From: an uncultured Clostridia bacterium
GTDB taxonomy: Bacteria; Bacillota; Clostridia; Oscillospirales; Acutalibacteraceae
Assembly: GCA_946182865.1 (NCBI GenBank)
Contig: CAMHAV010000001.1
Coordinates: 1 to 64,000, forward strand
DNA length: 64,000 bases
Direction of reading: 5' to 3'
Of this stretch, positions 1 to 64,000 are shown piece after piece; the stretch's first letter is position 1; every line of letters begins with the position of its first letter. The notes under the pieces are model-generated. The model was not told the DNA's origin. It saw only the letters and a list, made by a program, of their open reading frames with translations, and searched no databases. Made by a program: the position numbers and the translations under genes.

Positions 1-500
1 TAAAAGAATGATTTCTGTTCATCTTGATCTAAGGAAAGGTACTGTTCCTCCATCTCCTCCAATAGATCAATTAATGAATCTACTTGTTTTTGAATAATTC
101 TGTAAGTGTTAATTAAATTTATATTTGCATCGTTAATGATAACTTCTTCCATATCAAATGAATTGACTACATCAAATAACACAGCACCTGCCCCCACCAT
201 CGGTTCGCAGTATCGTTTTATAGTTGTTCCCATTCCCGTCGGGTAAAACGTTCTTATGTCTGGTAGAAGCTGCCCTTTTCCGCCTGCCCACTTCACAAAA
301 GGTTTGGCTTTAATGAGATTGTCGTATTTTTTAGTTCTTCCGTCAATTGGTTTCTCTGAATCCACAGGAATAAGCCACATCTGACCAATTTTAACTACGT
401 TGGGTATTCTGTTTTCACTGCATAATTTGTTTACTCGTCTGTGAGAAATATTCCATTTTTCAGCAGCTTCATTTGCAGATATATATTGTACTTGAGACAT
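1..500 (-). CDS. DNA adenine methylase (Dam/D12 class) with N-terminal HTH domain, partial (runs off left edge)
   Basis: Absent from ORF track because it is cut by the window edge. Minus-strand reading from ATG at 500: MSQVQYISANEAAEKWNISHRRVNKLCSENRIPNVVKIGQMWLIPVDSEKPIDGRTKKYDNLIKAKPFVKWAGGKGQLLPDI...YCEPMVGAGAVLFDV...VIINDANINLINTY. FVKWAGGKGQLL and the EPMVGAGAVLFD region are typical of D12 N6-adenine MTases. Confidence 0.8.
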   Translation of the reverse strand, partial: MSQVQYISANEAAEKWNISHRRVNKLCSENRIPNVVKIGQMWLIPVDSEKPIDGRTKKYDNLIKAKPFVKWAGGKGQLLPDIRTFYPTGMGTTIKRYCEPMVGAGAVLFDVVNSFDMEEVIINDANINLINTYRIIQKQVDSLIDLLEEMEEQYLSLDQDEQKSFF

Positions 501-592
501 TGTATTCCTCCAAATTCATTATGCCTATATTATATTCCTGTTCGGGAACAATAGCAATAGTTTTTTTGTTTTTTTAATATCTTCTTAAATTT

Positions 593-1948
593 TTATCTTA
601 ATCGAGTATTTCGTCCTTCTCCCATCTCCATCGCCCGCTCCTGCTCCATCCAACCCCTGATCTTCGGAATATCTTCCTCAATCCGCTGGGCAACCTGCCT
701 CTGCTTGCGCAGCGGAACGAGCTTCTTTGTGATCGCTTTGGCTTGCTCTTTCAAGGCGGCAGCTTCATCTGGTGATTTCGCGCGACGCAGTTTTAGTCGC
801 ATGGAATTGCGTTCCTGCTCCAGAGAAGCTATGCGTGAATCCAAACTTTCGCGCCATGCTGTGAAATCCTGCGGGGATTGAATGTCGTTATCGCAGAGCA
901 GGTGGTATTCTTCCAGATATCGGTCGAGCTTGCGGACTTCGGCACGCATTGTGGGAGAGATCGGGCGGCTGTTTGGCTGCGATGACGCCTCGTCCGTGCT
1001 GAGTTGCAACAGCTCCACAAATATCTGGAAGAGCAGCGTGACGGAATCCATGCGCTCGGCTCTACGGAGATTTTCCTCCAGATCAAGCAGCGGCTTACGC
1101 TTTCGGGAGGGAACAACAACGGCGTACAATTCCGGCTTGCGCCAGTTTTCAAGGAGCTTTTGCCGGATAGACTCCTTGCTGTATTCCTTACCCAGGCTTT
1201 CCAGACGAACCGCCCGCCGCCAGCCTTCCGCCCTGACAGACGGATATTGGAAACGGAAATCCCGCTCAAAACGGTAGCCAAGTCCTTTCAGATACCGTTC
1301 CACCGCCTGATAGGTGCTGCTTTTTGAAATAGCCTCGTCTACGTCTTTCCGAAGCATTTCACGGTGCGTCAACTGACCGGATTGCCGTACCCAGTGCGCT
1401 TTCTTGTTGCCGTAGAAGTGACTGAACGGTATCACCGACTTCCCTTGTTCGCGGCACACTTCGTCCGAGATTTCCCGCAGCCTGATGTGATCGCGGATAT
1501 GGTTTTCAAATTTCCTGCCGGTCTTGAAGGAAACGGAATTGACCACAATGTGATTGTGAATATTGTCTGTATTCAGATGTGTGGTGACGACAATCTCATA
1601 TTCATCGCCCCACATCCGCCTCGCTGTTTCCATGCCGATCTGGTGAGCTTCTTCCGGCGTGACTTCACCTGTGACAAAGCTCTGGTAACCGTGGTAGGCA
1701 ACATTGCCTCCGAGTTTTCCGAACCGTCGCTTGGTGTCCATCATGCATTGATAGGTTCTCTGTTTCGGGCAGTTGATAGCTGAAACATACATCTTCTGGT
1801 CAGTCTTCCGGTCGTTCTCCGCATAACAAATTGTCTTCCATAAATCATCGTCCATGAATCGCTTGTCGATAGTCTTGTCGGGATTTTCCGCATAATCAAT
1901 CACATCTTTCAATCTCGACTTGACGGGCCAGAATCCTGTACTTGCCAT
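593..1948 (-). CDS. Relaxase/mobilization nuclease (MOBP/TraI-VirD2 type)
   Basis: HxDxxHxH-like motif THLNTDNIHNHIVVNSVSF; adjacent to MobC-like ORF. Confidence 0.9.
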   Translation of the reverse strand: MASTGFWPVKSRLKDVIDYAENPDKTIDKRFMDDDLWKTICYAENDRKTDQKMYVSAINCPKQRTYQCMMDTKRRFGKLGGNVAYHGYQSFVTGEVTPEEAHQIGMETARRMWGDEYEIVVTTHLNTDNIHNHIVVNSVSFKTGRKFENHIRDHIRLREISDEVCREQGKSVIPFSHFYGNKKAHWVRQSGQLTHREMLRKDVDEAISKSSTYQAVERYLKGLGYRFERDFRFQYPSVRAEGWRRAVRLESLGKEYSKESIRQKLLENWRKPELYAVVVPSRKRKPLLDLEENLRRAERMDSVTLLFQIFVELLQLSTDEASSQPNSRPISPTMRAEVRKLDRYLEEYHLLCDNDIQSPQDFTAWRESLDSRIASLEQERNSMRLKLRRAKSPDEAAALKEQAKAITKKLVPLRKQRQVAQRIEEDIPKIRGWMEQERAMEMGEGRNTRLR

Positions 1949-2256
1949 GCTGACGCCTCCTTCCGAATCTGTGCCGCCGTTTGCTTTGGCGACTCTGTAA
2001 CCGCTTGGTGGATTTCGTCGAACAGTTGTAATGCTGCTGTTTCCGTTGCCGGAGACAAGTTTCGGTTAAGCAGCTCGCTGAGCTTTGCGTTGAAGCTGTA
2101 AAAGCTGTCAGGGACAACAGTTCTCGGCACAAAGCCCAATGCCCGCTTGCGGATATATTCAGCCGCTGACAGCCCGCAGCTCCTTGCCAAATCTTCAATC
2201 TTCTGTTTCTCCTGCGGAGACACACGGAGGTACAAACGCTCCTGTTTTTCTTTCAT
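1909..2256 (-). CDS. MobC-like relaxosome accessory protein (ribbon-helix-helix)
   Basis: RLYLRVSPQEKQKIEDLARSCGLSAAEYIRKRALG typical of MobC; overlaps start of relaxase. Confidence 0.8.
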   Translation of the reverse strand: MKEKQERLYLRVSPQEKQKIEDLARSCGLSAAEYIRKRALGFVPRTVVPDSFYSFNAKLSELLNRNLSPATETAALQLFDEIHQAVTESPKQTAAQIRKEASAWQVQDSGPSSRD

Positions 2257-2306
2257 AATATCCCTTCTTTCTGTCAGATTCGGGGTTAGGGGTGTCCCTT
2301 AAATCC

Positions 2307-2331
2307 GGAACTTGCCGTACAAGTTCCCTGC
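2307..2331. other. Candidate oriT: inverted repeat GGAACTTG-ccgta-CAAGTTCC followed by CTGC
   Basis: Perfect 8-bp inverted repeat just upstream of mobC, ending at TTCCCTGC, which resembles the MOBP nic core (YATCCTG/Y). Confidence 0.45.
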
Positions 2332-2406
2332 TTGCTACAGTGTAAGACGCGCCCTTCCCTCGAAAATCTCTCGTTCTCCATTGTTTGAAAAATCCATTCT
2401 TTCCAA

Positions 2407-2549
2407 TGGCACGGAAAACCTACGTTTCCGGCACGTTTTTCTGAAAAATGGCACGAAATCAGAGCATTTTTGGCACAGAACTTTTTTCACGTGCCAGAAT
2501 CAGCCTTTTTTGGCACAAGTCTGTGCCATTTTTGCCCAATTCTGGCACG
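2407..2549. repeat. Array of 8 GGCAC[G/A] motifs (6 direct, 2 inverted) at about 20-22 bp spacing
   Basis: Motif starts at 2407, 2429, 2449, 2471, 2490(inv), 2511, 2522(inv), 2543 read directly. Confidence 0.8.
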
Positions 2550-2602
2550 AACGATAAAAGGGCGCGGAAGTCGCTTGATTCGATCTCCACACCCTTGTCC
2601 GG

Positions 2603-2983
2603 CTACGCGAAAATGATTTCAGCATTGACCATTTCGGTTGCCCTGCTGCCAATGTTGTTCATCGTCTGTACCCATAGCATTTGATTTTCGGCTTTGAGCT
2701 GTTCGGTGACACCTTCCTTTGCGGCAAGTGCCGTTACTGCCCGAAAATAGAAATCCGTTGCCCGCCTGTCGATATCCGCGAGATAGGAATGCAGCTTTCC
2801 GCTGGTCAACAGATTGGTGTAGTGTACCTGCTTGTACTGCCTGATATAATCCAAATGCCGCCTGCCCCAAGTGCCTATTGGCTCGGTGGATTCTTCTTCC
2901 TGTGTTGGCACCAGATTCGGGAGAAGGTAATCTCCATGCTGTGAATAAGTACCGCCCATTTCTTCAAAAAATGTTTGAATCAT
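2603..2983 (-). CDS. TnpV-like transposon-encoded protein
   Basis: MIQTFFEEMGGTYSQHGDYLLPNL...GRRHLDYIRQYKQVHYTNLLTSGKLHSYLADIDRRA resembles TnpV proteins. Confidence 0.75.
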   Translation of the reverse strand: MIQTFFEEMGGTYSQHGDYLLPNLVPTQEEESTEPIGTWGRRHLDYIRQYKQVHYTNLLTSGKLHSYLADIDRRATDFYFRAVTALAAKEGVTEQLKAENQMLWVQTMNNIGSRATEMVNAEIIFA

Positions 2984-3033
2984 TTTCCATTCCTGCCTTT
3001 CTTCTTAATTGATTTTTTGTGATCATTCCTGTC

Positions 3034-3114
3034 TGTGACGGTTGTGACGATTGTGACGGTTAATTTACACCCCCTACTATCAAAATCATCGTCACAACCG
3101 TCACAATCGTCACG
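3034..3114. repeat. Iteron module A: 3x TGTGACGRT direct then 3x inverted
   Basis: TGTGACGGT/TGTGACGAT/TGTGACGGT at 3034-3060; ATCGTCACA/ACCGTCACA/ATCGTCACG at 3088-3114. Confidence 0.9.
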
Positions 3115-3209
3115 CCTCTCAATTTTTTGTCTTGTTATGATGCTTTTATATTTATACATTATCAGTATAGCTCATAAAAAGTGGTAAGATCAATGTGAAT
3201 AAAACTTTC

Positions 3210-3292
3210 TGTGACGGTTGTGACGATTGTGACGGTTAAATTGACACCCCCTACTTTCAAATTCATCGTCACAACCGTCACGCATCGTCACG
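3210..3292. repeat. Iteron module B: second copy of the paired triplets
   Basis: TGTGACGGT/TGTGACGAT/TGTGACGGT at 3210-3236; ATCGTCACA/ACCGTCACG/c/ATCGTCACG at 3265-3292. Confidence 0.9.
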
Positions 3293-4430
3293 CCTGATTC
3301 AATGTCAGTGTAATGAATCTGCCGTCGCGTTTTCGGAAGGTTTCATACCTTACTCCAAATTCATTCAGCAGCCTTCCCGCGATGACATTCAGTTTCTTAG
3401 TCAAGGCATTGGGCGAAAGGTCGGAATGGAGAAGTGCTGCCAAATCTGTTGCAGTTCCCTGCCATTTCGGGCAGTCTGGCGTGATGTGCTTTGCAATCTC
3501 CACAAGGAGTGGTTCGGGCGGCTCTTTCCATAATTCCACTTCGGCTTTTACCAGTTCCCATGTCAGGTTTTCCGCATTTCGTACAAGCTCCAGTCGCTGG
3601 TCTTGCTGATCTCTGCCTGAAATATCCAGTGTCGCTTTGTTGGAGGTGCGTTTTTCTTTTTGGAGGATAAAGGCTCCGTCAGCCGCGCCGAGCAATCCGT
3701 TGGTACCGGAGATCATATCGAAGGAATCGTCGGATTTCTGCTTTCGCGTGTGGTGAACGAGGATGATACACACTCCCGTTTTTTCGGCTATTTCTTTCAT
3801 TGCTGTTATAAATTCGTAATCTCTCTGGTAGCTGTAATCGGAGCCGACGTCACGAACCTTTTGCAGCGTGTCAATGATAATCAGTCGTGTGTCTTGGTGT
3901 CGGTTGATGAATCCCTGAATCTGTTCGCATAAGCCGTCACCCAAGTGGTGGGAGTTCACCGCGAAGTGAAGATTATCTGTTGTTTCCGTGCCGAACATCT
4001 TGTACATTCGCCTTTGCAATCGGCAGTAATCGTCTTCCAGTGCGAAATACAGGACGGTGCTTTGTCTGACGGGAAACTGCTTCCAGAGTGGAATACCTGT
4101 GCTGACGTGGTAAGCAAGCTGCGCCATCAGGAAGCTCTTTCCCAGCTTCGGCGCTCCAACGAACAGATACACGCCGGAATTGAGCAATCCTTCCACAATC
4201 GGCGGTTTCAAGCTGTAAACCGAATTATACAACTCGTTCATCGTGATTGTGTCGACATATTCTTCATCAAAGTCCAGATTTTGATAATCAAAATCATTTT
4301 CGTAATTTGCTTCAAAACTATTGCTTTTTTCGTCATAATCGGTTATACTATTACCGTAATCGTTATTTGACTGCTCTTCATCTGCGCCAACAGATGGGTT
4401 AAGAGCGGTCATTTCTTTTTCATATGCCAT
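3288..4430 (-). CDS. RepA-like AAA ATPase (RecA-fold, AAA_25 type)
   Basis: Walker A VGAPKLGKSFLMAQLA, Walker B RLIIIDTLQ, ILVHHTRK; beside iteron modules. Confidence 0.8.
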   Translation of the reverse strand: MAYEKEMTALNPSVGADEEQSNNDYGNSITDYDEKSNSFEANYENDFDYQNLDFDEEYVDTITMNELYNSVYSLKPPIVEGLLNSGVYLFVGAPKLGKSFLMAQLAYHVSTGIPLWKQFPVRQSTVLYFALEDDYCRLQRRMYKMFGTETTDNLHFAVNSHHLGDGLCEQIQGFINRHQDTRLIIIDTLQKVRDVGSDYSYQRDYEFITAMKEIAEKTGVCIILVHHTRKQKSDDSFDMISGTNGLLGAADGAFILQKEKRTSNKATLDISGRDQQDQRLELVRNAENLTWELVKAEVELWKEPPEPLLVEIAKHITPDCPKWQGTATDLAALLHSDLSPNALTKKLNVIAGRLLNEFGVRYETFRKRDGRFITLTLNQA

Positions 4431-4754
4431 CTACACTTCTCCTTTCATTTCGCCGAGAATAGTGGCAATCATTCCGATCAGTTCATTAAGCTCATCTGAA
4501 ATCTCGCTGCTATCGCTGATACGCTGCAATTCCTGCAATATCCGGCTCATTTCGATTCGGAGTGCTTTGTAAACTCTCGGATTGCTCTCCACCGTAATCT
4601 CTCGGTCAGCCAGTCGCTTCATAATATAATCCTGCTTCGTCAGCCCTGACAGGGCAACCAATCTGTCAAGCTGCTGCGCTTCTTCCGGCGACGCCCGAAA
4701 ACTCACCATGACGTTTCGCCACCGATTCTTCGCGTCAACACGTTTGGCGGACAT
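4431..4754 (-). CDS. Ribbon-helix-helix accessory protein of the element
   Basis: VMVSFRASPEEAQQLDRLVALSGLTKQDYIMKRLADREI resembles RHH mobilization/regulatory proteins. Confidence 0.6.
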   Translation of the reverse strand: MSAKRVDAKNRWRNVMVSFRASPEEAQQLDRLVALSGLTKQDYIMKRLADREITVESNPRVYKALRIEMSRILQELQRISDSSEISDELNELIGMIATILGEMKGEV

Positions 4755-4756
4755 TT

Positions 4757-5836
4757 TTATGCGTCCTCCTTTCTGAAATTGTTGAGTTTATCTGCCATAT
4801 CCGTCTGTGTGGACGGAAACAGATGCGCATAATTGTAGGTGATATTGATACTCTCGTGTCCCACTCGGTCGGCAATCGCCACCGCGGAATATCCCATCTC
4901 AATCAGGAGTGAAATGTGACTGTGGCGCAGATCGTGAATTCTGATCTTCTTTACGCCTGCTATCTCCGCGCCTCGCGCCATTTCGTGAGTAAGATAGCTT
5001 TTGGTTATCTCAAAGATTCTGTCCTTGTCGCCGATCTGGTAAAGGTGTTTCAGATAATCCTGCATTTCCTCCACCAGAAACTGCGGCATTTTGACGGTTC
5101 GATTGCTTTTGGGCGTTTTCGGGTCGGTAATGATGTCCCGTTTGTCAATCCGCTGATAGGATTTGTTGATCGTCACCGTGCCTCGTTCAAAGTCGAAATC
5201 TTCGGGCGTGAGTGCCAGCAGCTCTCCTTCGCGGATTCCACACCAGTAGAGCATTTCAAAGGCGTAAAATGAAATCGGTTTATCCATAATGGCAAAGGAG
5301 AATTTTTTGTATTCCTCCTGCGTCCAGAAGAGCATTTCCCTCGCTTTCGCTTTTCCCATATTTCCCACCTTTGCGGCGGGATTTTCTTTTAGTCCGTAAA
5401 ACTTTACCGCATGGTTGAATAACGCGCTGAGCTGATTGTGGACGGTTTTGAGATAAACAGGAGAATACGGCTTGCCGTTCTTGTCCTTGCCGTCCAGCAT
5501 GGTGTTCTGCCACGCTATCACGTCCTTGGGCTGAATTTCGCTCATTTTTCGCTTGCCGAAGTAAGGCATAATCTTGGTTCGGAGAATATGCTCCTTTGTG
5601 TGCCATGTGTTTTCCTTCATTCGGCTTCTCATGTCGGCGGTGTAGGTTTCCACAAAACTCTCAAACGTCATATCCAAGTCCGCTTCGCTTTTGTTCTGCT
5701 GTTCGCGTTCCCACGCCTGTGCTTCCCGCTTGGTGGCAAATCCTCGCTTGGTAGATTGCTTCCGGTTTCCCTGCCAATCCGTGTATCGGTAACATACCCT
5801 CCACGTGTTGGTCTTTGTGTCCTTGTAGACTGACAA
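4757..5836 (-). CDS. Tyrosine site-specific integrase
   Basis: Phage-integrase fold with catalytic R...HDLRHSHISLLIEMG...VGHESINITYNYAHL. Confidence 0.95.
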   Translation of the reverse strand: MSVYKDTKTNTWRVCYRYTDWQGNRKQSTKRGFATKREAQAWEREQQNKSEADLDMTFESFVETYTADMRSRMKENTWHTKEHILRTKIMPYFGKRKMSEIQPKDVIAWQNTMLDGKDKNGKPYSPVYLKTVHNQLSALFNHAVKFYGLKENPAAKVGNMGKAKAREMLFWTQEEYKKFSFAIMDKPISFYAFEMLYWCGIREGELLALTPEDFDFERGTVTINKSYQRIDKRDIITDPKTPKSNRTVKMPQFLVEEMQDYLKHLYQIGDKDRIFEITKSYLTHEMARGAEIAGVKKIRIHDLRHSHISLLIEMGYSAVAIADRVGHESINITYNYAHLFPSTQTDMADKLNNFRKEDA

Positions 5837-6034
5837 TTACTTTTCCTCCTTCTTTGGCTGCATGTAGCAGGTTCTTTCCAAAAAATACTGGCGGTTGACT
5901 TTTCCGGAAATCGTGATGTATCCTTTTTCACGCAATTCCCGATTGAGCTTCTGGACGATTTTGTAGGCATAAGATTTGGATACTCCCAATTCCACCGCTA
6001 CTTCCTCGACTCTCATGAATAATGTGTTTTCCAT
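5837..6034 (-). CDS. Excisionase-like HTH protein
   Basis: Short HTH ORF (VEEVAVELGVSKSYAYKIVQKLNREL) immediately upstream of the integrase. Confidence 0.75.
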   Translation of the reverse strand: MENTLFMRVEEVAVELGVSKSYAYKIVQKLNRELREKGYITISGKVNRQYFLERTCYMQPKKEEK

Positions 6035-6075
6035 TTTTGAAGCCTCACTTTCTAATCAAATATCTCAGTTTATAA

Positions 6076-6209
6076 ACTAACTTCTGCGTTAGTCTTTAGA
6101 ATCTACTTATATTATAACTAACTCGCAAGCCAATGTCAAGTAGTTTTTCAAAAAAATACTCACTTTGGAATTATTTTTTCTTGACACTGACTAACTTGTA
6201 TGTTATATT
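6076..6209. promoter_or_regulatory. Divergent promoters with shared ACTAAC/GTTAGT operators (xis-int versus XRE regulator)
   Basis: Minus: TTGACA-17-TATAAT (6139..6111). Plus: TTGACA-17-TATATT (6181-6209). ACTAAC-n6-GTTAGT at 6076-6093, half-site at 6117-6122, ACTAAC-n6-GTTATA at 6190-6207. Confidence 0.8.
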
Positions 6210-6244
6210 TTATTTAGCTTAGGTTATACAGGAGATGTTAAACT

Positions 6245-6988
6245 ATGTTTCTTGGTGAAAAAATTGCTTTCTTCCGCAAAATGCACGGAATGACACAGAA
6301 GATTCTCGGTTTGAAGATGGGATTGTCACCTCAAAATGCCGACGCGAGAATCGCACAGTATGAATGCGGGGCGCGCACACCAAAACCGGAGATGATCAGG
6401 TCATTCGCACTTGCTCTCGGCGTTTCACCGTATGCCCTTCGGGTACCGGATTCACAGGACGTAATGCTGCTCATGCACATATTGTTCGATTGGGAAGACT
6501 CATTCGGTTTACACGTCCAGATGATCGACGGAAAACCGCATTTAGCCATTGAAGATACCGAAACACCCAACAGACAGCTTTTTACGTATTTACTTACCGA
6601 GTGGTATGAGCAGTATGAAAAGTACCGTTCCGGCGAAATGCTGCAAGATGAATATGATGAATGGCGTTATCTTTATCCGATGTTTGACACCAATGTTCAT
6701 ATGCCAAGCAAAAAGGCTCTCGATCACTGGTTTGACACGGTAGAAGCATATAAAGAAGCAGAGACCAAGAAAAAGAAATCAAAAGCGAGGAAAAAAGCAA
6801 CCGAAGAAATCCATTCCGGTACTACATCTTTCAACGAGGAATACATCGCTTCCCAGCAGTCCGCCGGATTAATACCTATGACAGACGAAACAGATGATTC
6901 TGACAGTCAAGCAGATTCTTTGCCAAGCGATGAATCCGGCGCAAAAAAGCCGAAGCGATACAAAGTCATTCGCGGGTTCAAAAAATAA
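6245..6988 (+). CDS. XRE-family transcriptional regulator
   Basis: N-terminal HTH: GEKIAFFRKMHGMTQKILGLKMG...AQYECGARTPKPEMI. Confidence 0.85.
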   Translation: MFLGEKIAFFRKMHGMTQKILGLKMGLSPQNADARIAQYECGARTPKPEMIRSFALALGVSPYALRVPDSQDVMLLMHILFDWEDSFGLHVQMIDGKPHLAIEDTETPNRQLFTYLLTEWYEQYEKYRSGEMLQDEYDEWRYLYPMFDTNVHMPSKKALDHWFDTVEAYKEAETKKKKSKARKKATEEIHSGTTSFNEEYIASQQSAGLIPMTDETDDSDSQADSLPSDESGAKKPKRYKVIRGFKK

Positions 6989-6997
6989 ATGCAAAAA

Positions 6998-7057
6998 GAG
7001 CTAACAGACAGAAAGTGTTTGAAATATATAACACTCAAAATCTGTTAGCTCTTTATT
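6998..7057 (+). terminator. Intrinsic terminator after XRE gene
   Basis: AGAGCTAACAGA ... TCTGTTAGCTCTTTATT. Confidence 0.75.
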
Positions 7058-7159
7058 ATTGGAATAATACGATTTTTAGAAAATGTTGTCAAATCGTTGT
7101 CATTAGTACGCTAAAGCCGTAGAAACCGCGCAAAATGAAGGTTCTTAGGCTTGTCGCCA

Positions 7160-8695
7160 CTATTCCCACTCGATCGTAGCGGGTGGCTTGCTGGTAATAT
7201 CGTAGACAATTCTGTTGATATGTTTAACCTCATTGACAATGCGATTGGAAGCAGTTTCCAGAACGTCATAAGGAATGCGCGCCCAATCGGCGGTCATAAA
7301 GTCGATGGTCTTAACGGCGCGGAGGGCAACTGTATAATCGTAGGTTCTCGCGTCGCCCATGACGCCCACCGAACGCATATCGGTGAGAACGGCGAAGTAC
7401 TGGTTGATGTCCCTGTCAAGGCCTGCCTTGGCAATTTCCTCGCGGAAGATCGCGTCGGCCTCGCGCAGAATGCTGAGCTTGTATTCCGTGATTTCCCCAA
7501 GGCATCTCACGGCAAGACCGGGACCAGGGAAAGGCTGGCGGAATACGAGATAATCCGGAATACCCAGTTCCAATCCCGCGCGTCGCACCTCGTCCTTAAA
7601 CAGATAGCGCAGCGGTTCGACAATTTCCTCAAAGTCAATGTGTTCCGGCAGTCCGCCGACATTGTGATGGCTCTTGATGTTCGCCGCGTCGCCGGTGCCG
7701 CTCTCGATGACGTCGGGATAAATGGTACCCTGCACCAAATAATCCACCTTGCCGATCTTCTTGGCTTCCGCCTCGAACACGCGGATAAATTCCTCGCCAA
7801 TGATCTTGCGTTTCTTTTCGGGTTCGGTCACGCCCGCCAGATTGCCGAGAAATCTGTCCTGCGCGTTGACACGAATCATATTGATATCAAACTGCTCCTT
7901 GAAGACCTTCTCGACCTCGTCGCCCTCATTCTTGCGAAGCAATCCGTTGTCCACAAAGATGCAGGTAAGCTGCTTTCCGACAGCCTTGTGAATCATCACA
8001 GCGGCCACAGAGCTGTCCACGCCGCCCGACAATGCGCAAAGCACCTTCTTGTCTCCTATCTTCTCCCGCAGCGCCGCAACGGTTTCATCCACAAAGGACT
8101 CCATCGTCCAGTCACCCGCCGCCCGGCATACGTCATAAAGGAAAGAATGCAGCATTTTGTCGCCCTCGGCAGTGTGCTGCACTTCGAGATGGAACTGCAC
8201 CGCGTAAAGATTCCTTTCGGGGTTCTCCATCGCAGCCACGGGGCAGGCGTCACTGTGGGCAGAGGAAACAAAGCCCTCCGGAAGCTTCGCGATATAGTCG
8301 GTGTGGCTCATCCACACCACAGTATTTTCCGCCACCTCTTTGAACAGGGGGGAAGTCTTGTCCGGCACGATTTCGGTCTTGCCGTATTCGCGCACCGGCG
8401 CCGCCTTGACCTCGCCGCCGAGCAAATGCGCCATTAACTGCGCGCCGTAGCAAATGCCCAGCACAGGAACGCCCAAGTCAAATATGGCGGGCGAATATTT
8501 CGGGGCGGCTTCCTCATAAACGCTGTTGGGTCCGCCGGTAAAGATAATGCCTATATAGCCCTCCGCCTTGATCTGGTCGATAGGCGTCTTGTAGGGCTTC
8601 ACTTCAGCATACACACCCAGATCACGCACACGCCGCGCGATAAGCTGGTTATACTGTCCGCCAAAATCCAGAACCAGTATTTTCTGATGTTCCAC
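7160..8695 (-). CDS. guaA: GMP synthase (glutamine-hydrolysing)
   Basis: GATase ([15 protein letters not shown]) plus ATP-PPase SGGVDSS; C-terminus KPPATIEWE. Confidence 0.98.
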
Positions 8696-8832
8696 ACTAT
8701 CACGTTCCTTTGCCGTTTATTTTTCATTTATATTAGAATATTTTACAACAGTTTTGTCTGCTTTGCAAGGTCAATATCCGATAAATTTTCATTCACATTC
8801 CGTGCAAAAACAGGGGATTGCGCTAAATGCGG

Positions 8833-9177
8833 TCAGATAACCTTTAATTCAATGCCCAGCACGCCGTATTGCGCCTGCTTCTCCGGCGAATAATACGCGT
8901 CCATATCCTCCGGCTTGGCGTCGGGCAGCTGATCCTCCGTATAGCCGCAGGCGAGCAGCGGCAAGGCTTCATACAGCCGGGCAAAGGACGGAAATCGGTG
9001 CAGTGCGATTACCTCCGTCAATACGGTTTCTTCGGGACGTGCCAGACTGCGGAATACAATCCTGTCCCCCACCTTGACCTGCTGCCTTTTTTCGTCGTTC
9101 AGCCGCAGTTCGATGGTCTTTTTGCCGTCTCTGATCTGTTCAAACGGCGCCTTGTTTAATTTCATTTCGTGTGTCAT
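8833..9177 (-). CDS. ASCH domain protein
   Basis: MKLNKAPFEQIRDGKKTIELRLNDEKRQQVKVGDRIVF. Confidence 0.8.
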   Translation of the reverse strand: MTHEMKLNKAPFEQIRDGKKTIELRLNDEKRQQVKVGDRIVFRSLARPEETVLTEVIALHRFPSFARLYEALPLLACGYTEDQLPDAKPEDMDAYYSPEKQAQYGVLGIELKVI

Positions 9178-9299
9178 CTGTCGCTCTCCACTCCACCGAT
9201 AATGATATTCAGCAATCCTTGCAGGGACGCCTGCATCACATAATCGCCCCCAAAACGAACCAGCCTTTTTGGGTCTGTTAATATTTCGTCTTGATTCAT
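9174..9299 (-). CDS. Small 41-aa ORF overlapping the ASCH gene start (ATGA)
   Basis: MNQDEILTDPKRLVRFGGDYVMQASLQGLLNIIIGGVESDR*; stop overlaps the ASCH ATG; GGGAGG upstream. Confidence 0.5.
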   Translation of the reverse strand: MNQDEILTDPKRLVRFGGDYVMQASLQGLLNIIIGGVESDR

Positions 9300-9406
9300 T
9301 TTTACGTCACGTCCTCCCAAAAAGACAATACCTCTTTTGGTTTCAAAGTAAAAACATCCGATGACTCCTTGTCGAAATCACCGGATGAAATACTTTACTG
9401 CCGTTG

Positions 9407-10336
9407 TTACCTTGCAAAAATATTCTTTACGAGCGCGTCGACCCAATTGGCTGACAGCAGACCGCCCAAACAGCAGGAGGAAGCAAGTCTTCGCTCCAAG
9501 TTAAACCAGAAGTCAGAGATGGCCTCCACCAGAAAAGCGAGGACAATGCCCAATATCGTAAAGAGCGGATAGGCAATTGCTTTGGGAATCGGGACAGCCG
9601 CATACACATATTTGAAAAGCTCCATCTCAACATTTATGACAATAAGTACTGACATAAGAGAAAAATGACTGAAGAGAAACGAAAAGAAGACAACCAATAA
9701 ACCAATCATAAATAGGATGAAAAGTGCCAGCTGAAGCAGAGTAGGTTCATCTCCTACATCAGAAAAAGCATTCTTTGTGAAACCGTATAGAAGGTTCACG
9801 CTCCACGGAACTATATAGTATAAAAAAATCGACAGAAAATAAAACAGGATATTCTGCAGCATAAATGACGAAAGAAATTTTTGGATCTTAGTGTAGCGAT
9901 TCCATTTGCATTCTGCGTAGCTGTTGACGATTTTTAGCGTCAAACTCGGCAAAAGCATCGCAAAGATAATCATCGCATAGTTGACCAGACTCATTTCAGA
10001 GTAAAATCCGATATTCAGATATAAAAACATGATGGCAAAATCCAGTATACCGTAAAACGTAAACCATATGCCGAATAACACCGGATTGCCTATCTGACCG
10101 ACCAGCGAAAATGTATCAGGATCCTTTAATTCAGCGATTTTTGGATTTATTTCCACTGCAGCGGAAATGTCGATGCTTTCCCACGGAGCGAAGAAATGGC
10201 TGATCACCATCACCGCCAGGTACACGACAGTCAAAACGAGCAGCGGGCGCAGATTCCATACCTTTTTTTCGTTTTCCATGGGAACAACAGGCATTTGATT
10301 GGGTATTCCATAATCGGGAGGTGTGTAATTGTTCAT
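9407..10336 (-). CDS. Multi-pass membrane protein, unknown function
   Basis: Several hydrophobic helices; no motif recognised. Confidence 0.7.
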   Translation of the reverse strand: MNNYTPPDYGIPNQMPVVPMENEKKVWNLRPLLVLTVVYLAVMVISHFFAPWESIDISAAVEINPKIAELKDPDTFSLVGQIGNPVLFGIWFTFYGILDFAIMFLYLNIGFYSEMSLVNYAMIIFAMLLPSLTLKIVNSYAECKWNRYTKIQKFLSSFMLQNILFYFLSIFLYYIVPWSVNLLYGFTKNAFSDVGDEPTLLQLALFILFMIGLLVVFFSFLFSHFSLMSVLIVINVEMELFKYVYAAVPIPKAIAYPLFTILGIVLAFLVEAISDFWFNLERRLASSCCLGGLLSANWVDALVKNIFAR

Positions 10337-10347
10337 TGTGACCTCCG

Positions 10348-11625
10348 TTATCTATAGATAACCTCTTCGCGGCCGGGGCCGTTAGAGAGAATATCGATCG
10401 GGAAGCCGATCTGCCCCTCGATGAATTCGATGTACTTGCGGCAGTTTTCAGGAAGCTCCTCGTAATTCTTAATGCCGCGCACGTCCTGCTTCCATCCCGG
10501 CAGGTTCTGGAGTACCGGCTTGGCCTTGGCAAGCAGATGCGTGACAGGGAATTCGTGGGTAATCTGTCCGTCAATCTCATAGCCCACACATACGGGGATT
10601 TCATCCAGATAGCCCAGCACGTCAAGGTTGGTCATGGCCACCTTGGTGGTACCCTGTGCCATGCAGCCGTAGCGGGTCGCCACACAATCGAACCAGCCCA
10701 CTCTGCGCGGTCTGCCCGTCGTTGCGCCGAATTCGCCCTTGTCTCCGCCGCGTCTGCGCAGTTCGTCCGCTTCGTCACCGAAGATTTCGCTGACAAATTC
10801 GCCCGCGCCCACGGAGCTTGAATACGCCTTGGTCACGGTAATGACTTCAGAAATGGCTCTCGCGGGAATACCCGCGCCCACCGCGCCGTATCCGGCCAGT
10901 GTGGAGGAAGACGTGACCATCGGATAAATGCCGAAATCGGTATCCTTCAGCGAACCGAGCTGACCCTCTAAAAGAATGTTCTTGTTCTCGCGAACCGCTC
11001 TTTGCACGAATTCAAAGGTATTTGCCACATAAGGCGTGACAATCTCCTTGCACTTCATGAGATAATCATAAATTTCCTGCTCGGAAATCTCCGGCTTGTT
11101 GTAGAGATGCTTAATCATGGTATTCTTGAGTTCCAGCACCTTTTTGATCTTCTCTCTGAGATATTCCTCGTCGGCAAACAGCTCGTTGACCTGGAAGCCG
11201 ATCTTGGAATACTTATCCGAATAGAAGGGAGCAATGCCCGACTTGGTCGAGCCAAAGGCCTTACCGCCCAAACGTTCCTCCTCATACACGTCAAACAGCA
11301 CATGATAGGGCATAATGAGCTGCGCGCGCTCCGAAATCAGAATCTTAGGTGTGGGAACCCCCTGCTCCACCACATAGGCAAGCTCTTTTTCAAATTTCAT
11401 CAAATCAAGCGCCACGCCGTTGCCGATGATGTTGACGGTATGCTGATGGCACACGCCCGACGGCAGCAGATGCAGCGCAAATCTGCCAAAATTATTGATA
11501 ATCGTGTGACCCGCGTTGGCACCGCCCTGAAAGCGAATGACGATATCCGACTCGGCGGCAAGCATATCCGTAATCTTTCCCTTGCCCTCGTCGCCCCAGT
11601 TGGCTCCTACAATTGCTCTAACCAA
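10348..11625 (-). CDS. purA: Adenylosuccinate synthetase
   Basis: MVRAIVGANWGDEGKGKITDMLA; GATTGRPRRVGWFD. Confidence 0.98.
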   Translation of the reverse strand: MVRAIVGANWGDEGKGKITDMLAAESDIVIRFQGGANAGHTIINNFGRFALHLLPSGVCHQHTVNIIGNGVALDLMKFEKELAYVVEQGVPTPKILISERAQLIMPYHVLFDVYEEERLGGKAFGSTKSGIAPFYSDKYSKIGFQVNELFADEEYLREKIKKVLELKNTMIKHLYNKPEISEQEIYDYLMKCKEIVTPYVANTFEFVQRAVRENKNILLEGQLGSLKDTDFGIYPMVTSSSTLAGYGAVGAGIPARAISEVITVTKAYSSSVGAGEFVSEIFGDEADELRRRGGDKGEFGATTGRPRRVGWFDCVATRYGCMAQGTTKVAMTNLDVLGYLDEIPVCVGYEIDGQITHEFPVTHLLAKAKPVLQNLPGWKQDVRGIKNYEELPENCRKYIEFIEGQIGFPIDILSNGPGREEVIYR

Positions 11626-11857
11626 TCACGCTCAACTCCATTTTTCTGTAATAACGCATTGAAGCATGATTGCTCCAATAACTACAATATTATATTACAA
11701 TTCTGTTCGACTGTCAACGATAATTTTGATATTTTGTCTGCAAAATCATAAAAAAAGCTCGTCATATTCGGCAACATTCATTAAATTTGCCCAATCCCCC
11801 AGTCAATCGTTGTAAATTACAGAAAAACCACACCAAACCATCACCCATATCCACGCG

Positions 11858-13975
11858 TCAGAAACCGATGACGCCGGCTGCCAGCGACACCGCCATACAG
11901 ATCGCGCATCCAAGCGCCGCCGGAATGACGATAGCCGCCGCCGTCCACTTGGCACTGCCCGTTTCCTTATAAATCGTCATGCAGGTGGTGGCGCACGGCC
12001 AGTGCATGAGCGAAAACAGCATGACGCAGATAGCCGTGTGAAGCGTCCAGCCGTTGGCGATCAGCAGTTCATGCAGCGCCGTCAGATCGCTGATATCGGT
12101 CAGCGTTCCCTGCGACAGATACATCATCAGCATGAGGGGGATGACAATTTCATTGGCGGGAAATCCCAGCAAAAACGCCATCAGAATGACCCCATCCATC
12201 CCCAACAGCCGTCCCGCAGGGTCAAGCCACCCGCTGCATGCCGACAGCAGGTTGCCGTCCCCTACACGAAGATGGGCCGCCAGCCAGATCACCGCTCCCG
12301 CAGGCGCCGCCGCCGCAACCGCACGTCCCAGCACAAACAGCGTACGGTCCAGCACCGAGCGCACAATGACGCTCACCACCTGCGGGCGGCGATAGGGCGG
12401 CAGTTCCAGCGTAAAGGAGGACGGCTGCCCTTTGAGCAGCGTCATCGACAGCGCCTTGGACACCGCAAACGTTGCCGCAAGCCCGAAACATATCACGCCT
12501 GTGAGCAGGACAGCGCCCAGCAGCGAATCCCACGGAGCCGCCCAACTGCCCAGACAAAACATGGCGATGAGCGCCGTCAGCATGGGAAACCGCCCATTGC
12601 AGGGGACAAAGCTGTTGGTGAGAATGGCGATCAACCGCTCCCGCGGGGAGTCGATGATACGGCACCCCGTCACGCCCACCGCATTGCAGCCGAAGCCCAT
12701 GCAGGCGGTAAGCGCCTGTTTGCCGCACGCGCCGCATTGACGGAACCGGCAGTCGAGATTGAACGCCACGCGCGGCAGATAGCCCGCATCCTCGAGCAGC
12801 GTAAAAAGAGGGAAGAAAATCGCCATCGGCGGCAGCATAACCGACACCACCCACGTCAGCACCCGATAGACCCCATCCATCAACAGTCCGCACAGCCAAT
12901 CCGGCGCATTTACCGTTAACAGCACATGGCGCAGGGGACTTTCCGACTTGGTAAACAGTGACGTCAGCCACGCGGACGGCACATTCGCTCCGGCAACCGT
13001 GAGCCAGAACACCACGGCGAGAAGCGCCAGCATACAGAGTTTTCCCGTCACCCGCCCCGTAAATATCTTATCAAGTTTGTCAAATCTGTCAACCCGCGTC
13101 TCCCCCTTCGCTGCCGCAGGGCTTTCGTCGCTCGTCACACAGCGTTCGGCAATGCTCTCGGCGGCGCGAATGCGGCAGGCCGTCACCGTGGCGGCTACGG
13201 TTTCTCCGGTAAAGCCTTTCTCATAAAGGTTTGCTTTTTGGCGATCGGTCACATTTCTGACCTCCCCGGTCTGCCGGATATCGAAGCCGACCTTCCGCTG
13301 AAAGGCATTCAGATAGGTCACGTCGTTTTCGAGAATTTTGAGCGCCGTGCCGCGTGTGCTGATCTTTCCGGCTTTCGCCGTGTTCTGCATTGTTTGCGTA
13401 ACCGCGTCTTCCAGTTCATTTAACGCACGGTCGATCCCATGAGGATATCTGACGCGGTAGGGACGCTGTTTTCCACCGCCGCACAAACGCGCCGCCTCTT
13501 TCACCAACTTGTCAATACCTTCTCCCCTCGCCGCCGAGGTCTTGACCACAGGTACCCCAAGCAGGGCGGACAGTTTTGACGCGTCCACCCGAACGCCTTT
13601 CCGTTCCGCTTCGTCATTCAGATTAACGCACACCATGAGACGGTCGGTCATCTCCGCGATTTGCAGCACCAAGGCCAGATGACGTTCCAGCGCGCCCGCG
13701 TCACACACCACCATGACCGCATCGGGCGCGTCAAAACACAAAAATTCCGCCGCCGCTTCTTCCTCCGCCGAGTGCGGGGTGAGGGAATACATACCCGGAA
13801 TATCCACCAGCCGATAGCGCGTCCCCTCGTATTCAAAAAAACCCGAAGCGGTCGCGACGGTCTTGCCCGGCCAGTTGCCTGTATGCTGGTGCATACCCGT
13901 CAGACGGTTGAACACGGTGCTCTTTCCAACATTCGGATTGCCCGCCAGCGCAACGGCTTTTACCGTCTGCCCCAT
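11858..13975 (-). CDS. feoB: Ferrous iron transport protein B
   Basis: GTPase GNPNVGKSTVFNRLTG...DIPGMYSL plus FeoB membrane domain (NSFVPCNGRFPMLTAL). ORF extends to 14032; MGQTVKAVALAG is the likely start. Confidence 0.95.
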   Translation of the reverse strand: MGQTVKAVALAGNPNVGKSTVFNRLTGMHQHTGNWPGKTVATASGFFEYEGTRYRLVDIPGMYSLTPHSAEEEAAAEFLCFDAPDAVMVVCDAGALERHLALVLQIAEMTDRLMVCVNLNDEAERKGVRVDASKLSALLGVPVVKTSAARGEGIDKLVKEAARLCGGGKQRPYRVRYPHGIDRALNELEDAVTQTMQNTAKAGKISTRGTALKILENDVTYLNAFQRKVGFDIRQTGEVRNVTDRQKANLYEKGFTGETVAATVTACRIRAAESIAERCVTSDESPAAAKGETRVDRFDKLDKIFTGRVTGKLCMLALLAVVFWLTVAGANVPSAWLTSLFTKSESPLRHVLLTVNAPDWLCGLLMDGVYRVLTWVVSVMLPPMAIFFPLFTLLEDAGYLPRVAFNLDCRFRQCGACGKQALTACMGFGCNAVGVTGCRIIDSPRERLIAILTNSFVPCNGRFPMLTALIAMFCLGSWAAPWDSLLGAVLLTGVICFGLAATFAVSKALSMTLLKGQPSSFTLELPPYRRPQVVSVIVRSVLDRTLFVLGRAVAAAAPAGAVIWLAAHLRVGDGNLLSACSGWLDPAGRLLGMDGVILMAFLLGFPANEIVIPLMLMMYLSQGTLTDISDLTALHELLIANGWTLHTAICVMLFSLMHWPCATTCMTIYKETGSAKWTAAAIVIPAALGCAICMAVSLAAGVIGF

Positions 13976-13985
13976 GCCGTTTTTC

Positions 13986-14309
13986 TCATCGGCACGCCGC
14001 TTTTTCCACTTTCTTCCGATTTTCACCCGCATCGTCGCCCGCTCCTTCCGTGTTCCCGTGTTTCCGTGTTTTCATGGTTGACTCCACCGCAATGGCGGCG
14101 CTGTCGCTCTTTCTCAGCGCGATCACGGTTCCGCGCAGCCGATATGCCGCCGGATCGCCTGCCGCCGCCGTAAACAACCGCTTTACCCGCGTGCCCTCAA
14201 TAAAACCCAGTTCCGTAAGCCGCCGTCGGAGGGGACAGTTCTCATCCACAGAGACCACTCTCCCCCACTCCCCGTCGCGCAAATCGCATAATTTCCGCAA
14301 TGCTTTCAC
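13986..14309 (-). CDS. feoA: FeoA domain protein
   Basis: LRKLCDLRDGEWGRVVSVDENCPLRRRLTELGFIEGTRVKRL. ORF-track start (14444) falls inside a hairpin; GTG at 14309 is more plausible. Confidence 0.8.
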   Translation of the reverse strand: MKALRKLCDLRDGEWGRVVSVDENCPLRRRLTELGFIEGTRVKRLFTAAAGDPAAYRLRGTVIALRKSDSAAIAVESTMKTRKHGNTEGAGDDAGENRKKVEKAACR

Positions 14310-14420
14310 CGCCCGTTCTGCTAACCGCCTGTTCCGATGGACTGTATGCCACACGCAGACGTTCCTTTTGTCAGAATATGCGGTGCATGGGAAGATGTGA
14401 GACAAATCCCTCACAAAAAC

Positions 14421-14458
14421 GCCCTGCCTTCTGAGTTTTTTCACTCAGGCAGCAGGGC
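14421..14458 (-). terminator. Hairpin, probable terminator of the ToxN-like gene
   Basis: GCCCTGC..CTGAGT/ACTCAG..GCAGGGC followed on the minus strand by GTTTTTG. Confidence 0.6.
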
Positions 14459-14515
14459 ATTGAAGATTTACATTTATCTTTATCAAATAATTTGTCAATA
14501 TGACATGGCAAGTGT

Positions 14516-15031
14516 TTATAATGATTCATGTAGTGCCATATACCTGACACAAGCTTCTTCCAATAGTTCAAAATCACAACTATGCTGATTAAGTTCGGAA
14601 TATTTTCCACTTCTCACACGCTGATACGTTTTAAGGGCACGGCTGAATATTTTATCTCTGTTGCGCCTGCAAAAAGCCAATTCTTTGCTGATATGTACCC
14701 TGTTATTTTCAATGGGTAAGGCATTGATATCAAGCTTCTGCAACATATTCTTTGGAACAGGAATCATAAAGTTGAATCGCAGTGAACCTAAAATATGACG
14801 GTCAGATTTGTCTTTTATCAGCATTAAGTCCTGCTGTTTTCGTGAATAGGAAGAAACAGGTACAAAATAAGAAACGCCATTCATATCTAACACTGTTCCA
14901 AAAACAAACTTGCCTGTATTCCGATAATGAATATTGGGAACACAAGTGAATCCTCGCTTTTCTATTTCTGTTTGCTTCAAATAATCAATGTAATCGCTGT
15001 TGATATAATAAAAATAGGGACCTAAAGCCAT
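14516..15031 (-). CDS. Type III toxin-antitoxin system toxin, ToxN/AbiQ family endoribonuclease
   Basis: FVFGTVLDMNGVSYFVPVSSYSRK...LGSLRFNFMIPVPKNMLQKLDI matches ToxN/AbiQ/TenpN-like architecture; preceded by tandem-repeat RNA and terminator. Confidence 0.87.
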   Translation of the reverse strand: MALGPYFYYINSDYIDYLKQTEIEKRGFTCVPNIHYRNTGKFVFGTVLDMNGVSYFVPVSSYSRKQQDLMLIKDKSDRHILGSLRFNFMIPVPKNMLQKLDINALPIENNRVHISKELAFCRRNRDKIFSRALKTYQRVRSGKYSELNQHSCDFELLEEACVRYMALHESL

Positions 15032-15061
15032 TCTTTAGTTTCCTCCCGATAAAACAGCAAA

Positions 15062-15087
15062 GGGAAAGAAAGCACACTTTCTTTCCC
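15062..15087 (-). terminator. Intrinsic terminator between the antitoxin RNA repeats and the toxin gene
   Basis: GGGAAAGAAAG-TGTG-CTTTCTTTCCC perfect 11-bp stem followed by TTTGCTGTTTT (minus). Confidence 0.85.
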
Positions 15088-15103
15088 CGCGTTGATTGCA
15101 AAA

Positions 15104-15202
15104 GTCTGCCCTTAGTGGCGGTGAGCGCCAATCCTTCCGTCTGCCCTTAGTGGCGGTGAGCGCCAATCCTTCCGTCTGCCCTTAATGGTGGTGAGCGCCA
15201 AT
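15104..15202 (-). ncRNA. ToxI/AntiQ-like antitoxin RNA, about 2.8 copies of a 35-nt repeat
   Basis: GTCTGCCCTTAGTGGCGGTGAGCGCCAATCCTTCC at 15104-15138 and 15139-15173 (identical); partial diverged copy at 15174-15202. Confidence 0.87.
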
Positions 15203-15232
15203 AAAACGAGCAATCATTCGTTCTTCAATATG

Positions 15233-15261
15233 ATTATACATCAGCCTTGCTTTTATGTCAA
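15233..15261 (-). promoter_or_regulatory. Consensus sigma-A promoter for the antitoxin RNA/toxin operon
   Basis: Minus: TTGACA (15261-15256), 17-bp spacer, TATAAT (15238-15233). Confidence 0.85.
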
Positions 15262-15410
15262 GCGTTATGCCAATCATTTTATCGGGAGCAGACGCATTAT
15301 AAATTATAAATTCTACCTGACAATCGCCTGATTCAGTTGCAATCTGCCACCCATCTGTGATATAATAATTAGGATATAAAATATAAAAAAACGCGGGAGG
15401 GTTCCCAAAA

Positions 15411-16217
15411 ATGCTTACCAATTATCACACCCATTGTTTCCGCTGCCAGCACGCCGAGGGTTCGGTGGAGGATTACGTCATGGAAGCGATCATGCATCAA
15501 TTTGACAAACTCGGCATGAGCGATCATGTGCCTTATCCACATTATGATTACGGTCTGCGCATGCCGATGTCGGAAATCTGGGATTATATCTATGAAGTGC
15601 GTGAGGCACAGGAGAAATACAAAGACCGCATTCAGGTGCTGCTGGGCTTTGAGAGCGAATACCTCTGCACGCAGCGTGCCTATTACGAGGAACTGCTCAC
15701 AGAGTACGGCGTGGAATATCTCATACTGGGGCAGCATTTCTTCGACTACGGCGGGCAGTTCAGAAGCGCGTTTGCCATCTCCGACACTGCCTATTGCGTC
15801 ACCTATGCCAAAAGTGTCCGCGAGGGACTCGGCACGGGCTATTATTCCCTGCTGGCGCACCCCGATATCGTGGGGGTCAATCGACTGCCGTGGGACAGAA
15901 ACATGGAGGAAATGACCGACATCATCGTGGAAAGCGCCGTCCGGTATGACATTCCGCTGGAGATCAACGCCAACGGCATCCGCCGCGGCACTGTCACCGA
16001 CAGTCTGGGGGAACATTATATGTACCCCCATTACAAATTCTGGGAGAAAGCGGCGGAGGCCGGCGCGAAAGTGGTGGTCAGCGCCGACTGCCATTCCCCT
16101 CACTTGCTGGACAATGACGAAGTACATCAGGCCAAAGCCATTGCCAAAAGCTGGGGACTGCGTCTGATAGACGACATCGACATCCGGAATCCCGCAAAGG
16201 ACAATGCATCCAAATAA
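15411..16217 (+). CDS. PHP-domain histidinol-phosphatase (HisK/HisJ type)
   Basis: MLTNYHTHCFRCQHAEGSVEDYVMEAI...MSDHVPYP; SADCHSPHLL. Confidence 0.85.
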   Translation: MLTNYHTHCFRCQHAEGSVEDYVMEAIMHQFDKLGMSDHVPYPHYDYGLRMPMSEIWDYIYEVREAQEKYKDRIQVLLGFESEYLCTQRAYYEELLTEYGVEYLILGQHFFDYGGQFRSAFAISDTAYCVTYAKSVREGLGTGYYSLLAHPDIVGVNRLPWDRNMEEMTDIIVESAVRYDIPLEINANGIRRGTVTDSLGEHYMYPHYKFWEKAAEAGAKVVVSADCHSPHLLDNDEVHQAKAIAKSWGLRLIDDIDIRNPAKDNASK

Positions 16218-16232
16218 CGGAGGCGACGGAAT

Positions 16233-16862
16233 ATGTGGAAGAAGATAGGACTCGCAGCGACAGGGATTGTCTGCTTGGCAAGCTTGTTGATTTCGGTCGG
16301 CTGTGACCGCAACACCGAAAAGAGGGAAAGAATTATATCCTCCTCGTCTATGGCGATGGAAGAAAAAGAATCAACCAACCGACTACCCGTCGCACCCGAA
16401 CACATCACGCTGGAGGATGGAACAGGCATTATTTCATTGGGAATGCACCGGGATGAGGTAATCCGACAGCTGGAAGAATGGCATCTTGATTATGAGTTGG
16501 ATTACACACCTGAGATTTCCAAATACAGTTCTATTCTCGTTGATTATGATGAGACAAATACGGATCATAACGTATATTACTACGGATTCGACCGTGACGG
16601 AATCCTGTATGAGGTAGAACTCGATATAACGTCAAAAGGTTTAGATTATTGGGACAGTTTCAGCAAAATGAAAGAACTGTACGGTGATGACTACGAATAC
16701 GAAGTGCGTGAATTGGAAACCGGCGATCAATTGGCCTATTGCAATTATCACTTTCCCAATGGAACGACCCTTTCGGTAGAGATCTTTTTTAAGGATAAAA
16801 ATGCCGAAAGGAAAAGCGACGGCAATGTGATGGACCGCTGGATTTACAATAAATATAATTAA
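16233..16862 (+). CDS. Putative lipoprotein, unknown function
   Basis: Signal with lipobox LLISVGC. Confidence 0.65.
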   Translation: MWKKIGLAATGIVCLASLLISVGCDRNTEKRERIISSSSMAMEEKESTNRLPVAPEHITLEDGTGIISLGMHRDEVIRQLEEWHLDYELDYTPEISKYSSILVDYDETNTDHNVYYYGFDRDGILYEVELDITSKGLDYWDSFSKMKELYGDDYEYEVRELETGDQLAYCNYHFPNGTTLSVEIFFKDKNAERKSDGNVMDRWIYNKYN

Positions 16863-16921
16863 AACAATGGCAAAAATTACGCCTGCGACCGCCGCATGAA
16901 AAAACAATAACTGCGCAAAAT

Positions 16922-16968
16922 AGTTGTGCAAACATCTCGGTATGATTTGTTTGCGCAACTGTTTTTTT
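16922..16968 (+). terminator. Intrinsic terminator
   Basis: AGTTGTGCAAAC...GTTTGCGCAACTGTTTTTTT. Confidence 0.8.
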
Positions 16969-17056
16969 GCCCTTCAGGCGGAGCCGCCGAGCGGTCATTC
17001 CTCCCGTCCGGCGGCTCTGCGGGGACAAAGCAAACTAACCGCAAGGAGATGACAAC

Positions 17057-17275
17057 ATGCTGGATAAAACCTCACTCATACTCGTGATCATCGGCGCCCT
17101 CAACTGGGGTTCCGTGGGCATCTTCAAATTTGACTTTGTGGGCTGGCTTTTCGGCGGACAGGCTGCCACTTTCAGCCGCATTATCTTCACACTGGTCGGA
17201 CTCGCCGGACTGTGGTGCATTTCGCTGCTGTTCCGCGACACCGAGGACACCTCTACCGAGGTCGGCCGTATGTAA
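17057..17275 (+). CDS. DUF378 family membrane protein
   Basis: LVIIGALNWGSVGIFKFDFVGWLFGG...IIFTLVGLAGLW. Confidence 0.85.
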   Translation: MLDKTSLILVIIGALNWGSVGIFKFDFVGWLFGGQAATFSRIIFTLVGLAGLWCISLLFRDTEDTSTEVGRM

Positions 17276-17301
17276 TGCGCAAAGCCATTTCATAACACGA
17301 A

Positions 17302-17349
17302 AAAAGAACAGCCCGTCTTGTTTATCCGCAAGACAGGCTGTTCTTTTTT
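17302..17349. terminator. Bidirectional intrinsic terminator
   Basis: AAAAGAACAGCC..GTCTTG...CAAGAC..GGCTGTTCTTTTTT. Confidence 0.8.
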
Positions 17350-17423
17350 ATTCTTTGAAGCGCGCCGCGCTTCCTGAATGATTCTCTATTCTCCCATGAG
17401 CTTTGCTCATAGAAGCAAAGCGC

Positions 17424-20162
17424 TCACGCTTTTCCCTTGCCGCAGCACTGCTTGTATTTCTTGCCGCTGCCGCAGGGACAGGGGGAGTTTCTGCCGATTT
17501 TGCGGCCCGCACGGGAGGGCATGGATTCGGAATCCGCATCCGGCTCCATCGGCTTCTGAATCTGTTCGCGCTTGGGCTCCTCCTGCTTTCTCACCTGCAC
17601 GGTGAGAATCTGACGGGCGGTGTCCTCTTTGATCTGGGCGATCATCTCATCAAACATATCGAAGCCCTCGATGGTGTAAACCACGGCGGGGTCCTTCTGA
17701 CCGTAGGAACGCAGACCGATGCCCTGTTTGAGTTCTTCCATCGCGTCGATGTGATCCATCCACAGGGAGTCCACCACGCGCAGCATGACGACGCGGTCGA
17801 GTTCGCGGGCAATCTCGTCTCCGAATTCCTGTTCGCGCTTCTCGTAAAGGGCATGGGCGCGGCTGACCAGTTCATCCACAATCTCCTGCTTATTGAGGGA
17901 ATCGAGTTCGTCCACGGAATAATTGAAATCATCCTCGGTGGTAAGCAGGTTGAGATAGGTGGTGCGCAGACCCTCAAAGTTCCAGTAATCCTTTTCATCG
18001 GTATTGAGGTACAGATTGACGTTGTTCTCGATGGAATCGTCAATCATCTTGAGAATGCTGTCGCGGATGTTCTCGCCGTCCAGCACCTTGTCACGCTGAG
18101 AATAGATAATCTCGCGCTGACGGTTCATCACGTCATCGTAACGCAGCACGTTCTTGCGGATGCTGAAGTTTCTGCCTTCCACTTTCGCCTGCGCATTCTC
18201 GATGCTCTTGGAAACCATTCTCGCCTCGATGGGCATATCCTCGTCGATGTTCATGGACGTCATCATCGCCTGGAGGCGCTCGCCGCCGAAGATACGCATG
18301 AGGTCATCCTCAAGCGAAAGGTAGAACTGGCTTTCGCCGGGGTCACCCTGACGACCGGCACGGCCGCGCAGCTGGTTGTCGATACGGCGGGATTCGTGGC
18401 GCTCGGTGCCGATGATAACCAGACCGCCCGCTTCGCGCACCTTGTCGCCCTCCGCGTCGGTTTCCTGCTTGAATTTATCTTTCAGCTCAGCAAACTTCGC
18501 GCGTGCCTCGATGATTTCCTCGTCGTCGGTGTCGCTGTAGGCGGTGGATTCCTCAATCAGATCTTCGGTGTAGCCCTGCTTGCGCATTTCGCTCTTGGCC
18601 ATAAATTCGGGGTTGCCGCCCAGCAGGATATCGGTACCGCGGCCCGCCATGTTGGTGGCGATGGTGACAGCGCCGTATTTACCCGCCTGTGCGACGATCT
18701 CTGCTTCTCTCTGATGATACTTGGCGTTCAGAACGGAATGCTTGACGCCTCTGCGCTTGAGCGCGTCACCCAGCATTTCGGATTTGTCAATGGAAATGGT
18801 ACCCACCAGCACCGGCTGCCCTTTCTCGTGCGCCTCGATAATGCGCTCGATCACGGCATGGTACTTGCCTCTTTCGGTGGAATAAATTCTGTCGGGCAGG
18901 TCGTTGCGGATGGTGGGCTTGTTGGTGGGAATCTCCACGCAGTCCAGCTTGTAGATTTCGTTGAATTCGGTTTCCTCGGTCAGAGCGGTACCGGTCATAC
19001 CGGAGAGCTTGCTGTAGAGACGGAAATAGTTCTGGAACGTGATGGAAGCCAGCGTCTTGGACTCGCGCTCGACCTTCACGCCTTCCTTGGCTTCGATAGC
19101 CTGGTGCAGACCCTCGTTGTAGCGGCGGCCGTACATAATGCGTCCCGTGAACTCATCCACGATCAGCACCTTGTCATCCTGCACCACGTAGTCGATGTCA
19201 CGGGTCATAACGCCGTGCGCCTTGATGGCCTGATTGATGTGGTGCAATATGGTGATCGCTTCGGGGCTGTTGTCCATAAGGTTTTCTATGCCGAATGTCT
19301 TTTCGGCACGCGCCACGCCCTTGGGGGTCAGCGTCGCGGTCTTGGCCTTTTCATCCACGATGTAATCCGCGTCGCCGTATTTGTCGTCGTGTTCCTCTTT
19401 CTCGTCCACTTCCGCGATCTTGACGAAAGTGAGCTTTTTGGCGAAGTCGTTGACGGTGGTGTAGAGAGCGGTGGATTTGTCGCCCTGTCCTGAAATGATC
19501 AGCGGGGTTCTCGCCTCGTCGATCAGGATGGAGTCCACCTCGTCCACGACGGCAAAGTTATGACCGCGCTGCACCTTCTGCTCCTTATAAATGACCATGT
19601 TGTCACGCAGATAGTCAAAGCCCAGCTCGTTGTTGGTGCCGTAGGTGATATCGCAGGCATAGGCCTCGCGGCGCTCGTCGTTTTTCATATCGTGCAGAAT
19701 CAGACCGACGCTCAGACCGAGGAAGCGGTGAATCTTGCCCATCCACTCGCTGTCGCGCTTGGCGAGGTAGTCGTTGACCGTGACGACATGAACGCCCTTG
19801 CCGGTAAGCGCATTCAGGTAAGACGGCAGGGTCGCCACGAGCGTTTTACCTTCACCGGTCTTCATTTCGGCAATACGTCCCTGATGGAGGATAATGCCGC
19901 CGATGACCTGCACGGGGAAGTGCTTCATGCCCAGCACACGCCAGCCCGCCTCACGGCAGACGGCATACGCGTCGGGGAGAATATCGTCAAGGGTTTCGCC
20001 CTCGGCCAGTCTGTCTTTGAGAATCTGGGTCTGGCTGCGCAGTTCGCTGTCAGACATCGGCGCGTACTTTTCCTCCAGCGCAAGCACCTGGTCGCAGATG
20101 GGCTGCACCCGCTTGATCTCACGGTCGGAATAGCTGCCGAATATTTTCTTTAAAATACCCAT
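17424..20162 (-). CDS. secA: Preprotein translocase ATPase SecA
   Basis: Full-length SecA motifs ([21 protein letters not shown]) and C-terminal zinc motif [13 protein letters not shown]. Confidence 0.98.
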
Positions 20163-20345
20163 TTGAAATAAACCATCTTTCTTGATTGTAATTCCAGTAT
20201 AGACACTAATGCCAATATAGCATATTTAAATTAATTTTACAATAGATTGCCCAAAAAAATGTTACACAAATGAAAATTATAGAAAAAAGGATCATTCTTT
20301 ATACATTGTCAAAGAATTAACTTGCTGTTTTTCAACAAGATTTAC

Positions 20346-20374
20346 TTGACAAACGCACATGACAGTGCTATCAT
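20346..20374 (+). promoter_or_regulatory. Promoter of the 20538 gene with long leader
   Basis: TTGACA-17-TATCAT. Confidence 0.65.
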
Positions 20375-20537
20375 TAGTTTGTACCAAAACAAGCAATGTG
20401 ATTGTCAAAAAAGCAGCACAACCAAAAGCTCACTCAACCGGACAGGCCGTTCGTCAAAGACGGTCGCTTTTTATCTGCATGAATAAAGATCAGGTATCTG
20501 CGTCGTCAGATGCGCAGAAAACGGGAGGTAATATCAT

Positions 20538-20879
20538 ATGTCAGTCATATTTTACGCGGCAGCGACGGGATTGGGTCATCTTGCCCGCGCGGTGGCTGCT
20601 GCGGCAGAAAAAATACCGATAGGTTCCAGCGAATTTGAACTGAGCCAGGACGGCGAAACCGTGTGGGAAAACGGCGAAGAATACGACTTTGTCGGCTTCG
20701 GCAAGATCGGCGTATTTTCTTCCCGCGTCGGCGGCTCGCGTATGTCGCTCGGCCGCAAGCTGGGGCAGGTCAAGGACGAGCCGGAACGCAAGGTCTGGCA
20801 GCTCCGCGCCCGAAGCGGCAACTACATCATGGTCAAAAGCCGCACCGATACACCCGAGGTCTTCAAAAAAATCTCCTGA
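20538..20879 (+). CDS. Hypothetical protein
   Basis: ORF with GGGAGG RBS, promoter and downstream terminator; no family recognised. Confidence 0.7.
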   Translation: MSVIFYAAATGLGHLARAVAAAAEKIPIGSSEFELSQDGETVWENGEEYDFVGFGKIGVFSSRVGGSRMSLGRKLGQVKDEPERKVWQLRARSGNYIMVKSRTDTPEVFKKIS

Positions 20880-20894
20880 ACCACCACATAAAAC

Positions 20895-20939
20895 GCCCGA
20901 CTCCGTCCCTTATGATTGGGACGAAGCCGGGCACTTTTT
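20895..20939 (+). terminator. Intrinsic terminator
   Basis: GCCCGACTCCGTCCC...GGGACGAAGCCGGGCACTTTTT. Confidence 0.85.
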
Positions 20940-20945
20940 ATTAAG

Positions 20946-20973
20946 TGTGAAATGTGAAATGTGAAGTGTGAAG
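20946..20973 (+). repeat. TGTGAAR heptamer tandem repeat (4 units)
   Basis: TGTGAAA TGTGAAA TGTGAAG TGTGAAG. Confidence 0.9.
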
Positions 20974-21050
20974 TGAAGGAAGCGCATTCGCGCCTGGAAA
21001 AAATAGAAAGAATGGAACTGTTTCACTCTCCACTTCTCGCTTCCATTTTC

Positions 21051-21656
21051 TTATTCGGCGATGGCTTTTCGGATGGCGTCAAGAAGTTCCTCGTAGGTTT
21101 CAAACGCGGGAATTTCGGGATTGTCGGCCTTGATTTTATCCGTGCTCTTGAAGAGGAAACCCGCCTTGCTGGCCTTGATCATGCCGAGGTCGTTGTAGCT
21201 GTCGCCGCTGGCGATGGTATCGTAGCCGATGGACTGGAGCGCCTTGACGGTGGTGAATTTGGAGTTTTCCACGCGCATTTTGAAGCCTGTCACTTCGCCG
21301 CTTTCCGAAACGACCAGCGAATTGCAGAAAATGGTCGGCCAGCCCAGTTTCTTCATAAGCGGAGCGGCAAATTCGGTAAAGGTGTCGCTGAGAATGATGA
21401 CCTGTCCCATCGCGCGCAGTTCGTCAAGGAATTCCTTAGCGCCGGGCATGGGGTCGATGGTCGCGATCACGTCCTGAATCTCTTTGAGTCCCAGACCGTG
21501 CTCTTTCAAAATGGCAATGCGGTATTGCATAAGCTTGTCATAATCCGGCTCGTCGCGGGTGGTCTTTTTCAGTTCGGGAATGCCGGTCGCCTCGGCGAAC
21601 GCAATCCAGATTTCGGGCACCAGTACGCCCTCCAAGTCCAAACAGGTGATAGTCAT
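21051..21656 (-). CDS. ThrH-like phosphoserine phosphatase/homoserine phosphotransferase (HAD)
   Basis: MTITCLDLEGVLVPEIWIAFAEATGI...VIILSDTFTEFA. Confidence 0.87.
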   Translation of the reverse strand: MTITCLDLEGVLVPEIWIAFAEATGIPELKKTTRDEPDYDKLMQYRIAILKEHGLGLKEIQDVIATIDPMPGAKEFLDELRAMGQVIILSDTFTEFAAPLMKKLGWPTIFCNSLVVSESGEVTGFKMRVENSKFTTVKALQSIGYDTIASGDSYNDLGMIKASKAGFLFKSTDKIKADNPEIPAFETYEELLDAIRKAIAE

Positions 21657-21812
21657 AACAATCAGTTCCTTTCACATTTTTTGTGATTTCAATTATCGCC
21701 TGCCTATTATAGCACAGCAGGACAGAGCTTGTCAATGAAAAATCACGGAGGAACGGGGGAAATGACTGAAACAACTGCCATCGCAGGAAAGAAACAACCT
21801 CAGCAAAAAATC

Positions 21813-21852
21813 GACGCGGCACCTTACCTTTGGATTCGGAAGGCGCCGCGTC
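21813..21852 (-). terminator. Intrinsic terminator
   Basis: GACGCGGC-G-CCTT...AAGG-T-GCCGCGTCGATTTTTT on minus. Confidence 0.8.
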
Positions 21853-21901
21853 TTTTGCTGCTTATACGAATTGTCAATTAAAAGTAGACATGCTTCGCGG
21901 T

Positions 21902-22387
21902 CTATTTCGCAGCGGACGCGTCCTCCTGCGCTGCCGTTGGGGGCGCTTCCTCCGTGATGGATACGCTTGCCGAATGCGTCTCGTCGTCATGGATCTCAAC
22001 GGAAACCGTTACCCCGCCGTCTTCTCCGTCTCCCAATTCCGGCAAGTCGTCGGCTTTGTAGATCACAAAGTAGCCGTTGTCGGAGGTGATCTTGAATTGA
22101 TCTCCGTCCGCATAATCGCTGGCGCTGACCTCCGTGCCGTTGATATATATTCTGAGATTTTTCCACGCGCTGCCCAGCACACCCGAATCCGCCTCCGCCG
22201 CGTTCACGGCGACAGCGGAGGAAGCCGCCAAAGCCGCCGCCGCGAGGATGGCCATTACTTTCTTTTTGTTCTTTGTCAATTGAATCGCCTTGCCTTTCTT
22301 GTTTCTTGCGTCGAAACATTTCTTCTTAATCTCTTCGGAAGCGTGAATTTCCGAAAAGGTCGCCCGGTATTGTTCTTTAAAATTCAT
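21902..22387 (-). CDS. Membrane-anchored/secreted protein co-transcribed with ECF sigma factor
   Basis: Single TM/signal (KVMAILAAAALAASSAVAVNA); starts within the 3' end of the sigma gene. Confidence 0.65.
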   Translation of the reverse strand: MNFKEQYRATFSEIHASEEIKKKCFDARNKKGKAIQLTKNKKKVMAILAAAALAASSAVAVNAAEADSGVLGSAWKNLRIYINGTEVSASDYADGDQFKITSDNGYFVIYKADDLPELGDGEDGGVTVSVEIHDDETHSASVSITEEAPPTAAQEDASAAK

Positions 22388-22871
22388 AATCCGCCTCCGA
22401 AAGTTTTGATTTGAGTTTTTGTCTTGCTCTCATAAGCTGTGTCTGTACGGTCGTCTCTCTGACGCCGAGCATGTCCGCGATTTCTCCGACGCGATAATCC
22501 TCGTAGTAATACAGATGCACCACGATGCGATATTTCGGCGGCAGCGATCGCACCGCAAAATACAGCTCGCTCTGTTCTGGAATTTCAAAGCGGATTCCTT
22601 CCTTCGCCAGACTCTCGTCATCCATCGGACAGGTCGCACGTCTGTGCCACGGCGAGGATAAATAGCGTCTGCCTTCATTGACAGCGACGCGAATGAGCCA
22701 GCTTTTCATATGTTCCTCATCGTTGAATGGTTCCTCATGTCTGAACAGCTTTAAAAATACATTCTGCACAATATCTTCCGCGTCGCTCCTGTTTTTGCAG
22801 CAGCTCAGAGCGATTCGGAACAGCGTATCCGAATAGCGCTGTACCGCTTCGGTAAATTCCTCGTCTGACAT
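22377..22871 (-). CDS. RNA polymerase sigma factor, ECF subfamily
   Basis: Region 2 (AEDIVQNVFLKLF) and region 4 (YYEDYRVGEIADMLGVRETTVQTQLMRARQKL). Confidence 0.92.
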   Translation of the reverse strand: MSDEEFTEAVQRYSDTLFRIALSCCKNRSDAEDIVQNVFLKLFRHEEPFNDEEHMKSWLIRVAVNEGRRYLSSPWHRRATCPMDDESLAKEGIRFEIPEQSELYFAVRSLPPKYRIVVHLYYYEDYRVGEIADMLGVRETTVQTQLMRARQKLKSKLSEADYEF

Positions 22872-23065
22872 TCAGCCACCTCCTATGCAAATTTTGAGGA
22901 CGGAGCAAGCCGCCCTTGAAAGGCCTTTCATATAGTAACACCAAATACAGCCCCAAAATATCACGGTCTTTTTGATTCCTCACAAAAACATTACAATACT
23001 GCCCGCCTCCATCATAAAAGAATAACCGCCCGGCTATTTTAAACCGAACGGTTATCCTTTTAAAA

Positions 23066-23887
23066 TTAAAACTTGATTTTGACGGTTTCCCCATCCAAAA
23101 CCGCGCTTGGCGATTTTGTAATGGGCAGCTTTTGTTCTTCGGAAAAGCCGATTGTCTCGCCGTCACGCAGCACTACATCGCTCTCAATCACATAAGCCGC
23201 CACATCGGTCATAAATTCGAGGAGTTCCCCGGGCGAATACGCGCTGTCGAGGACCTCAATTTCGTCTTTGCCGAAGGAAGGCTTCAGACCGTAGGTATAG
23301 CTGCAAAGAGTCTTGCCGCCGTCGTTGCTGTAGAGTCCGAAAAAGACAAGATTCATCACGGGGTACATGTCGTTGTCGAGATACAGCCGCGCGTAGTCGA
23401 TGTAAAAATCCGGCGCGAATACCGTGCCTGCCGTATTGACAGCGACAGCGGTTTCCTGTCCTAGCGCCGACGCGCAGAGCCTGACCAGCGCAATGCCTGC
23501 TTCGGCAAACGGCTGACCTTTGGGCAGCATCGCGATGAAAAGGTGCGCCTTGTGCTTCTGCGCCGCCTTTACCGCGCCGGGCCAGCGGTAATTGGTCTGG
23601 GCGTTGCTCTCCGCCTCGCCGTTCGGCACGGGCGCGGGAAAAAGACTCACCGCCGCCATCATGCCGTCTATGTGGATGACCATGGTATCGCGGTCATGTG
23701 CCGTGTCTTCGCTGTCGAGGGTGATGTCCCAGTCGGCTTTCAGGTCGCTGACAAACTGCTCAAAGGAGAATTTCGCCTCACTGAGCAGCACCGAGGCGGC
23801 AAACAATCCGCCTTTTTCCTTGATTTCCGATGCCGATTTTTCCTCATCCGGCTTCTTGTGATTCCCAAAGAAATCCCGAATCCCCAT
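23066..23887 (-). CDS. DUF4261-like protein
   Basis: Overall pattern (GLFAASVLLSEAKFSFEQFVSDLKADW) recalls DUF4261; not verified. Confidence 0.6.
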   Translation of the reverse strand: MGIRDFFGNHKKPDEEKSASEIKEKGGLFAASVLLSEAKFSFEQFVSDLKADWDITLDSEDTAHDRDTMVIHIDGMMAAVSLFPAPVPNGEAESNAQTNYRWPGAVKAAQKHKAHLFIAMLPKGQPFAEAGIALVRLCASALGQETAVAVNTAGTVFAPDFYIDYARLYLDNDMYPVMNLVFFGLYSNDGGKTLCSYTYGLKPSFGKDEIEVLDSAYSPGELLEFMTDVAAYVIESDVVLRDGETIGFSEEQKLPITKSPSAVLDGETVKIKF

Positions 23888-23906
23888 ACCTTTTCCTGCT
23901 CCTTTC

Positions 23907-25298
23907 TCACATGCCGAAGAAATCGAGCGGCTTGCCCTGCGCGTGGCGCTTGAAGCAGTAGAAGTAAATCATATAGGCATACGCCGAACGGTAGGTGTGT
24001 TTGGAGTGGATTTCATAATAATCTTTCTCACCGACGGCAAACTGGATTTTATTCTTGCTCACGCAGCTCATCTTGGAAATGTCGTTGAAACTCCACACGA
24101 TTTTCTTGGGGCCGACGCTGACGGTGTTGCCCGCCTCGTCGGTTTCAAAGGCTTCCGCCGTGTCAAATTCCAGACGGTCGCAGTAGAGGGACAGTCCCCC
24201 CTCGCCCACCAGAACATTTGCCTCGGCGCGGTGCGCGCGGTAAAGTTCATTGGTCGGGCTGGAAAAGACAGGCGTTTCGCCGCTTGCGTCATAATGCCCT
24301 TCCGTCACCAGCTTGACTGCCTGTTCGCGCTGCCAGTCGTCCCATTTGTCAAAGGAATCGAACACCACATCTTCGCCCTCAAAGAAACCGTAATGGTTCA
24401 GCGTCACTTTATAGCCGCAGGCAGTGCAGACGAGGGAATCCCCCTCGCTCTTGGTGGTGAAGAGACTGCCGCATTTCGGGCATTGAAAGAGCATTCTCTC
24501 CGCGCCTTCAAGCAGATCATGTCCCTTGTAGTAGACCATCTGCTCACGCTGGTATTCGATGTCATTGAAAGTCAGCGCGTCGAGAATGGCTTCATACGCC
24601 TCGTCCACCGACATCTGCGCCAGCTCCTCCGGCTCGATGACGCGTACCAGTTCGCAGGTCGTGCGTCCCTTGCGCCACGAATGGCACCATTTCGGATGGG
24701 TGAGATAGCCGCCTTTGACGTTAAAGAGCGCCACGGGCATTTTGAACTGCTTGACCAGCTTGGCGGTGGCGGGCGCGATATAGCTGGTCTTGCCGCTGAA
24801 GCAGCAGTTGGCTTCGGGGAAAATCAGAATGCTGCCGCCGTCTTTCTTGGCCTGCAAAGCTTCCCGGATGGATTTCAAATCCATCTGCGCGCGGACAATC
24901 GGAATCGGCTCCGCGATATGCTTGACAAATTTGCCGAACGCGGCGTGCTTGAACAGATGATCGCTTGCCAGCGCATGCACCACGCCCGGTGCGGAAGCAA
25001 TCACCATCAGCGGATCCAGCTCACAGATGTGGTTGGACAGCAGTAGATAGGCGCGTCCTTTCTGCAAATCGTTGGGGGTGCGCTTGAAGTTGGCCATGAT
25101 TTTCACATACAAATGCACCAGCGGTCTTCCGATGGCAAACCAGAAATGATGACGCGGCAGGTTGTATTTTTGCTTGTTCTTTTTTTTCTTGTTTTTTTCG
25201 GTCTTTTTGTTATCCTTGCTTTCTTTCGCCGTCTTGGGTTCCGCCTTTTCATCGGCGAACGGCAGCTTGGTTTCGTTGTTGTCCGACATCCAGATCAC
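23907..25298 (-). CDS. PlsC-like lysophospholipid acyltransferase with zinc-ribbon insert
   Basis: SNHICELDPLMV (HX4D-like), FPEANCCFSG; CxxC..CxxC (CPKCGSLFTTKSEGDSLVCTACG). Confidence 0.8.
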   Translation of the reverse strand: MIWMSDNNETKLPFADEKAEPKTAKESKDNKKTEKNKKKKNKQKYNLPRHHFWFAIGRPLVHLYVKIMANFKRTPNDLQKGRAYLLLSNHICELDPLMVIASAPGVVHALASDHLFKHAAFGKFVKHIAEPIPIVRAQMDLKSIREALQAKKDGGSILIFPEANCCFSGKTSYIAPATAKLVKQFKMPVALFNVKGGYLTHPKWCHSWRKGRTTCELVRVIEPEELAQMSVDEAYEAILDALTFNDIEYQREQMVYYKGHDLLEGAERMLFQCPKCGSLFTTKSEGDSLVCTACGYKVTLNHYGFFEGEDVVFDSFDKWDDWQREQAVKLVTEGHYDASGETPVFSSPTNELYRAHRAEANVLVGEGGLSLYCDRLEFDTAEAFETDEAGNTVSVGPKKIVWSFNDISKMSCVSKNKIQFAVGEKDYYEIHSKHTYRSAYAYMIYFYCFKRHAQGKPLDFFGM

Positions 25299-25331
25299 TC
25301 CTGTTGCGTTATTGTTAGGGGAATTACATCT

Positions 25332-25847
25332 TTATTGTGCGGCTTGCAGCAGCTTTTCCGCTTCGCGGAAAGAATCAGTGGCCTGCCGCATGGCCTTGGC
25401 AAATTCGCCGTAGATTTCCAAGGTCTTTTGCTTCATCGCCACGCTGCCCTCGTCGGGATTGGGATAGGCGCGGAACACCGCGTCATATTGGCGGTAGAAT
25501 TCCAACAGCGCCCTGCCCTTTTCAAGTGCGATACCGTATTGCGCCATCGCGTCACGCAACGCATTTTGTTCCTTGGCGTAACTGCCCGGAGCCTGTATCG
25601 TTTCTATTTCTTTGCAGACCTCTGACAGTGCGTCCAGCCGCTTTTCGGCTTCGTCGATCTGCGCCTCGGTCGGCGCCGCTTCGGTCTTGCCAATTTCCTC
25701 CAGACTGTCGCTGAAAGCGTTTGCGCAGTCGGTAAACGACGCCAGCTTTTCATTGACCGACGCAATGTATTGATTCCTTTCCACCGCACCGCAGCCAAAC
25801 AAGGTCAGCAGCAGCAAGCCGCAGAGCAGTGCGCCCAACTTCTTCAT
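25332..25847 (-). CDS. Putative lipoprotein
   Basis: LLLLTLFGCGAVERN lipobox. Confidence 0.65.
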   Translation of the reverse strand: MKKLGALLCGLLLLTLFGCGAVERNQYIASVNEKLASFTDCANAFSDSLEEIGKTEAAPTEAQIDEAEKRLDALSEVCKEIETIQAPGSYAKEQNALRDAMAQYGIALEKGRALLEFYRQYDAVFRAYPNPDEGSVAMKQKTLEIYGEFAKAMRQATDSFREAEKLLQAAQ

Positions 25848-25862
25848 ATGAAAACCTTCCTT

Positions 25863-27656
25863 TTAAACACCAAAATAGGAGACGTCGCTCACACTCTGCA
25901 TCCACTCTGTCAAAAACGGCATGAGCGCACTGAGCACAATACTCAGAATCATGACACAGAGGAAAAAGATCATGCCGCCGGATGTGATGAACTTGCCGAA
26001 CTTATGCTTGATATAGGGGAATTCGGAGCGGCACTTTTCCGCAGGGATTTCGAGCTTGCTCCATGCCGCCTCCGCCTTGGCAACGGCGACAACGTCCGAC
26101 GACGCGAGCCGCGCGGTACGCGCCTTCAGGCCATTGTGTCTGGTCACGAAGAAATACAGCAACGCCCCGGCCGCAAACACCATTTCAAAGATATCGAGAT
26201 AGAAGTAGACAGTCTCAAGCCATTCATTGAACTGGGGACAGAAATAATTGACTGCCTGCGGAATGGAGGCCAGACAGTTATTGACAAAATGAAGAAAGAT
26301 CGTCTGACGGATGCTGCCCGACTTGGCGGCGACATACCCCAGCACCAGACCGATGAGAAACGCCATCGGGGTCTGCGCCATGTTGCCGTGCATCATGCCG
26401 AACACAAACGCCGACGCGACAATGCCAAAGCCGACGCTGTGCTTGGAGAGCGTGCGCATGATCACCCCGCGGAAAAGATATTCCTCCGTAACAGGCGCCA
26501 CAATGCATGTCCAGACCAGCAGCATGATCATGCCCACCAGCGACAGATTTTCAGGCGTGTAGATTTCATCCGCAGGCGGCGTGATGTGAAACAGAGCGTT
26601 ATAGAAAAATTCCCGGCCATAATAATAAACATACCCCCACGCGGTATTGAGGCCCAGCGCCGTCAGCAGCGCCGCCAGCACAAATCCCGCGCTGAGCTTC
26701 TCTCCGCGAAACGGCTGCGTCAATCCGATCTTCCACTTGTGACCGTGCGCGGCGGCCGGCACCATGTTGCCGACAATCGCGGCCAGTCCCATTCCGAACA
26801 TCATCAGATTGGTCATAACCGATTCCTGATCGAGCCATGAGAAATAGCTGTCCTTCATCAGACCGTACCCGATCAGTCCGACCGCCATCACCGCGATCAA
26901 GACAGCCAGCATCAGTCCGTAATCCGCCATCAGCATCAGACCTACCTTGCTGCTGTGGATTTTGAACATTCTCTCGTTGACCTGCTCCGGCGTGAGAACC
27001 ACGGCCGGACGGTAATAATTCGCGGGCGATGCGTAAGCGTATTGTGTCTGTGTCAGGTTGGGCGCGACCGGATGGGTATAAGACGGAGGCATATACGACC
27101 CGCCCGTGAGATTCGGTGCGACAGACTGTCCGGCAGGCGTTCCCTGACCGCCCGTCAGGTTCGGTGCGACAGGCTGTCCCGCAGGCGTTCCCTGACCGCC
27201 CGTAAGATTCGGCGCGACAGACTGTCCCGCAGAAAATCCCTGTGCGCTTGTCAGATTCGGCGCGACAGGCTGCCCGCCGGAAAATCCCTGACTGCTTGTC
27301 AGGTTCGGGGCGACAGACTGTCCTTCGGCAAAAAACTGTCCGGCAGAAGCGGGCGGAAGCTGGGGAACCTGCGGCGGCGGAAGCTGCGGATTTTGCTGTG
27401 CGGCATACTGGGGCGGATGCGGGTACGATGTATACGCGGGCAGCGCCTGACCCGCCGGGGACGGCGGCGGAGGTGAATAGGGCTGTTCGTAGTACATCGG
27501 AGGCAGATTCTGCGCCGGCTGCACCGGAAATGTCTGATAGGGCGGCGGCACCTGCATTCCCTCCGTATTCATGGTTCTGCGCCCGCTGTCATCGGCAAAA
27601 GCCGAAGAGGAAGTCTCAGCGAGAAATTGACCTTCCTTTTTTGTTGGTTGGTTCAT
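25863..27656 (-). CDS. CPBP family intramembrane metalloprotease with Pro-rich repeat N-terminus
   Basis: VTEEYLFRGVIMRTL, FGMMHGN, FLHFVNN motifs; N-terminal 16-aa repeats. Start MNQPTKKEG at 27656. Confidence 0.88.
   Translation of the reverse strand: MNQPTKKEGQFLAETSSSAFADDSGRRTMNTEGMQVPPPYQTFPVQPAQNLPPMYYEQPYSPPPPSPAGQALPAYTSYPHPPQYAAQQNPQLPPPQVPQLPPASAGQFFAEGQSVAPNLTSSQGFSGGQPVAPNLTSAQGFSAGQSVAPNLTGGQGTPAGQPVAPNLTGGQGTPAGQSVAPNLTGGSYMPPSYTHPVAPNLTQTQYAYASPANYYRPAVVLTPEQVNERMFKIHSSKVGLMLMADYGLMLAVLIAVMAVGLIGYGLMKDSYFSWLDQESVMTNLMMFGMGLAAIVGNMVPAAAHGHKWKIGLTQPFRGEKLSAGFVLAALLTALGLNTAWGYVYYYGREFFYNALFHITPPADEIYTPENLSLVGMIMLLVWTCIVAPVTEEYLFRGVIMRTLSKHSVGFGIVASAFVFGMMHGNMAQTPMAFLIGLVLGYVAAKSGSIRQTIFLHFVNNCLASIPQAVNYFCPQFNEWLETVYFYLDIFEMVFAAGALLYFFVTRHNGLKARTARLASSDVVAVAKAEAAWSKLEIPAEKCRSEFPYIKHKFGKFITSGGMIFFLCVMILSIVLSALMPFLTEWMQSVSDVSYFGV
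27050..27325 (-). repeat. Intragenic 48-bp tandem repeat encoding [SP]VAPNLTxxQGxxxGQ
   Basis: Six VAPNLT occurrences at about 16-aa period in the translated CPBP protein. Confidence 0.9.
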
Positions 27657-27681
27657 GAGCTTGTAAACCTCCTTTAAATTC

Positions 27682-28173
27682 TCATTTTTCCTTTTTAAAA
27701 ATAAACAGTTTGCTGAAAACATAATTAAGAATCACGACCACAGCATTGGCACAGACCTTTGCAATCAGCGATTTGGCATCCTGCACCGACCAGTGCAGGA
27801 GCTTCGCAGTCAGACGTTCGACGGCGGTGTAACCCATCACATCCACCATCAGCCACATGATCAGCTCGTCAAAAATCAGCGTCGCGACTCTTGCGCCCAC
27901 AAAGGCTGTCGCCTCGCGCAATATGCCCTCTCTGGTGTTGACCTCGCTGTGAAACACAAACATGCGGTTGGAAATATAGGCAAAAATCACGGAAAACAAC
28001 CACGCGATCGCGTTGGAAATCAGCGTCGGTATTCCCATGACGGCATACATCAACTGAAATGTCACAATATTAATGATCGTAGCACATACGCCAAAGAAGA
28101 GATAGGAAAACACCTCCCCTCTGACAAACTCCATGATTTTTTGTACCATCGCGTTGTCTTTTCCGATTTGCAT
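27682..28173 (-). CDS. GtrA family membrane protein
   Basis: YLFFGVCATIINIVTFQLMYAV...ISNAIAWLFSVIFAYISNRMFVF. Confidence 0.92.
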   Translation of the reverse strand: MQIGKDNAMVQKIMEFVRGEVFSYLFFGVCATIINIVTFQLMYAVMGIPTLISNAIAWLFSVIFAYISNRMFVFHSEVNTREGILREATAFVGARVATLIFDELIMWLMVDVMGYTAVERLTAKLLHWSVQDAKSLIAKVCANAVVVILNYVFSKLFIFKKEK

Positions 28174-28478
28174 GAACGTGATTCTCCTTTAACGTAAATA
28201 AAAAACAAGTCAGAGGAAAGCCTGACTATCACTAATATACCACATAGTTGACAAATTTGCAATTCTCCATTCGTGAATTATCGGGATTTTTTCTGTTTTT
28301 TTGGTTTATGGGGGCACAAATCAACCATTGCCATCCATCATCGCATGAACTTCCCCCGCAAGTATTGACAAGTCCGCTTGGCGATGGTATAATCATAACA
28401 ACGGACATTGACAAGTTTACTTTGCAATTCATCACACAGCTTAGAACGCCTAAAAAACAATTGTAGGAGGATCACATC

Positions 28479-29039
28479 ATGAACAACCCTTTCGGACAGG
28501 ACATTAATGAGGACGTCAAGAACCTGCTGGAGGAAATCGAAGAAACCTCCGGCTTTAACAGTCATCCCCAAAAAGCCGCCAAATCCGAAGCCGCAGTCAA
28601 ACACACCAAGGCTGACAAAACCGAAACAGCCGCAGAACTTGAAAAAATGCTGGAAGAAGTGGAAGAAGCGGCAGACGCGGCAGAATCCGAAGACACGGAG
28701 GATATTCCCGACGCTCCCGCATATGCTGCCGACAGCAGTGCGGACGAAGAACATTCTTCGGACACATCCCCCGAAGAATGGCGCGACCAGGCCAAGGCCG
28801 CGCACAACGGCACTATCGCGGGACTGATCCTGCTGCTGGCGCTCTACTGCTTCCAATATTTCCGCGGACAGGGCGCGAACTACGGCATTTGCGCGGTGGT
28901 TTTCTGCATGCTGGCAGTGGAACGCCTGCCGCTTGCTATTCAAAGAAAGAAGCCGTTCGACATTGTCATGGGCGCGATTTACCTGCTGTTCGCCGTCTAC
29001 AGCCTTGTCCTGCATCTGATGGGATTGCTGAGCGCGTAA
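28479..29039 (+). CDS. Membrane protein with acidic N-terminus, unknown
   Basis: C-terminal TM helices; upstream TTGACA-17-TATAAT promoter. Confidence 0.65.
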   Translation: MNNPFGQDINEDVKNLLEEIEETSGFNSHPQKAAKSEAAVKHTKADKTETAAELEKMLEEVEEAADAAESEDTEDIPDAPAYAADSSADEEHSSDTSPEEWRDQAKAAHNGTIAGLILLLALYCFQYFRGQGANYGICAVVFCMLAVERLPLAIQRKKPFDIVMGAIYLLFAVYSLVLHLMGLLSA

Positions 29040-29064
29040 AATCAATCAGGACAGGAGCAAGCCA

Positions 29065-29271
29065 ATGGACGACAACCTGATTCTGAAAAACCGCCTGAAA
29101 GAGGCGCGCGCCGAATACGGACTCTCCCAACAGCAGCTCGCGGCGGTCGTGGGCGTTTCGCGCAACACCATCAGCTCCATCGAAACCGGACAGTTCTGCC
29201 CCTCCGCCAAGCTGGCGCTGGCGCTCTGTATCGCGCTGAACAAAACATTTGAGGAGCTTTTCTATTTTTAA
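29065..29271 (+). CDS. Small XRE/Cro HTH regulator
   Basis: NRLKEARAEYGLSQQQLAAVVGVSRNTISSIETGQFCPS. Confidence 0.92.
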   Translation: MDDNLILKNRLKEARAEYGLSQQQLAAVVGVSRNTISSIETGQFCPSAKLALALCIALNKTFEELFYF

Positions 29272-29305
29272 TTTTGTATTCTGACAAAAGCAGGAGGCAG
29301 GCAAC

Positions 29306-29947
29306 ATGAACGACATCACACGCAAAAAAGGCGTGATCTTCGATCTGGACGGCACACTCTGGAACACTTCCGAGCGCATTGTACCCGCATGGAATGAAGT
29401 GCTGGCACGCTACGGACGCAAGCCAATTACCACCAAGGATATGAATTCCTACATGGGCAAAACGCCCGACGGCATCGTGTCTATGATGCTGCCCGACCTG
29501 CCGCGTGAGGAGGGACTGGCCGTGTTTGCCGACTGCCTTACGGCGGAGGACGATTTTCTGCGCCGTCACGGCGGCCTGCTCTACCCCGCGCTGGAGGAAA
29601 CCCTCGCCGTGCTGCGGGAGACGTATTTTCTCGGCATTGTCAGCAATTGCCACCCGGCCTACCTCGACAACTTCCTCGATTTCCACGGGCTGCGGAAGTA
29701 CTTCGACGACTGCGAAACCTTCGGAGGCACCCGTCTGCCCAAGGCGGAAAACATCCGGCTGCTGATGAAACGCAACTCGCTGCAAAGCGCCGTCTATGTG
29801 GGAGACACCGCGCTGGACGCGCAGTCGGCGGGGCAGGCGGGCATACCGTTCCTCTTTGCCGCCTACGGCTTCGGTGATGTGCCGGACGCTATGTATGTTG
29901 CCCCAACCTTTGCCGACCTGCCCGCATTGGTGCCGCAGGTCATCTGA
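29306..29947 (+). CDS. HAD family hydrolase
   Basis: GVIFDLDGTLWNTSERIVPAWNEVL; GDTALDAQSA. Confidence 0.9.
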   Translation: MNDITRKKGVIFDLDGTLWNTSERIVPAWNEVLARYGRKPITTKDMNSYMGKTPDGIVSMMLPDLPREEGLAVFADCLTAEDDFLRRHGGLLYPALEETLAVLRETYFLGIVSNCHPAYLDNFLDFHGLRKYFDDCETFGGTRLPKAENIRLLMKRNSLQSAVYVGDTALDAQSAGQAGIPFLFAAYGFGDVPDAMYVAPTFADLPALVPQVI

Positions 29948-29990
29948 CAGACATTCCCCATGCATTTGAGAGCAAAAAAATCAGAAAAAA

Positions 29991-30031
29991 CGGCGGTTTC
30001 GGTTTTAAATCTATTGCAACCGCCGCTTTTT
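29991..30031 (+). terminator. Intrinsic terminator whose 3' arm overlaps the ddl promoter
   Basis: CGGCGGTT...AACCGCCGCTTTTTT; TTGCAA(30014)-17-TATAAT(30037). Confidence 0.8.
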
Positions 30032-30099
30032 TATTGTATAATATAATGTATAGCACTTATTCCGATAAGACAATAGGATTGAAAGGATGGAAGAAGATT

Positions 30100-31188
30100 A
30101 TGACTGGTGCAAACAAATTGAACGTCGCCGTGATCTTCGGCGGTAAATCCTCGGAGCACGAGGTGTCGAGAGTCTCGGTCACAATGGTTCTCAACAACAT
30201 CGACAGAGAAAAATACAACGTATATATGATCGGCATTACCAAGGAGGGCAAGTGGTACCTCTATGAGGGAGATGTGAGCCTCATTCCGACCGGCGAATGG
30301 GAAACCTCCGGCAAGACCACACAGGCTTTCATCGTTCCCGACGCGGCGGTTCACGGCATGCTCGTGTTGCGGGAGAGCGGCACGGAGACCGTCCGTCTGG
30401 ATGTGGCTTACCCCGTCATGCACGGCAAGAACGGCGAGGACGGCTCTATGCAAGGCTTATTTGAACTGGCGCAGATTCCCTACATCGGCTGCGGTGTGGC
30501 TTCTTCCGCCATCTGCATGGACAAGGCGCTCACCAACACCGTCCTTGAATACGGCGGCATTCCGCAGGCGAAATTTCTGTGGTTCTATCACCGCTATTTT
30601 GAGCGCCACATCGACCGCTGCCTTGGACAGGTCGAAGAACAGCTCGGCTATCCCTGCTTTGTCAAGCCTGCCAACGCCGGTTCCTCGGTGGGCATCAGCA
30701 AATGCAGCAGCCCCAGCGAGCTGATGGACGCGGTGCGTCTCGCCGCCCAGCATGACGACAAGATCGTGGTGGAGGAAGCTATCAACGGGCGCGAAGTGGA
30801 AGTGGCGGTGCTCGGCAACGACGAACCCATCGTCTCCGTGGCGGGTGAGATCATCCCCGCTGCCGACTGGTACGACTACGACGCGAAGTACAACGACGAA
30901 TCCAGCCGCCTTGTCATTCCCGCTGACCTTAAGCCCGCTACGGTGGAGCTGATCAAAAAGAGAGCCATCCAGGCCTACAAGATTCTCGGCTGTTCGGGAC
31001 TGGCGCGCATCGACTTCCTGGTGCGAAAGAGCGACGGCGAGCCGATGCTCAACGAACCCAACACCCTGCCCGGCTTCACCGAAATCAGCATGTACCCCAA
31101 GCTCTTTGAAGCGTCCGGCATCGGCAAGACCGAGCTGATCGACAAAATCATCGCGTTCGCCCTCGAAAGAGCGAACAGGAAAAAGTAA
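30100..31188 (+). CDS. ddl: D-alanine--D-alanine ligase
   Basis: VAVIFGGKSSEHEVSRVS, VMHGKNGEDG, MLNEPNTLPGFT. Start MTGANKLN at 30100. Confidence 0.95.
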   Translation: MTGANKLNVAVIFGGKSSEHEVSRVSVTMVLNNIDREKYNVYMIGITKEGKWYLYEGDVSLIPTGEWETSGKTTQAFIVPDAAVHGMLVLRESGTETVRLDVAYPVMHGKNGEDGSMQGLFELAQIPYIGCGVASSAICMDKALTNTVLEYGGIPQAKFLWFYHRYFERHIDRCLGQVEEQLGYPCFVKPANAGSSVGISKCSSPSELMDAVRLAAQHDDKIVVEEAINGREVEVAVLGNDEPIVSVAGEIIPAADWYDYDAKYNDESSRLVIPADLKPATVELIKKRAIQAYKILGCSGLARIDFLVRKSDGEPMLNEPNTLPGFTEISMYPKLFEASGIGKTELIDKIIAFALERANRKK

Positions 31189-31191
31189 ACC

Positions 31192-31611
31192 ATGCGCGCG
31201 GAAACATCCTACCGCCTGAAAATTGCGACCTCGATTCACGCGGACGACTACGACGACGAAATGGAGGTCAGCTGCCCCTGCCGCTATTCCTTTGCGGACG
31301 GGGTGCATCGGCTCAAATATGACGACGAGGAAAACGGCTTCACGGTGATCAAAATCACCCCGGACGGCGAAATTCAGATACGCCGCCGCCGTTCCTTCTC
31401 CATCCTCCTGCGCAAGGGCTATGCCCACAGCGTTGCCTGCGAAACGCCCTACGGCACGATTCCGATGGTGTTCACCCTGCAAAGCGCGGACTGCTCGCTC
31501 ACCGAACGCGGCGGACGGGTGGAATACGTCTCGCAGGTGAAGATCGACGGCGCACCGCAGATCAACCGCGTCATCATGGAGCTGACCGAAATGACAGAAA
31601 GGATTGATTGA
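31192..31611 (+). CDS. DUF1934 family (YwiB-like) protein
   Basis: Beta-barrel-like pattern and position directly upstream of argS. Confidence 0.75.
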   Translation: MRAETSYRLKIATSIHADDYDDEMEVSCPCRYSFADGVHRLKYDDEENGFTVIKITPDGEIQIRRRRSFSILLRKGYAHSVACETPYGTIPMVFTLQSADCSLTERGGRVEYVSQVKIDGAPQINRVIMELTEMTERID

Positions 31612-33325
31612 CCAAATGACCAATGCCATCAATGAAATACACGGACAAATCAGAGAAATCATCATGGCGGCCATGGGACGCGCGGTAGCGGATGAAGTCA
31701 TCCCCGCCGTTCCCGCCCCCGCCTTTTCCATCGAAACCCCCGCCGACCCCTCCCACGGCGATTTCGCCTCCAACGCGGCGATGATCTCCGCCAAGGCGTT
31801 CCGTCTGCCGCCCCGAAAGATTGCGGAGCTTCTTACCGAGCGCATGGACTTCACCGGCACCTATGTCGAGCGCGTGGAGGTCGCGGGTCCCGGCTTCATC
31901 AATTTCTTTGTGGGTCGGCGCTATTTCAGCAACGTCCTGACGGGCATCCGCTCTGACGGCGCGGATTACGGCAAATCCGACTACGGCAAGGGCAAGCGTG
32001 TGATGGTGGAATTCGTCTCCGCCAACCCCACCGGCCCCATGCATATGGGCAACGCGCGCGGCGGCGCGCTGGGCGACTGCCTCGCGGCTGTTCTGGAAAC
32101 GGCAGGCTACGATGTGGAGCGCGAATTCTACGTCAACGACGCGGGCAACCAGATTCAGAAATTTGCCCTCTCGCTGGATATCCGCTACCAGCAGCTTTTC
32201 AAGGGCGAAGACGCCGCACCGCTGCCGGAGGATTCCTACCACGGCGCTGACATCACCGAGCTGGCAAAGGAATTCGCCGATATTCACGGCGACAGCTATA
32301 TGGATAAAAGCGAAGAAGAACGCCGCGCCGCGCTGGTGGACTATGCCCTGCCCAAGAACATCGCCAAAATGAAATCCGACATTGCCAAATACCGCATTGT
32401 CTACGATACATGGTTCCTGGAAAGCTCGCTGCATGAAAGCGGCGAGGTACAGGAGATCATCGACATCCTCACCGAGAAAGGGCTGACCTACGAAAAGGAG
32501 GGTGCCATCTGGTACAAGGCCACGCAGTTCGGCGGCGAAAAGGACGAGGTGCTTGTCCGTGCCAACGGCAACCCCACCTATTTTGCGGCGGATATCGCCT
32601 ATCACCGCAACAAATTCCAAAAGCGCGGCTTTGACACCTGCATCGACGTGTGGGGCGCCGACCACCACGGTCACGTCGCGCGTATGAAAGGCGCGATGGA
32701 CGCGGTAGGTCTGAACGGCTCTCAATTGCACATCGTTCTCATGCAGCTTGTGCGTCTGATGGACAACGGCGTACCCGTCAAAATGAGCAAACGAACCGGC
32801 AAGGCCATTCAACTGGCCGATCTGCTGGATGAAGTTCCCGTGGACGCGGCGCGCTTCTTCTTCAACCTGCGCGAGGCCAACACCCAGATGGACTTTGACC
32901 TCGGACTCGCGGTGCGCGAAGATTCGCAGAACCCGGTCTACTATGTGCAGTACGCCCACGCGCGTATCTGCTCTATCTTCCGCCGCGACGAGGCAAAGAA
33001 ATTCAATCTCGACGAGGTATCTCCCGAGGCGCTCGACCTGCTCACGCATCCCTCCGAGATCGAACTCATCCGCTACCTCTCCTCCCTGCCGAACGAAATC
33101 ATCGCGGCGGCGAAGGAATACGAACCCGCCCGCATGACCCGTTACGTCATGGAGCTGGCTTCCAAATATCACAAGTTCTATCACGACTGCCGCGTGCTGG
33201 GCAACGACGACGACAACCTGACCGCCGCGCGTCTGCTGCTCTGCGACTGCGTGCGCCGCGTGATCGCCAACATTCTCAACATGCTCAAAGTCACCGCTCC
33301 CGATCACATGGACTCACAGGAGTGA
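31604..33325 (+). CDS. argS: Arginyl-tRNA synthetase
   Basis: FVSANPTGPMHMGNARGGALGD; KMSKRTGKAIQL. Apparent start at or shortly after 31604. Confidence 0.97.
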   Translation: MIDQMTNAINEIHGQIREIIMAAMGRAVADEVIPAVPAPAFSIETPADPSHGDFASNAAMISAKAFRLPPRKIAELLTERMDFTGTYVERVEVAGPGFINFFVGRRYFSNVLTGIRSDGADYGKSDYGKGKRVMVEFVSANPTGPMHMGNARGGALGDCLAAVLETAGYDVEREFYVNDAGNQIQKFALSLDIRYQQLFKGEDAAPLPEDSYHGADITELAKEFADIHGDSYMDKSEEERRAALVDYALPKNIAKMKSDIAKYRIVYDTWFLESSLHESGEVQEIIDILTEKGLTYEKEGAIWYKATQFGGEKDEVLVRANGNPTYFAADIAYHRNKFQKRGFDTCIDVWGADHHGHVARMKGAMDAVGLNGSQLHIVLMQLVRLMDNGVPVKMSKRTGKAIQLADLLDEVPVDAARFFFNLREANTQMDFDLGLAVREDSQNPVYYVQYAHARICSIFRRDEAKKFNLDEVSPEALDLLTHPSEIELIRYLSSLPNEIIAAAKEYEPARMTRYVMELASKYHKFYHDCRVLGNDDDNLTAARLLLCDCVRRVIANILNMLKVTAPDHMDSQE

Positions 33326-33331
33326 ATGCAA

Positions 33332-33387
33332 TGTGAAATGTGAAGTGTGAAGTGTGAAATGTGAAATGTGAAATGTGAAATGTGAAG
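33332..33387 (+). repeat. TGTGAAR heptamer tandem repeat (8 units)
   Basis: Eight consecutive TGTGAAA/TGTGAAG units. Confidence 0.95.
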
Positions 33388-33454
33388 TTGTTTATTTTCG
33401 GCTTCATGCTGTTGCAGTTCCGCTTTTCCATAATTTTTTACAGGCAACAAAAAA

Positions 33455-33490
33455 ACAGCGCGGATGTGCTTTCCTGTGCATCTGCGCTGT
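33455..33490. terminator. Bidirectional terminator
   Basis: AAAACAGCGCgGATG...CATCtGCGCTGTTTTAT. Confidence 0.8.
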
Positions 33491-33494
33491 TTTA

Positions 33495-33788
33495 TCATGC
33501 CATTTTTACGGGGCTGATGGGATTCGCCATTCTTTCTCCGTTTGGCAGCCGATAGTCGAGAAACGTGACGCGTTTGGTTTCCCGATTGACCGAAACACGG
33601 GCAAACACCGTCCACAAATTGCACTGTACGTCCCCCTCAAATCCGATAAAATATTCAAAATCCACCTGGTCGGACAGCGCGTCGGGAAAAGCCTGACAAG
33701 CACCCTCAAAGTGATTTCTGAAATAATCCCGCCCCACCAGATCGGCAACCGCCCGCCATGCGGTGACTTTCGCCTCGTCCTTTGTCAA
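33495..33788 (-). CDS. Hypothetical protein
   Basis: GGGAGGTGAG plus TTG start at 33788; bounded by terminators on both sides. Confidence 0.6.
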   Translation of the reverse strand: MTKDEAKVTAWRAVADLVGRDYFRNHFEGACQAFPDALSDQVDFEYFIGFEGDVQCNLWTVFARVSVNRETKRVTFLDYRLPNGERMANPISPVKMA

Positions 33789-33814
33789 CAGCCAACTCAC
33801 CTCCCAAAAAAGAA

Positions 33815-33856
33815 ACCTGCCTCGCCGCATTTTCAAAAGAATCAGGCGGGGCAGGT
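33815..33856. terminator. Intrinsic terminator
   Basis: ACCTGCC..CGCC...GGCG..GGCAGGTCTTTATT. Confidence 0.7.
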
Positions 33857-33889
33857 CTTTATTGTATGCTAATCGCTATCCATTCATCA

Positions 33890-36800
33890 CTAAATTTTCG
33901 CGATGTCGATGACCGAGAGATCAACGCCGTCAGCGTTCTTGAGACAGGTTGCCAATGCTCTCGCCGTGTCAAGCGAGGTAAAGCAATGCACACCGCACTC
34001 CACGGCATTTCTTCTGATGAGATAGCCGTCACGGTTGGTTTCCATGCCCTGTGTGGGGGTGTTGATGATGAGGTCAAGCTCGTTGTTGATAATCATGTCG
34101 ATGTAGTTCGGTGAACCGTCCTCGAGACGCTTCACCACACGATTGGGGATGCCGCGGTCGGAGAGATAACGGCTGGTGCCGGCCGTGCAGTAGATTTCAT
34201 ACCCCAGATCAACAAAATCCTGCGCGATGGGAACGACTTCTTCCTTGTCCATATCCTTGACGGTAATGGCAATCTTGTGGCTGCGGGGCAGGCGGATGCC
34301 GGTGCCGACAAATGCCTTGATAAGGGCTTCCTCGTAGGTGTAGGCGATACCCAGCACTTCGCCGGTGGACTTCATTTCGGGGCCGAGGCTGATGTCCGCG
34401 CCGTAGAGCTTTTCAAACGAGAAAACCGGCATTTTGATGGCGATGGTGGGCTGCTCCTTCTGGAGGCCGTATTCATAGCCGAGGTCGGGGATCTTCTTGT
34501 CGCCAAAGAGACACTGCGTCGCCAGCTTGACAATCGGAATGCCCGTGATCTTGCTGATATAGGGAACGGTTCTGGAAGAACGGGGGTTGGCTTCGATGAT
34601 ATACACCACATCGTCCTTGACGATGAACTGAATATTGATCATGCCGCGTACGCCCAGCGACAGCGCCAGGTTGCGCGTATCCTCCACGATCTTCTCCTGC
34701 ACCTTCTTGCTGATGGACTGGCAGGGATAGACCGAAATGGAGTCGCCGGAGTGAACGCCCGCGCGCTCGATATGCTCCATGATGCCGGGAATGAGGATGT
34801 CGGTGCCGTCGCAGATCGCGTCAACCTCGACTTCCTTGCCCATGATATACTTATCAACGAGAATCGGGTGATCCTGCTGGATGCGGTTGATAATGCCGAT
34901 ATACTCGCGGATCTCCTTATCCGAGAAAGCGATATGCATGCCCTGACCGCCCAGCACGTAGGAAGGACGCACGAGGACGGGATAGCCGATTTCGTTGGCG
35001 GCGGCAATGGCTTCGTCACAGGTAAAGACCGTCTTGCCGGGCGCCTTGGGAATGCCGCACTTGGTAAGAATCTGGTCGAACAGCTCTCTGTCCTCGGCTC
35101 TGTCCATATTCTCCGCCGAGGTGCCGAGAATACGCACGCCCATCTTATCGAGCGCCTCGCACAGCTTGATGGCGGTCTGCCCGCCGAACTGCACGACCGC
35201 GCCGTAGGGCTGCTCCAGCTCCACAATGTTGCGCACGTCTTCAGGGGTCAGCGGTTCAAAGTACAGCTTGTCCGACACGTCAAAGTCGGTGGAAACGGTT
35301 TCGGGGTTGTTGTTGACAATGATCGTCTCATAGCCCGCCGCTCTGAGCGCCCACACGGAATGCACCGAGCAGTAGTCAAATTCCACGCCCTGACCGATAC
35401 GAATCGGGCCGGAACCGATAACCATGACCTTTTTCTTGTCGGTGGTCGGGTCTACCTCGTTTTCGCTCTCGTAGCAGGAATAGTAGTAAGGGGTTTCCGC
35501 GTCGAATTCGGCGGCGCAGGTGTCGACCATCTTGTAGGCCGCCTTGATGCCGTTGTCGTAACGCATGGCGCGGACTTCGTCCTCGTCCCTGCCGCAGATT
35601 TCACCGATCACTTTGTCGGTGAAGCCGAGCAGCTTGGCGCGGCGGAGCGTTTCCACGCTCAGTTCCGTTGCAATCGCCTTTTCGGTTTCGACGATAGAGG
35701 CGAGCTTGTCGATAAACCACAGGTCAATGGTGGTAATGTCGTGAATGCTTTTCTGCGTATAGCCGCGGCGGAGTGCTTCGGCAATGACGAAGATGCGGCG
35801 GTCGTCCACCAGATGAAGCGCCTGTTCGAGCGTTGCATCGTCCATCTCCATGACTTCCTTCATGCGCAGGCTGAAAATATTGGTTTCGAGGCAGCGGATG
35901 GATTTCATCAACGCGCTCTCGAAATTGATGCCGATGCCCATGACTTCGCCGGTCGCCTTCATCTGGGTGCCGAGCTTTCTCTTGGCATAGACAAATTTAT
36001 CAAACGGCCAGCGCGGAATCTTGACAACGCAGTAATCCAGCGTCGGCTCGAAGCAGGCAAAGGTCTTGTGGGTGATGGCGTTCTTGATCTCGTCGAGGCG
36101 GTAGCCCAGCGCGATCTTGGCCGCCACCTTGGCGATGGGATAGCCTGTCGCCTTGGAGGCCAGTGCGGAGGAACGGCTCACGCGGGGGTTGACCTCGATG
36201 ACCGCGTACTCAAAGCTGTTCGGATTAAGCGCGAACTGCACGTTGCAGCCGCCCGCGATATCCAGTTCGTCAATGATGGCGAGCGCCGCGCTGCGGAGCA
36301 TCTGGTGTTCCTTGTCGCTGAGCGTCTGGGACGGCGCGACAACGATGGAGTCGCCCGTGTGAACGCCCACCGGGTCGAGATTTTCCATGTTACAGACGGT
36401 GATGCAGTTGCCCGCGCTGTCGCGGATGACTTCGTATTCAATTTCCTTCCAGCCGCCGATGTAGCGCTCGATCAGCGCCTCGGTCACGCGGCTGACCTGT
36501 AAGCCGTGACCGCAGATTTCCACCAGCTCGTCATGATTATGGGCGATGCCGCCGCCTGTGCCGCCCAGCGTAAAGGCGGGACGCACCACCACGGGATAGC
36601 CGATCTTCTCGGCAAACGCGACGGCGTCCTCCACCGTATGCACCACCAAACTTTCGGCGCAGGGCTGGTGGATTTTCTCCATCGTATCTTTAAATTCCTG
36701 TCTGTCCTCCGCCTTGCGGATGGTTTCGGCGGTGGTGCCGATCATGGTCACACCGTGAGCGGCAAAGAAACCCTCTTCCTCCAGCTCGACCGCGAGGTTC

Positions 36801-37087
36801 AGCGCGTTCTGACCGCCGAGGGTGGGCAGAATGGAGTCGGGATTTTCCGCGAGAATGACTTTCTTGACCGTGTCGGTGGTAAGCGGCTCGATGTAAACCT
36901 TGTCCGCGATGTCCTTGTCGGTCATAATGGTGGCGGGATTGGAGTTGATGAGGACGACCTCAACGCCTTCCTCCTTGAGCGAGCGGCACGCCTGTGTGCC
37001 CGCGTAGTCAAATTCGGCGGCCTGACCGATGATGATCGGGCCGGAACCGATGACGACAACCTTTTTGATATTAGGATTCTTGGGCAT
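33890..37087 (-). CDS. carB: Carbamoyl-phosphate synthase large subunit
   Basis: KKVVVIGSGPIIIGQAAEFDYAGTQACRSLKEEG; duplicated ATP-grasp halves. Confidence 0.98.
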   Translation of the reverse strand: MPKNPNIKKVVVIGSGPIIIGQAAEFDYAGTQACRSLKEEGVEVVLINSNPATIMTDKDIADKVYIEPLTTDTVKKVILAENPDSILPTLGGQNALNLAVELEEEGFFAAHGVTMIGTTAETIRKAEDRQEFKDTMEKIHQPCAESLVVHTVEDAVAFAEKIGYPVVVRPAFTLGGTGGGIAHNHDELVEICGHGLQVSRVTEALIERYIGGWKEIEYEVIRDSAGNCITVCNMENLDPVGVHTGDSIVVAPSQTLSDKEHQMLRSAALAIIDELDIAGGCNVQFALNPNSFEYAVIEVNPRVSRSSALASKATGYPIAKVAAKIALGYRLDEIKNAITHKTFACFEPTLDYCVVKIPRWPFDKFVYAKRKLGTQMKATGEVMGIGINFESALMKSIRCLETNIFSLRMKEVMEMDDATLEQALHLVDDRRIFVIAEALRRGYTQKSIHDITTIDLWFIDKLASIVETEKAIATELSVETLRRAKLLGFTDKVIGEICGRDEDEVRAMRYDNGIKAAYKMVDTCAAEFDAETPYYYSCYESENEVDPTTDKKKVMVIGSGPIRIGQGVEFDYCSVHSVWALRAAGYETIIVNNNPETVSTDFDVSDKLYFEPLTPEDVRNIVELEQPYGAVVQFGGQTAIKLCEALDKMGVRILGTSAENMDRAEDRELFDQILTKCGIPKAPGKTVFTCDEAIAAANEIGYPVLVRPSYVLGGQGMHIAFSDKEIREYIGIINRIQQDHPILVDKYIMGKEVEVDAICDGTDILIPGIMEHIERAGVHSGDSISVYPCQSISKKVQEKIVEDTRNLALSLGVRGMINIQFIVKDDVVYIIEANPRSSRTVPYISKITGIPIVKLATQCLFGDKKIPDLGYEYGLQKEQPTIAIKMPVFSFEKLYGADISLGPEMKSTGEVLGIAYTYEEALIKAFVGTGIRLPRSHKIAITVKDMDKEEVVPIAQDFVDLGYEIYCTAGTSRYLSDRGIPNRVVKRLEDGSPNYIDMIINNELDLIINTPTQGMETNRDGYLIRRNAVECGVHCFTSLDTARALATCLKNADGVDLSVIDIAKI

Positions 37088-38163
37088 TAGTTGTTGCCTC
37101 CCATCATAGCAATGAATTCTTCAAAGAGCGGTGCGGAATCCAGCGGGCCGGGGCATGCCTCCGGGTGGAACTGCACGGTAAAGACGTAGCCGTTTTTATA
37201 GCGCACGCCCTCACAGCTTCCGTCGTTGACGTTGACGTGGCTCATCTCGGCAACAGCGGGGTCGATAGACTGCTCGTCCACCACATAGCCGTGATTCTGC
37301 GAGGTGATGTAGATATGACCTGTCTTGAGATCCTTGACAGGGTGATTGGCGCCTCTGTGACCGTATTTGAGCTTGTAGGTGTCAAAGCCGTTGGCCAGCG
37401 CCGTGAGCTGATGTCCCAGACAGATGGCAAAAATCGGGATTTTTGCCGCGATGAGCTTTTTGATTTCCTCAATCACGCTGCCGCACTGCTTGGGGTCGCC
37501 GGGGCCGTTGGAAAGCATAATGCCGTCCGGCTGAGCCGCCAGAATTTCCTCCGCGGAGGTCTGCGCGGGGTAGACCGTGACCTCGCAGCCGAGGTTCACG
37601 AGGGACTGCGGAATATTCTGCTTGGCGCCCAGATCGAGCAGCGCCACCTTATACTGACCGCCCTGACCGAGGGTGTATTTTTCCGCGCAGGTGACCGTCG
37701 GCACGGTTTCGGGCAGGGTGTACGCCTTGATTTCTTTCATGCAGGCATCCATGTCGAAGCTCTCGCCAAAGGTAATCATGCCGCGCATGGTTCCCGACTC
37801 GCGAAGGTGCTTGGTCAGCGCGCGGGTATCAATCCCCTGTATAACGGGGATATCGTTTTTGATCAGATAATCCCGCAGGGAACCCTCCGAGCGGAAGTTG
37901 GAAGCGGTTCTGTTCAGCTCGCGCACGATGTACGCCTCCACCCACGGGCGGCGGGATTCGGTATCCTCTCCGCATACGCCGTAGCTGCCGATAATGGGGT
38001 ATGTCATCACAACGCCCTGCCCCGCATAAGACGGGTCGGTGAGAAGCTCACGATAGCCCGTCATGGAGGTGTTGAACACAATTTCACAGACGGTTTTCTT
38101 TTCCGCTCCGACAGATTCGCCCTGGTAGACGCGTCCGTCCTCGAGAATCAGCCATGCTTTCAT
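37087..38163 (-). CDS. carA: Carbamoyl-phosphate synthase small subunit
   Basis: MKAWLILEDGRVYQGES; GATase FAICLGHQLTALANG; overlaps carB start. Confidence 0.97.
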   Translation of the reverse strand: MKAWLILEDGRVYQGESVGAEKKTVCEIVFNTSMTGYRELLTDPSYAGQGVVMTYPIIGSYGVCGEDTESRRPWVEAYIVRELNRTASNFRSEGSLRDYLIKNDIPVIQGIDTRALTKHLRESGTMRGMITFGESFDMDACMKEIKAYTLPETVPTVTCAEKYTLGQGGQYKVALLDLGAKQNIPQSLVNLGCEVTVYPAQTSAEEILAAQPDGIMLSNGPGDPKQCGSVIEEIKKLIAAKIPIFAICLGHQLTALANGFDTYKLKYGHRGANHPVKDLKTGHIYITSQNHGYVVDEQSIDPAVAEMSHVNVNDGSCEGVRYKNGYVFTVQFHPEACPGPLDSAPLFEEFIAMMGGNN

Positions 38164-38365
38164 TTGCTGTTCATTCCTTTTCTCGTATTTTTGAGACAAC
38201 GTCGGTCAGGAAAGACCTCCGTTTTCTCATTGTTTTCGCCTTTTCGCGATACACACATTTCATATAATTATAGCATAGTGTTATGACAATTTCAATATCG
38301 AATTTTTAGATAAATGCGGCGGGGTTTTGTGCCTTTTTATTGTAGAAAAGCGGCATGGTAAAAGA

Positions 38366-39577
38366 TTAAAACGCTTTCTTGATCCGCTCAATGGCCGCTA
38401 CGGAATGCTCCAGCGAACCAAACGAGGTCAGCCGGAAATAGCCTTCGCCGCTCGGGCCGAATCCCGAACCGGGTGTGCCGACTACACCGGCGCGGTTGAT
38501 GAGTTCGTCAAAGAACTCCCATGAAGTCAGGCCATCCGGCGTTTTCAGCCAGATGTAAGGCGCGTTGACGCCGCCGTACACGGTGAAGCCCGCCTCGGCC
38601 AGTCCCTCCCGTATCACCTTGGCGTTATGGAGATAATAAGCGATTGTCTCGCGAATCTGCTTTTGTCCCTCGGCGGAATAAACCGCCTCTGCGCCGCGCT
38701 GCACGATGTAAGGCACGCCGTTGAATTTGGTGGTCTGGCGGCGGTTCCAGAGCGCGCCCAGCGAAACGCCGCCGCAGGTCAGCTCCTTGGGAACGACGGT
38801 GTAGCCGCAGCGTGTTCCCGTGAAGCCCGCCGTCTTGCTGAAGCTGCGGAATTCGATAGCGCACTTCTTCGCGCCCTCGATCTCGAAAATACTGTGGGGA
38901 ATGTCCTCGGTGATAAACGCCTCATACGCCGAGTCATACAGGATGACCGAACCATTGGAAAGCGCGTAATCCACCCACTTTTGCAGCCCCTCATAGGTGA
39001 TGGAAGCGCCCGTGGGATTGTTGGGGAAGCAGAGATAAATCATGTCCGCCTTTTTATCGGGCAGAGCGGGGGCAAATCCGTTTTCCTCCGTGCAGGGCAT
39101 ATAGACGAGGTTGCTCCATTTGCCGTCGGGCTGCGGCTCGCCTGCCCGTCCCGCCATGGCGTTGGTATCGACATACACGGGATACACCGGGTCGCACACC
39201 GCCACAATATTGTCCTTGCCGAAGATATCCCCGATGTTGCCGGTGTCGGACTTCGCGCCGTCGCTCACAAACACCTCGTCGGGAGAAATGGCAATCCCCC
39301 TGGCGCGGTAGTCGTTTTCCGCAATGGCTTCCCGCAGGAAATCATAGCCCTGCTCGGGGCCGTAGCCGCGGAAAGTGGCCGCCTCGCCCATCTCGTCGCA
39401 GGCCTGCTTCATGGCCTCCACCACGGCGGGAGCGAGCGGACGGGTGACGTCCCCGATGCCTAGACGGATGATCGACTGGTCGGGATGCGCGGCGGTATAG
39501 GCCGCCACTCTCTTGGCGATATCCGAGAAAAGATAGCTTCCCGGCAGCTTGACAAAATTTTCGTTGATGGTAAACAT
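38366..39577 (-). CDS. dapL: LL-diaminopimelate aminotransferase
   Basis: [43 protein letters not shown]. Confidence 0.97.
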
Positions 39578-39602
39578 ATTTTTATGATCCTCCTGCTTGA
39601 AA

Positions 39603-39630
39603 TTTCACATTTCACACTTCACACTTCACA
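39603..39630 (-). repeat. TGTGAAR heptamer tandem repeat (4 units)
   Basis: Minus-strand TGTGAAG TGTGAAG TGTGAAA TGTGAAA; the first unit contains the dapF stop codon. Confidence 0.95.
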
Positions 39631-40465
39631 TTAAAGAAACTTCCCCTTCAAAGACAAAGGTCGCGGGGCCGGTCATGTAGACGGTGTTTTCCTCGCGGTT
39701 CCACTCGATGCGAAGATCGCCGCCGCGCAGCTTGACCGTGACCGTGTTGCTGGTCACGCATCCGTTCAGCACTGACGCGACCGCCACGGCGCACGCGCCT
39801 GTGCCGCACGCCCATGTCTCCCCCGAACCGCGTTCCCACACACGCATCTGCACTGTGCGGTCGTCGATTTTTTTGACAAACTCCGTGTTAACGCGTTCGG
39901 GGAAGAGCGGGTCGTTCTCGAATTTCGGGCCGATTTTCTCTAAATCCATGCCGTCCACATCGTCCACGAATACCACGCAGTGAGGATTCCCCATCGACAC
40001 GCAGGTGATGTTCCACTCGCCGCCCGCCACGGACACCGCCTCACCGATCAGGCTGTCGCCGTTCCACTTGACGGGGATGAGCGCAGGCTCCAGAATCGGG
40101 CCGCCCATGTTGACGCGGACGGAGGTTACTTCCCCGTCCTCCACGGTCAGCTGCGCGGTCTTGACGCCGCCGAGCGTTTCGACGGTGATTTCCGTCTTGT
40201 CGGTCAGACCCTTGGCATAAACATATTTGGCAAAGCAGCGCACACCGTTGCCGCACATCTTTCCCTCCGAGCCGTCCGCGTTGAACATACGCATTTTAAA
40301 ATCGGCCACTTCCGAAGGACAGATCAGAATCATGCCGTCGGAACCTACGCCGAAATGACGGTCACTAAGCCGGATGGAAGTTTCCGACGGGTCAAAATCC
40401 ATGCCGTTCATACAGTTGACGTAAATGTAATCGTTGCCGATTCCGTGCATTTTGGTAAATTTCAT
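39626..40465 (-). CDS. dapF: Diaminopimelate epimerase
   Basis: MKFTKMHGIGNDYIYVN; MCGNGVRCFAKYV; WACGTGACAVAVA. Confidence 0.97.
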   Translation of the reverse strand: MKFTKMHGIGNDYIYVNCMNGMDFDPSETSIRLSDRHFGVGSDGMILICPSEVADFKMRMFNADGSEGKMCGNGVRCFAKYVYAKGLTDKTEITVETLGGVKTAQLTVEDGEVTSVRVNMGGPILEPALIPVKWNGDSLIGEAVSVAGGEWNITCVSMGNPHCVVFVDDVDGMDLEKIGPKFENDPLFPERVNTEFVKKIDDRTVQMRVWERGSGETWACGTGACAVAVASVLNGCVTSNTVTVKLRGGDLRIEWNREENTVYMTGPATFVFEGEVSLM

Positions 40466-40606
40466 ATGGCTTCTTCCTCCTGTAAGCATAAAAAAAGGAA
40501 TAGCAGATGAACTGCTATCCCCTCATTGGAATAACTGAAAAAAGAACCGTCGCAATTCCGGCACTCGTATGCGATTTTGACAAAACCGAAAGTACAACGC
40601 TCATTC

Positions 40607-41173
40607 TCACAAAACTCCGTTCAAGATTTTTTCCGCCACCGCCACCAGACTGTCCCCCGTGTCCATGCTTTTCTTTTGCATGAAGCGGTGCGCTTCGGGT
40701 TCGGTCATATTGTTGCGCTCCATCAGCAGCGCCTTGGCTCTGAAAATCAGGTCGCTGTCGGCTTTGCTGCGCGGCGCAGGTCTTTGCTCCTGTTGCTTCG
40801 GCTTATGACCGTGCCAGCCCCGCTCAAGGAGCAGCGCCAGCGTTTCGATCAGGTCGCGGCGATTCAGGGGAACATCCAGACAGATCATGCCCTCGCCCCG
40901 CACCATCGCTCGCTGTCTGGCGGTCAGCAGCACCACCATCTCGAAATGCTCCGGTCTGATCTGAAAAAGCTCCATGACAGTCATGTCGCTCATGGCATAG
41001 GTGCACAGCAGCACGCCGCCCTCCCCGCTGAAACGGGACGCAAGGTGCAGCGCCGACGCGCCTTTGGTGACCGTTCCCAGCACCCTGATGCCGGACGAAG
41101 AGACAACCTGCGCCAGCTTTTCCCCCATGCCCGCGTCACGGCAGGCAATGATCACACCGTTCAAATGCGACAA
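40607..41173 (-). CDS. ANTAR-domain response-regulator-like antiterminator
   Basis: C-terminal RAKALLMERNNMTEPEAHRFMQKKSMDTGDSLVAVAEKIL. Confidence 0.87.
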   Translation of the reverse strand: MSHLNGVIIACRDAGMGEKLAQVVSSSGIRVLGTVTKGASALHLASRFSGEGGVLLCTYAMSDMTVMELFQIRPEHFEMVVLLTARQRAMVRGEGMICLDVPLNRRDLIETLALLLERGWHGHKPKQQEQRPAPRSKADSDLIFRAKALLMERNNMTEPEAHRFMQKKSMDTGDSLVAVAEKILNGVL

Positions 41174-41346
41174 CCTCTCAAATCAATACGCGATAAACCT
41201 AAACATACCTTTACAACCAATATTTTAACGGTATAAAGTCCAAAAGTCAACCTATTTTTTGATGACAGCGCAAGAATCGTTTATCCCTCAAAAATCCTCC
41301 TGTGTTGCCAATGGGATTTGTATAATATGTATAATGACGGATGCCG

Positions 41347-42246
41347 TCAGATCAGGCTCAGCAGCATGGCGACAAAGGCCACCACACCCGCCGTCACACC
41401 CAGCAGCAGCGCCAGCCGCCGCCGCAGAATCGCGGTGCGTCCGTCGTCCAGCACCCGGGCAATCACCACGGTGAGGTTGTCCCCGCTGCCCTTGCGCAGC
41501 GCCTTTTCAATCAACGCGTCGGCAATGTCGCGCACCGGACGGCCCGAACTGAGCGTGGCATAAATGGAGTGATTGGGCAGCACGTCCGAAACGCCGTCGG
41601 AGCAGATCAGCAGCATGTCCCCGTTGCGGATGGTGGTGAAGTTCTCGTTGGGCTTAAGTCCGCGGATGTTTTCCATGCCGAGGTACTGCGAGAGCTGGTT
41701 GCGAATGTAAGAGCGGCTCGCCTGGTCTTCGGAGATGGCGCCCATATCCACCAGTTCCTGCGCGAAGGTCTGCGGCTTGCTCAGCCGCTCGATACCGTAC
41801 TGCGTTTTATGATAAATTTCGCTGTCCCCTAAATTGCAGGCGTAGACATACTGATTGGCCACCACCAGCATGGAAACCGTGGAACCCATCTTTTTGCCCG
41901 ACTCCTTGCATTTCTCCAATATTCTGCCGTTGGCCTCGCGGAGCATGCGCCGCGCGGTGCGGGACGCGTTCTGGCTGTTTTCGGACTGCCGGAGCGAATC
42001 GGAATAATCCGATATCGTCGATACGCCGATCATGGCGGCCACGTCGCCGTCCGCCTGCCCGCCCATGCCGTCGCACACCGCCAGCACATGGGCATTCAGA
42101 CTGTCCACCGCGTCAAAACGCTCGGCAACCGCGTTGTAGTGGTCAATATAACAGCCGTTGACATAAAAATTATCCTGATTGCTCGACCTCTTCTGACCGA
42201 TATCAGTCACAGCCGCAATTTCCAGCGTGACAGGAACACCGCCCAT
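41347..42246 (-). CDS. PP2C-family protein phosphatase with C-terminal TM helix
   Basis: TDIGQKRSSNQDNFYV; VCDGMGGQADGDVAA; LLICSDGVSDVL. Confidence 0.9.
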   Translation of the reverse strand: MGGVPVTLEIAAVTDIGQKRSSNQDNFYVNGCYIDHYNAVAERFDAVDSLNAHVLAVCDGMGGQADGDVAAMIGVSTISDYSDSLRQSENSQNASRTARRMLREANGRILEKCKESGKKMGSTVSMLVVANQYVYACNLGDSEIYHKTQYGIERLSKPQTFAQELVDMGAISEDQASRSYIRNQLSQYLGMENIRGLKPNENFTTIRNGDMLLICSDGVSDVLPNHSIYATLSSGRPVRDIADALIEKALRKGSGDNLTVVIARVLDDGRTAILRRRLALLLGVTAGVVAFVAMLLSLI

Positions 42247-42345
42247 CGGATCATTCCTCCTTTCTCCGTTAAATGATGAACTTCCTGTATTCATGATACC
42301 ATCAAACCCGCCTATTTGTCAAGTTTTTTGGAAATTCTCGTTATC

Positions 42346-43641
42346 TCATTCCCCCAGCACCGAACGGAGGTTCTTCATCTCCTCGGCGGTCTGCTCGCTG
42401 TCAAGATAAGCGTAGGAATACAGCGCGAAGCCGTCTGCGTGTATTTCGCTGCTGCGTGTGAATAACACCTGATTCATAATGATATCGTCCGCCGTCTGCC
42501 ATTTGCCGCTGTCGCTGTCGGAACCCGCCTTGTAAAGCGCCAGACCGATGTAGAGCTTCACTTTGTCACTGCTCACCAGCGCCCGCCACTTGCGGCACAT
42601 CGGCTCAAAGGGCGCAATCTTATTGTCGCTCGTCCAATAGATCTGCGGCGCGAGGTAATCCACATACCCCTCGGTGCTGCCCCATGTCTTGACATCCGCG
42701 CCCGCGCTCAGGCAATTGTCGATATTTCCGGCAGGGCTGATGCCGAACACACATGTTTTGTCCGCTTTCTTGACGGCGCTGTAAACCGCTTTCACCAGCG
42801 TGCTGATATTCTGTGTGCGCCAATCGAGCAGCGACAGCTTTCCGCCGTCCGCCTGATAGGCCGCATACGCCTTGCTGTCGTCAAAGGAGCTGTCGGAGGC
42901 GGGGTAAAAATAATCGTCCCAATGCACACCGTCCACATTGTATTTTTCCACGATTTCCCGCACGCCGCTCACAATCCGCTCGCGCACTTCGGGAATGGCG
43001 GGGTTGTAATACTTGCCCTTTTTGTAGTCGATCACCCAGTCGTCATTATCGGGATTATCGTCGCCGCGCCAGACAACATAGGGATTGTCATCGGAAAGGG
43101 CAGGCGGATAAGCGCCGGAATTGAGCATGATACGCAGGGGATTGAGCCACGCGTGGAGCTGTAATCCTTCCCGGTGCGCCGCCTCCACGGCATAGGCAAG
43201 GGGGTCAAAGCCGTCGGACGGCGCTTGTCCCTGTGTCCCCGTGACAAGGTGCGACCAAGGGTAATAGTCGGACGCGTAGAGCGCGTCTCCGAAGGGGCGT
43301 ACATGGAAATAGATGGTGTTCATGCCGTTGGATTTTGCTGCGCTCACCATGCTGTCGATCTTGGCCTTGTTGACTCCGTCGAGCGACAGATAGGCAATCC
43401 ACACGCCGCGCAGCTCGTCCGACGCTCCCGTCGGCCGGCCGTATTGATCGACGCCGTCGCCGTTGCGGGGATACTGACCCTCGCTGTGATTTCTGATCCA
43501 AATGCCCTCTCCCCGATGCAGCAGGTAAGGCAGTGACGCGCCCACGGCAATGCCCACCGTAAGCAGCGCCATGACAACATAAAAGAGCGCCGATTTCTTT
43601 TTTTCCTTTGACTGATTGCCTTTCAAAAGCCATTCCTCCAA
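42346..43641 (-). CDS. Family-10-like glycosylhydrolase (DUF187 type)
   Basis: LRGVWIAYLSLDGVNKAKIDSMVSAAKSNGMNTIYFHVRPFGDALYASDYYPWS; VDGVHWDDYFYP. Confidence 0.88.
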   Translation of the reverse strand: MEEWLLKGNQSKEKKKSALFYVVMALLTVGIAVGASLPYLLHRGEGIWIRNHSEGQYPRNGDGVDQYGRPTGASDELRGVWIAYLSLDGVNKAKIDSMVSAAKSNGMNTIYFHVRPFGDALYASDYYPWSHLVTGTQGQAPSDGFDPLAYAVEAAHREGLQLHAWLNPLRIMLNSGAYPPALSDDNPYVVWRGDDNPDNDDWVIDYKKGKYYNPAIPEVRERIVSGVREIVEKYNVDGVHWDDYFYPASDSSFDDSKAYAAYQADGGKLSLLDWRTQNISTLVKAVYSAVKKADKTCVFGISPAGNIDNCLSAGADVKTWGSTEGYVDYLAPQIYWTSDNKIAPFEPMCRKWRALVSSDKVKLYIGLALYKAGSDSDSGKWQTADDIIMNQVLFTRSSEIHADGFALYSYAYLDSEQTAEEMKNLRSVLGE

Positions 43642-43757
43642 AATATATGTAATTATTCACAAAAAATGTATTGACTTAATAGAATAATTATACTACTATT
43701 TAATTATCTTCGGGTGTACGAAGTGTAAATTCTATCGAAAAAAGGAGTTTTCTGTCC

Positions 43758-44078
43758 ATGAGATCCGTCGATACCTTTCTGCTCGGCTGTCTTGCCGTCT
43801 TAGTCATCTACCTTATTGTCATCAGCGCCTTTGCGGTCTATCAGACCAAGCGTGACAAAGCCCTTGCCAATGTTCCCAAGGATTCCTCCCACTACTGGCG
43901 CATTCCCGAATTCCAGCTCATGCTGATTTCGGCGCTGGGCGGTTCTTTTGCCATGTACGCCACCATGAAAAAGATTCGTCACAAAACCCAGCACCCCAAA
44001 TTCATGATCGGCATTCCCGTCATCATGGTGCTCCAGGTCGCGCTGGCCGCTTTCATCGTCTGGCTGCGGTTTTCCTGA
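43758..44078 (+). CDS. DUF1294-like small membrane protein
   Basis: AVYQTKRDKALANVPKDSSHYWRIPEFQLMLISALGGSFAMYATMKKIRHKTQHPKF. Confidence 0.85.
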   Translation: MRSVDTFLLGCLAVLVIYLIVISAFAVYQTKRDKALANVPKDSSHYWRIPEFQLMLISALGGSFAMYATMKKIRHKTQHPKFMIGIPVIMVLQVALAAFIVWLRFS

Positions 44079-44134
44079 TCTCATCTATATGCGGGTGAGA
44101 GCAGAAGTATGACATCACGCGGGAGGAACAGGAT

Positions 44135-45166
44135 TTGAAAAAAATAACGCTCGGCATGGACGTCGGCATCGACCTCGGCTCCACCACCGTCAAAATCTAC
44201 ACGCCCGGTCGGGAAATCGCGCTGGAGGAACCCGCCATGGTCGCCGTGGACAGGGACACCGACGAGATTCTCGCTTTCGGCTCGGACGCGCGGCAGATGC
44301 TGGGGCGCACGCCGGAAAGCGTCGCCGTGGTCAGCCCTGTGGAATACGGACGCATCCGGAATTTCCGGCTCACCGAAATCATGCTCACCGCCTATGTTAA
44401 AGAGGTCTGCGGCAACAAAATCTTTATGCCGCGCGTGGTGGTGTGCGTTCCGTCGGGCGTGTCGGAAGTGGAAAAAAGCGAAGTCGTGGAATCGCTGCGG
44501 GCGGCCGGCGCGCGCAGGGTTTATCTGATCGAAACCGTCGTGGCGGCGGCGCTGGGCGCGGGAGTGGATATTTCCCAGCCCCGCGGGCGCATCGTCTGCG
44601 ACATCGGCGGCGGCACCACGGACATCGGCGTGCTTACGCTCAACGGCACGGCCACCTCCCATTGGGTCAAATACGCGGGACATTCCTTCAACGAAGCGCT
44701 GATCGACTACATCCGTCAGCGGTTTGACCTGCTCATCGGCCCCCGCACAGCGGAACTCATCAAGCGGGAGGCGGGCTGCGTGATACCGCGCGAAGCCGTG
44801 CTCACCGTCACCGCTAAAGGTCGGAATGCCAAAACGGGCATGCCCGACATGATTCAGCTCACCTCTGAGGATATTCTGGAAGCCTTTGAAGAACCCGCCA
44901 TTCACATCTGCCGCGCCGTGCAGCATACGCTGGAGGAAACGCCTCCCGCGCTCGCCGGAGATCTTCTCAGCGGCGGCATTACGCTGACAGGCGGCGGCGC
45001 AAAGCTCTACGGCATCGACCGGCTCATCGCGGAGCGCACCAAGCTCAGCGTCACCGTTGCCACCGACGCCGCCCAATGCGTCGCGCTCGGAACGGGCAAA
45101 GCCATCCGATTCATCGACACGCGGGACAGGCTGGAAAAAGACACCTCGCCGCTCGATGTGTTTTGA
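44135..45166 (+). CDS. MreB/Mbl-like rod-shape actin homologue
   Basis: DVGIDLGSTTVKIYTPGREIALEEPAMVAVD; IVCDIGGGTTDIGVLTL. Confidence 0.9.
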   Translation: MKKITLGMDVGIDLGSTTVKIYTPGREIALEEPAMVAVDRDTDEILAFGSDARQMLGRTPESVAVVSPVEYGRIRNFRLTEIMLTAYVKEVCGNKIFMPRVVVCVPSGVSEVEKSEVVESLRAAGARRVYLIETVVAAALGAGVDISQPRGRIVCDIGGGTTDIGVLTLNGTATSHWVKYAGHSFNEALIDYIRQRFDLLIGPRTAELIKREAGCVIPREAVLTVTAKGRNAKTGMPDMIQLTSEDILEAFEEPAIHICRAVQHTLEETPPALAGDLLSGGITLTGGGAKLYGIDRLIAERTKLSVTVATDAAQCVALGTGKAIRFIDTRDRLEKDTSPLDVF

Positions 45167-45182
45167 CTAAACGAAAAAAGGT

Positions 45183-45221
45183 CCCGGTGCATCGCCACAC
45201 GCACCGAGACCTTTTTTGTTA
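45183..45221. terminator. Intrinsic terminator
   Basis: AAAGGTCcCGGTGC...GCACCGaGACCTTTTTT. Confidence 0.8.
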
Positions 45222-45857
45222 TTTTTTTACAGCCACCGTATGGTTGGCATACGTTTGCCAATCAGGTTCATAGTCATCCACCGCTTGATTCCCCCACATA
45301 TCCCAGCCGTCACGATTGCCCCGGGCAAACAATTCAAGCCGCGGTTCATAAGAACAAGCCTCTATCAAATCGACAAATTCATCAGGCTTTCTGCTGTGTT
45401 CCCGCTTCATGGATCTTATCAGATTCACCTGTGACCTTCCAGGCTGCAAGGTTCGGTTTTTGTCTCCTTTGATGCCAAAAAGCAAAATTTCTGTCACGTT
45501 GCGAAAATAAAAGCCGACGCCTCTGCCGTCAGGCTGACCGTCCTTTCTTACCTTTTCCCACACCAGATTGGTTTTGTACTCAAACCCCCATGCTTTCATC
45601 ACCGCAAGTCCTTCCGGCAAAAGCGCATTGGGAACCCATAAATATAAATGACATTTTTCTTCCGCCACCTCTGAAACGGGCAGCGACATAATGCTTTCCA
45701 AATCCATTGTGGCATATCGGTTCAGCCGCTTATGCTCCGGCGCAACTTTTCCGGTTCGGTTCTGAAACTGCCACGGGGGATCCGCATAAATCGTGCGGTA
45801 TTTTTTTCCATCTGTAAACGCCTTAAAATCGGCAATTGTTTCTTCTAAAGTTGTCAT
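45219..45857 (-). CDS. MT-A70 family N6-adenine DNA methyltransferase
   Basis: YRTIYADPPWQF (DPPW); HLYLWVPNALLPEGLAVMKAWGFEY. Confidence 0.92.
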   Translation of the reverse strand: MTTLEETIADFKAFTDGKKYRTIYADPPWQFQNRTGKVAPEHKRLNRYATMDLESIMSLPVSEVAEEKCHLYLWVPNALLPEGLAVMKAWGFEYKTNLVWEKVRKDGQPDGRGVGFYFRNVTEILLFGIKGDKNRTLQPGRSQVNLIRSMKREHSRKPDEFVDLIEACSYEPRLELFARGNRDGWDMWGNQAVDDYEPDWQTYANHTVAVKK

Positions 45858-45858
45858 T

Positions 45859-46173
45859 TCAGCAGTCCTCAATACAAGATTTCTTTATTCCGACAGCCAA
45901 TATCGGACATCCGCCGTTTCTGCGCGAATCCAAACGGTCGGTAAGCTTTCCCATCCAGGTAGTAGAAGCGCCATATTTCTTCAAAATGCCAATACTGCGA
46001 AATATATCGTTCAATTCTTCTGATCGGGTTACAATAATCCCCACATCAATGATGCCGCAGTCAAAATAAGTCCGCATGGCCAACAAATCACGGTCAAACG
46101 TCTGATCCTTGCTATTCCATTCCAAATCAAATGCCACTTTATTTTTTAAAAAATCAATATTATGACCGTCAAG
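45859..46173 (-). pseudogene. BglII/BstYI-like type II restriction endonuclease, 5'-truncated remnant
   Basis: In-frame reading from the upstream stop at 46174: LDGHNIDFLKNKVAFDLEWNSKDQTFDRDLLAMRTYFDCGIIDVGIIVTRSEEL...KYGASTTWMGKLTDRLDSRRNGGCPILAVGI*; N-terminal part missing. Confidence 0.75.
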
Positions 46174-46187
46174 TTAAACGAAGGCTG

Positions 46188-46934
46188 TTACGGATTTCCC
46201 TCTTTTCCCCCGCTCCGGATTTCCGCCCGATACACGCGGCGGGCATACATCAGCATGATTGCCGTCGCCGCCATAAGATAGCCCAGCATAAGAAATACCG
46301 TAGGCAGCACATCGGCCAGCAGCGCGGTCACCATCGTCGCCACACCCGTGAGCATCATCACAATGCCGCCGAATCGGTTGCATTTGCGCCATGTGGCGTC
46401 GTTGTACATGCTCCACGACACCCGCAGGCCTACCGTGCTGTTCCTTCTGGTTTTGGGCATATAATTGCCCAGCACGATATACAAAGCGCCTGTCAGCACA
46501 AACGTGACTCTGGAAATATTCTCCGCCTGTGCCGACCCGTCCGAAGCCGCCCCTCGGTAAGCCGCATACAGAATCATGCCCTGCATCGCGGTAAAAAACA
46601 CGGTCACCGCCGCGCCGACAATCCACATTACCTTGGCATTGGACGCCGCCTGCACGCTTTCCTTGTCCTCCGTGTTTTCTGTGGATTTCCTTTCATAAAA
46701 GGAAGCCAGCGCCGCGAAAAACAGCGCCATGCCGATGGTCATCAGCGGCAAAAGAAGGTTTTCGTATCTGCTCCCCCATCTGTCGATTTCCCACGCCGCG
46801 TTGTAATGCATCGGCACGCGGTCAGGCATCAGCGGCAGCACGGCCGCCGTACCGACCAGCGAAACAAACGCCGTGATCCACAGGATTCTTTTGGCTGTTT
46901 TCATTGTCCCATTCCCCCAAACTGCTCCACCCAC
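46188..46934 (-). CDS. SdpI-family (DUF1648) membrane protein
   Basis: PLMPDRVPMHYNAAWEIDRWGSRYENLLLPL; GNYMPKTRRNSTVGLRVSWSMYNDATWRKCNRFGG. Confidence 0.9.
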   Translation of the reverse strand: MGGAVWGNGTMKTAKRILWITAFVSLVGTAAVLPLMPDRVPMHYNAAWEIDRWGSRYENLLLPLMTIGMALFFAALASFYERKSTENTEDKESVQAASNAKVMWIVGAAVTVFFTAMQGMILYAAYRGAASDGSAQAENISRVTFVLTGALYIVLGNYMPKTRRNSTVGLRVSWSMYNDATWRKCNRFGGIVMMLTGVATMVTALLADVLPTVFLMLGYLMAATAIMLMYARRVYRAEIRSGGKEGNP

Positions 46935-47170
46935 AGAATCAGCTCCTGCAGGACGGAGGTGTTGATTTCATAATAGACATAATTTTTATATTTGTACTCC
47001 ATCACCAGATCGGCACTTTTGAGCAGCCGGAGATGATAGGACAGAGCGGCGGGTGTGATCTGTAGTGCTTCCGCGATTTCTCCCGCGCTCATGCGTCCTT
47101 TCCTGAGCATGACCAGAATATCGCGGCGCTGCCTGTCGGACAGCACCTTGAAAAGATTCGATTCACCCAT
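46901..47170 (-). CDS. ArsR-family regulator (SdpR-like autorepressor)
   Basis: VLSDRQRRDILVMLRKGRMSAGEIAEALQITPAALSYHLRLLKSADLV; overlaps SdpI gene. Confidence 0.92.
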   Translation of the reverse strand: MGESNLFKVLSDRQRRDILVMLRKGRMSAGEIAEALQITPAALSYHLRLLKSADLVMEYKYKNYVYYEINTSVLQELILWVEQFGGMGQ

Positions 47171-47192
47171 GGGCTAACACCTGCTATGAAAG

Positions 47193-47270
47193 TATTTAAA
47201 ATATTCTTTAAATAGATTCTACCACAAAGTGCGTTCCCTGTCAAGAAGTATTTAAAATTATTTTTAAATA
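47193..47270 (-). promoter_or_regulatory. sdpRI-like promoter bracketed by two identical-half palindromic operators
   Basis: TATTTAAA-n6-TTTAAATA at 47193-47214 and 47249-47270; TTGACA (47244-47239)-17-TAGAAT (47221-47216) between them. Confidence 0.87.
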
Positions 47271-47316
47271 GCCCCACCCCCCACCTTGTTGATTTTTTCT
47301 TTTTTCCATAATCCTC

Positions 47317-47345
47317 TTGACCTTGGAGAAATTATGGTGTAAAAT
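47317..47345 (+). promoter_or_regulatory. Promoter for T-box/proS transcript
   Basis: TTGACC-17-TAAAAT. Confidence 0.6.
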
Positions 47346-47351
47346 GAATCC

Positions 47352-47690
47352 GTAATAGAAAACAACAGCCATGACGGGAACCATTTCCTTTTCCCATCCG
47401 ACCCCAGAGAGAAGCCGCGCGGTGAAAGGCTTTGTCGGAAGAAAGTGAACCCCATTCCCAGAGCTTCGGTGAGAACGTCTGCCGCGTCAAACGGCGGGAC
47501 GGTAATTTCCGACGATTTCCCCGCGTTATGGGGCGACGAGAGCATCACGGACGTATATTTCAGAAAAATACGCCGGATGAATTCGGGTGGTAACACGGAT
47601 TTTTTAGGCTTAGAATCCGCCCCGATCCGCTTGGGTATTTTTCAGATATACCAAGGCGTTTCGGGGCGGTTTTATTTTTATCATCTTATT
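47352..47690 (+). ncRNA. T-box leader RNA upstream of proS
   Basis: T-box sequence GGGTGGTAACACGG near 47586; terminator CCGCCCCGA...TTCGGGGCGGTTTTATTTTT; AGAGAG bulge and GTGAACCCC specifier region near 47445-47453. Confidence 0.87.
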
Positions 47691-47720
47691 ACTTTTCTAT
47701 TTGCAGGAGGAACGATTCCA

Positions 47721-49439
47721 ATGAAACTTGACAAACTGGTCGGCGACCGATTCAAAGAAAGACCCGCCGAATGCTCCATCGACAGCCACGCGCTGATGGT
47801 GCGCGGCGGCTACATGAAATTCATGGCGAGCGGTATTTACTCGCAGTATATGCCGCTCAAGCGCATTCTCCGAAAGATCGAGAACATCATCCGTGAGGAA
47901 ATGGACGCGATCGACGGCCAGGAAGTGCTTTTCCCTGTCGTCATGCCCGGCAGTCTGTGGGAAGAATCGGGGCGCTACAACTCCATCGCCAGCGAGCTGC
48001 TTCGCTTCAAAGACAGAAACGGCACGCCCATGGTGCTCGGCATGACCCACGAGGAAGCCGCCGTTCATCTGGTGCGCGACTATGCCACCACCTACACCAA
48101 ATACCCTTTCATGATCTATCAGATTCAGACCAAGTTCCGCGATGAAGCGCGTCCCCGCGCCGGCATGATCCGCGTGCGCGAATTCACCATGAAAGACGCG
48201 TATTCTTTCCACACCTCGCAGGAAGACCTCGAACAGTACTATGACCGCTGCCACAAGGCCTACGAGCGTATCTTCGCCCGCGCCGGTATTCCCGAAACCA
48301 TCTCCGTCAAGTCCGACTCCGGCATGATGGGCGGCAGCGTGTCGCATGAATTCATGCTGCTCACCCCCGTGGGTGAGGATTCCATCGTGCTTTGCCGCGA
48401 CTGCGGTTACAGCGCCAACATGGAGGCCGCCGAGTGCATTACCGACAACACCCCCGACACGGAACTGAAAGAATGCGGGCTGGTTCACACCCCCGACGCG
48501 CACACCATCGACGATCTCTGCGCGTTCCTCGGCACCACCCCCGAAAAGACCTGCAAAGCCGTGGTGTATCAGCGCAATATGGATGACACCTACATCATCA
48601 TCTTCCTGCGCGGCGACCTCGACGTGAACGAAACCAAGGTCACCAACTTCCTCGGCTGCGACATTCATCCGGCGGTCATCACCGAAGAAAGCGGCATTGC
48701 GGCGGGCTTCATCGGCCCCAAGGGTCTGCCCGAAGGCGTGACCGTTCTCTACGACAACTCCCTGATCGGCATGACCAACTTCCCCTGCGGCGGCAACAAA
48801 ACCGATTACCACTATGTCAATTTCAACATGGCGCGTGACTTCGGCGAAGTGGAATACCGCGACTTTGCCAAGGCGTTCGTCGGCGGCACCTGCCCCTGCT
48901 GCGGCAAAAAGACGCTGGAAATCTCCCGCGGCATCGAGGTGGGCAACATCTTCCAGCTCGGCACCAAATACACCCAGTCCATGAATATGCAGTATGTAGA
49001 CAGCGAGGGCGAAATGCACTATCCCATCATGGGCTGCTACGGCATCGGCGTGGGTCGTCTGGCCGCATCGGTCTGCGAAGCCCATCATGACGATTACGGC
49101 CCCATCTGGCCGATCTCCATCGCGCCCTGGCAGGTCAATCTCTGCTGCGTGCGTTCCGACGACGAACAGTGCAGGGCCTTTGCCGACAGTCTCTATGACG
49201 AGCTGCAAAAGCGCGGCGTCGAGGTGATCTACGACGACCGCAACGTGCGCCCCGGCGTGATGTTCTCCGACAGCGATCTGCTCGGCATTCCGGTGAGAGC
49301 CGTCGTCAGCCCGCGCAATATGAAAGACAGCGTCGTGGAACTCTCCACCCGCGACAAATCGGTGCAGAAGAAAGTTCCCACCGATAGCGCCGCGGACGAA
49401 ATCCAGGCGCTGGTCAAGGAATTGCTCGCCGCCTATTAA
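47721..49439 (+). CDS. proS: Prolyl-tRNA synthetase
   Basis: MKLDKLVGDRFKERPAECSIDSHALMVRGGYMKFMASGIYSQYMPLKRILRKIENI. ORF track start at 47445 lies inside the T-box; AGGAGG then ATG at 47721. Confidence 0.96.
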   Translation: MKLDKLVGDRFKERPAECSIDSHALMVRGGYMKFMASGIYSQYMPLKRILRKIENIIREEMDAIDGQEVLFPVVMPGSLWEESGRYNSIASELLRFKDRNGTPMVLGMTHEEAAVHLVRDYATTYTKYPFMIYQIQTKFRDEARPRAGMIRVREFTMKDAYSFHTSQEDLEQYYDRCHKAYERIFARAGIPETISVKSDSGMMGGSVSHEFMLLTPVGEDSIVLCRDCGYSANMEAAECITDNTPDTELKECGLVHTPDAHTIDDLCAFLGTTPEKTCKAVVYQRNMDDTYIIIFLRGDLDVNETKVTNFLGCDIHPAVITEESGIAAGFIGPKGLPEGVTVLYDNSLIGMTNFPCGGNKTDYHYVNFNMARDFGEVEYRDFAKAFVGGTCPCCGKKTLEISRGIEVGNIFQLGTKYTQSMNMQYVDSEGEMHYPIMGCYGIGVGRLAASVCEAHHDDYGPIWPISIAPWQVNLCCVRSDDEQCRAFADSLYDELQKRGVEVIYDDRNVRPGVMFSDSDLLGIPVRAVVSPRNMKDSVVELSTRDKSVQKKVPTDSAADEIQALVKELLAAY

Positions 49440-49544
49440 TGCTTTTCTTCCCACTTGGTTCTCTATCCGGCAAATCTCTTTAAGCAAAAACCGCGTATCT
49501 ATCTCCCGCATCCCAATCATATTTTTTTATTTTGATAAATCGGA

Positions 49545-50651
49545 GTGATTATTATGAAACGTCGTTTGTTCCGCTTATGCAGTGTGCTGCTTTGCCTTGC
49601 CATGCTCTTCTGTGCGGTCGCCTGTGATGATGACGACTCAGGCAGCGGCACCCCCCGTACCCCCAAAAACACCATCAAGGTCAACGGAGAAACCGTCCGG
49701 ATCGTCCCGAGTGAAACCAGCGCCATCACCTACGACGACTACAACAACGGACTGGTCAGCCTCAAAATTCCTTCCGGCTGGGCGGTTCAGATTGCGCCGG
49801 TTGATTATATCCATTATACTTTCAAGGTATACAATCCCAACAACACCGATTACATGTTCTTCTTCGGCTTAAAGCAGGAGGGCTTTTTGAAGAGCGAAAA
49901 GGCGCGCAAAACCTTTGCCAGCTATTATCCGGACGCGGCCTTTTCCAAGCTGACCCCCATTGACCCGCAGACGACCGAAGCCTTTTACAAGGTCTGGAAC
50001 AAAAACGTCAAGTTTTCCAACCAAAACGAGCTGAAACAGGAATACTTCCCCTATCTGAATGATTTCAAGGTCATTGACAATCTGGGACAGGTGAACTTGG
50101 GCGGCGATCTGCTTCGAGCCACCTTTACAAATGGCGACAAACTCATGCAGGGGTTGTTTACCTCCACTGTCATGTCCTCCGGCACCTATAATATCAGCAC
50201 CAATATGTTTGATCTGACCAGTCCGCAGGTGGATGTCGCGCCGCTGAATGTCTACAACATTCTCTTTATGACAGCGCCCGACGAGGATTTCAACAACTGG
50301 CAGGGCATCATGGACTACTGTTTCAGCACCATCGCGTTCAGTCAGGCGTTTCTCGACGGCTTCAACGGCGAAGAAAAGGTGCTGACCTCCACCATCCGCG
50401 CCAATCAGCAGATTTATGACCAGACGTCCGATATGATTATGGATTCATGGGAAAAGAGAAGCAATTCCTATGACATCATCAGCCAGAAGCAGAGTGACGC
50501 CACCCTGGGCTATGAAAGAGTGTATGACACCGAAACAGGCGACGTCTACAGAGCTTACAACGGCTTTGCCGATGATTATTCGGGCGACAGGTACCAGAGC
50601 ATCACGGACGATATGTACACCAAAGCCGTCAGCGGCTACATTCAGAAATAA
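49545..50651 (+). CDS. Putative lipoprotein
   Basis: LLCLAMLFCAVACDDDD lipobox. Confidence 0.7.
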   Translation: MIIMKRRLFRLCSVLLCLAMLFCAVACDDDDSGSGTPRTPKNTIKVNGETVRIVPSETSAITYDDYNNGLVSLKIPSGWAVQIAPVDYIHYTFKVYNPNNTDYMFFFGLKQEGFLKSEKARKTFASYYPDAAFSKLTPIDPQTTEAFYKVWNKNVKFSNQNELKQEYFPYLNDFKVIDNLGQVNLGGDLLRATFTNGDKLMQGLFTSTVMSSGTYNISTNMFDLTSPQVDVAPLNVYNILFMTAPDEDFNNWQGIMDYCFSTIAFSQAFLDGFNGEEKVLTSTIRANQQIYDQTSDMIMDSWEKRSNSYDIISQKQSDATLGYERVYDTETGDVYRAYNGFADDYSGDRYQSITDDMYTKAVSGYIQK

Positions 50652-50676
50652 ACCGCCGCGATAAAACACCAAAAAA

Positions 50677-50722
50677 ACAGCCCCGAAGGGAACGGACGAA
50701 AATCCGCTCCTTTCGGGGCTGT
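50677..50722. terminator. Intrinsic terminator
   Basis: AACAGCCCCGAAaGG...CCtTTCGGGGCTGTT. Confidence 0.8.
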
Positions 50723-50725
50723 TGT

Positions 50726-51673
50726 CTACATATGGGATTCCGGGAAAAGCAGATCTATCTCGTCCGATTTGAGAGAATAGTCGGTAAACGTCTTTCCCTC
50801 TCGGATCAGCGTCACTTTCATGCCGCCCATTTTGTCCGGCTGTTCTTTCGACATGAAGAAATACGCGCAGACGCGCGGTTTGGTATTGGCGACATAATAG
50901 CCTTCCACTTTATCCGAGCTCACACGAACCCATGAATCCCCCACGGTGGAGGGATTGATGCTGCTGTATTCCTCCGCAAACGCGCGAATTTTCGCGTCTG
51001 TCCCCGGTTTGGCTAGAAGCTCGTCCGACAGCACGGCGCGCAGCCTTTCCCCGTCCCGCCAGATCATGGTGTTGGCAATCCCCGCCGCCGCTATCTCGGC
51101 GGCTTCGCGTTCGGGATAGGTGATGCCCGCAAAGATCGAGCCGCCGCCTGCACCCCTTTTGTCTTCTTCGCATTCCTCCAAAAACAGGCTGTAGATGCCG
51201 ACCGAGCGGGGGTTCTTCTCCTGCACCGTCCAGACGGTATAGCAGATGCGGTAAAAGCTCTCGGTGGTCTGAATGACATAAACCGAATCCACGCAGACCG
51301 TGTTTTTTTCGCCGTAACTTTTGGTGGAGGAATAATTCTGGTACACCGTTTTGACATAGGAGCCACGGTAAAGACCGAAGATGTATTCAATGCCCCTGTC
51401 CATATCATCCGCCAGTTCCAGAGCGGTCTCGGAAAACACGCTCTTGAACTGCGCCGCGTCTTTCTTATCCAGCGCCTCGATGAGAATGTCAATTCGCTCC
51501 GGCTGCTTCACGTCGGAATCGGAGATTGTCTTTCGGTTGTCCAGCATTCCTTTCCCCTTTGCCTGCCAATCCGAGGGGGAAATGAAATTGTCCAGCGCCG
51601 AACAGCCCGCCATGGCCAGCAGCATCACGCCAGCCAGCAGCAACCCCAGCGATTGGATGAATGGTTTTCTCAT
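50726..51673 (-). CDS. DUF5104-like lipoprotein
   Basis: LLAGVMLLAMAGCSALD; DRIDxLIEALDKKDAAQFKSVFSETAL-type region. Confidence 0.7.
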   Translation of the reverse strand: MRKPFIQSLGLLLAGVMLLAMAGCSALDNFISPSDWQAKGKGMLDNRKTISDSDVKQPERIDILIEALDKKDAAQFKSVFSETALELADDMDRGIEYIFGLYRGSYVKTVYQNYSSTKSYGEKNTVCVDSVYVIQTTESFYRICYTVWTVQEKNPRSVGIYSLFLEECEEDKRGAGGGSIFAGITYPEREAAEIAAAGIANTMIWRDGERLRAVLSDELLAKPGTDAKIRAFAEEYSSINPSTVGDSWVRVSSDKVEGYYVANTKPRVCAYFFMSKEQPDKMGGMKVTLIREGKTFTDYSLKSDEIDLLFPESHM

Positions 51674-51740
51674 ATCGTTTCATTCCTTTCCTGATGATAC
51701 TGTCATTGTAACAGATTGGTCAGGAAAGAATGTGACTATT

Positions 51741-52235
51741 TTATGAACGCACCTCTTTTTCAGCGAGAACCGCTTCTGTAAAGGCGCTCCATTTCTGGTC
51801 GTTCTCCGCGGAGAGGGGATTGCTTTCGTCGGTCAGCGATACGGTTTCTCTCAGATGAGGGAGCCACTGCCGCAATTGCCGCACGCAGCCGCTGTTGTCC
51901 CCGCTGCCGCTGTAAGTAAAGACCGCCGTCACCTTGTCGCAAAGCTCCTTCCTTTTCAGCAGCGTCCTGATCGGCGCGGCACACTTGCCCGCCCAAACGG
52001 GCAGTCCTAAAATGATTTCGTCAAAATCCTCCGCCGCCGGCGGTTCATTCGCCAGCTTAGGACAAATCCCGAACGAGGACAGCATGCCGCCATACATGAT
52101 CTGCGAAAAGCGGGAGGTCGGCATAGGCTTGACCGTGCGAATCTCGCAGAGGGTAGCTGCGGTCTGCGCCGCCAGCTGCTCCGCGGCAGCACGCGTGTGC
52201 CCGGTGAGAGAATAGTAAAGAATCAGTCGTTTCAT
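51741..52235 (-). CDS. Flavodoxin family protein
   Basis: LILYYSLTGHTRAAAEQLA; DEIILGLPVWAGKCAAPI; VFTYSGSGDN. Confidence 0.87.
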   Translation of the reverse strand: MKRLILYYSLTGHTRAAAEQLAAQTAATLCEIRTVKPMPTSRFSQIMYGGMLSSFGICPKLANEPPAAEDFDEIILGLPVWAGKCAAPIRTLLKRKELCDKVTAVFTYSGSGDNSGCVRQLRQWLPHLRETVSLTDESNPLSAENDQKWSAFTEAVLAEKEVRS

Positions 52236-53065
52236 AGTTGCCCGTCTCCTTTGTCAATTGGTTGATAAGAAAAATGCTTGTCCCGCAGCATCAGCACGCC
52301 GAAAATCACGTAGACCGAATGCACGGCGCAAAGCAGCGCCATATTCCCGACGGAAGCATCGCTCCGCCCCGCCGACGAAACAAACAAAGCCCAGAATCCG
52401 GTGAGAAAATCCTCGGCAAAGTGAATGCACACGCACACCCAGAGATTTTCCGTGCGCAGATACACCGCGCAAAGATAAAAGCCCGCCAGGAAGGTAAACA
52501 CCACCTGTCCCACGGTAAACACCGGGGCATACGGTTTTTCAATGAGATTGAGCAGGTGACGCAGCCCGAACAGCACGGAACAAGCCGTCACCGACCACCA
52601 GAGAAATCCGCGTCTGTCCCGCCACGCGTAAAGCAGCCGGCTGAGTATCAGTCCGCGAAACAAAAATTCCTCGCTCAGCGCAATGGCAAGACTGTAGAGC
52701 GTGAACCCTGTCACCGTGCCAACTGACGGCAGGGTCACTGGCGTTTGATAGCTGAAAAGAAACGCCATCGCCGCACAGATCACCCCCAGCAAGCCGAAAC
52801 CGAACAGCCCCCGGACAAATCCCTTGCCGCCGACCGTAAACGGTAGTCTCCCATACACGGCAAGGCAGATTCCGATAACCGCCAGCAAACTCAGTGTATA
52901 TTTGACAGTGCCGCCCCAAACCGTCGGCATTCGTTCTACCCACGGCGTTATGATGCCCCATGTTACGGGCATGACAAGACCAAAGACCGCCAAGGAAAAC
53001 AGCAGCGGATGTTTTTCACTGCATTTTCTGATGGTTTCTGTCATTTCGCCGTCACATCCTTCCAC
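52232..53065 (-). CDS. CPBP family intramembrane metalloprotease
   Basis: ALSEEFLFRGLILSRLLYAW; FGLRHLLN; VCIHFAEDF. Confidence 0.88.
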   Translation of the reverse strand: MEGCDGEMTETIRKCSEKHPLLFSLAVFGLVMPVTWGIITPWVERMPTVWGGTVKYTLSLLAVIGICLAVYGRLPFTVGGKGFVRGLFGFGLLGVICAAMAFLFSYQTPVTLPSVGTVTGFTLYSLAIALSEEFLFRGLILSRLLYAWRDRRGFLWWSVTACSVLFGLRHLLNLIEKPYAPVFTVGQVVFTFLAGFYLCAVYLRTENLWVCVCIHFAEDFLTGFWALFVSSAGRSDASVGNMALLCAVHSVYVIFGVLMLRDKHFSYQPIDKGDGQL

Positions 53066-53589
53066 TCGGCATTCTCATCCGCCCATTCGAGCCATGCGCG
53101 ATAGGTCTTGATGCCAAAGGTCACAGTGGCCAGATAATAGCGGTGGGCAGGGTCGTCGTGCAGGCAGGAGCGCAGCACTTTTTCATACACCAGCAGTTCC
53201 TCCAGTCCGCTTTGTATTTTGGCGCGGAATGCCCGGATATGCAGCGCCGCCTGTTCCTCGCCGCCCTCTTTGCCAAAGAACAGCTTGAGCAGCGTCTCAC
53301 TGCGCAGCTCGTCCCGTTCGGCAGGCTGCATGAGCCACCGGGACAGAACCGCCCGTCCCTCGTCGGTGATGGTGTAGAGAATCTTGCTCCGTCCGCCGTC
53401 GGTAATCTCGCGACTGACGGCATATCCGCATCTGACCAGTTCGCTCAGGGTAGGATAAATGCTGCCGTAGCTCGCGCTCCAGAAAAATTGCAGCACCGTG
53501 TCAATGCGTTTTTTGATTTCATACCCCGTCGCCTCGCCGTCGCTGAGAAATCCGAGAATCACGCAGTCCATCTTCTTCTCCGTTGCCAT
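53041..53589 (-). CDS. PadR-family transcriptional regulator
   Basis: DCVILGFLSDGEATGYEIKKRIDTVLQFFWSASYGSIYPTLSELVRCGYA. Confidence 0.93.
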   Translation of the reverse strand: MATEKKMDCVILGFLSDGEATGYEIKKRIDTVLQFFWSASYGSIYPTLSELVRCGYAVSREITDGGRSKILYTITDEGRAVLSRWLMQPAERDELRSETLLKLFFGKEGGEEQAALHIRAFRAKIQSGLEELLVYEKVLRSCLHDDPAHRYYLATVTFGIKTYRAWLEWADENAEWKDVTAK

Positions 53590-53609
53590 TTTTGATTTCC
53601 TCCGTCTTT

Positions 53610-53650
53610 ATCTATCAGTCTGATATATATTATATATCAGACTGATAGAT
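53610..53650. promoter_or_regulatory. PadR-gene promoter inside a perfect 20-bp inverted repeat
   Basis: ATCTATCAGTCTGATATATA-t-TATATATCAGACTGATAGAT; on minus, TTGACA-17-TATAAT runs through it. Confidence 0.9.
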
Positions 53651-53677
53651 TTGTCAAGCGTCTTTTCAAAGAAAAAG

Positions 53678-53712
53678 CCGTTCCGGAAAAGCAACGCGCC
53701 TTTCCGGAACGG
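53678..53712 (-). terminator. Intrinsic terminator downstream of spoVM
   Basis: CCGTTCCGGAAA...TTTCCGGAACGG followed by CTTTTTC on minus. Confidence 0.75.
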
Positions 53713-53754
53713 TCTTCTGTTTTTCTTGCGGTAAACGGCGGCAATGGCACGCCG

Positions 53755-53835
53755 TCAGGCCTCTTTCTTGATGCCAAACATCAGTCTGAGAATACCTCCG
53801 AGCATTTTGGGACTTCTGACGACGACGATCTTCAT
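53755..53835 (-). CDS. spoVM: Stage V sporulation protein SpoVM, 26 aa
   Basis: Not in ORF track. MKIVVVRSPKMLGGILRLMFGIKKEA* with GGAGG RBS. Same length and PKxLGGIxRxMxG pattern as B. subtilis SpoVM; downstream of thiN as in the conserved cluster. Confidence 0.88.
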   Translation of the reverse strand: MKIVVVRSPKMLGGILRLMFGIKKEA

Positions 53836-53937
53836 AAGTATTACCTCCGTATGTGATGGATTCAGCGTCTTTATCGCTGTCACTATCATCATACGCCGCC
53901 GCCGCGAATGTGTGACAAATTTTTCTCCGCCGCGTCG

Positions 53938-54561
53938 TTACCCCATCCGGCACTCCACCACCAGCGCCATGCCCTCATGAATTGTCATGGCAAACGCCGC
54001 CCGGTCGGTCACGCGGTTGCTGACCCCCATCGGGAAATACGAATGCAGCCGCAGCCGCTCCGCCGGGTACTGCACACCGCTCATGCTCACAACCACCGAC
54101 CCGCCGCCATAGGGAAACACCGAAAAATACCCCTCGCCGAGCAGCGGCACCACCTGCTGCCCCGCGCCGAACACGCGGACTGTGGTGTTTTCATCCGCCA
54201 GGAGGCCGCTCGCGCCGTGGGTTCTGAGATATTCCAGTGCGGCGATGTTGGCCATCGTATGATCGAGCCGTCCTCCCAGACCGCCCAATATCACAAAATA
54301 ATCCATCCCTTTGAGCAGTCCGTGCTTGACCGCCAGCATGGCGTCGGTGTCGTCTTTTTCGCAAGGGTACACCTCTGTGGCATTGTCGGGAATATATCCG
54401 AGGGAATCAAAATCACCGATCAGCTCGTCACACGTCACGCCCAGCGGCGCCAGGTGCCTCAGGCCGCTGTCAGCGGCAATGATGTAGTCTCCCTCGTCGA
54501 TGTACTGTTTCATTTTATCATAGTCGGAAATGTCTCCGCCTGCGATAATCACACACTTCAT
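53938..54561 (-). CDS. thiN: Thiamine diphosphokinase
   Basis: IIAADSGLRHLAPLGVTCDELIGDFDSLG; ILGGLGGRLDHTMANIAAL. Confidence 0.93.
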   Translation of the reverse strand: MKCVIIAGGDISDYDKMKQYIDEGDYIIAADSGLRHLAPLGVTCDELIGDFDSLGYIPDNATEVYPCEKDDTDAMLAVKHGLLKGMDYFVILGGLGGRLDHTMANIAALEYLRTHGASGLLADENTTVRVFGAGQQVVPLLGEGYFSVFPYGGGSVVVSMSGVQYPAERLRLHSYFPMGVSNRVTDRAAFAMTIHEGMALVVECRMG

Positions 54562-54603
54562 GGTTACTGTTTCATTCCTTGCAGGAATGGCGGAAACCCG
54601 CCG

Positions 54604-55548
54604 TTATCGGGCCGGCTTTTTCTTTTCCCATTCCTTGATATCCTTGACTTCATTGTAAAGCGCCACATAGCTGTCGTGCCGCGACGGCGCAATATTTCCC
54701 TGCCGCACGGCCTCCAAGACAGCGCAGCCCTTTTCACAGGTGTGGGAGCAGCCCGTAAAACGGCACTGTCCCTCATATTCCGCAAATTCGCGGAACGTGT
54801 CGGGCAAATCCTCCTTGTAGACCACCTCGGCAAATTCGCCGTCAAACGACGAAAATCCCGGCGTGTCCGCAATCTTGCCGCCGAAATCCAGCGGGAACAG
54901 CTCTGTCTCACGGGTGGTATGCCTGCCGCGTCCCAGCTTTTTGCTGGTTTCCCCCGTCTCGCGGTGAAGCGAGGAACAGAGCGCGTTGAGCAGCGTGGAT
55001 TTCCCCACGCCCGTATTGCCCGCGAACGCGCTGATTTTATCTTTCATCACGGCGCGGATCTCATCGAGGAATGCCCTGTCGCCGCCGTAATCCGCCGCTA
55101 TCACGGTGAATCCTGCTTTGCGGTAGAGTTCCCCGAAGCCGTCTTCCTCCGCCTTGTCCAGCTTGGTCAGTACGATGACGGGTTCGATCCCCTTGTACTC
55201 CGCGAGAGAAATCAGGCGATCTACCGTCAGGGGATTGGGGGACGGGTCGCACATCGAAACCACGATGAACAGATTATCCAGATTGGCCAGCGGAGGACGC
55301 AGCAGAAAGTTGCGCCGCTCCAGCACCCGGTCGAGACTGGCGAGTCCGTCCGGATGTACCGTGATTTCGCAGCGGTCGCCCGCCAAAGGCGTCACCCGCT
55401 CCGAGCGACCGCCTTTGCCGCGCAGCACGCCGCGTCCGCGGCATTCCACCGTCACCCCGTCGGCTTCCACATAATAGAAGCCGCCGATTCCTTTGAGTAT
55501 TCTGCCCTGGAGCTGCTGTGACGTTTTCTCTTTCATCGGCTGTGTCAC
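54604..55548 (-). CDS. rsgA: Ribosome small subunit-dependent GTPase A
   Basis: Circularly permuted GTPase: LTKLDKAE, AGNTGVGKSTLLNAL, DTPGFSSF; C-terminal Cys/His zinc motif. Confidence 0.95.
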   Translation of the reverse strand: MTQPMKEKTSQQLQGRILKGIGGFYYVEADGVTVECRGRGVLRGKGGRSERVTPLAGDRCEITVHPDGLASLDRVLERRNFLLRPPLANLDNLFIVVSMCDPSPNPLTVDRLISLAEYKGIEPVIVLTKLDKAEEDGFGELYRKAGFTVIAADYGGDRAFLDEIRAVMKDKISAFAGNTGVGKSTLLNALCSSLHRETGETSKKLGRGRHTTRETELFPLDFGGKIADTPGFSSFDGEFAEVVYKEDLPDTFREFAEYEGQCRFTGCSHTCEKGCAVLEAVRQGNIAPSRHDSYVALYNEVKDIKEWEKKKPAR

Positions 55549-57503
55549 CCGACCGTATTGTCATCGGCGGCGTCGGTCAGCCATGAAATGTCATGTTCCT
55601 TGGTCACTTTGTATTTGCCGTTTTTGAAATTCACCGAGTAGTCCTTGAAATTCTTTCCGTTGAGGGTGACATTGACCACCTGTGTGCCGGAACCGGTCAG
55701 CTTGATGGAATAGCTGTTCTGCGAGGCAAGGGAAACTTTTGCCGCCTTGATGGAAACGCCGTCGAGGAATACCTCAATGGTCACATCCTGCGTGCTGTTT
55801 TCGGGAAGTTCAATTTCCATCGACACGGTGGATGCGGGCGCTTTGCCGTTGCTGATGGTGAATTTGACGACGGTATCCTTGGTCAGCTTGGTGCCGAGAG
55901 AGGGTTCCTGCGAAATAATGGTGCCTTCCGGCTTGTTGCTGTCAACGCTCGTCGCGTCCGCCACCGTAATGCCCATGGATGTGAGCTGGCTCTTGGCTGT
56001 CACATACGGCATATTCACAAAGTTGGACATCACCAGCTCTTCGCTCTTGGAACCGAGGCTGTAGTAAACCTCGATCACATCGCCCACCTGCACTTCCTCA
56101 CGCGGCTGGGGATTGGTATTGCAGACAATATCCACCGGAATCTGGTCATCATACACCGGCATTTCGATATAGGCAAGTCCCTGCTGCGTGAGAAGCTGGG
56201 TGTACTGCACAAAGGTCATATTCTGGTAATCCGGCACCATCAGGCGCTCGGGGCCCTGGCTGACATAGAGCACCACGCGGGAATTGGCATAAACTCTCTT
56301 GCCCGGCTTGGGAGTCTGCTCCATAATGACGCCCTGCGAGATCTCGCTGCTGAATTTCTCCACCGGCACGAATTCATAGCTGTATTTGTCGCTCTGAATC
56401 ACATCGTTATACACCTGACCGACAAAGTTCGGCAGCTCCGACTGCTCACTGTTGTTCTTTTTGAGAATGCCGCTCGCGTCAATAAAGATGACCACAAACA
56501 CAATCGCCACCAGTACAAACGCCGTCGCGATACCGGTCAGCACGGGAATGACGGGGCTTTTGTACTCCTCCTCGGCGGCCGCCTCTGTCTTTTTGACGGT
56601 TTCCACCGCTTTGCGGTAACGGCTGTTGTCCTCGACAACATACCGATAGTCAAATTTAATGCCGGGGTTGAGCTTGAAATTCTCGATATCTTCCAGCATC
56701 TCCGCCGCGCTCTGGTATCGTCTGGCGGGGTCTTTCTGCATGGCCTGCATGGTGATTTCTTCCAGACCCACCGGAATGTTGGGATTGATCTGCCTCGGCA
56801 TTTTGGGGTCGGCCTGTAACTGCATGACCGCCACGGACACCGCGCTGTTGGCTTCAAAGGGCAGCTTGCCCGTCAGCATTTCGTAAAGCATCACGCCCAC
56901 GGAATACAGGTCGGCGCGCGCGTCGGTGACGGCGCCTCTCGCCTGTTCGGGGGCAATGTAATGCACCGAGCCGATGGCCTTGTCGGTGATCGTGCTGGTC
57001 TGGCTGTTGGCAAGACGCGCAATGCCGAAATCGGTCACTTTAATGCGGCCGTTAGGCAGCAGCATGATATTCTGCGGTTTGATGTCGCGGTGAACGATGC
57101 CCTTGGAATGGGCATGCATGAGCGCGCGCAGAATCTGCGTCGTGAAATGCACCGCTTCCTTGACGCGGACGACGCGCTGCTGCTCGATGTAATCCTTGAG
57201 CGAAATGCCGTCAATGTATTCCATGACGATGTATTGCAGCGTGGGGCTGTTGCACACGTCGAAGATTTTGACAATGTTCGGGTGATTGAGCAGCGCAATG
57301 GCGCGGGACTCATTGCGGAACCGACGGCAGAATTCCTCGTTGTCCAGATATTCTTCCCGCAGAATCTTAACCGCCACAATCGCGCCGGTGTCAAAATCCT
57401 TTGCCTTATAGACCACGGCCATGCCGCCGTTGCCGACTTCTTCAAGAATTTCGTATCTTCCGTCCAGGACTTTTCCGATATATTTATCCATTCTTGTTTT
57501 CAC
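55545..57503 (-). CDS. prkC: PASTA-domain Ser/Thr protein kinase
   Basis: Kinase motifs GIVHRDIKPQNIMLLPNGRIKVTDFGIA, TM helix, PASTA repeats. Confidence 0.95.
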   Translation of the reverse strand: MKTRMDKYIGKVLDGRYEILEEVGNGGMAVVYKAKDFDTGAIVAVKILREEYLDNEEFCRRFRNESRAIALLNHPNIVKIFDVCNSPTLQYIVMEYIDGISLKDYIEQQRVVRVKEAVHFTTQILRALMHAHSKGIVHRDIKPQNIMLLPNGRIKVTDFGIARLANSQTSTITDKAIGSVHYIAPEQARGAVTDARADLYSVGVMLYEMLTGKLPFEANSAVSVAVMQLQADPKMPRQINPNIPVGLEEITMQAMQKDPARRYQSAAEMLEDIENFKLNPGIKFDYRYVVEDNSRYRKAVETVKKTEAAAEEEYKSPVIPVLTGIATAFVLVAIVFVVIFIDASGILKKNNSEQSELPNFVGQVYNDVIQSDKYSYEFVPVEKFSSEISQGVIMEQTPKPGKRVYANSRVVLYVSQGPERLMVPDYQNMTFVQYTQLLTQQGLAYIEMPVYDDQIPVDIVCNTNPQPREEVQVGDVIEVYYSLGSKSEELVMSNFVNMPYVTAKSQLTSMGITVADATSVDSNKPEGTIISQEPSLGTKLTKDTVVKFTISNGKAPASTVSMEIELPENSTQDVTIEVFLDGVSIKAAKVSLASQNSYSIKLTGSGTQVVNVTLNGKNFKDYSVNFKNGKYKVTKEHDISWLTDAADDNTVG

Positions 57504-57515
57504 TCCTTATCGCTT

Positions 57516-58244
57516 TCAGCAGTAAACGGCAACCGCCGTCACATTGTCGCCGCCGCCGTTGGCATTTGCTTTGTCCACCAGCTTGTCAACCGCTTCCTGG
57601 CCGCTGTATGAATAGAGTATCTTATACATTTCCCGTTCGTCCGCGTAATTGGACAAACCGTCGCTGCAAAGCAGGATAATGTCGCCGTCTGTGACGGGGC
57701 ACTCACAGTAATCAATATCCAGCCTCGGCTTGACGCCCAGCGCACGGGTGATCAGATTTTTGCGGGGATGTACCCGTGCCTCCGCTTCGGTCAGCTCGCC
57801 GCGGTCCACCATCACCTGCACCACGGAATGATCGGTGGTGAGCTGCCGCAGATCGCCGCGGGCATACAGATAGGCGCGGCTGTCTCCCGCATGGGCAATG
57901 TACGCCGTCCGGCCGCAGACAATGACCGCCACCACGGTGGTGCCCATGCCGCGCAGAGACAAATCCTCCTGCGCCTGAATATATACCTTGATATTGGCGG
58001 CATTGATGGCACGCCCCAGCAATTCGCGCAATTCGTTGCCCGTCATGCCGCTCTCGTAGTTGGCGGCAATTCTCTCGGCAATCTCCTGCACCGCCGTGCT
58101 GCTCGCCACGTTGCCGCCGTTGGCGCCGCCCATGCCGTCGCACACGATGGCCCAGACGTTGCCGTCGGCAAATGTGCCGTGAAGCGCCGCGTCCTGGTTG
58201 GAGCTTCTGACCATGCCGGTATCCGTTTTACTGAATATTTCCAT
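57516..58244 (-). CDS. prpC: PP2C Ser/Thr phosphatase (Stp1/PrpC)
   Basis: MEIFSKTDTGMVRSSNQDA; VCDGMGGANGGNVAS; ILLCSDGLSNY. Start at 58244. Confidence 0.94.
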   Translation of the reverse strand: MEIFSKTDTGMVRSSNQDAALHGTFADGNVWAIVCDGMGGANGGNVASSTAVQEIAERIAANYESGMTGNELRELLGRAINAANIKVYIQAQEDLSLRGMGTTVVAVIVCGRTAYIAHAGDSRAYLYARGDLRQLTTDHSVVQVMVDRGELTEAEARVHPRKNLITRALGVKPRLDIDYCECPVTDGDIILLCSDGLSNYADEREMYKILYSYSGQEAVDKLVDKANANGGGDNVTAVAVYC

Positions 58245-59289
58245 CGGATTCCTCCTTTTGCTTGCGGCGCAGTTGACCGCAGGACGCGTTGATGTCAGCG
58301 CCCAAGGTTCTGCGGACAGTGGCGGTAATGCCCCGCGCCTCGAGTATCTTGATAAACTGTTGTATCTGCTTGGGGGATGAACGCTCATAGGAATTTCCCT
58401 TTACCGTGTTGACCGGAATGAGGTTGACATGACAGAGCATACCCTTTAGTTTCTGCGCCAGTTCACGGGCGCAGGCGTCGGTGTCGTTTTTCCCCTTAAT
58501 GAGCGAATATTCAAATGAGATGCGTCGGTGGGTCGCCTCCGCGTATCGGCGGCAGGCTTCGAGCAGCTCATCGACCTTCCATTTGTTGTTGATGGGCATC
58601 ATCTCGCCGCGTAGTTCATCGTTGGGCGCGTGCAGTGAAATCGACAGCGTAAACTGCGGCTTCATCTCGATGAGACGGTTGATTTTATCCACCACGCCGC
58701 AGGTGGAAAGCGAAATGTGCCGCATACCGATGCCCACGCCGTCCCGATCGGAAACCAGCTCCAGAAAGCGCATGACGTTGTCAAAATTATCGAGCGGCTC
58801 GCCCATTCCCATAAGAACGATGTTGGATATGCGGATGTCGTTGTCCCGCTGCGCCGTGGTGATCTGTGACAGCATTTCGGAGGGATGCAGGTTTCTGGCA
58901 AGTCCCCCCATGCCCGTGGCGCAGAATTTGCAGCCCATCCGGCAGCCCGCCTGCGTGGAAATACAGATGGTGTAGCCGTGGTGATACTGCATGACAACGC
59001 TCTCGATGTATTCTCCGTCATGCAGGCGAAACAGGTATTTTATGGTACCATCATACGCCGAAACCAGCTTTTTTTCAATGGTTACGCCGTAGATGTAATA
59101 ATTTTGTAACAATGTGCTGCGCAAATCCTTGGAAATATTGGTCATTTCGTCAAAAGATTCCGCGCCTTTTGCCTGGAGCCAGCCATACACCTGATCGGCG
59201 CGGAATTTCGGCAGTCCCAGCCCGCGGAAGCTCTCGACCATTTCAGGCTTGGTCATGGATTTGATGTCCGCCTTGTCCTCCAAATGCAC
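58228..59289 (-). CDS. rlmN: 23S rRNA (adenine-C2)-methyltransferase RlmN
   Basis: Radical SAM CRMGCKFCATG; MGMGEPLDNFDNV. Confidence 0.97.
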   Translation of the reverse strand: MHLEDKADIKSMTKPEMVESFRGLGLPKFRADQVYGWLQAKGAESFDEMTNISKDLRSTLLQNYYIYGVTIEKKLVSAYDGTIKYLFRLHDGEYIESVVMQYHHGYTICISTQAGCRMGCKFCATGMGGLARNLHPSEMLSQITTAQRDNDIRISNIVLMGMGEPLDNFDNVMRFLELVSDRDGVGIGMRHISLSTCGVVDKINRLIEMKPQFTLSISLHAPNDELRGEMMPINNKWKVDELLEACRRYAEATHRRISFEYSLIKGKNDTDACARELAQKLKGMLCHVNLIPVNTVKGNSYERSSPKQIQQFIKILEARGITATVRRTLGADINASCGQLRRKQKEESDGNIQ

Positions 59290-59311
59290 TCAGCTCCTTT
59301 TTATCTGTGTT

Positions 59312-60688
59312 TTATGTTTTTCTTCTCACGGCGGAAATAAAGAATCCGTCGGTATCCGCTATAAAGGGGAACACCGTGAGCATATAATCGGGTTCGTGTA
59401 TGACCCGCTCGATTCCCTGCGGCAAATGCAGCGCGCAAGGCTCGAATTCCGGGTGCTTTTGCAGAAATGCCCCTATCACGTCGCCGTTTTCGGCGGGATG
59501 CAGCGTGCAGGTGGAGTAAATCAGCCGACCGCCGGGCTTGACCAGCTTTGCGGCATTCTCCAGAATCTCGGATTGCAGCGCCGGAAGCTGTCCGATTTCC
59601 TCCTGCGCTTTCTGCTTGATGTCAGGCTTGCGGCGGATGATGCCCAGCCCCGAACAGGGAACGTCACACAGCACCAGATCGGCGCAGTCTGTTTCAACGT
59701 TTTCCGCCAGCGCGTCCCGCACCCGTGCCGTGATACAGTGCAATCCCAGACGGGCCGCGCCGTCCGCAATCAGCTTGACGCGATGGGGATGCAGGTCGCA
59801 GGAAACTACCTGCCCCTTGTCCCCCATCAGCTCCGCCAGCGTGAACGACTTGCCGCCGGGCGCGGCGCAAACGTCGTAAACCACGTCGCCGCTTTTGGGG
59901 GAAGCAAGCAGACAGCAGAGCTGCGACGAGCCGTCCTGCACATGGAATTCGCCCCGCGCATAGGGCGGCAACTCCCTCACCGCGCCGGTGCTTTCCAGCA
60001 GCAGGCAGTCGGGCAGAACCTGCGAAGCCGCCGCTTTCACGCCGCTGTCCGCAAAGGACGCTTGGAGCGCGTCGGATGTGGTGATGACGGTATTCACCCG
60101 CGCGAAGAGGGGCGGACGTTCGGCAAGGGTCGGGAGAAGCTTCTCACAAACGGCAATGCCGTATGCCTTGCTCCACAATTCTACCAGCCACATCGGGCAG
60201 GAATACCGCACACAGAGATAGAGCAGCGGGTCTTTTTGTCGGTCGGGCAGACTGACCTGCTTGCCGTCGCGGATGAAATGACGCAGCAGTCCGTTGATAA
60301 AGCCCGTGGCGCGGAACAGCTTCAGTTTTTTCGCCAGCTTGACGCTCTCGTTGACCGCCGCCGCGTCGGGCGTGTCGAGAAAGGCCATCTGATAAACAGC
60401 CATGCGCAGCAGGCAGCGGACTTCCGGTTCCAGCCGCGCGCCGTCCTTGGTATAGCTGCTTATAACATGGTCAAGGTAACCGACGTTTTCGAGTACGCCG
60501 TAGACCAGCTTGGTGACAAACGCCTTGTCGCGCGGCTCCAGCTTGACGCCGTTCAGAGCCGCGTTCAGGGCGATATTCGAGTAGCCGCCCTCCCCCTCCA
60601 CGCGCATGAGCACCTTGTAGGCAGTCATGCGCGGATTGGGGGAAACAGGAGCAGGCTGCTTCCGGTTCGGATGTTCTGTCATGGTCAT
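59312..60688 (-). CDS. rsmB: 16S rRNA (cytosine-967-C5)-methyltransferase RsmB
   Basis: VCAAPGGKSFTLAELM; CDVPCSGLGIIRRKPDIK; YSTCTLHPAEN. Confidence 0.95.
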   Translation of the reverse strand: MTMTEHPNRKQPAPVSPNPRMTAYKVLMRVEGEGGYSNIALNAALNGVKLEPRDKAFVTKLVYGVLENVGYLDHVISSYTKDGARLEPEVRCLLRMAVYQMAFLDTPDAAAVNESVKLAKKLKLFRATGFINGLLRHFIRDGKQVSLPDRQKDPLLYLCVRYSCPMWLVELWSKAYGIAVCEKLLPTLAERPPLFARVNTVITTSDALQASFADSGVKAAASQVLPDCLLLESTGAVRELPPYARGEFHVQDGSSQLCCLLASPKSGDVVYDVCAAPGGKSFTLAELMGDKGQVVSCDLHPHRVKLIADGAARLGLHCITARVRDALAENVETDCADLVLCDVPCSGLGIIRRKPDIKQKAQEEIGQLPALQSEILENAAKLVKPGGRLIYSTCTLHPAENGDVIGAFLQKHPEFEPCALHLPQGIERVIHEPDYMLTVFPFIADTDGFFISAVRRKT

Positions 60689-61467
60689 CTTCTTCTGCTT
60701 CTGCCGCCGCTGACGATGAGGAAGATGCGCAGCAGGCTGGCAAGCGAAGTAATCAGCGCCGCCACATAGGTCATAGCGGCCGCGGTCAGCACCTTGCGCA
60801 CGCCCTTGGCGTCCTCGTCGCTGGCGATGCCGAGCGAACGAATCTGCTTCATGGCGCGGGCGCTGGCGTTGAATTCCACCGGCAGCGTGACAAGCTGGAA
60901 GACGGTCACGGTGGAGTAGAGAATCACGCCGAGATAGGCAAGCCAGAGCATCTGGCTCAGCACCAGTCCGATCAGAATGAGGAACATGGAAATGCTGGAA
61001 CCGAAATTGGTAATGGGAATAATCGCGGAACGCACCTTGTTGGGAAAATAATGCTCCGCGTGCTGGATGGCGTGTCCCACCTCATGCGCCGCAATGCCGA
61101 TGGAGGCAATGGAGGTGCCGCTGTACACATCGGGCGAAAGATTGACCGTGTTGGTGGTGGGATTGAAATTATCGGTGAGCTGTCCCTGCACCATGGTGAT
61201 CGGCACATAATGGAGTCCGTGGCTGTCGAGAATCATGCGCGCCGCCTGAGCGCCCGTCAAACCGCGTGAATTGGGGATTTTGGCGTATTTGTTATACGCC
61301 GACTTGACTCTCGCCTGCGCGATGAGGGCGATGATCATGGCGGGAATGACCAGCAGAATATAATAGTAATCAATGCCGAATCCGTAATAGCCGCCGCCAA
61401 TCATCGCGTTGTTGGTGTCGCTGTATTGTTGTGCGCCCTGCGCAAGCAGGGTCAATGCTTCAAACAT
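60685..61467 (-). CDS. YugP-like zinc metallopeptidase
   Basis: GIAAHEVGHAIQHAEHY (HExxH-like) in a membrane protein. Confidence 0.9.
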   Translation of the reverse strand: MFEALTLLAQGAQQYSDTNNAMIGGGYYGFGIDYYYILLVIPAMIIALIAQARVKSAYNKYAKIPNSRGLTGAQAARMILDSHGLHYVPITMVQGQLTDNFNPTTNTVNLSPDVYSGTSIASIGIAAHEVGHAIQHAEHYFPNKVRSAIIPITNFGSSISMFLILIGLVLSQMLWLAYLGVILYSTVTVFQLVTLPVEFNASARAMKQIRSLGIASDEDAKGVRKVLTAAAMTYVAALITSLASLLRIFLIVSGGRSRRR

Positions 61468-61483
61468 ATTTTAGCCATCCTTT

Positions 61484-62410
61484 CTATTGTAAAATCGTCC
61501 CTGTTGTGATTTGGTGTCCTCTGAGATAATCCTGCGCGTTCATGCGCTTTTTCCCTTCCGCCTGGATTTCGAGAAGTTCCACCGCGCCCTCACCGCACTG
61601 CACGGTGAGCGGGTCGAGCGAGATGATTTCGCCGCACGCCGCCGTCTCGCTGTCTTGCGCCGCCATGGCGGAACGGTGAAGTTTCAGCTTCTTGCCCTCC
61701 AGCACAGCGGTGGCCACCGGCCACGGAGAAAGTCCCCGAATCTGATCGTGTATCTCCTTGGCGCTCCTGTGCCAATCCACCGCGCACAGCTCCTTGGTGA
61801 GCATTTTGGCGTAGCAGCTCTGGCTGTCGTCCTGCTTTTGGGGCATAAGCGCGCCCTGTTCCAGCGCCGCCAGCGTATCGACAATCAGCTTTGCGCCCAT
61901 CAGGGAAAGACGGTCGTGCAGTTGACCCGCCGTTTCGTCCGGGTCAATCGCCGTCTCGCACTTCATGAGCATATCGCCCGTGTCAAGCCCCACATCCATC
62001 TGCATGGTCGTCACGCCTGTCTTGGACTCGCCGTCAATGACGCTCCACTGAATCGGCGCCGCGCCGCGGTACTTCGGCAGCAGCGACGCGTGGACATTAA
62101 TGCAGCCGTACTTCGGCGCTTCAAGGATTTCTTTGGGCAGAATCTTGCCGTAAGCGATAACCACTGCCACATCGGGCTGAATGTCCTTGAAGATTTGCAG
62201 CGCCTCGCCGTCCTTCATCGTGGTAGGCTGATAGACGGGAATGCCGTGCTCCAGCGCCTTGACCTTGACAGGCGGCGGGGTCAGGGTGTAGCCTCTGCCC
62301 TTGGGCTTGTCGGGTTGCGAGAACACCGCCGCGATTTCATGCCCCGCTGCCAGCAGCGCATCAATGGCGGGCGCGGAAAAATCGGGAGTTCCCATAAATA
62401 TCAATCTCAT
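61484..62410 (-). CDS. fmt: Methionyl-tRNA formyltransferase
   Basis: MRLIFMGTPDFSAPAIDALL; SLLPKYRGAAPIQWSVIDGESKTGVTTMQM. Start at 62410. Confidence 0.96.
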   Translation of the reverse strand: MRLIFMGTPDFSAPAIDALLAAGHEIAAVFSQPDKPKGRGYTLTPPPVKVKALEHGIPVYQPTTMKDGEALQIFKDIQPDVAVVIAYGKILPKEILEAPKYGCINVHASLLPKYRGAAPIQWSVIDGESKTGVTTMQMDVGLDTGDMLMKCETAIDPDETAGQLHDRLSLMGAKLIVDTLAALEQGALMPQKQDDSQSCYAKMLTKELCAVDWHRSAKEIHDQIRGLSPWPVATAVLEGKKLKLHRSAMAAQDSETAACGEIISLDPLTVQCGEGAVELLEIQAEGKKRMNAQDYLRGHQITTGTILQ

Positions 62411-62474
62411 TGGAATGCACCTTCTTCCTTTGAAAGTAACGCTTTCTTTACTGTCTTGACCGAAAACGGCAAAA

Positions 62475-62975
62475 TTATGCTTCCTGCTCTTCTCCGTTTT
62501 CTTCTTCCTGCTCCTCCAGCTCGGAGGGATCCACCATGCGGATGACCTTGTCAATGTAAAGCGTGCCGTCAAGATGGTCGGTTTCGTGGCTGGCGCAGGA
62601 GGCAAAGAGTCCCTCTCCCTCGATCTCGTACAAATCGCCGTTGCGGTCGCGATAGCGCATTCTGACGTATTCGGGACGTTTGAGAATGCCCCACTGACCG
62701 GGGATGGAAAGACAGCCTTCCATGCATTCCTGCTCGCCCCTGCGTTCGATAATTTCGGGGTTGATCATTTCGATGGGGCCGTCGCCCATGTCAATGATGA
62801 TCACGCGGCGGAGAATGCCCACCTGCGGCGCGGCCAGTCCAACGCCCTTGGCTTCGGCCAGCGTTTCTTTCATATCATCCAGCAGCGTCCACAGTTTTTC
62901 ATTATATTCGGTCACAGGACGGCATTTCTTGCGCAGAACGCTGTCGCCCTCCTTGACAATTTGTCTGAGTGCCAC
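62475..62975 (-). CDS. def: Peptide deformylase
   Basis: GVGLAAPQVGI; EGCLSIPG; CASHETDHLDG. Confidence 0.96.
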   Translation of the reverse strand: MALRQIVKEGDSVLRKKCRPVTEYNEKLWTLLDDMKETLAEAKGVGLAAPQVGILRRVIIIDMGDGPIEMINPEIIERRGEQECMEGCLSIPGQWGILKRPEYVRMRYRDRNGDLYEIEGEGLFASCASHETDHLDGTLYIDKVIRMVDPSELEEQEEENGEEQEA

Positions 62976-63044
62976 GGTAAATCAATCCTTTCAAATATAT
63001 ATTCTTATATATTCAGCGTTCCGAGTAAAAAAAACGCTTCGCAA

Positions 63045-63065
63045 TTTCACACTTCACATTTCACA
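63045..63065 (-). repeat. TGTGAAR heptamer tandem repeat (3 units)
   Basis: Minus-strand TGTGAAA TGTGAAG TGTGAAA; the first unit contains the priA stop codon. Confidence 0.9.
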
Positions 63066-64000
63066 CTGATAAAGGGTTAAGGTCGGCATAACAGGTGATG
63101 TCCTTATAAGCGGGCAGTCCGCCGAACTCACAGAGCAGCAGGTGCATCAGCTGACGGAACCGCGCGTTGTTGCGGCACTTGAGAATGATCTTGTAGCGGT
63201 ATCTGCCGCTGACCTTTTTGACCGCCGCCGGAGATGGCCCCAGCGCCTTGATGGGCAGATCGGCAAACGACTCGCGCGTGTGTGTTTTGAGCAGCTCCAT
63301 AAAAGCCGCCGCCGCGTCCGCCGTTTTATCGTCGGTATCGCCCACAAACCCCACCATGCAGATATCCGCAAAGGGCGGGTAGAGCATCGCCTTGCGGAGA
63401 ATGATCTCGTTTTGATAAAATTGTTTGTAATCCTGCCCCGCCGCCATGTCAATGACGGGATTGTCAGGCGTCATGGTCTGAATGATGGCGCGTCCCTTGC
63501 TGCTGCCGCGTCCGGCGCGTCCCACCACCTGCGTGAGCAGGGAAAAAGCGCGCTCGTAGCTGCGGAAATCGTCGCTGTAAAGGGTCTGGTCGGCCAGCAG
63601 CACGCCCACCAGCGTGACGCGCTCGAAATTCAGTCCCTTGGCAACCATCTGGGTGCCGATCATGATGTCGTACTGTCCCGCGCCGAAATCTCCTAATTTC
63701 TTGTCATAGGACGAGCGCCGTGTCATCGCGTCCGCGTCCATGCGCAGGATACGGGCTTCTGGAAACAGCCGCGCCAGTTCTTCCTCCGCTTTCTGGGTGC
63801 CGTGTCCCGCAAATCGCAGGTACGGCTCGCCGCAGGAGGGGCAGGCTTTAGGAACGGCGGCGGAATGTCCGCAGTAGTGGCACATCAGCCGCCGGTTGTC
63901 GTGGTGATAGGTCATGGAAACGCTGCAATTCGGGCAGGTAATCACCTGATTGCAGGCACGGCAGGAAACAAAGGTATTGAATCCCCTGCGGTTGTTGAGC
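63061..64000 (-). CDS. priA: Primosomal protein N' PriA (C-terminal part; runs off right edge)
   Basis: CPNCSVSMTYHHDNRRLMCHYCGHSA; GTQMVAKGLNFERVTLVGVLLADQTLYSDDFRSYERAFSLLTQVVGRAGR. Confidence 0.95.
   Translation of the reverse strand, partial: LNNRRGFNTFVSCRACNQVITCPNCSVSMTYHHDNRRLMCHYCGHSAAVPKACPSCGEPYLRFAGHGTQKAEEELARLFPEARILRMDADAMTRRSSYDKKLGDFGAGQYDIMIGTQMVAKGLNFERVTLVGVLLADQTLYSDDFRSYERAFSLLTQVVGRAGRGSSKGRAIIQTMTPDNPVIDMAAGQDYKQFYQNEIILRKAMLYPPFADICMVGFVGDTDDKTADAAAAFMELLKTHTRESFADLPIKALGPSPAAVKKVSGRYRYKIILKCRNNARFRQLMHLLLCEFGGLPAYKDITCYADLNPLSV

Follow-up and report, generated by a model that had tools for sequence, protein, structure and literature searches.

The window, a stretch of 64,000 nucleotides from the genome of an uncultured Clostridia bacterium, contains on its minus strand a 26-codon gene that, judged from its sequence, is a genuine spoVM: it fits a curated family model, is conserved in the genus and the order, occupies a syntenic position, and resides in a genome that also encodes the partners of SpoVM. 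A true spoVM orthologue acting as in B. subtilis sporulation is the best explanation as a whole, and we consider it almost certain. The find, made in an earlier sequence-only reading, is correct but ordinary, and represents one more orthologue. The gene and its surrounding features are as follows.

53755..53835, minus strand: spoVM, 26 codons plus stop (NF033436 match, genus conservation, third-position variation)
53843..53848, minus strand: Shine-Dalgarno region GGAGGT of spoVM, read from the sequence
53884..53914, minus strand: conserved candidate promoter-like element CACA-N15-CGTATGATGATA upstream of spoVM
53678..53712, minus strand: intrinsic terminator hairpin behind spoVM (terminator scan and folding z = -5.4)
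53938..54561, minus strand: thiN, thiamine pyrophosphokinase, upstream of spoVM (TIGR01378, 120.6 bits, cut-off 76.4)
54604..55548, minus strand: rsgA (TIGR00157, 192 bits, cut-off 100)
55545..57503, minus strand: prkC, PASTA kinase (NF033483, 524.6 bits, cut-off 450)

The gene product, MKIVVVRSPKMLGGILRLMFGIKKEA, whose reading frame closes with a TGA codon at positions 53755-53757, scores 49.8 bits against the NCBIfam model NF033436 (SpoVM_broad; cut-off 31; E = 2.4e-13) and 16.2 bits against the narrower model NF011327 (cut-off 55); the SpoVM match is unique within the 3.3 Mb genome. The likeness to B. subtilis SpoVM seen in the sequence-only reading holds, as 11 of the 26 residues are identical in a gap-free comparison, a number that none of 200000 shuffles reaches. 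SpoVM matches were obtained in 34 of the 40 searched genomes, including all 18 of the genus (the window's genome counted), and among the control genomes only in that of B. subtilis (1 of 14). Most of the order carries spoVM according to this genome search; in five of its genomes (G018, G025, G035, G036, G039) spoIVA is present and spoVM was undetected. When the 15 distinct spoVM sequences of the genus are compared, 37 columns vary, 8, 6 and 23 of them at the first, second and third codon position, respectively; the p-value of 3e-4 for this distribution under equal chance is approximate, since the sequences are related. Among named records, those nearest to the window come from rumen and gut MAGs that bear the label uncultured Ruminococcus or Clostridia.

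Of the Bacillus-like gene neighbourhood that had been read from the sequence, rsmB, rlmN, prpC, prkC, rsgA and thiN were borne out by a family scan; the prpC-prkC-rsgA-thiN neighbourhood is common to this locus and that of B. subtilis spoVM. Throughout the genus, spoVM follows downstream of rsgA-thiN, in the same orientation, at every locus where both are visible, whereas the C. difficile gene is located near rpmB and is cotranscribed with CD25622 (PMC5607322). In several relatives, the distance between spoVM and spoIVA is only about 2 to 4 kb (G024:C1:818486 and 820926; G023:C60; G007:C12; G030:C37; and, with a weak spoVM match, G037:C12), which is not the case in the window's genome. On the other side of the terminator, a perfect TTGACA-17-TATAAT promoter at window positions 53608-53660 overlaps a long palindrome (ctatcagtctgatatata...tatatatcagactgatag) and precedes a PadR-type regulator gene (53041-53589); the palindrome probably serves as an autoregulatory operator.

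An open reading frame of only 26 codons, in a window that holds hundreds of ORFs of similar length, might be suspected to be a chance frame that merely resembles SpoVM. Given the E-value of the family match, the conservation across the order, the constant position downstream of thiN among genus members, and the variation concentrated at third codon positions, the probability of such a coincidence is negligible, and we reject this reading in favor of a true spoVM gene.

acGGAGGtaatactt directly precedes the ATG start codon of spoVM, and the segment cGGAGGtaatactt at the Shine-Dalgarno region hardly varies across most genus members. The terminator, which like the ribosome site had been noticed in the sequence-only reading, is a strong hairpin with a stem of 16 pairs, a loop of 3 bases and a T-rich tail. 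ORF calling from the first ATG yields a 45-codon frame (53755-53892) instead of spoVM; since a ribosome site and a genus-wide alignment are found only at the 26-codon start, the latter is to be preferred. The upstream in-frame ATG could be one way in which a gene caller mis-handles spoVM. Galperin and colleagues noted in 2012 that SpoVM, a very short protein, seldom gets recognised during annotation, and a table in their study gives 70 for missed spoVM ORFs (PMC3533761); the remark that this gene is easily missed has been in print since then. The one weakness of the earlier reading lies in its description of the gene as unlisted: NCBI possesses an automated model for SpoVM, and spoVM has long been known to escape annotation.

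The promoter-like element upstream of spoVM has the form CACN-N15-C(G/A)TAT.ATG in the genus, with a spacing that is constant when the alignment is judged by eye. It can be read either as a SigE/SigK-like site of the CATA type or as a sigma-A-like TATGAT, and a promoter scan also scores it as a weak sigma-70-type site. Its strict pattern has one match in the whole genome; no clear site matching it was found upstream of spoIVA, and the region upstream of sigK contains only a loose CACA-N16-CATA match.

SpoVM of this bacterium has in common with the B. subtilis peptide its length of 26 residues, Lys2, Pro9-Lys10, Leu12-Gly-Gly-Ile15, Arg17, Met19 and Gly21. It differs in Val6, which replaces Ile6, in a hydrophobic IVVV segment in place of FYTI, and in its C-terminus, IKKEA. 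In B. subtilis, Pro9 introduces the kink of the SpoVM helix and is required if the peptide is to recognise positive curvature; Lys2, Ile6 and Ile15 are important in the cortex checkpoint as well as in the binding of SpoIVA (PMC5607322). Pro9 is invariant in the 32 compared sequences. The B. subtilis SpoIVA residue tied to position 6 of SpoVM is G486; the SpoIVA protein of the window's genome ends with GLICIIL and, counted from the C-terminus, has a Gly at this place, whereas that of C. difficile has an Asn (PMC5607322).

Part of the genus (L010-L017, L019, L020, L022) possesses a SpoVM with a second proline, Pro14 (LAPILR), a type that is also scattered elsewhere in the order (L029, L090, L092, L105) and that is paired with Lys or Arg at position 21 in all 10 Pro14 sequences. 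Genus members with this type often have thiN and spoVM separated by one or several genes, such as one for a zinc-ribbon membrane protein and one for an acetyltransferase-like protein, names that come from ORF reading only. Pro14 together with Lys/Arg21 is a mild variation; it may affect the helix and the curvature that the helix prefers, or the fit to SpoIVA, although we rate this as rather unlikely.

Besides spoVM, the genome has the other core genes of sporulation. The profile search detected SpoIVA (746.9 bits, cut-off 459.9), SpoIIP (168 bits, cut-off 123) and a SASP (105 bits, cut-off 22), and SigE, SigG and SigK each score above the cut-off of at least one curated model. Each of the 18 genus genomes has a full-length spoIVA; in the window's genome this gene directly adjoins a Spo0A-type gene and a SipL-type gene that encodes two SipL domains. 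The Spo0A-type protein (188 bits, cut-off 200), a full-length SpoIIE-like protein (291 bits, cut-off 491; scored with the proper SpoIIE model and not with TIGR02764, a PdaB-type model) and a SigF-like factor (209 bits, cut-off 321) fall below their curated cut-offs; the initiation arm is therefore divergent. The findings that the sequence-only reading had named as refuting, absence of spoIVA and other engulfment genes or a lack of conservation of the ORF in relatives, were looked for and did not turn up. From this gene content we infer that the organism would sporulate, in keeping with the earlier suggestion of a spore former or a descendant of one.

The sub-threshold scores of the Spo0A, SpoIIE and SigF-like proteins, together with the decay of the Spo0A receiver pocket described below, could be taken to mean that spoVM is a relic, kept by chance after the lineage had lost the ability to sporulate. 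Such a history is very unlikely in view of the intact spoVM in every genus genome, with its excess of third-position changes, the equally widespread full-length spoIVA, and the SASP, SpoIIP, SigE, SigG and SigK proteins; a true spoVM orthologue remains the preferred reading.

The Spo0A-type gene beside spoIVA (G000:C32:10130-10969; L066, L142) encodes a protein whose DNA-binding motif, SRVERAIRHAIEVAW, is still nearly identical, but in whose receiver the acidic pocket is gone, MSH-type residues having replaced ADDN of B. subtilis; this loss is seen in every genus member examined (L122, L124, L127, L130, L132, L133, L136-L141). Genus genomes contain up to three Spo0A_C proteins, and the one encoded on contig C34 of the window's genome combines an intact-looking EDD pocket with a weaker match to the DNA-binding domain. 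The spoIVA-adjacent Spo0A may be phosphorylation-independent, or roles may be split among the Spo0A_C proteins. Several ECF-type sigma factors of the window's own genome (L054, L057, L063) have long C-terminal extensions in which, as read from the sequence, a threonine-rich linker leads into leucine-rich, BspA-like repeats. Our literature search found nothing on SpoVM in metagenome assemblies or on rumen Spo0A receivers.

The role of this SpoVM is likely the known one, that of a curvature-sensing amphipathic peptide docking SpoIVA on the forespore. By analogy with B. subtilis, from which expression timing, curvature sensing and SpoIVA binding are carried over, the mother cell would make the peptide during sporulation, and it would insert into the outer forespore membrane, a positively curved surface, in the form of an amphipathic helix kinked at Pro9. 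Membrane-bound SpoVM would then recruit SpoIVA, whose polymerisation would form the base layer of the coat, joined here by SipL as in other clostridia. The partner set is clostridial, unlike that of B. subtilis, and the combination of a clostridial SpoVM with SpoIVA and SipL is shared with C. difficile. SpoVM of C. difficile binds SpoIVA yet is largely dispensable (PMC5607322); an essential role should therefore not be assumed here, and SpoVM may be less essential in clostridia.

The spoVM find changes no concept. It does show that the core of endospore assembly is present in an uncultured gut Firmicute lineage, and the correct calling of spoVM helps to judge spore-forming capacity from metagenome assemblies.
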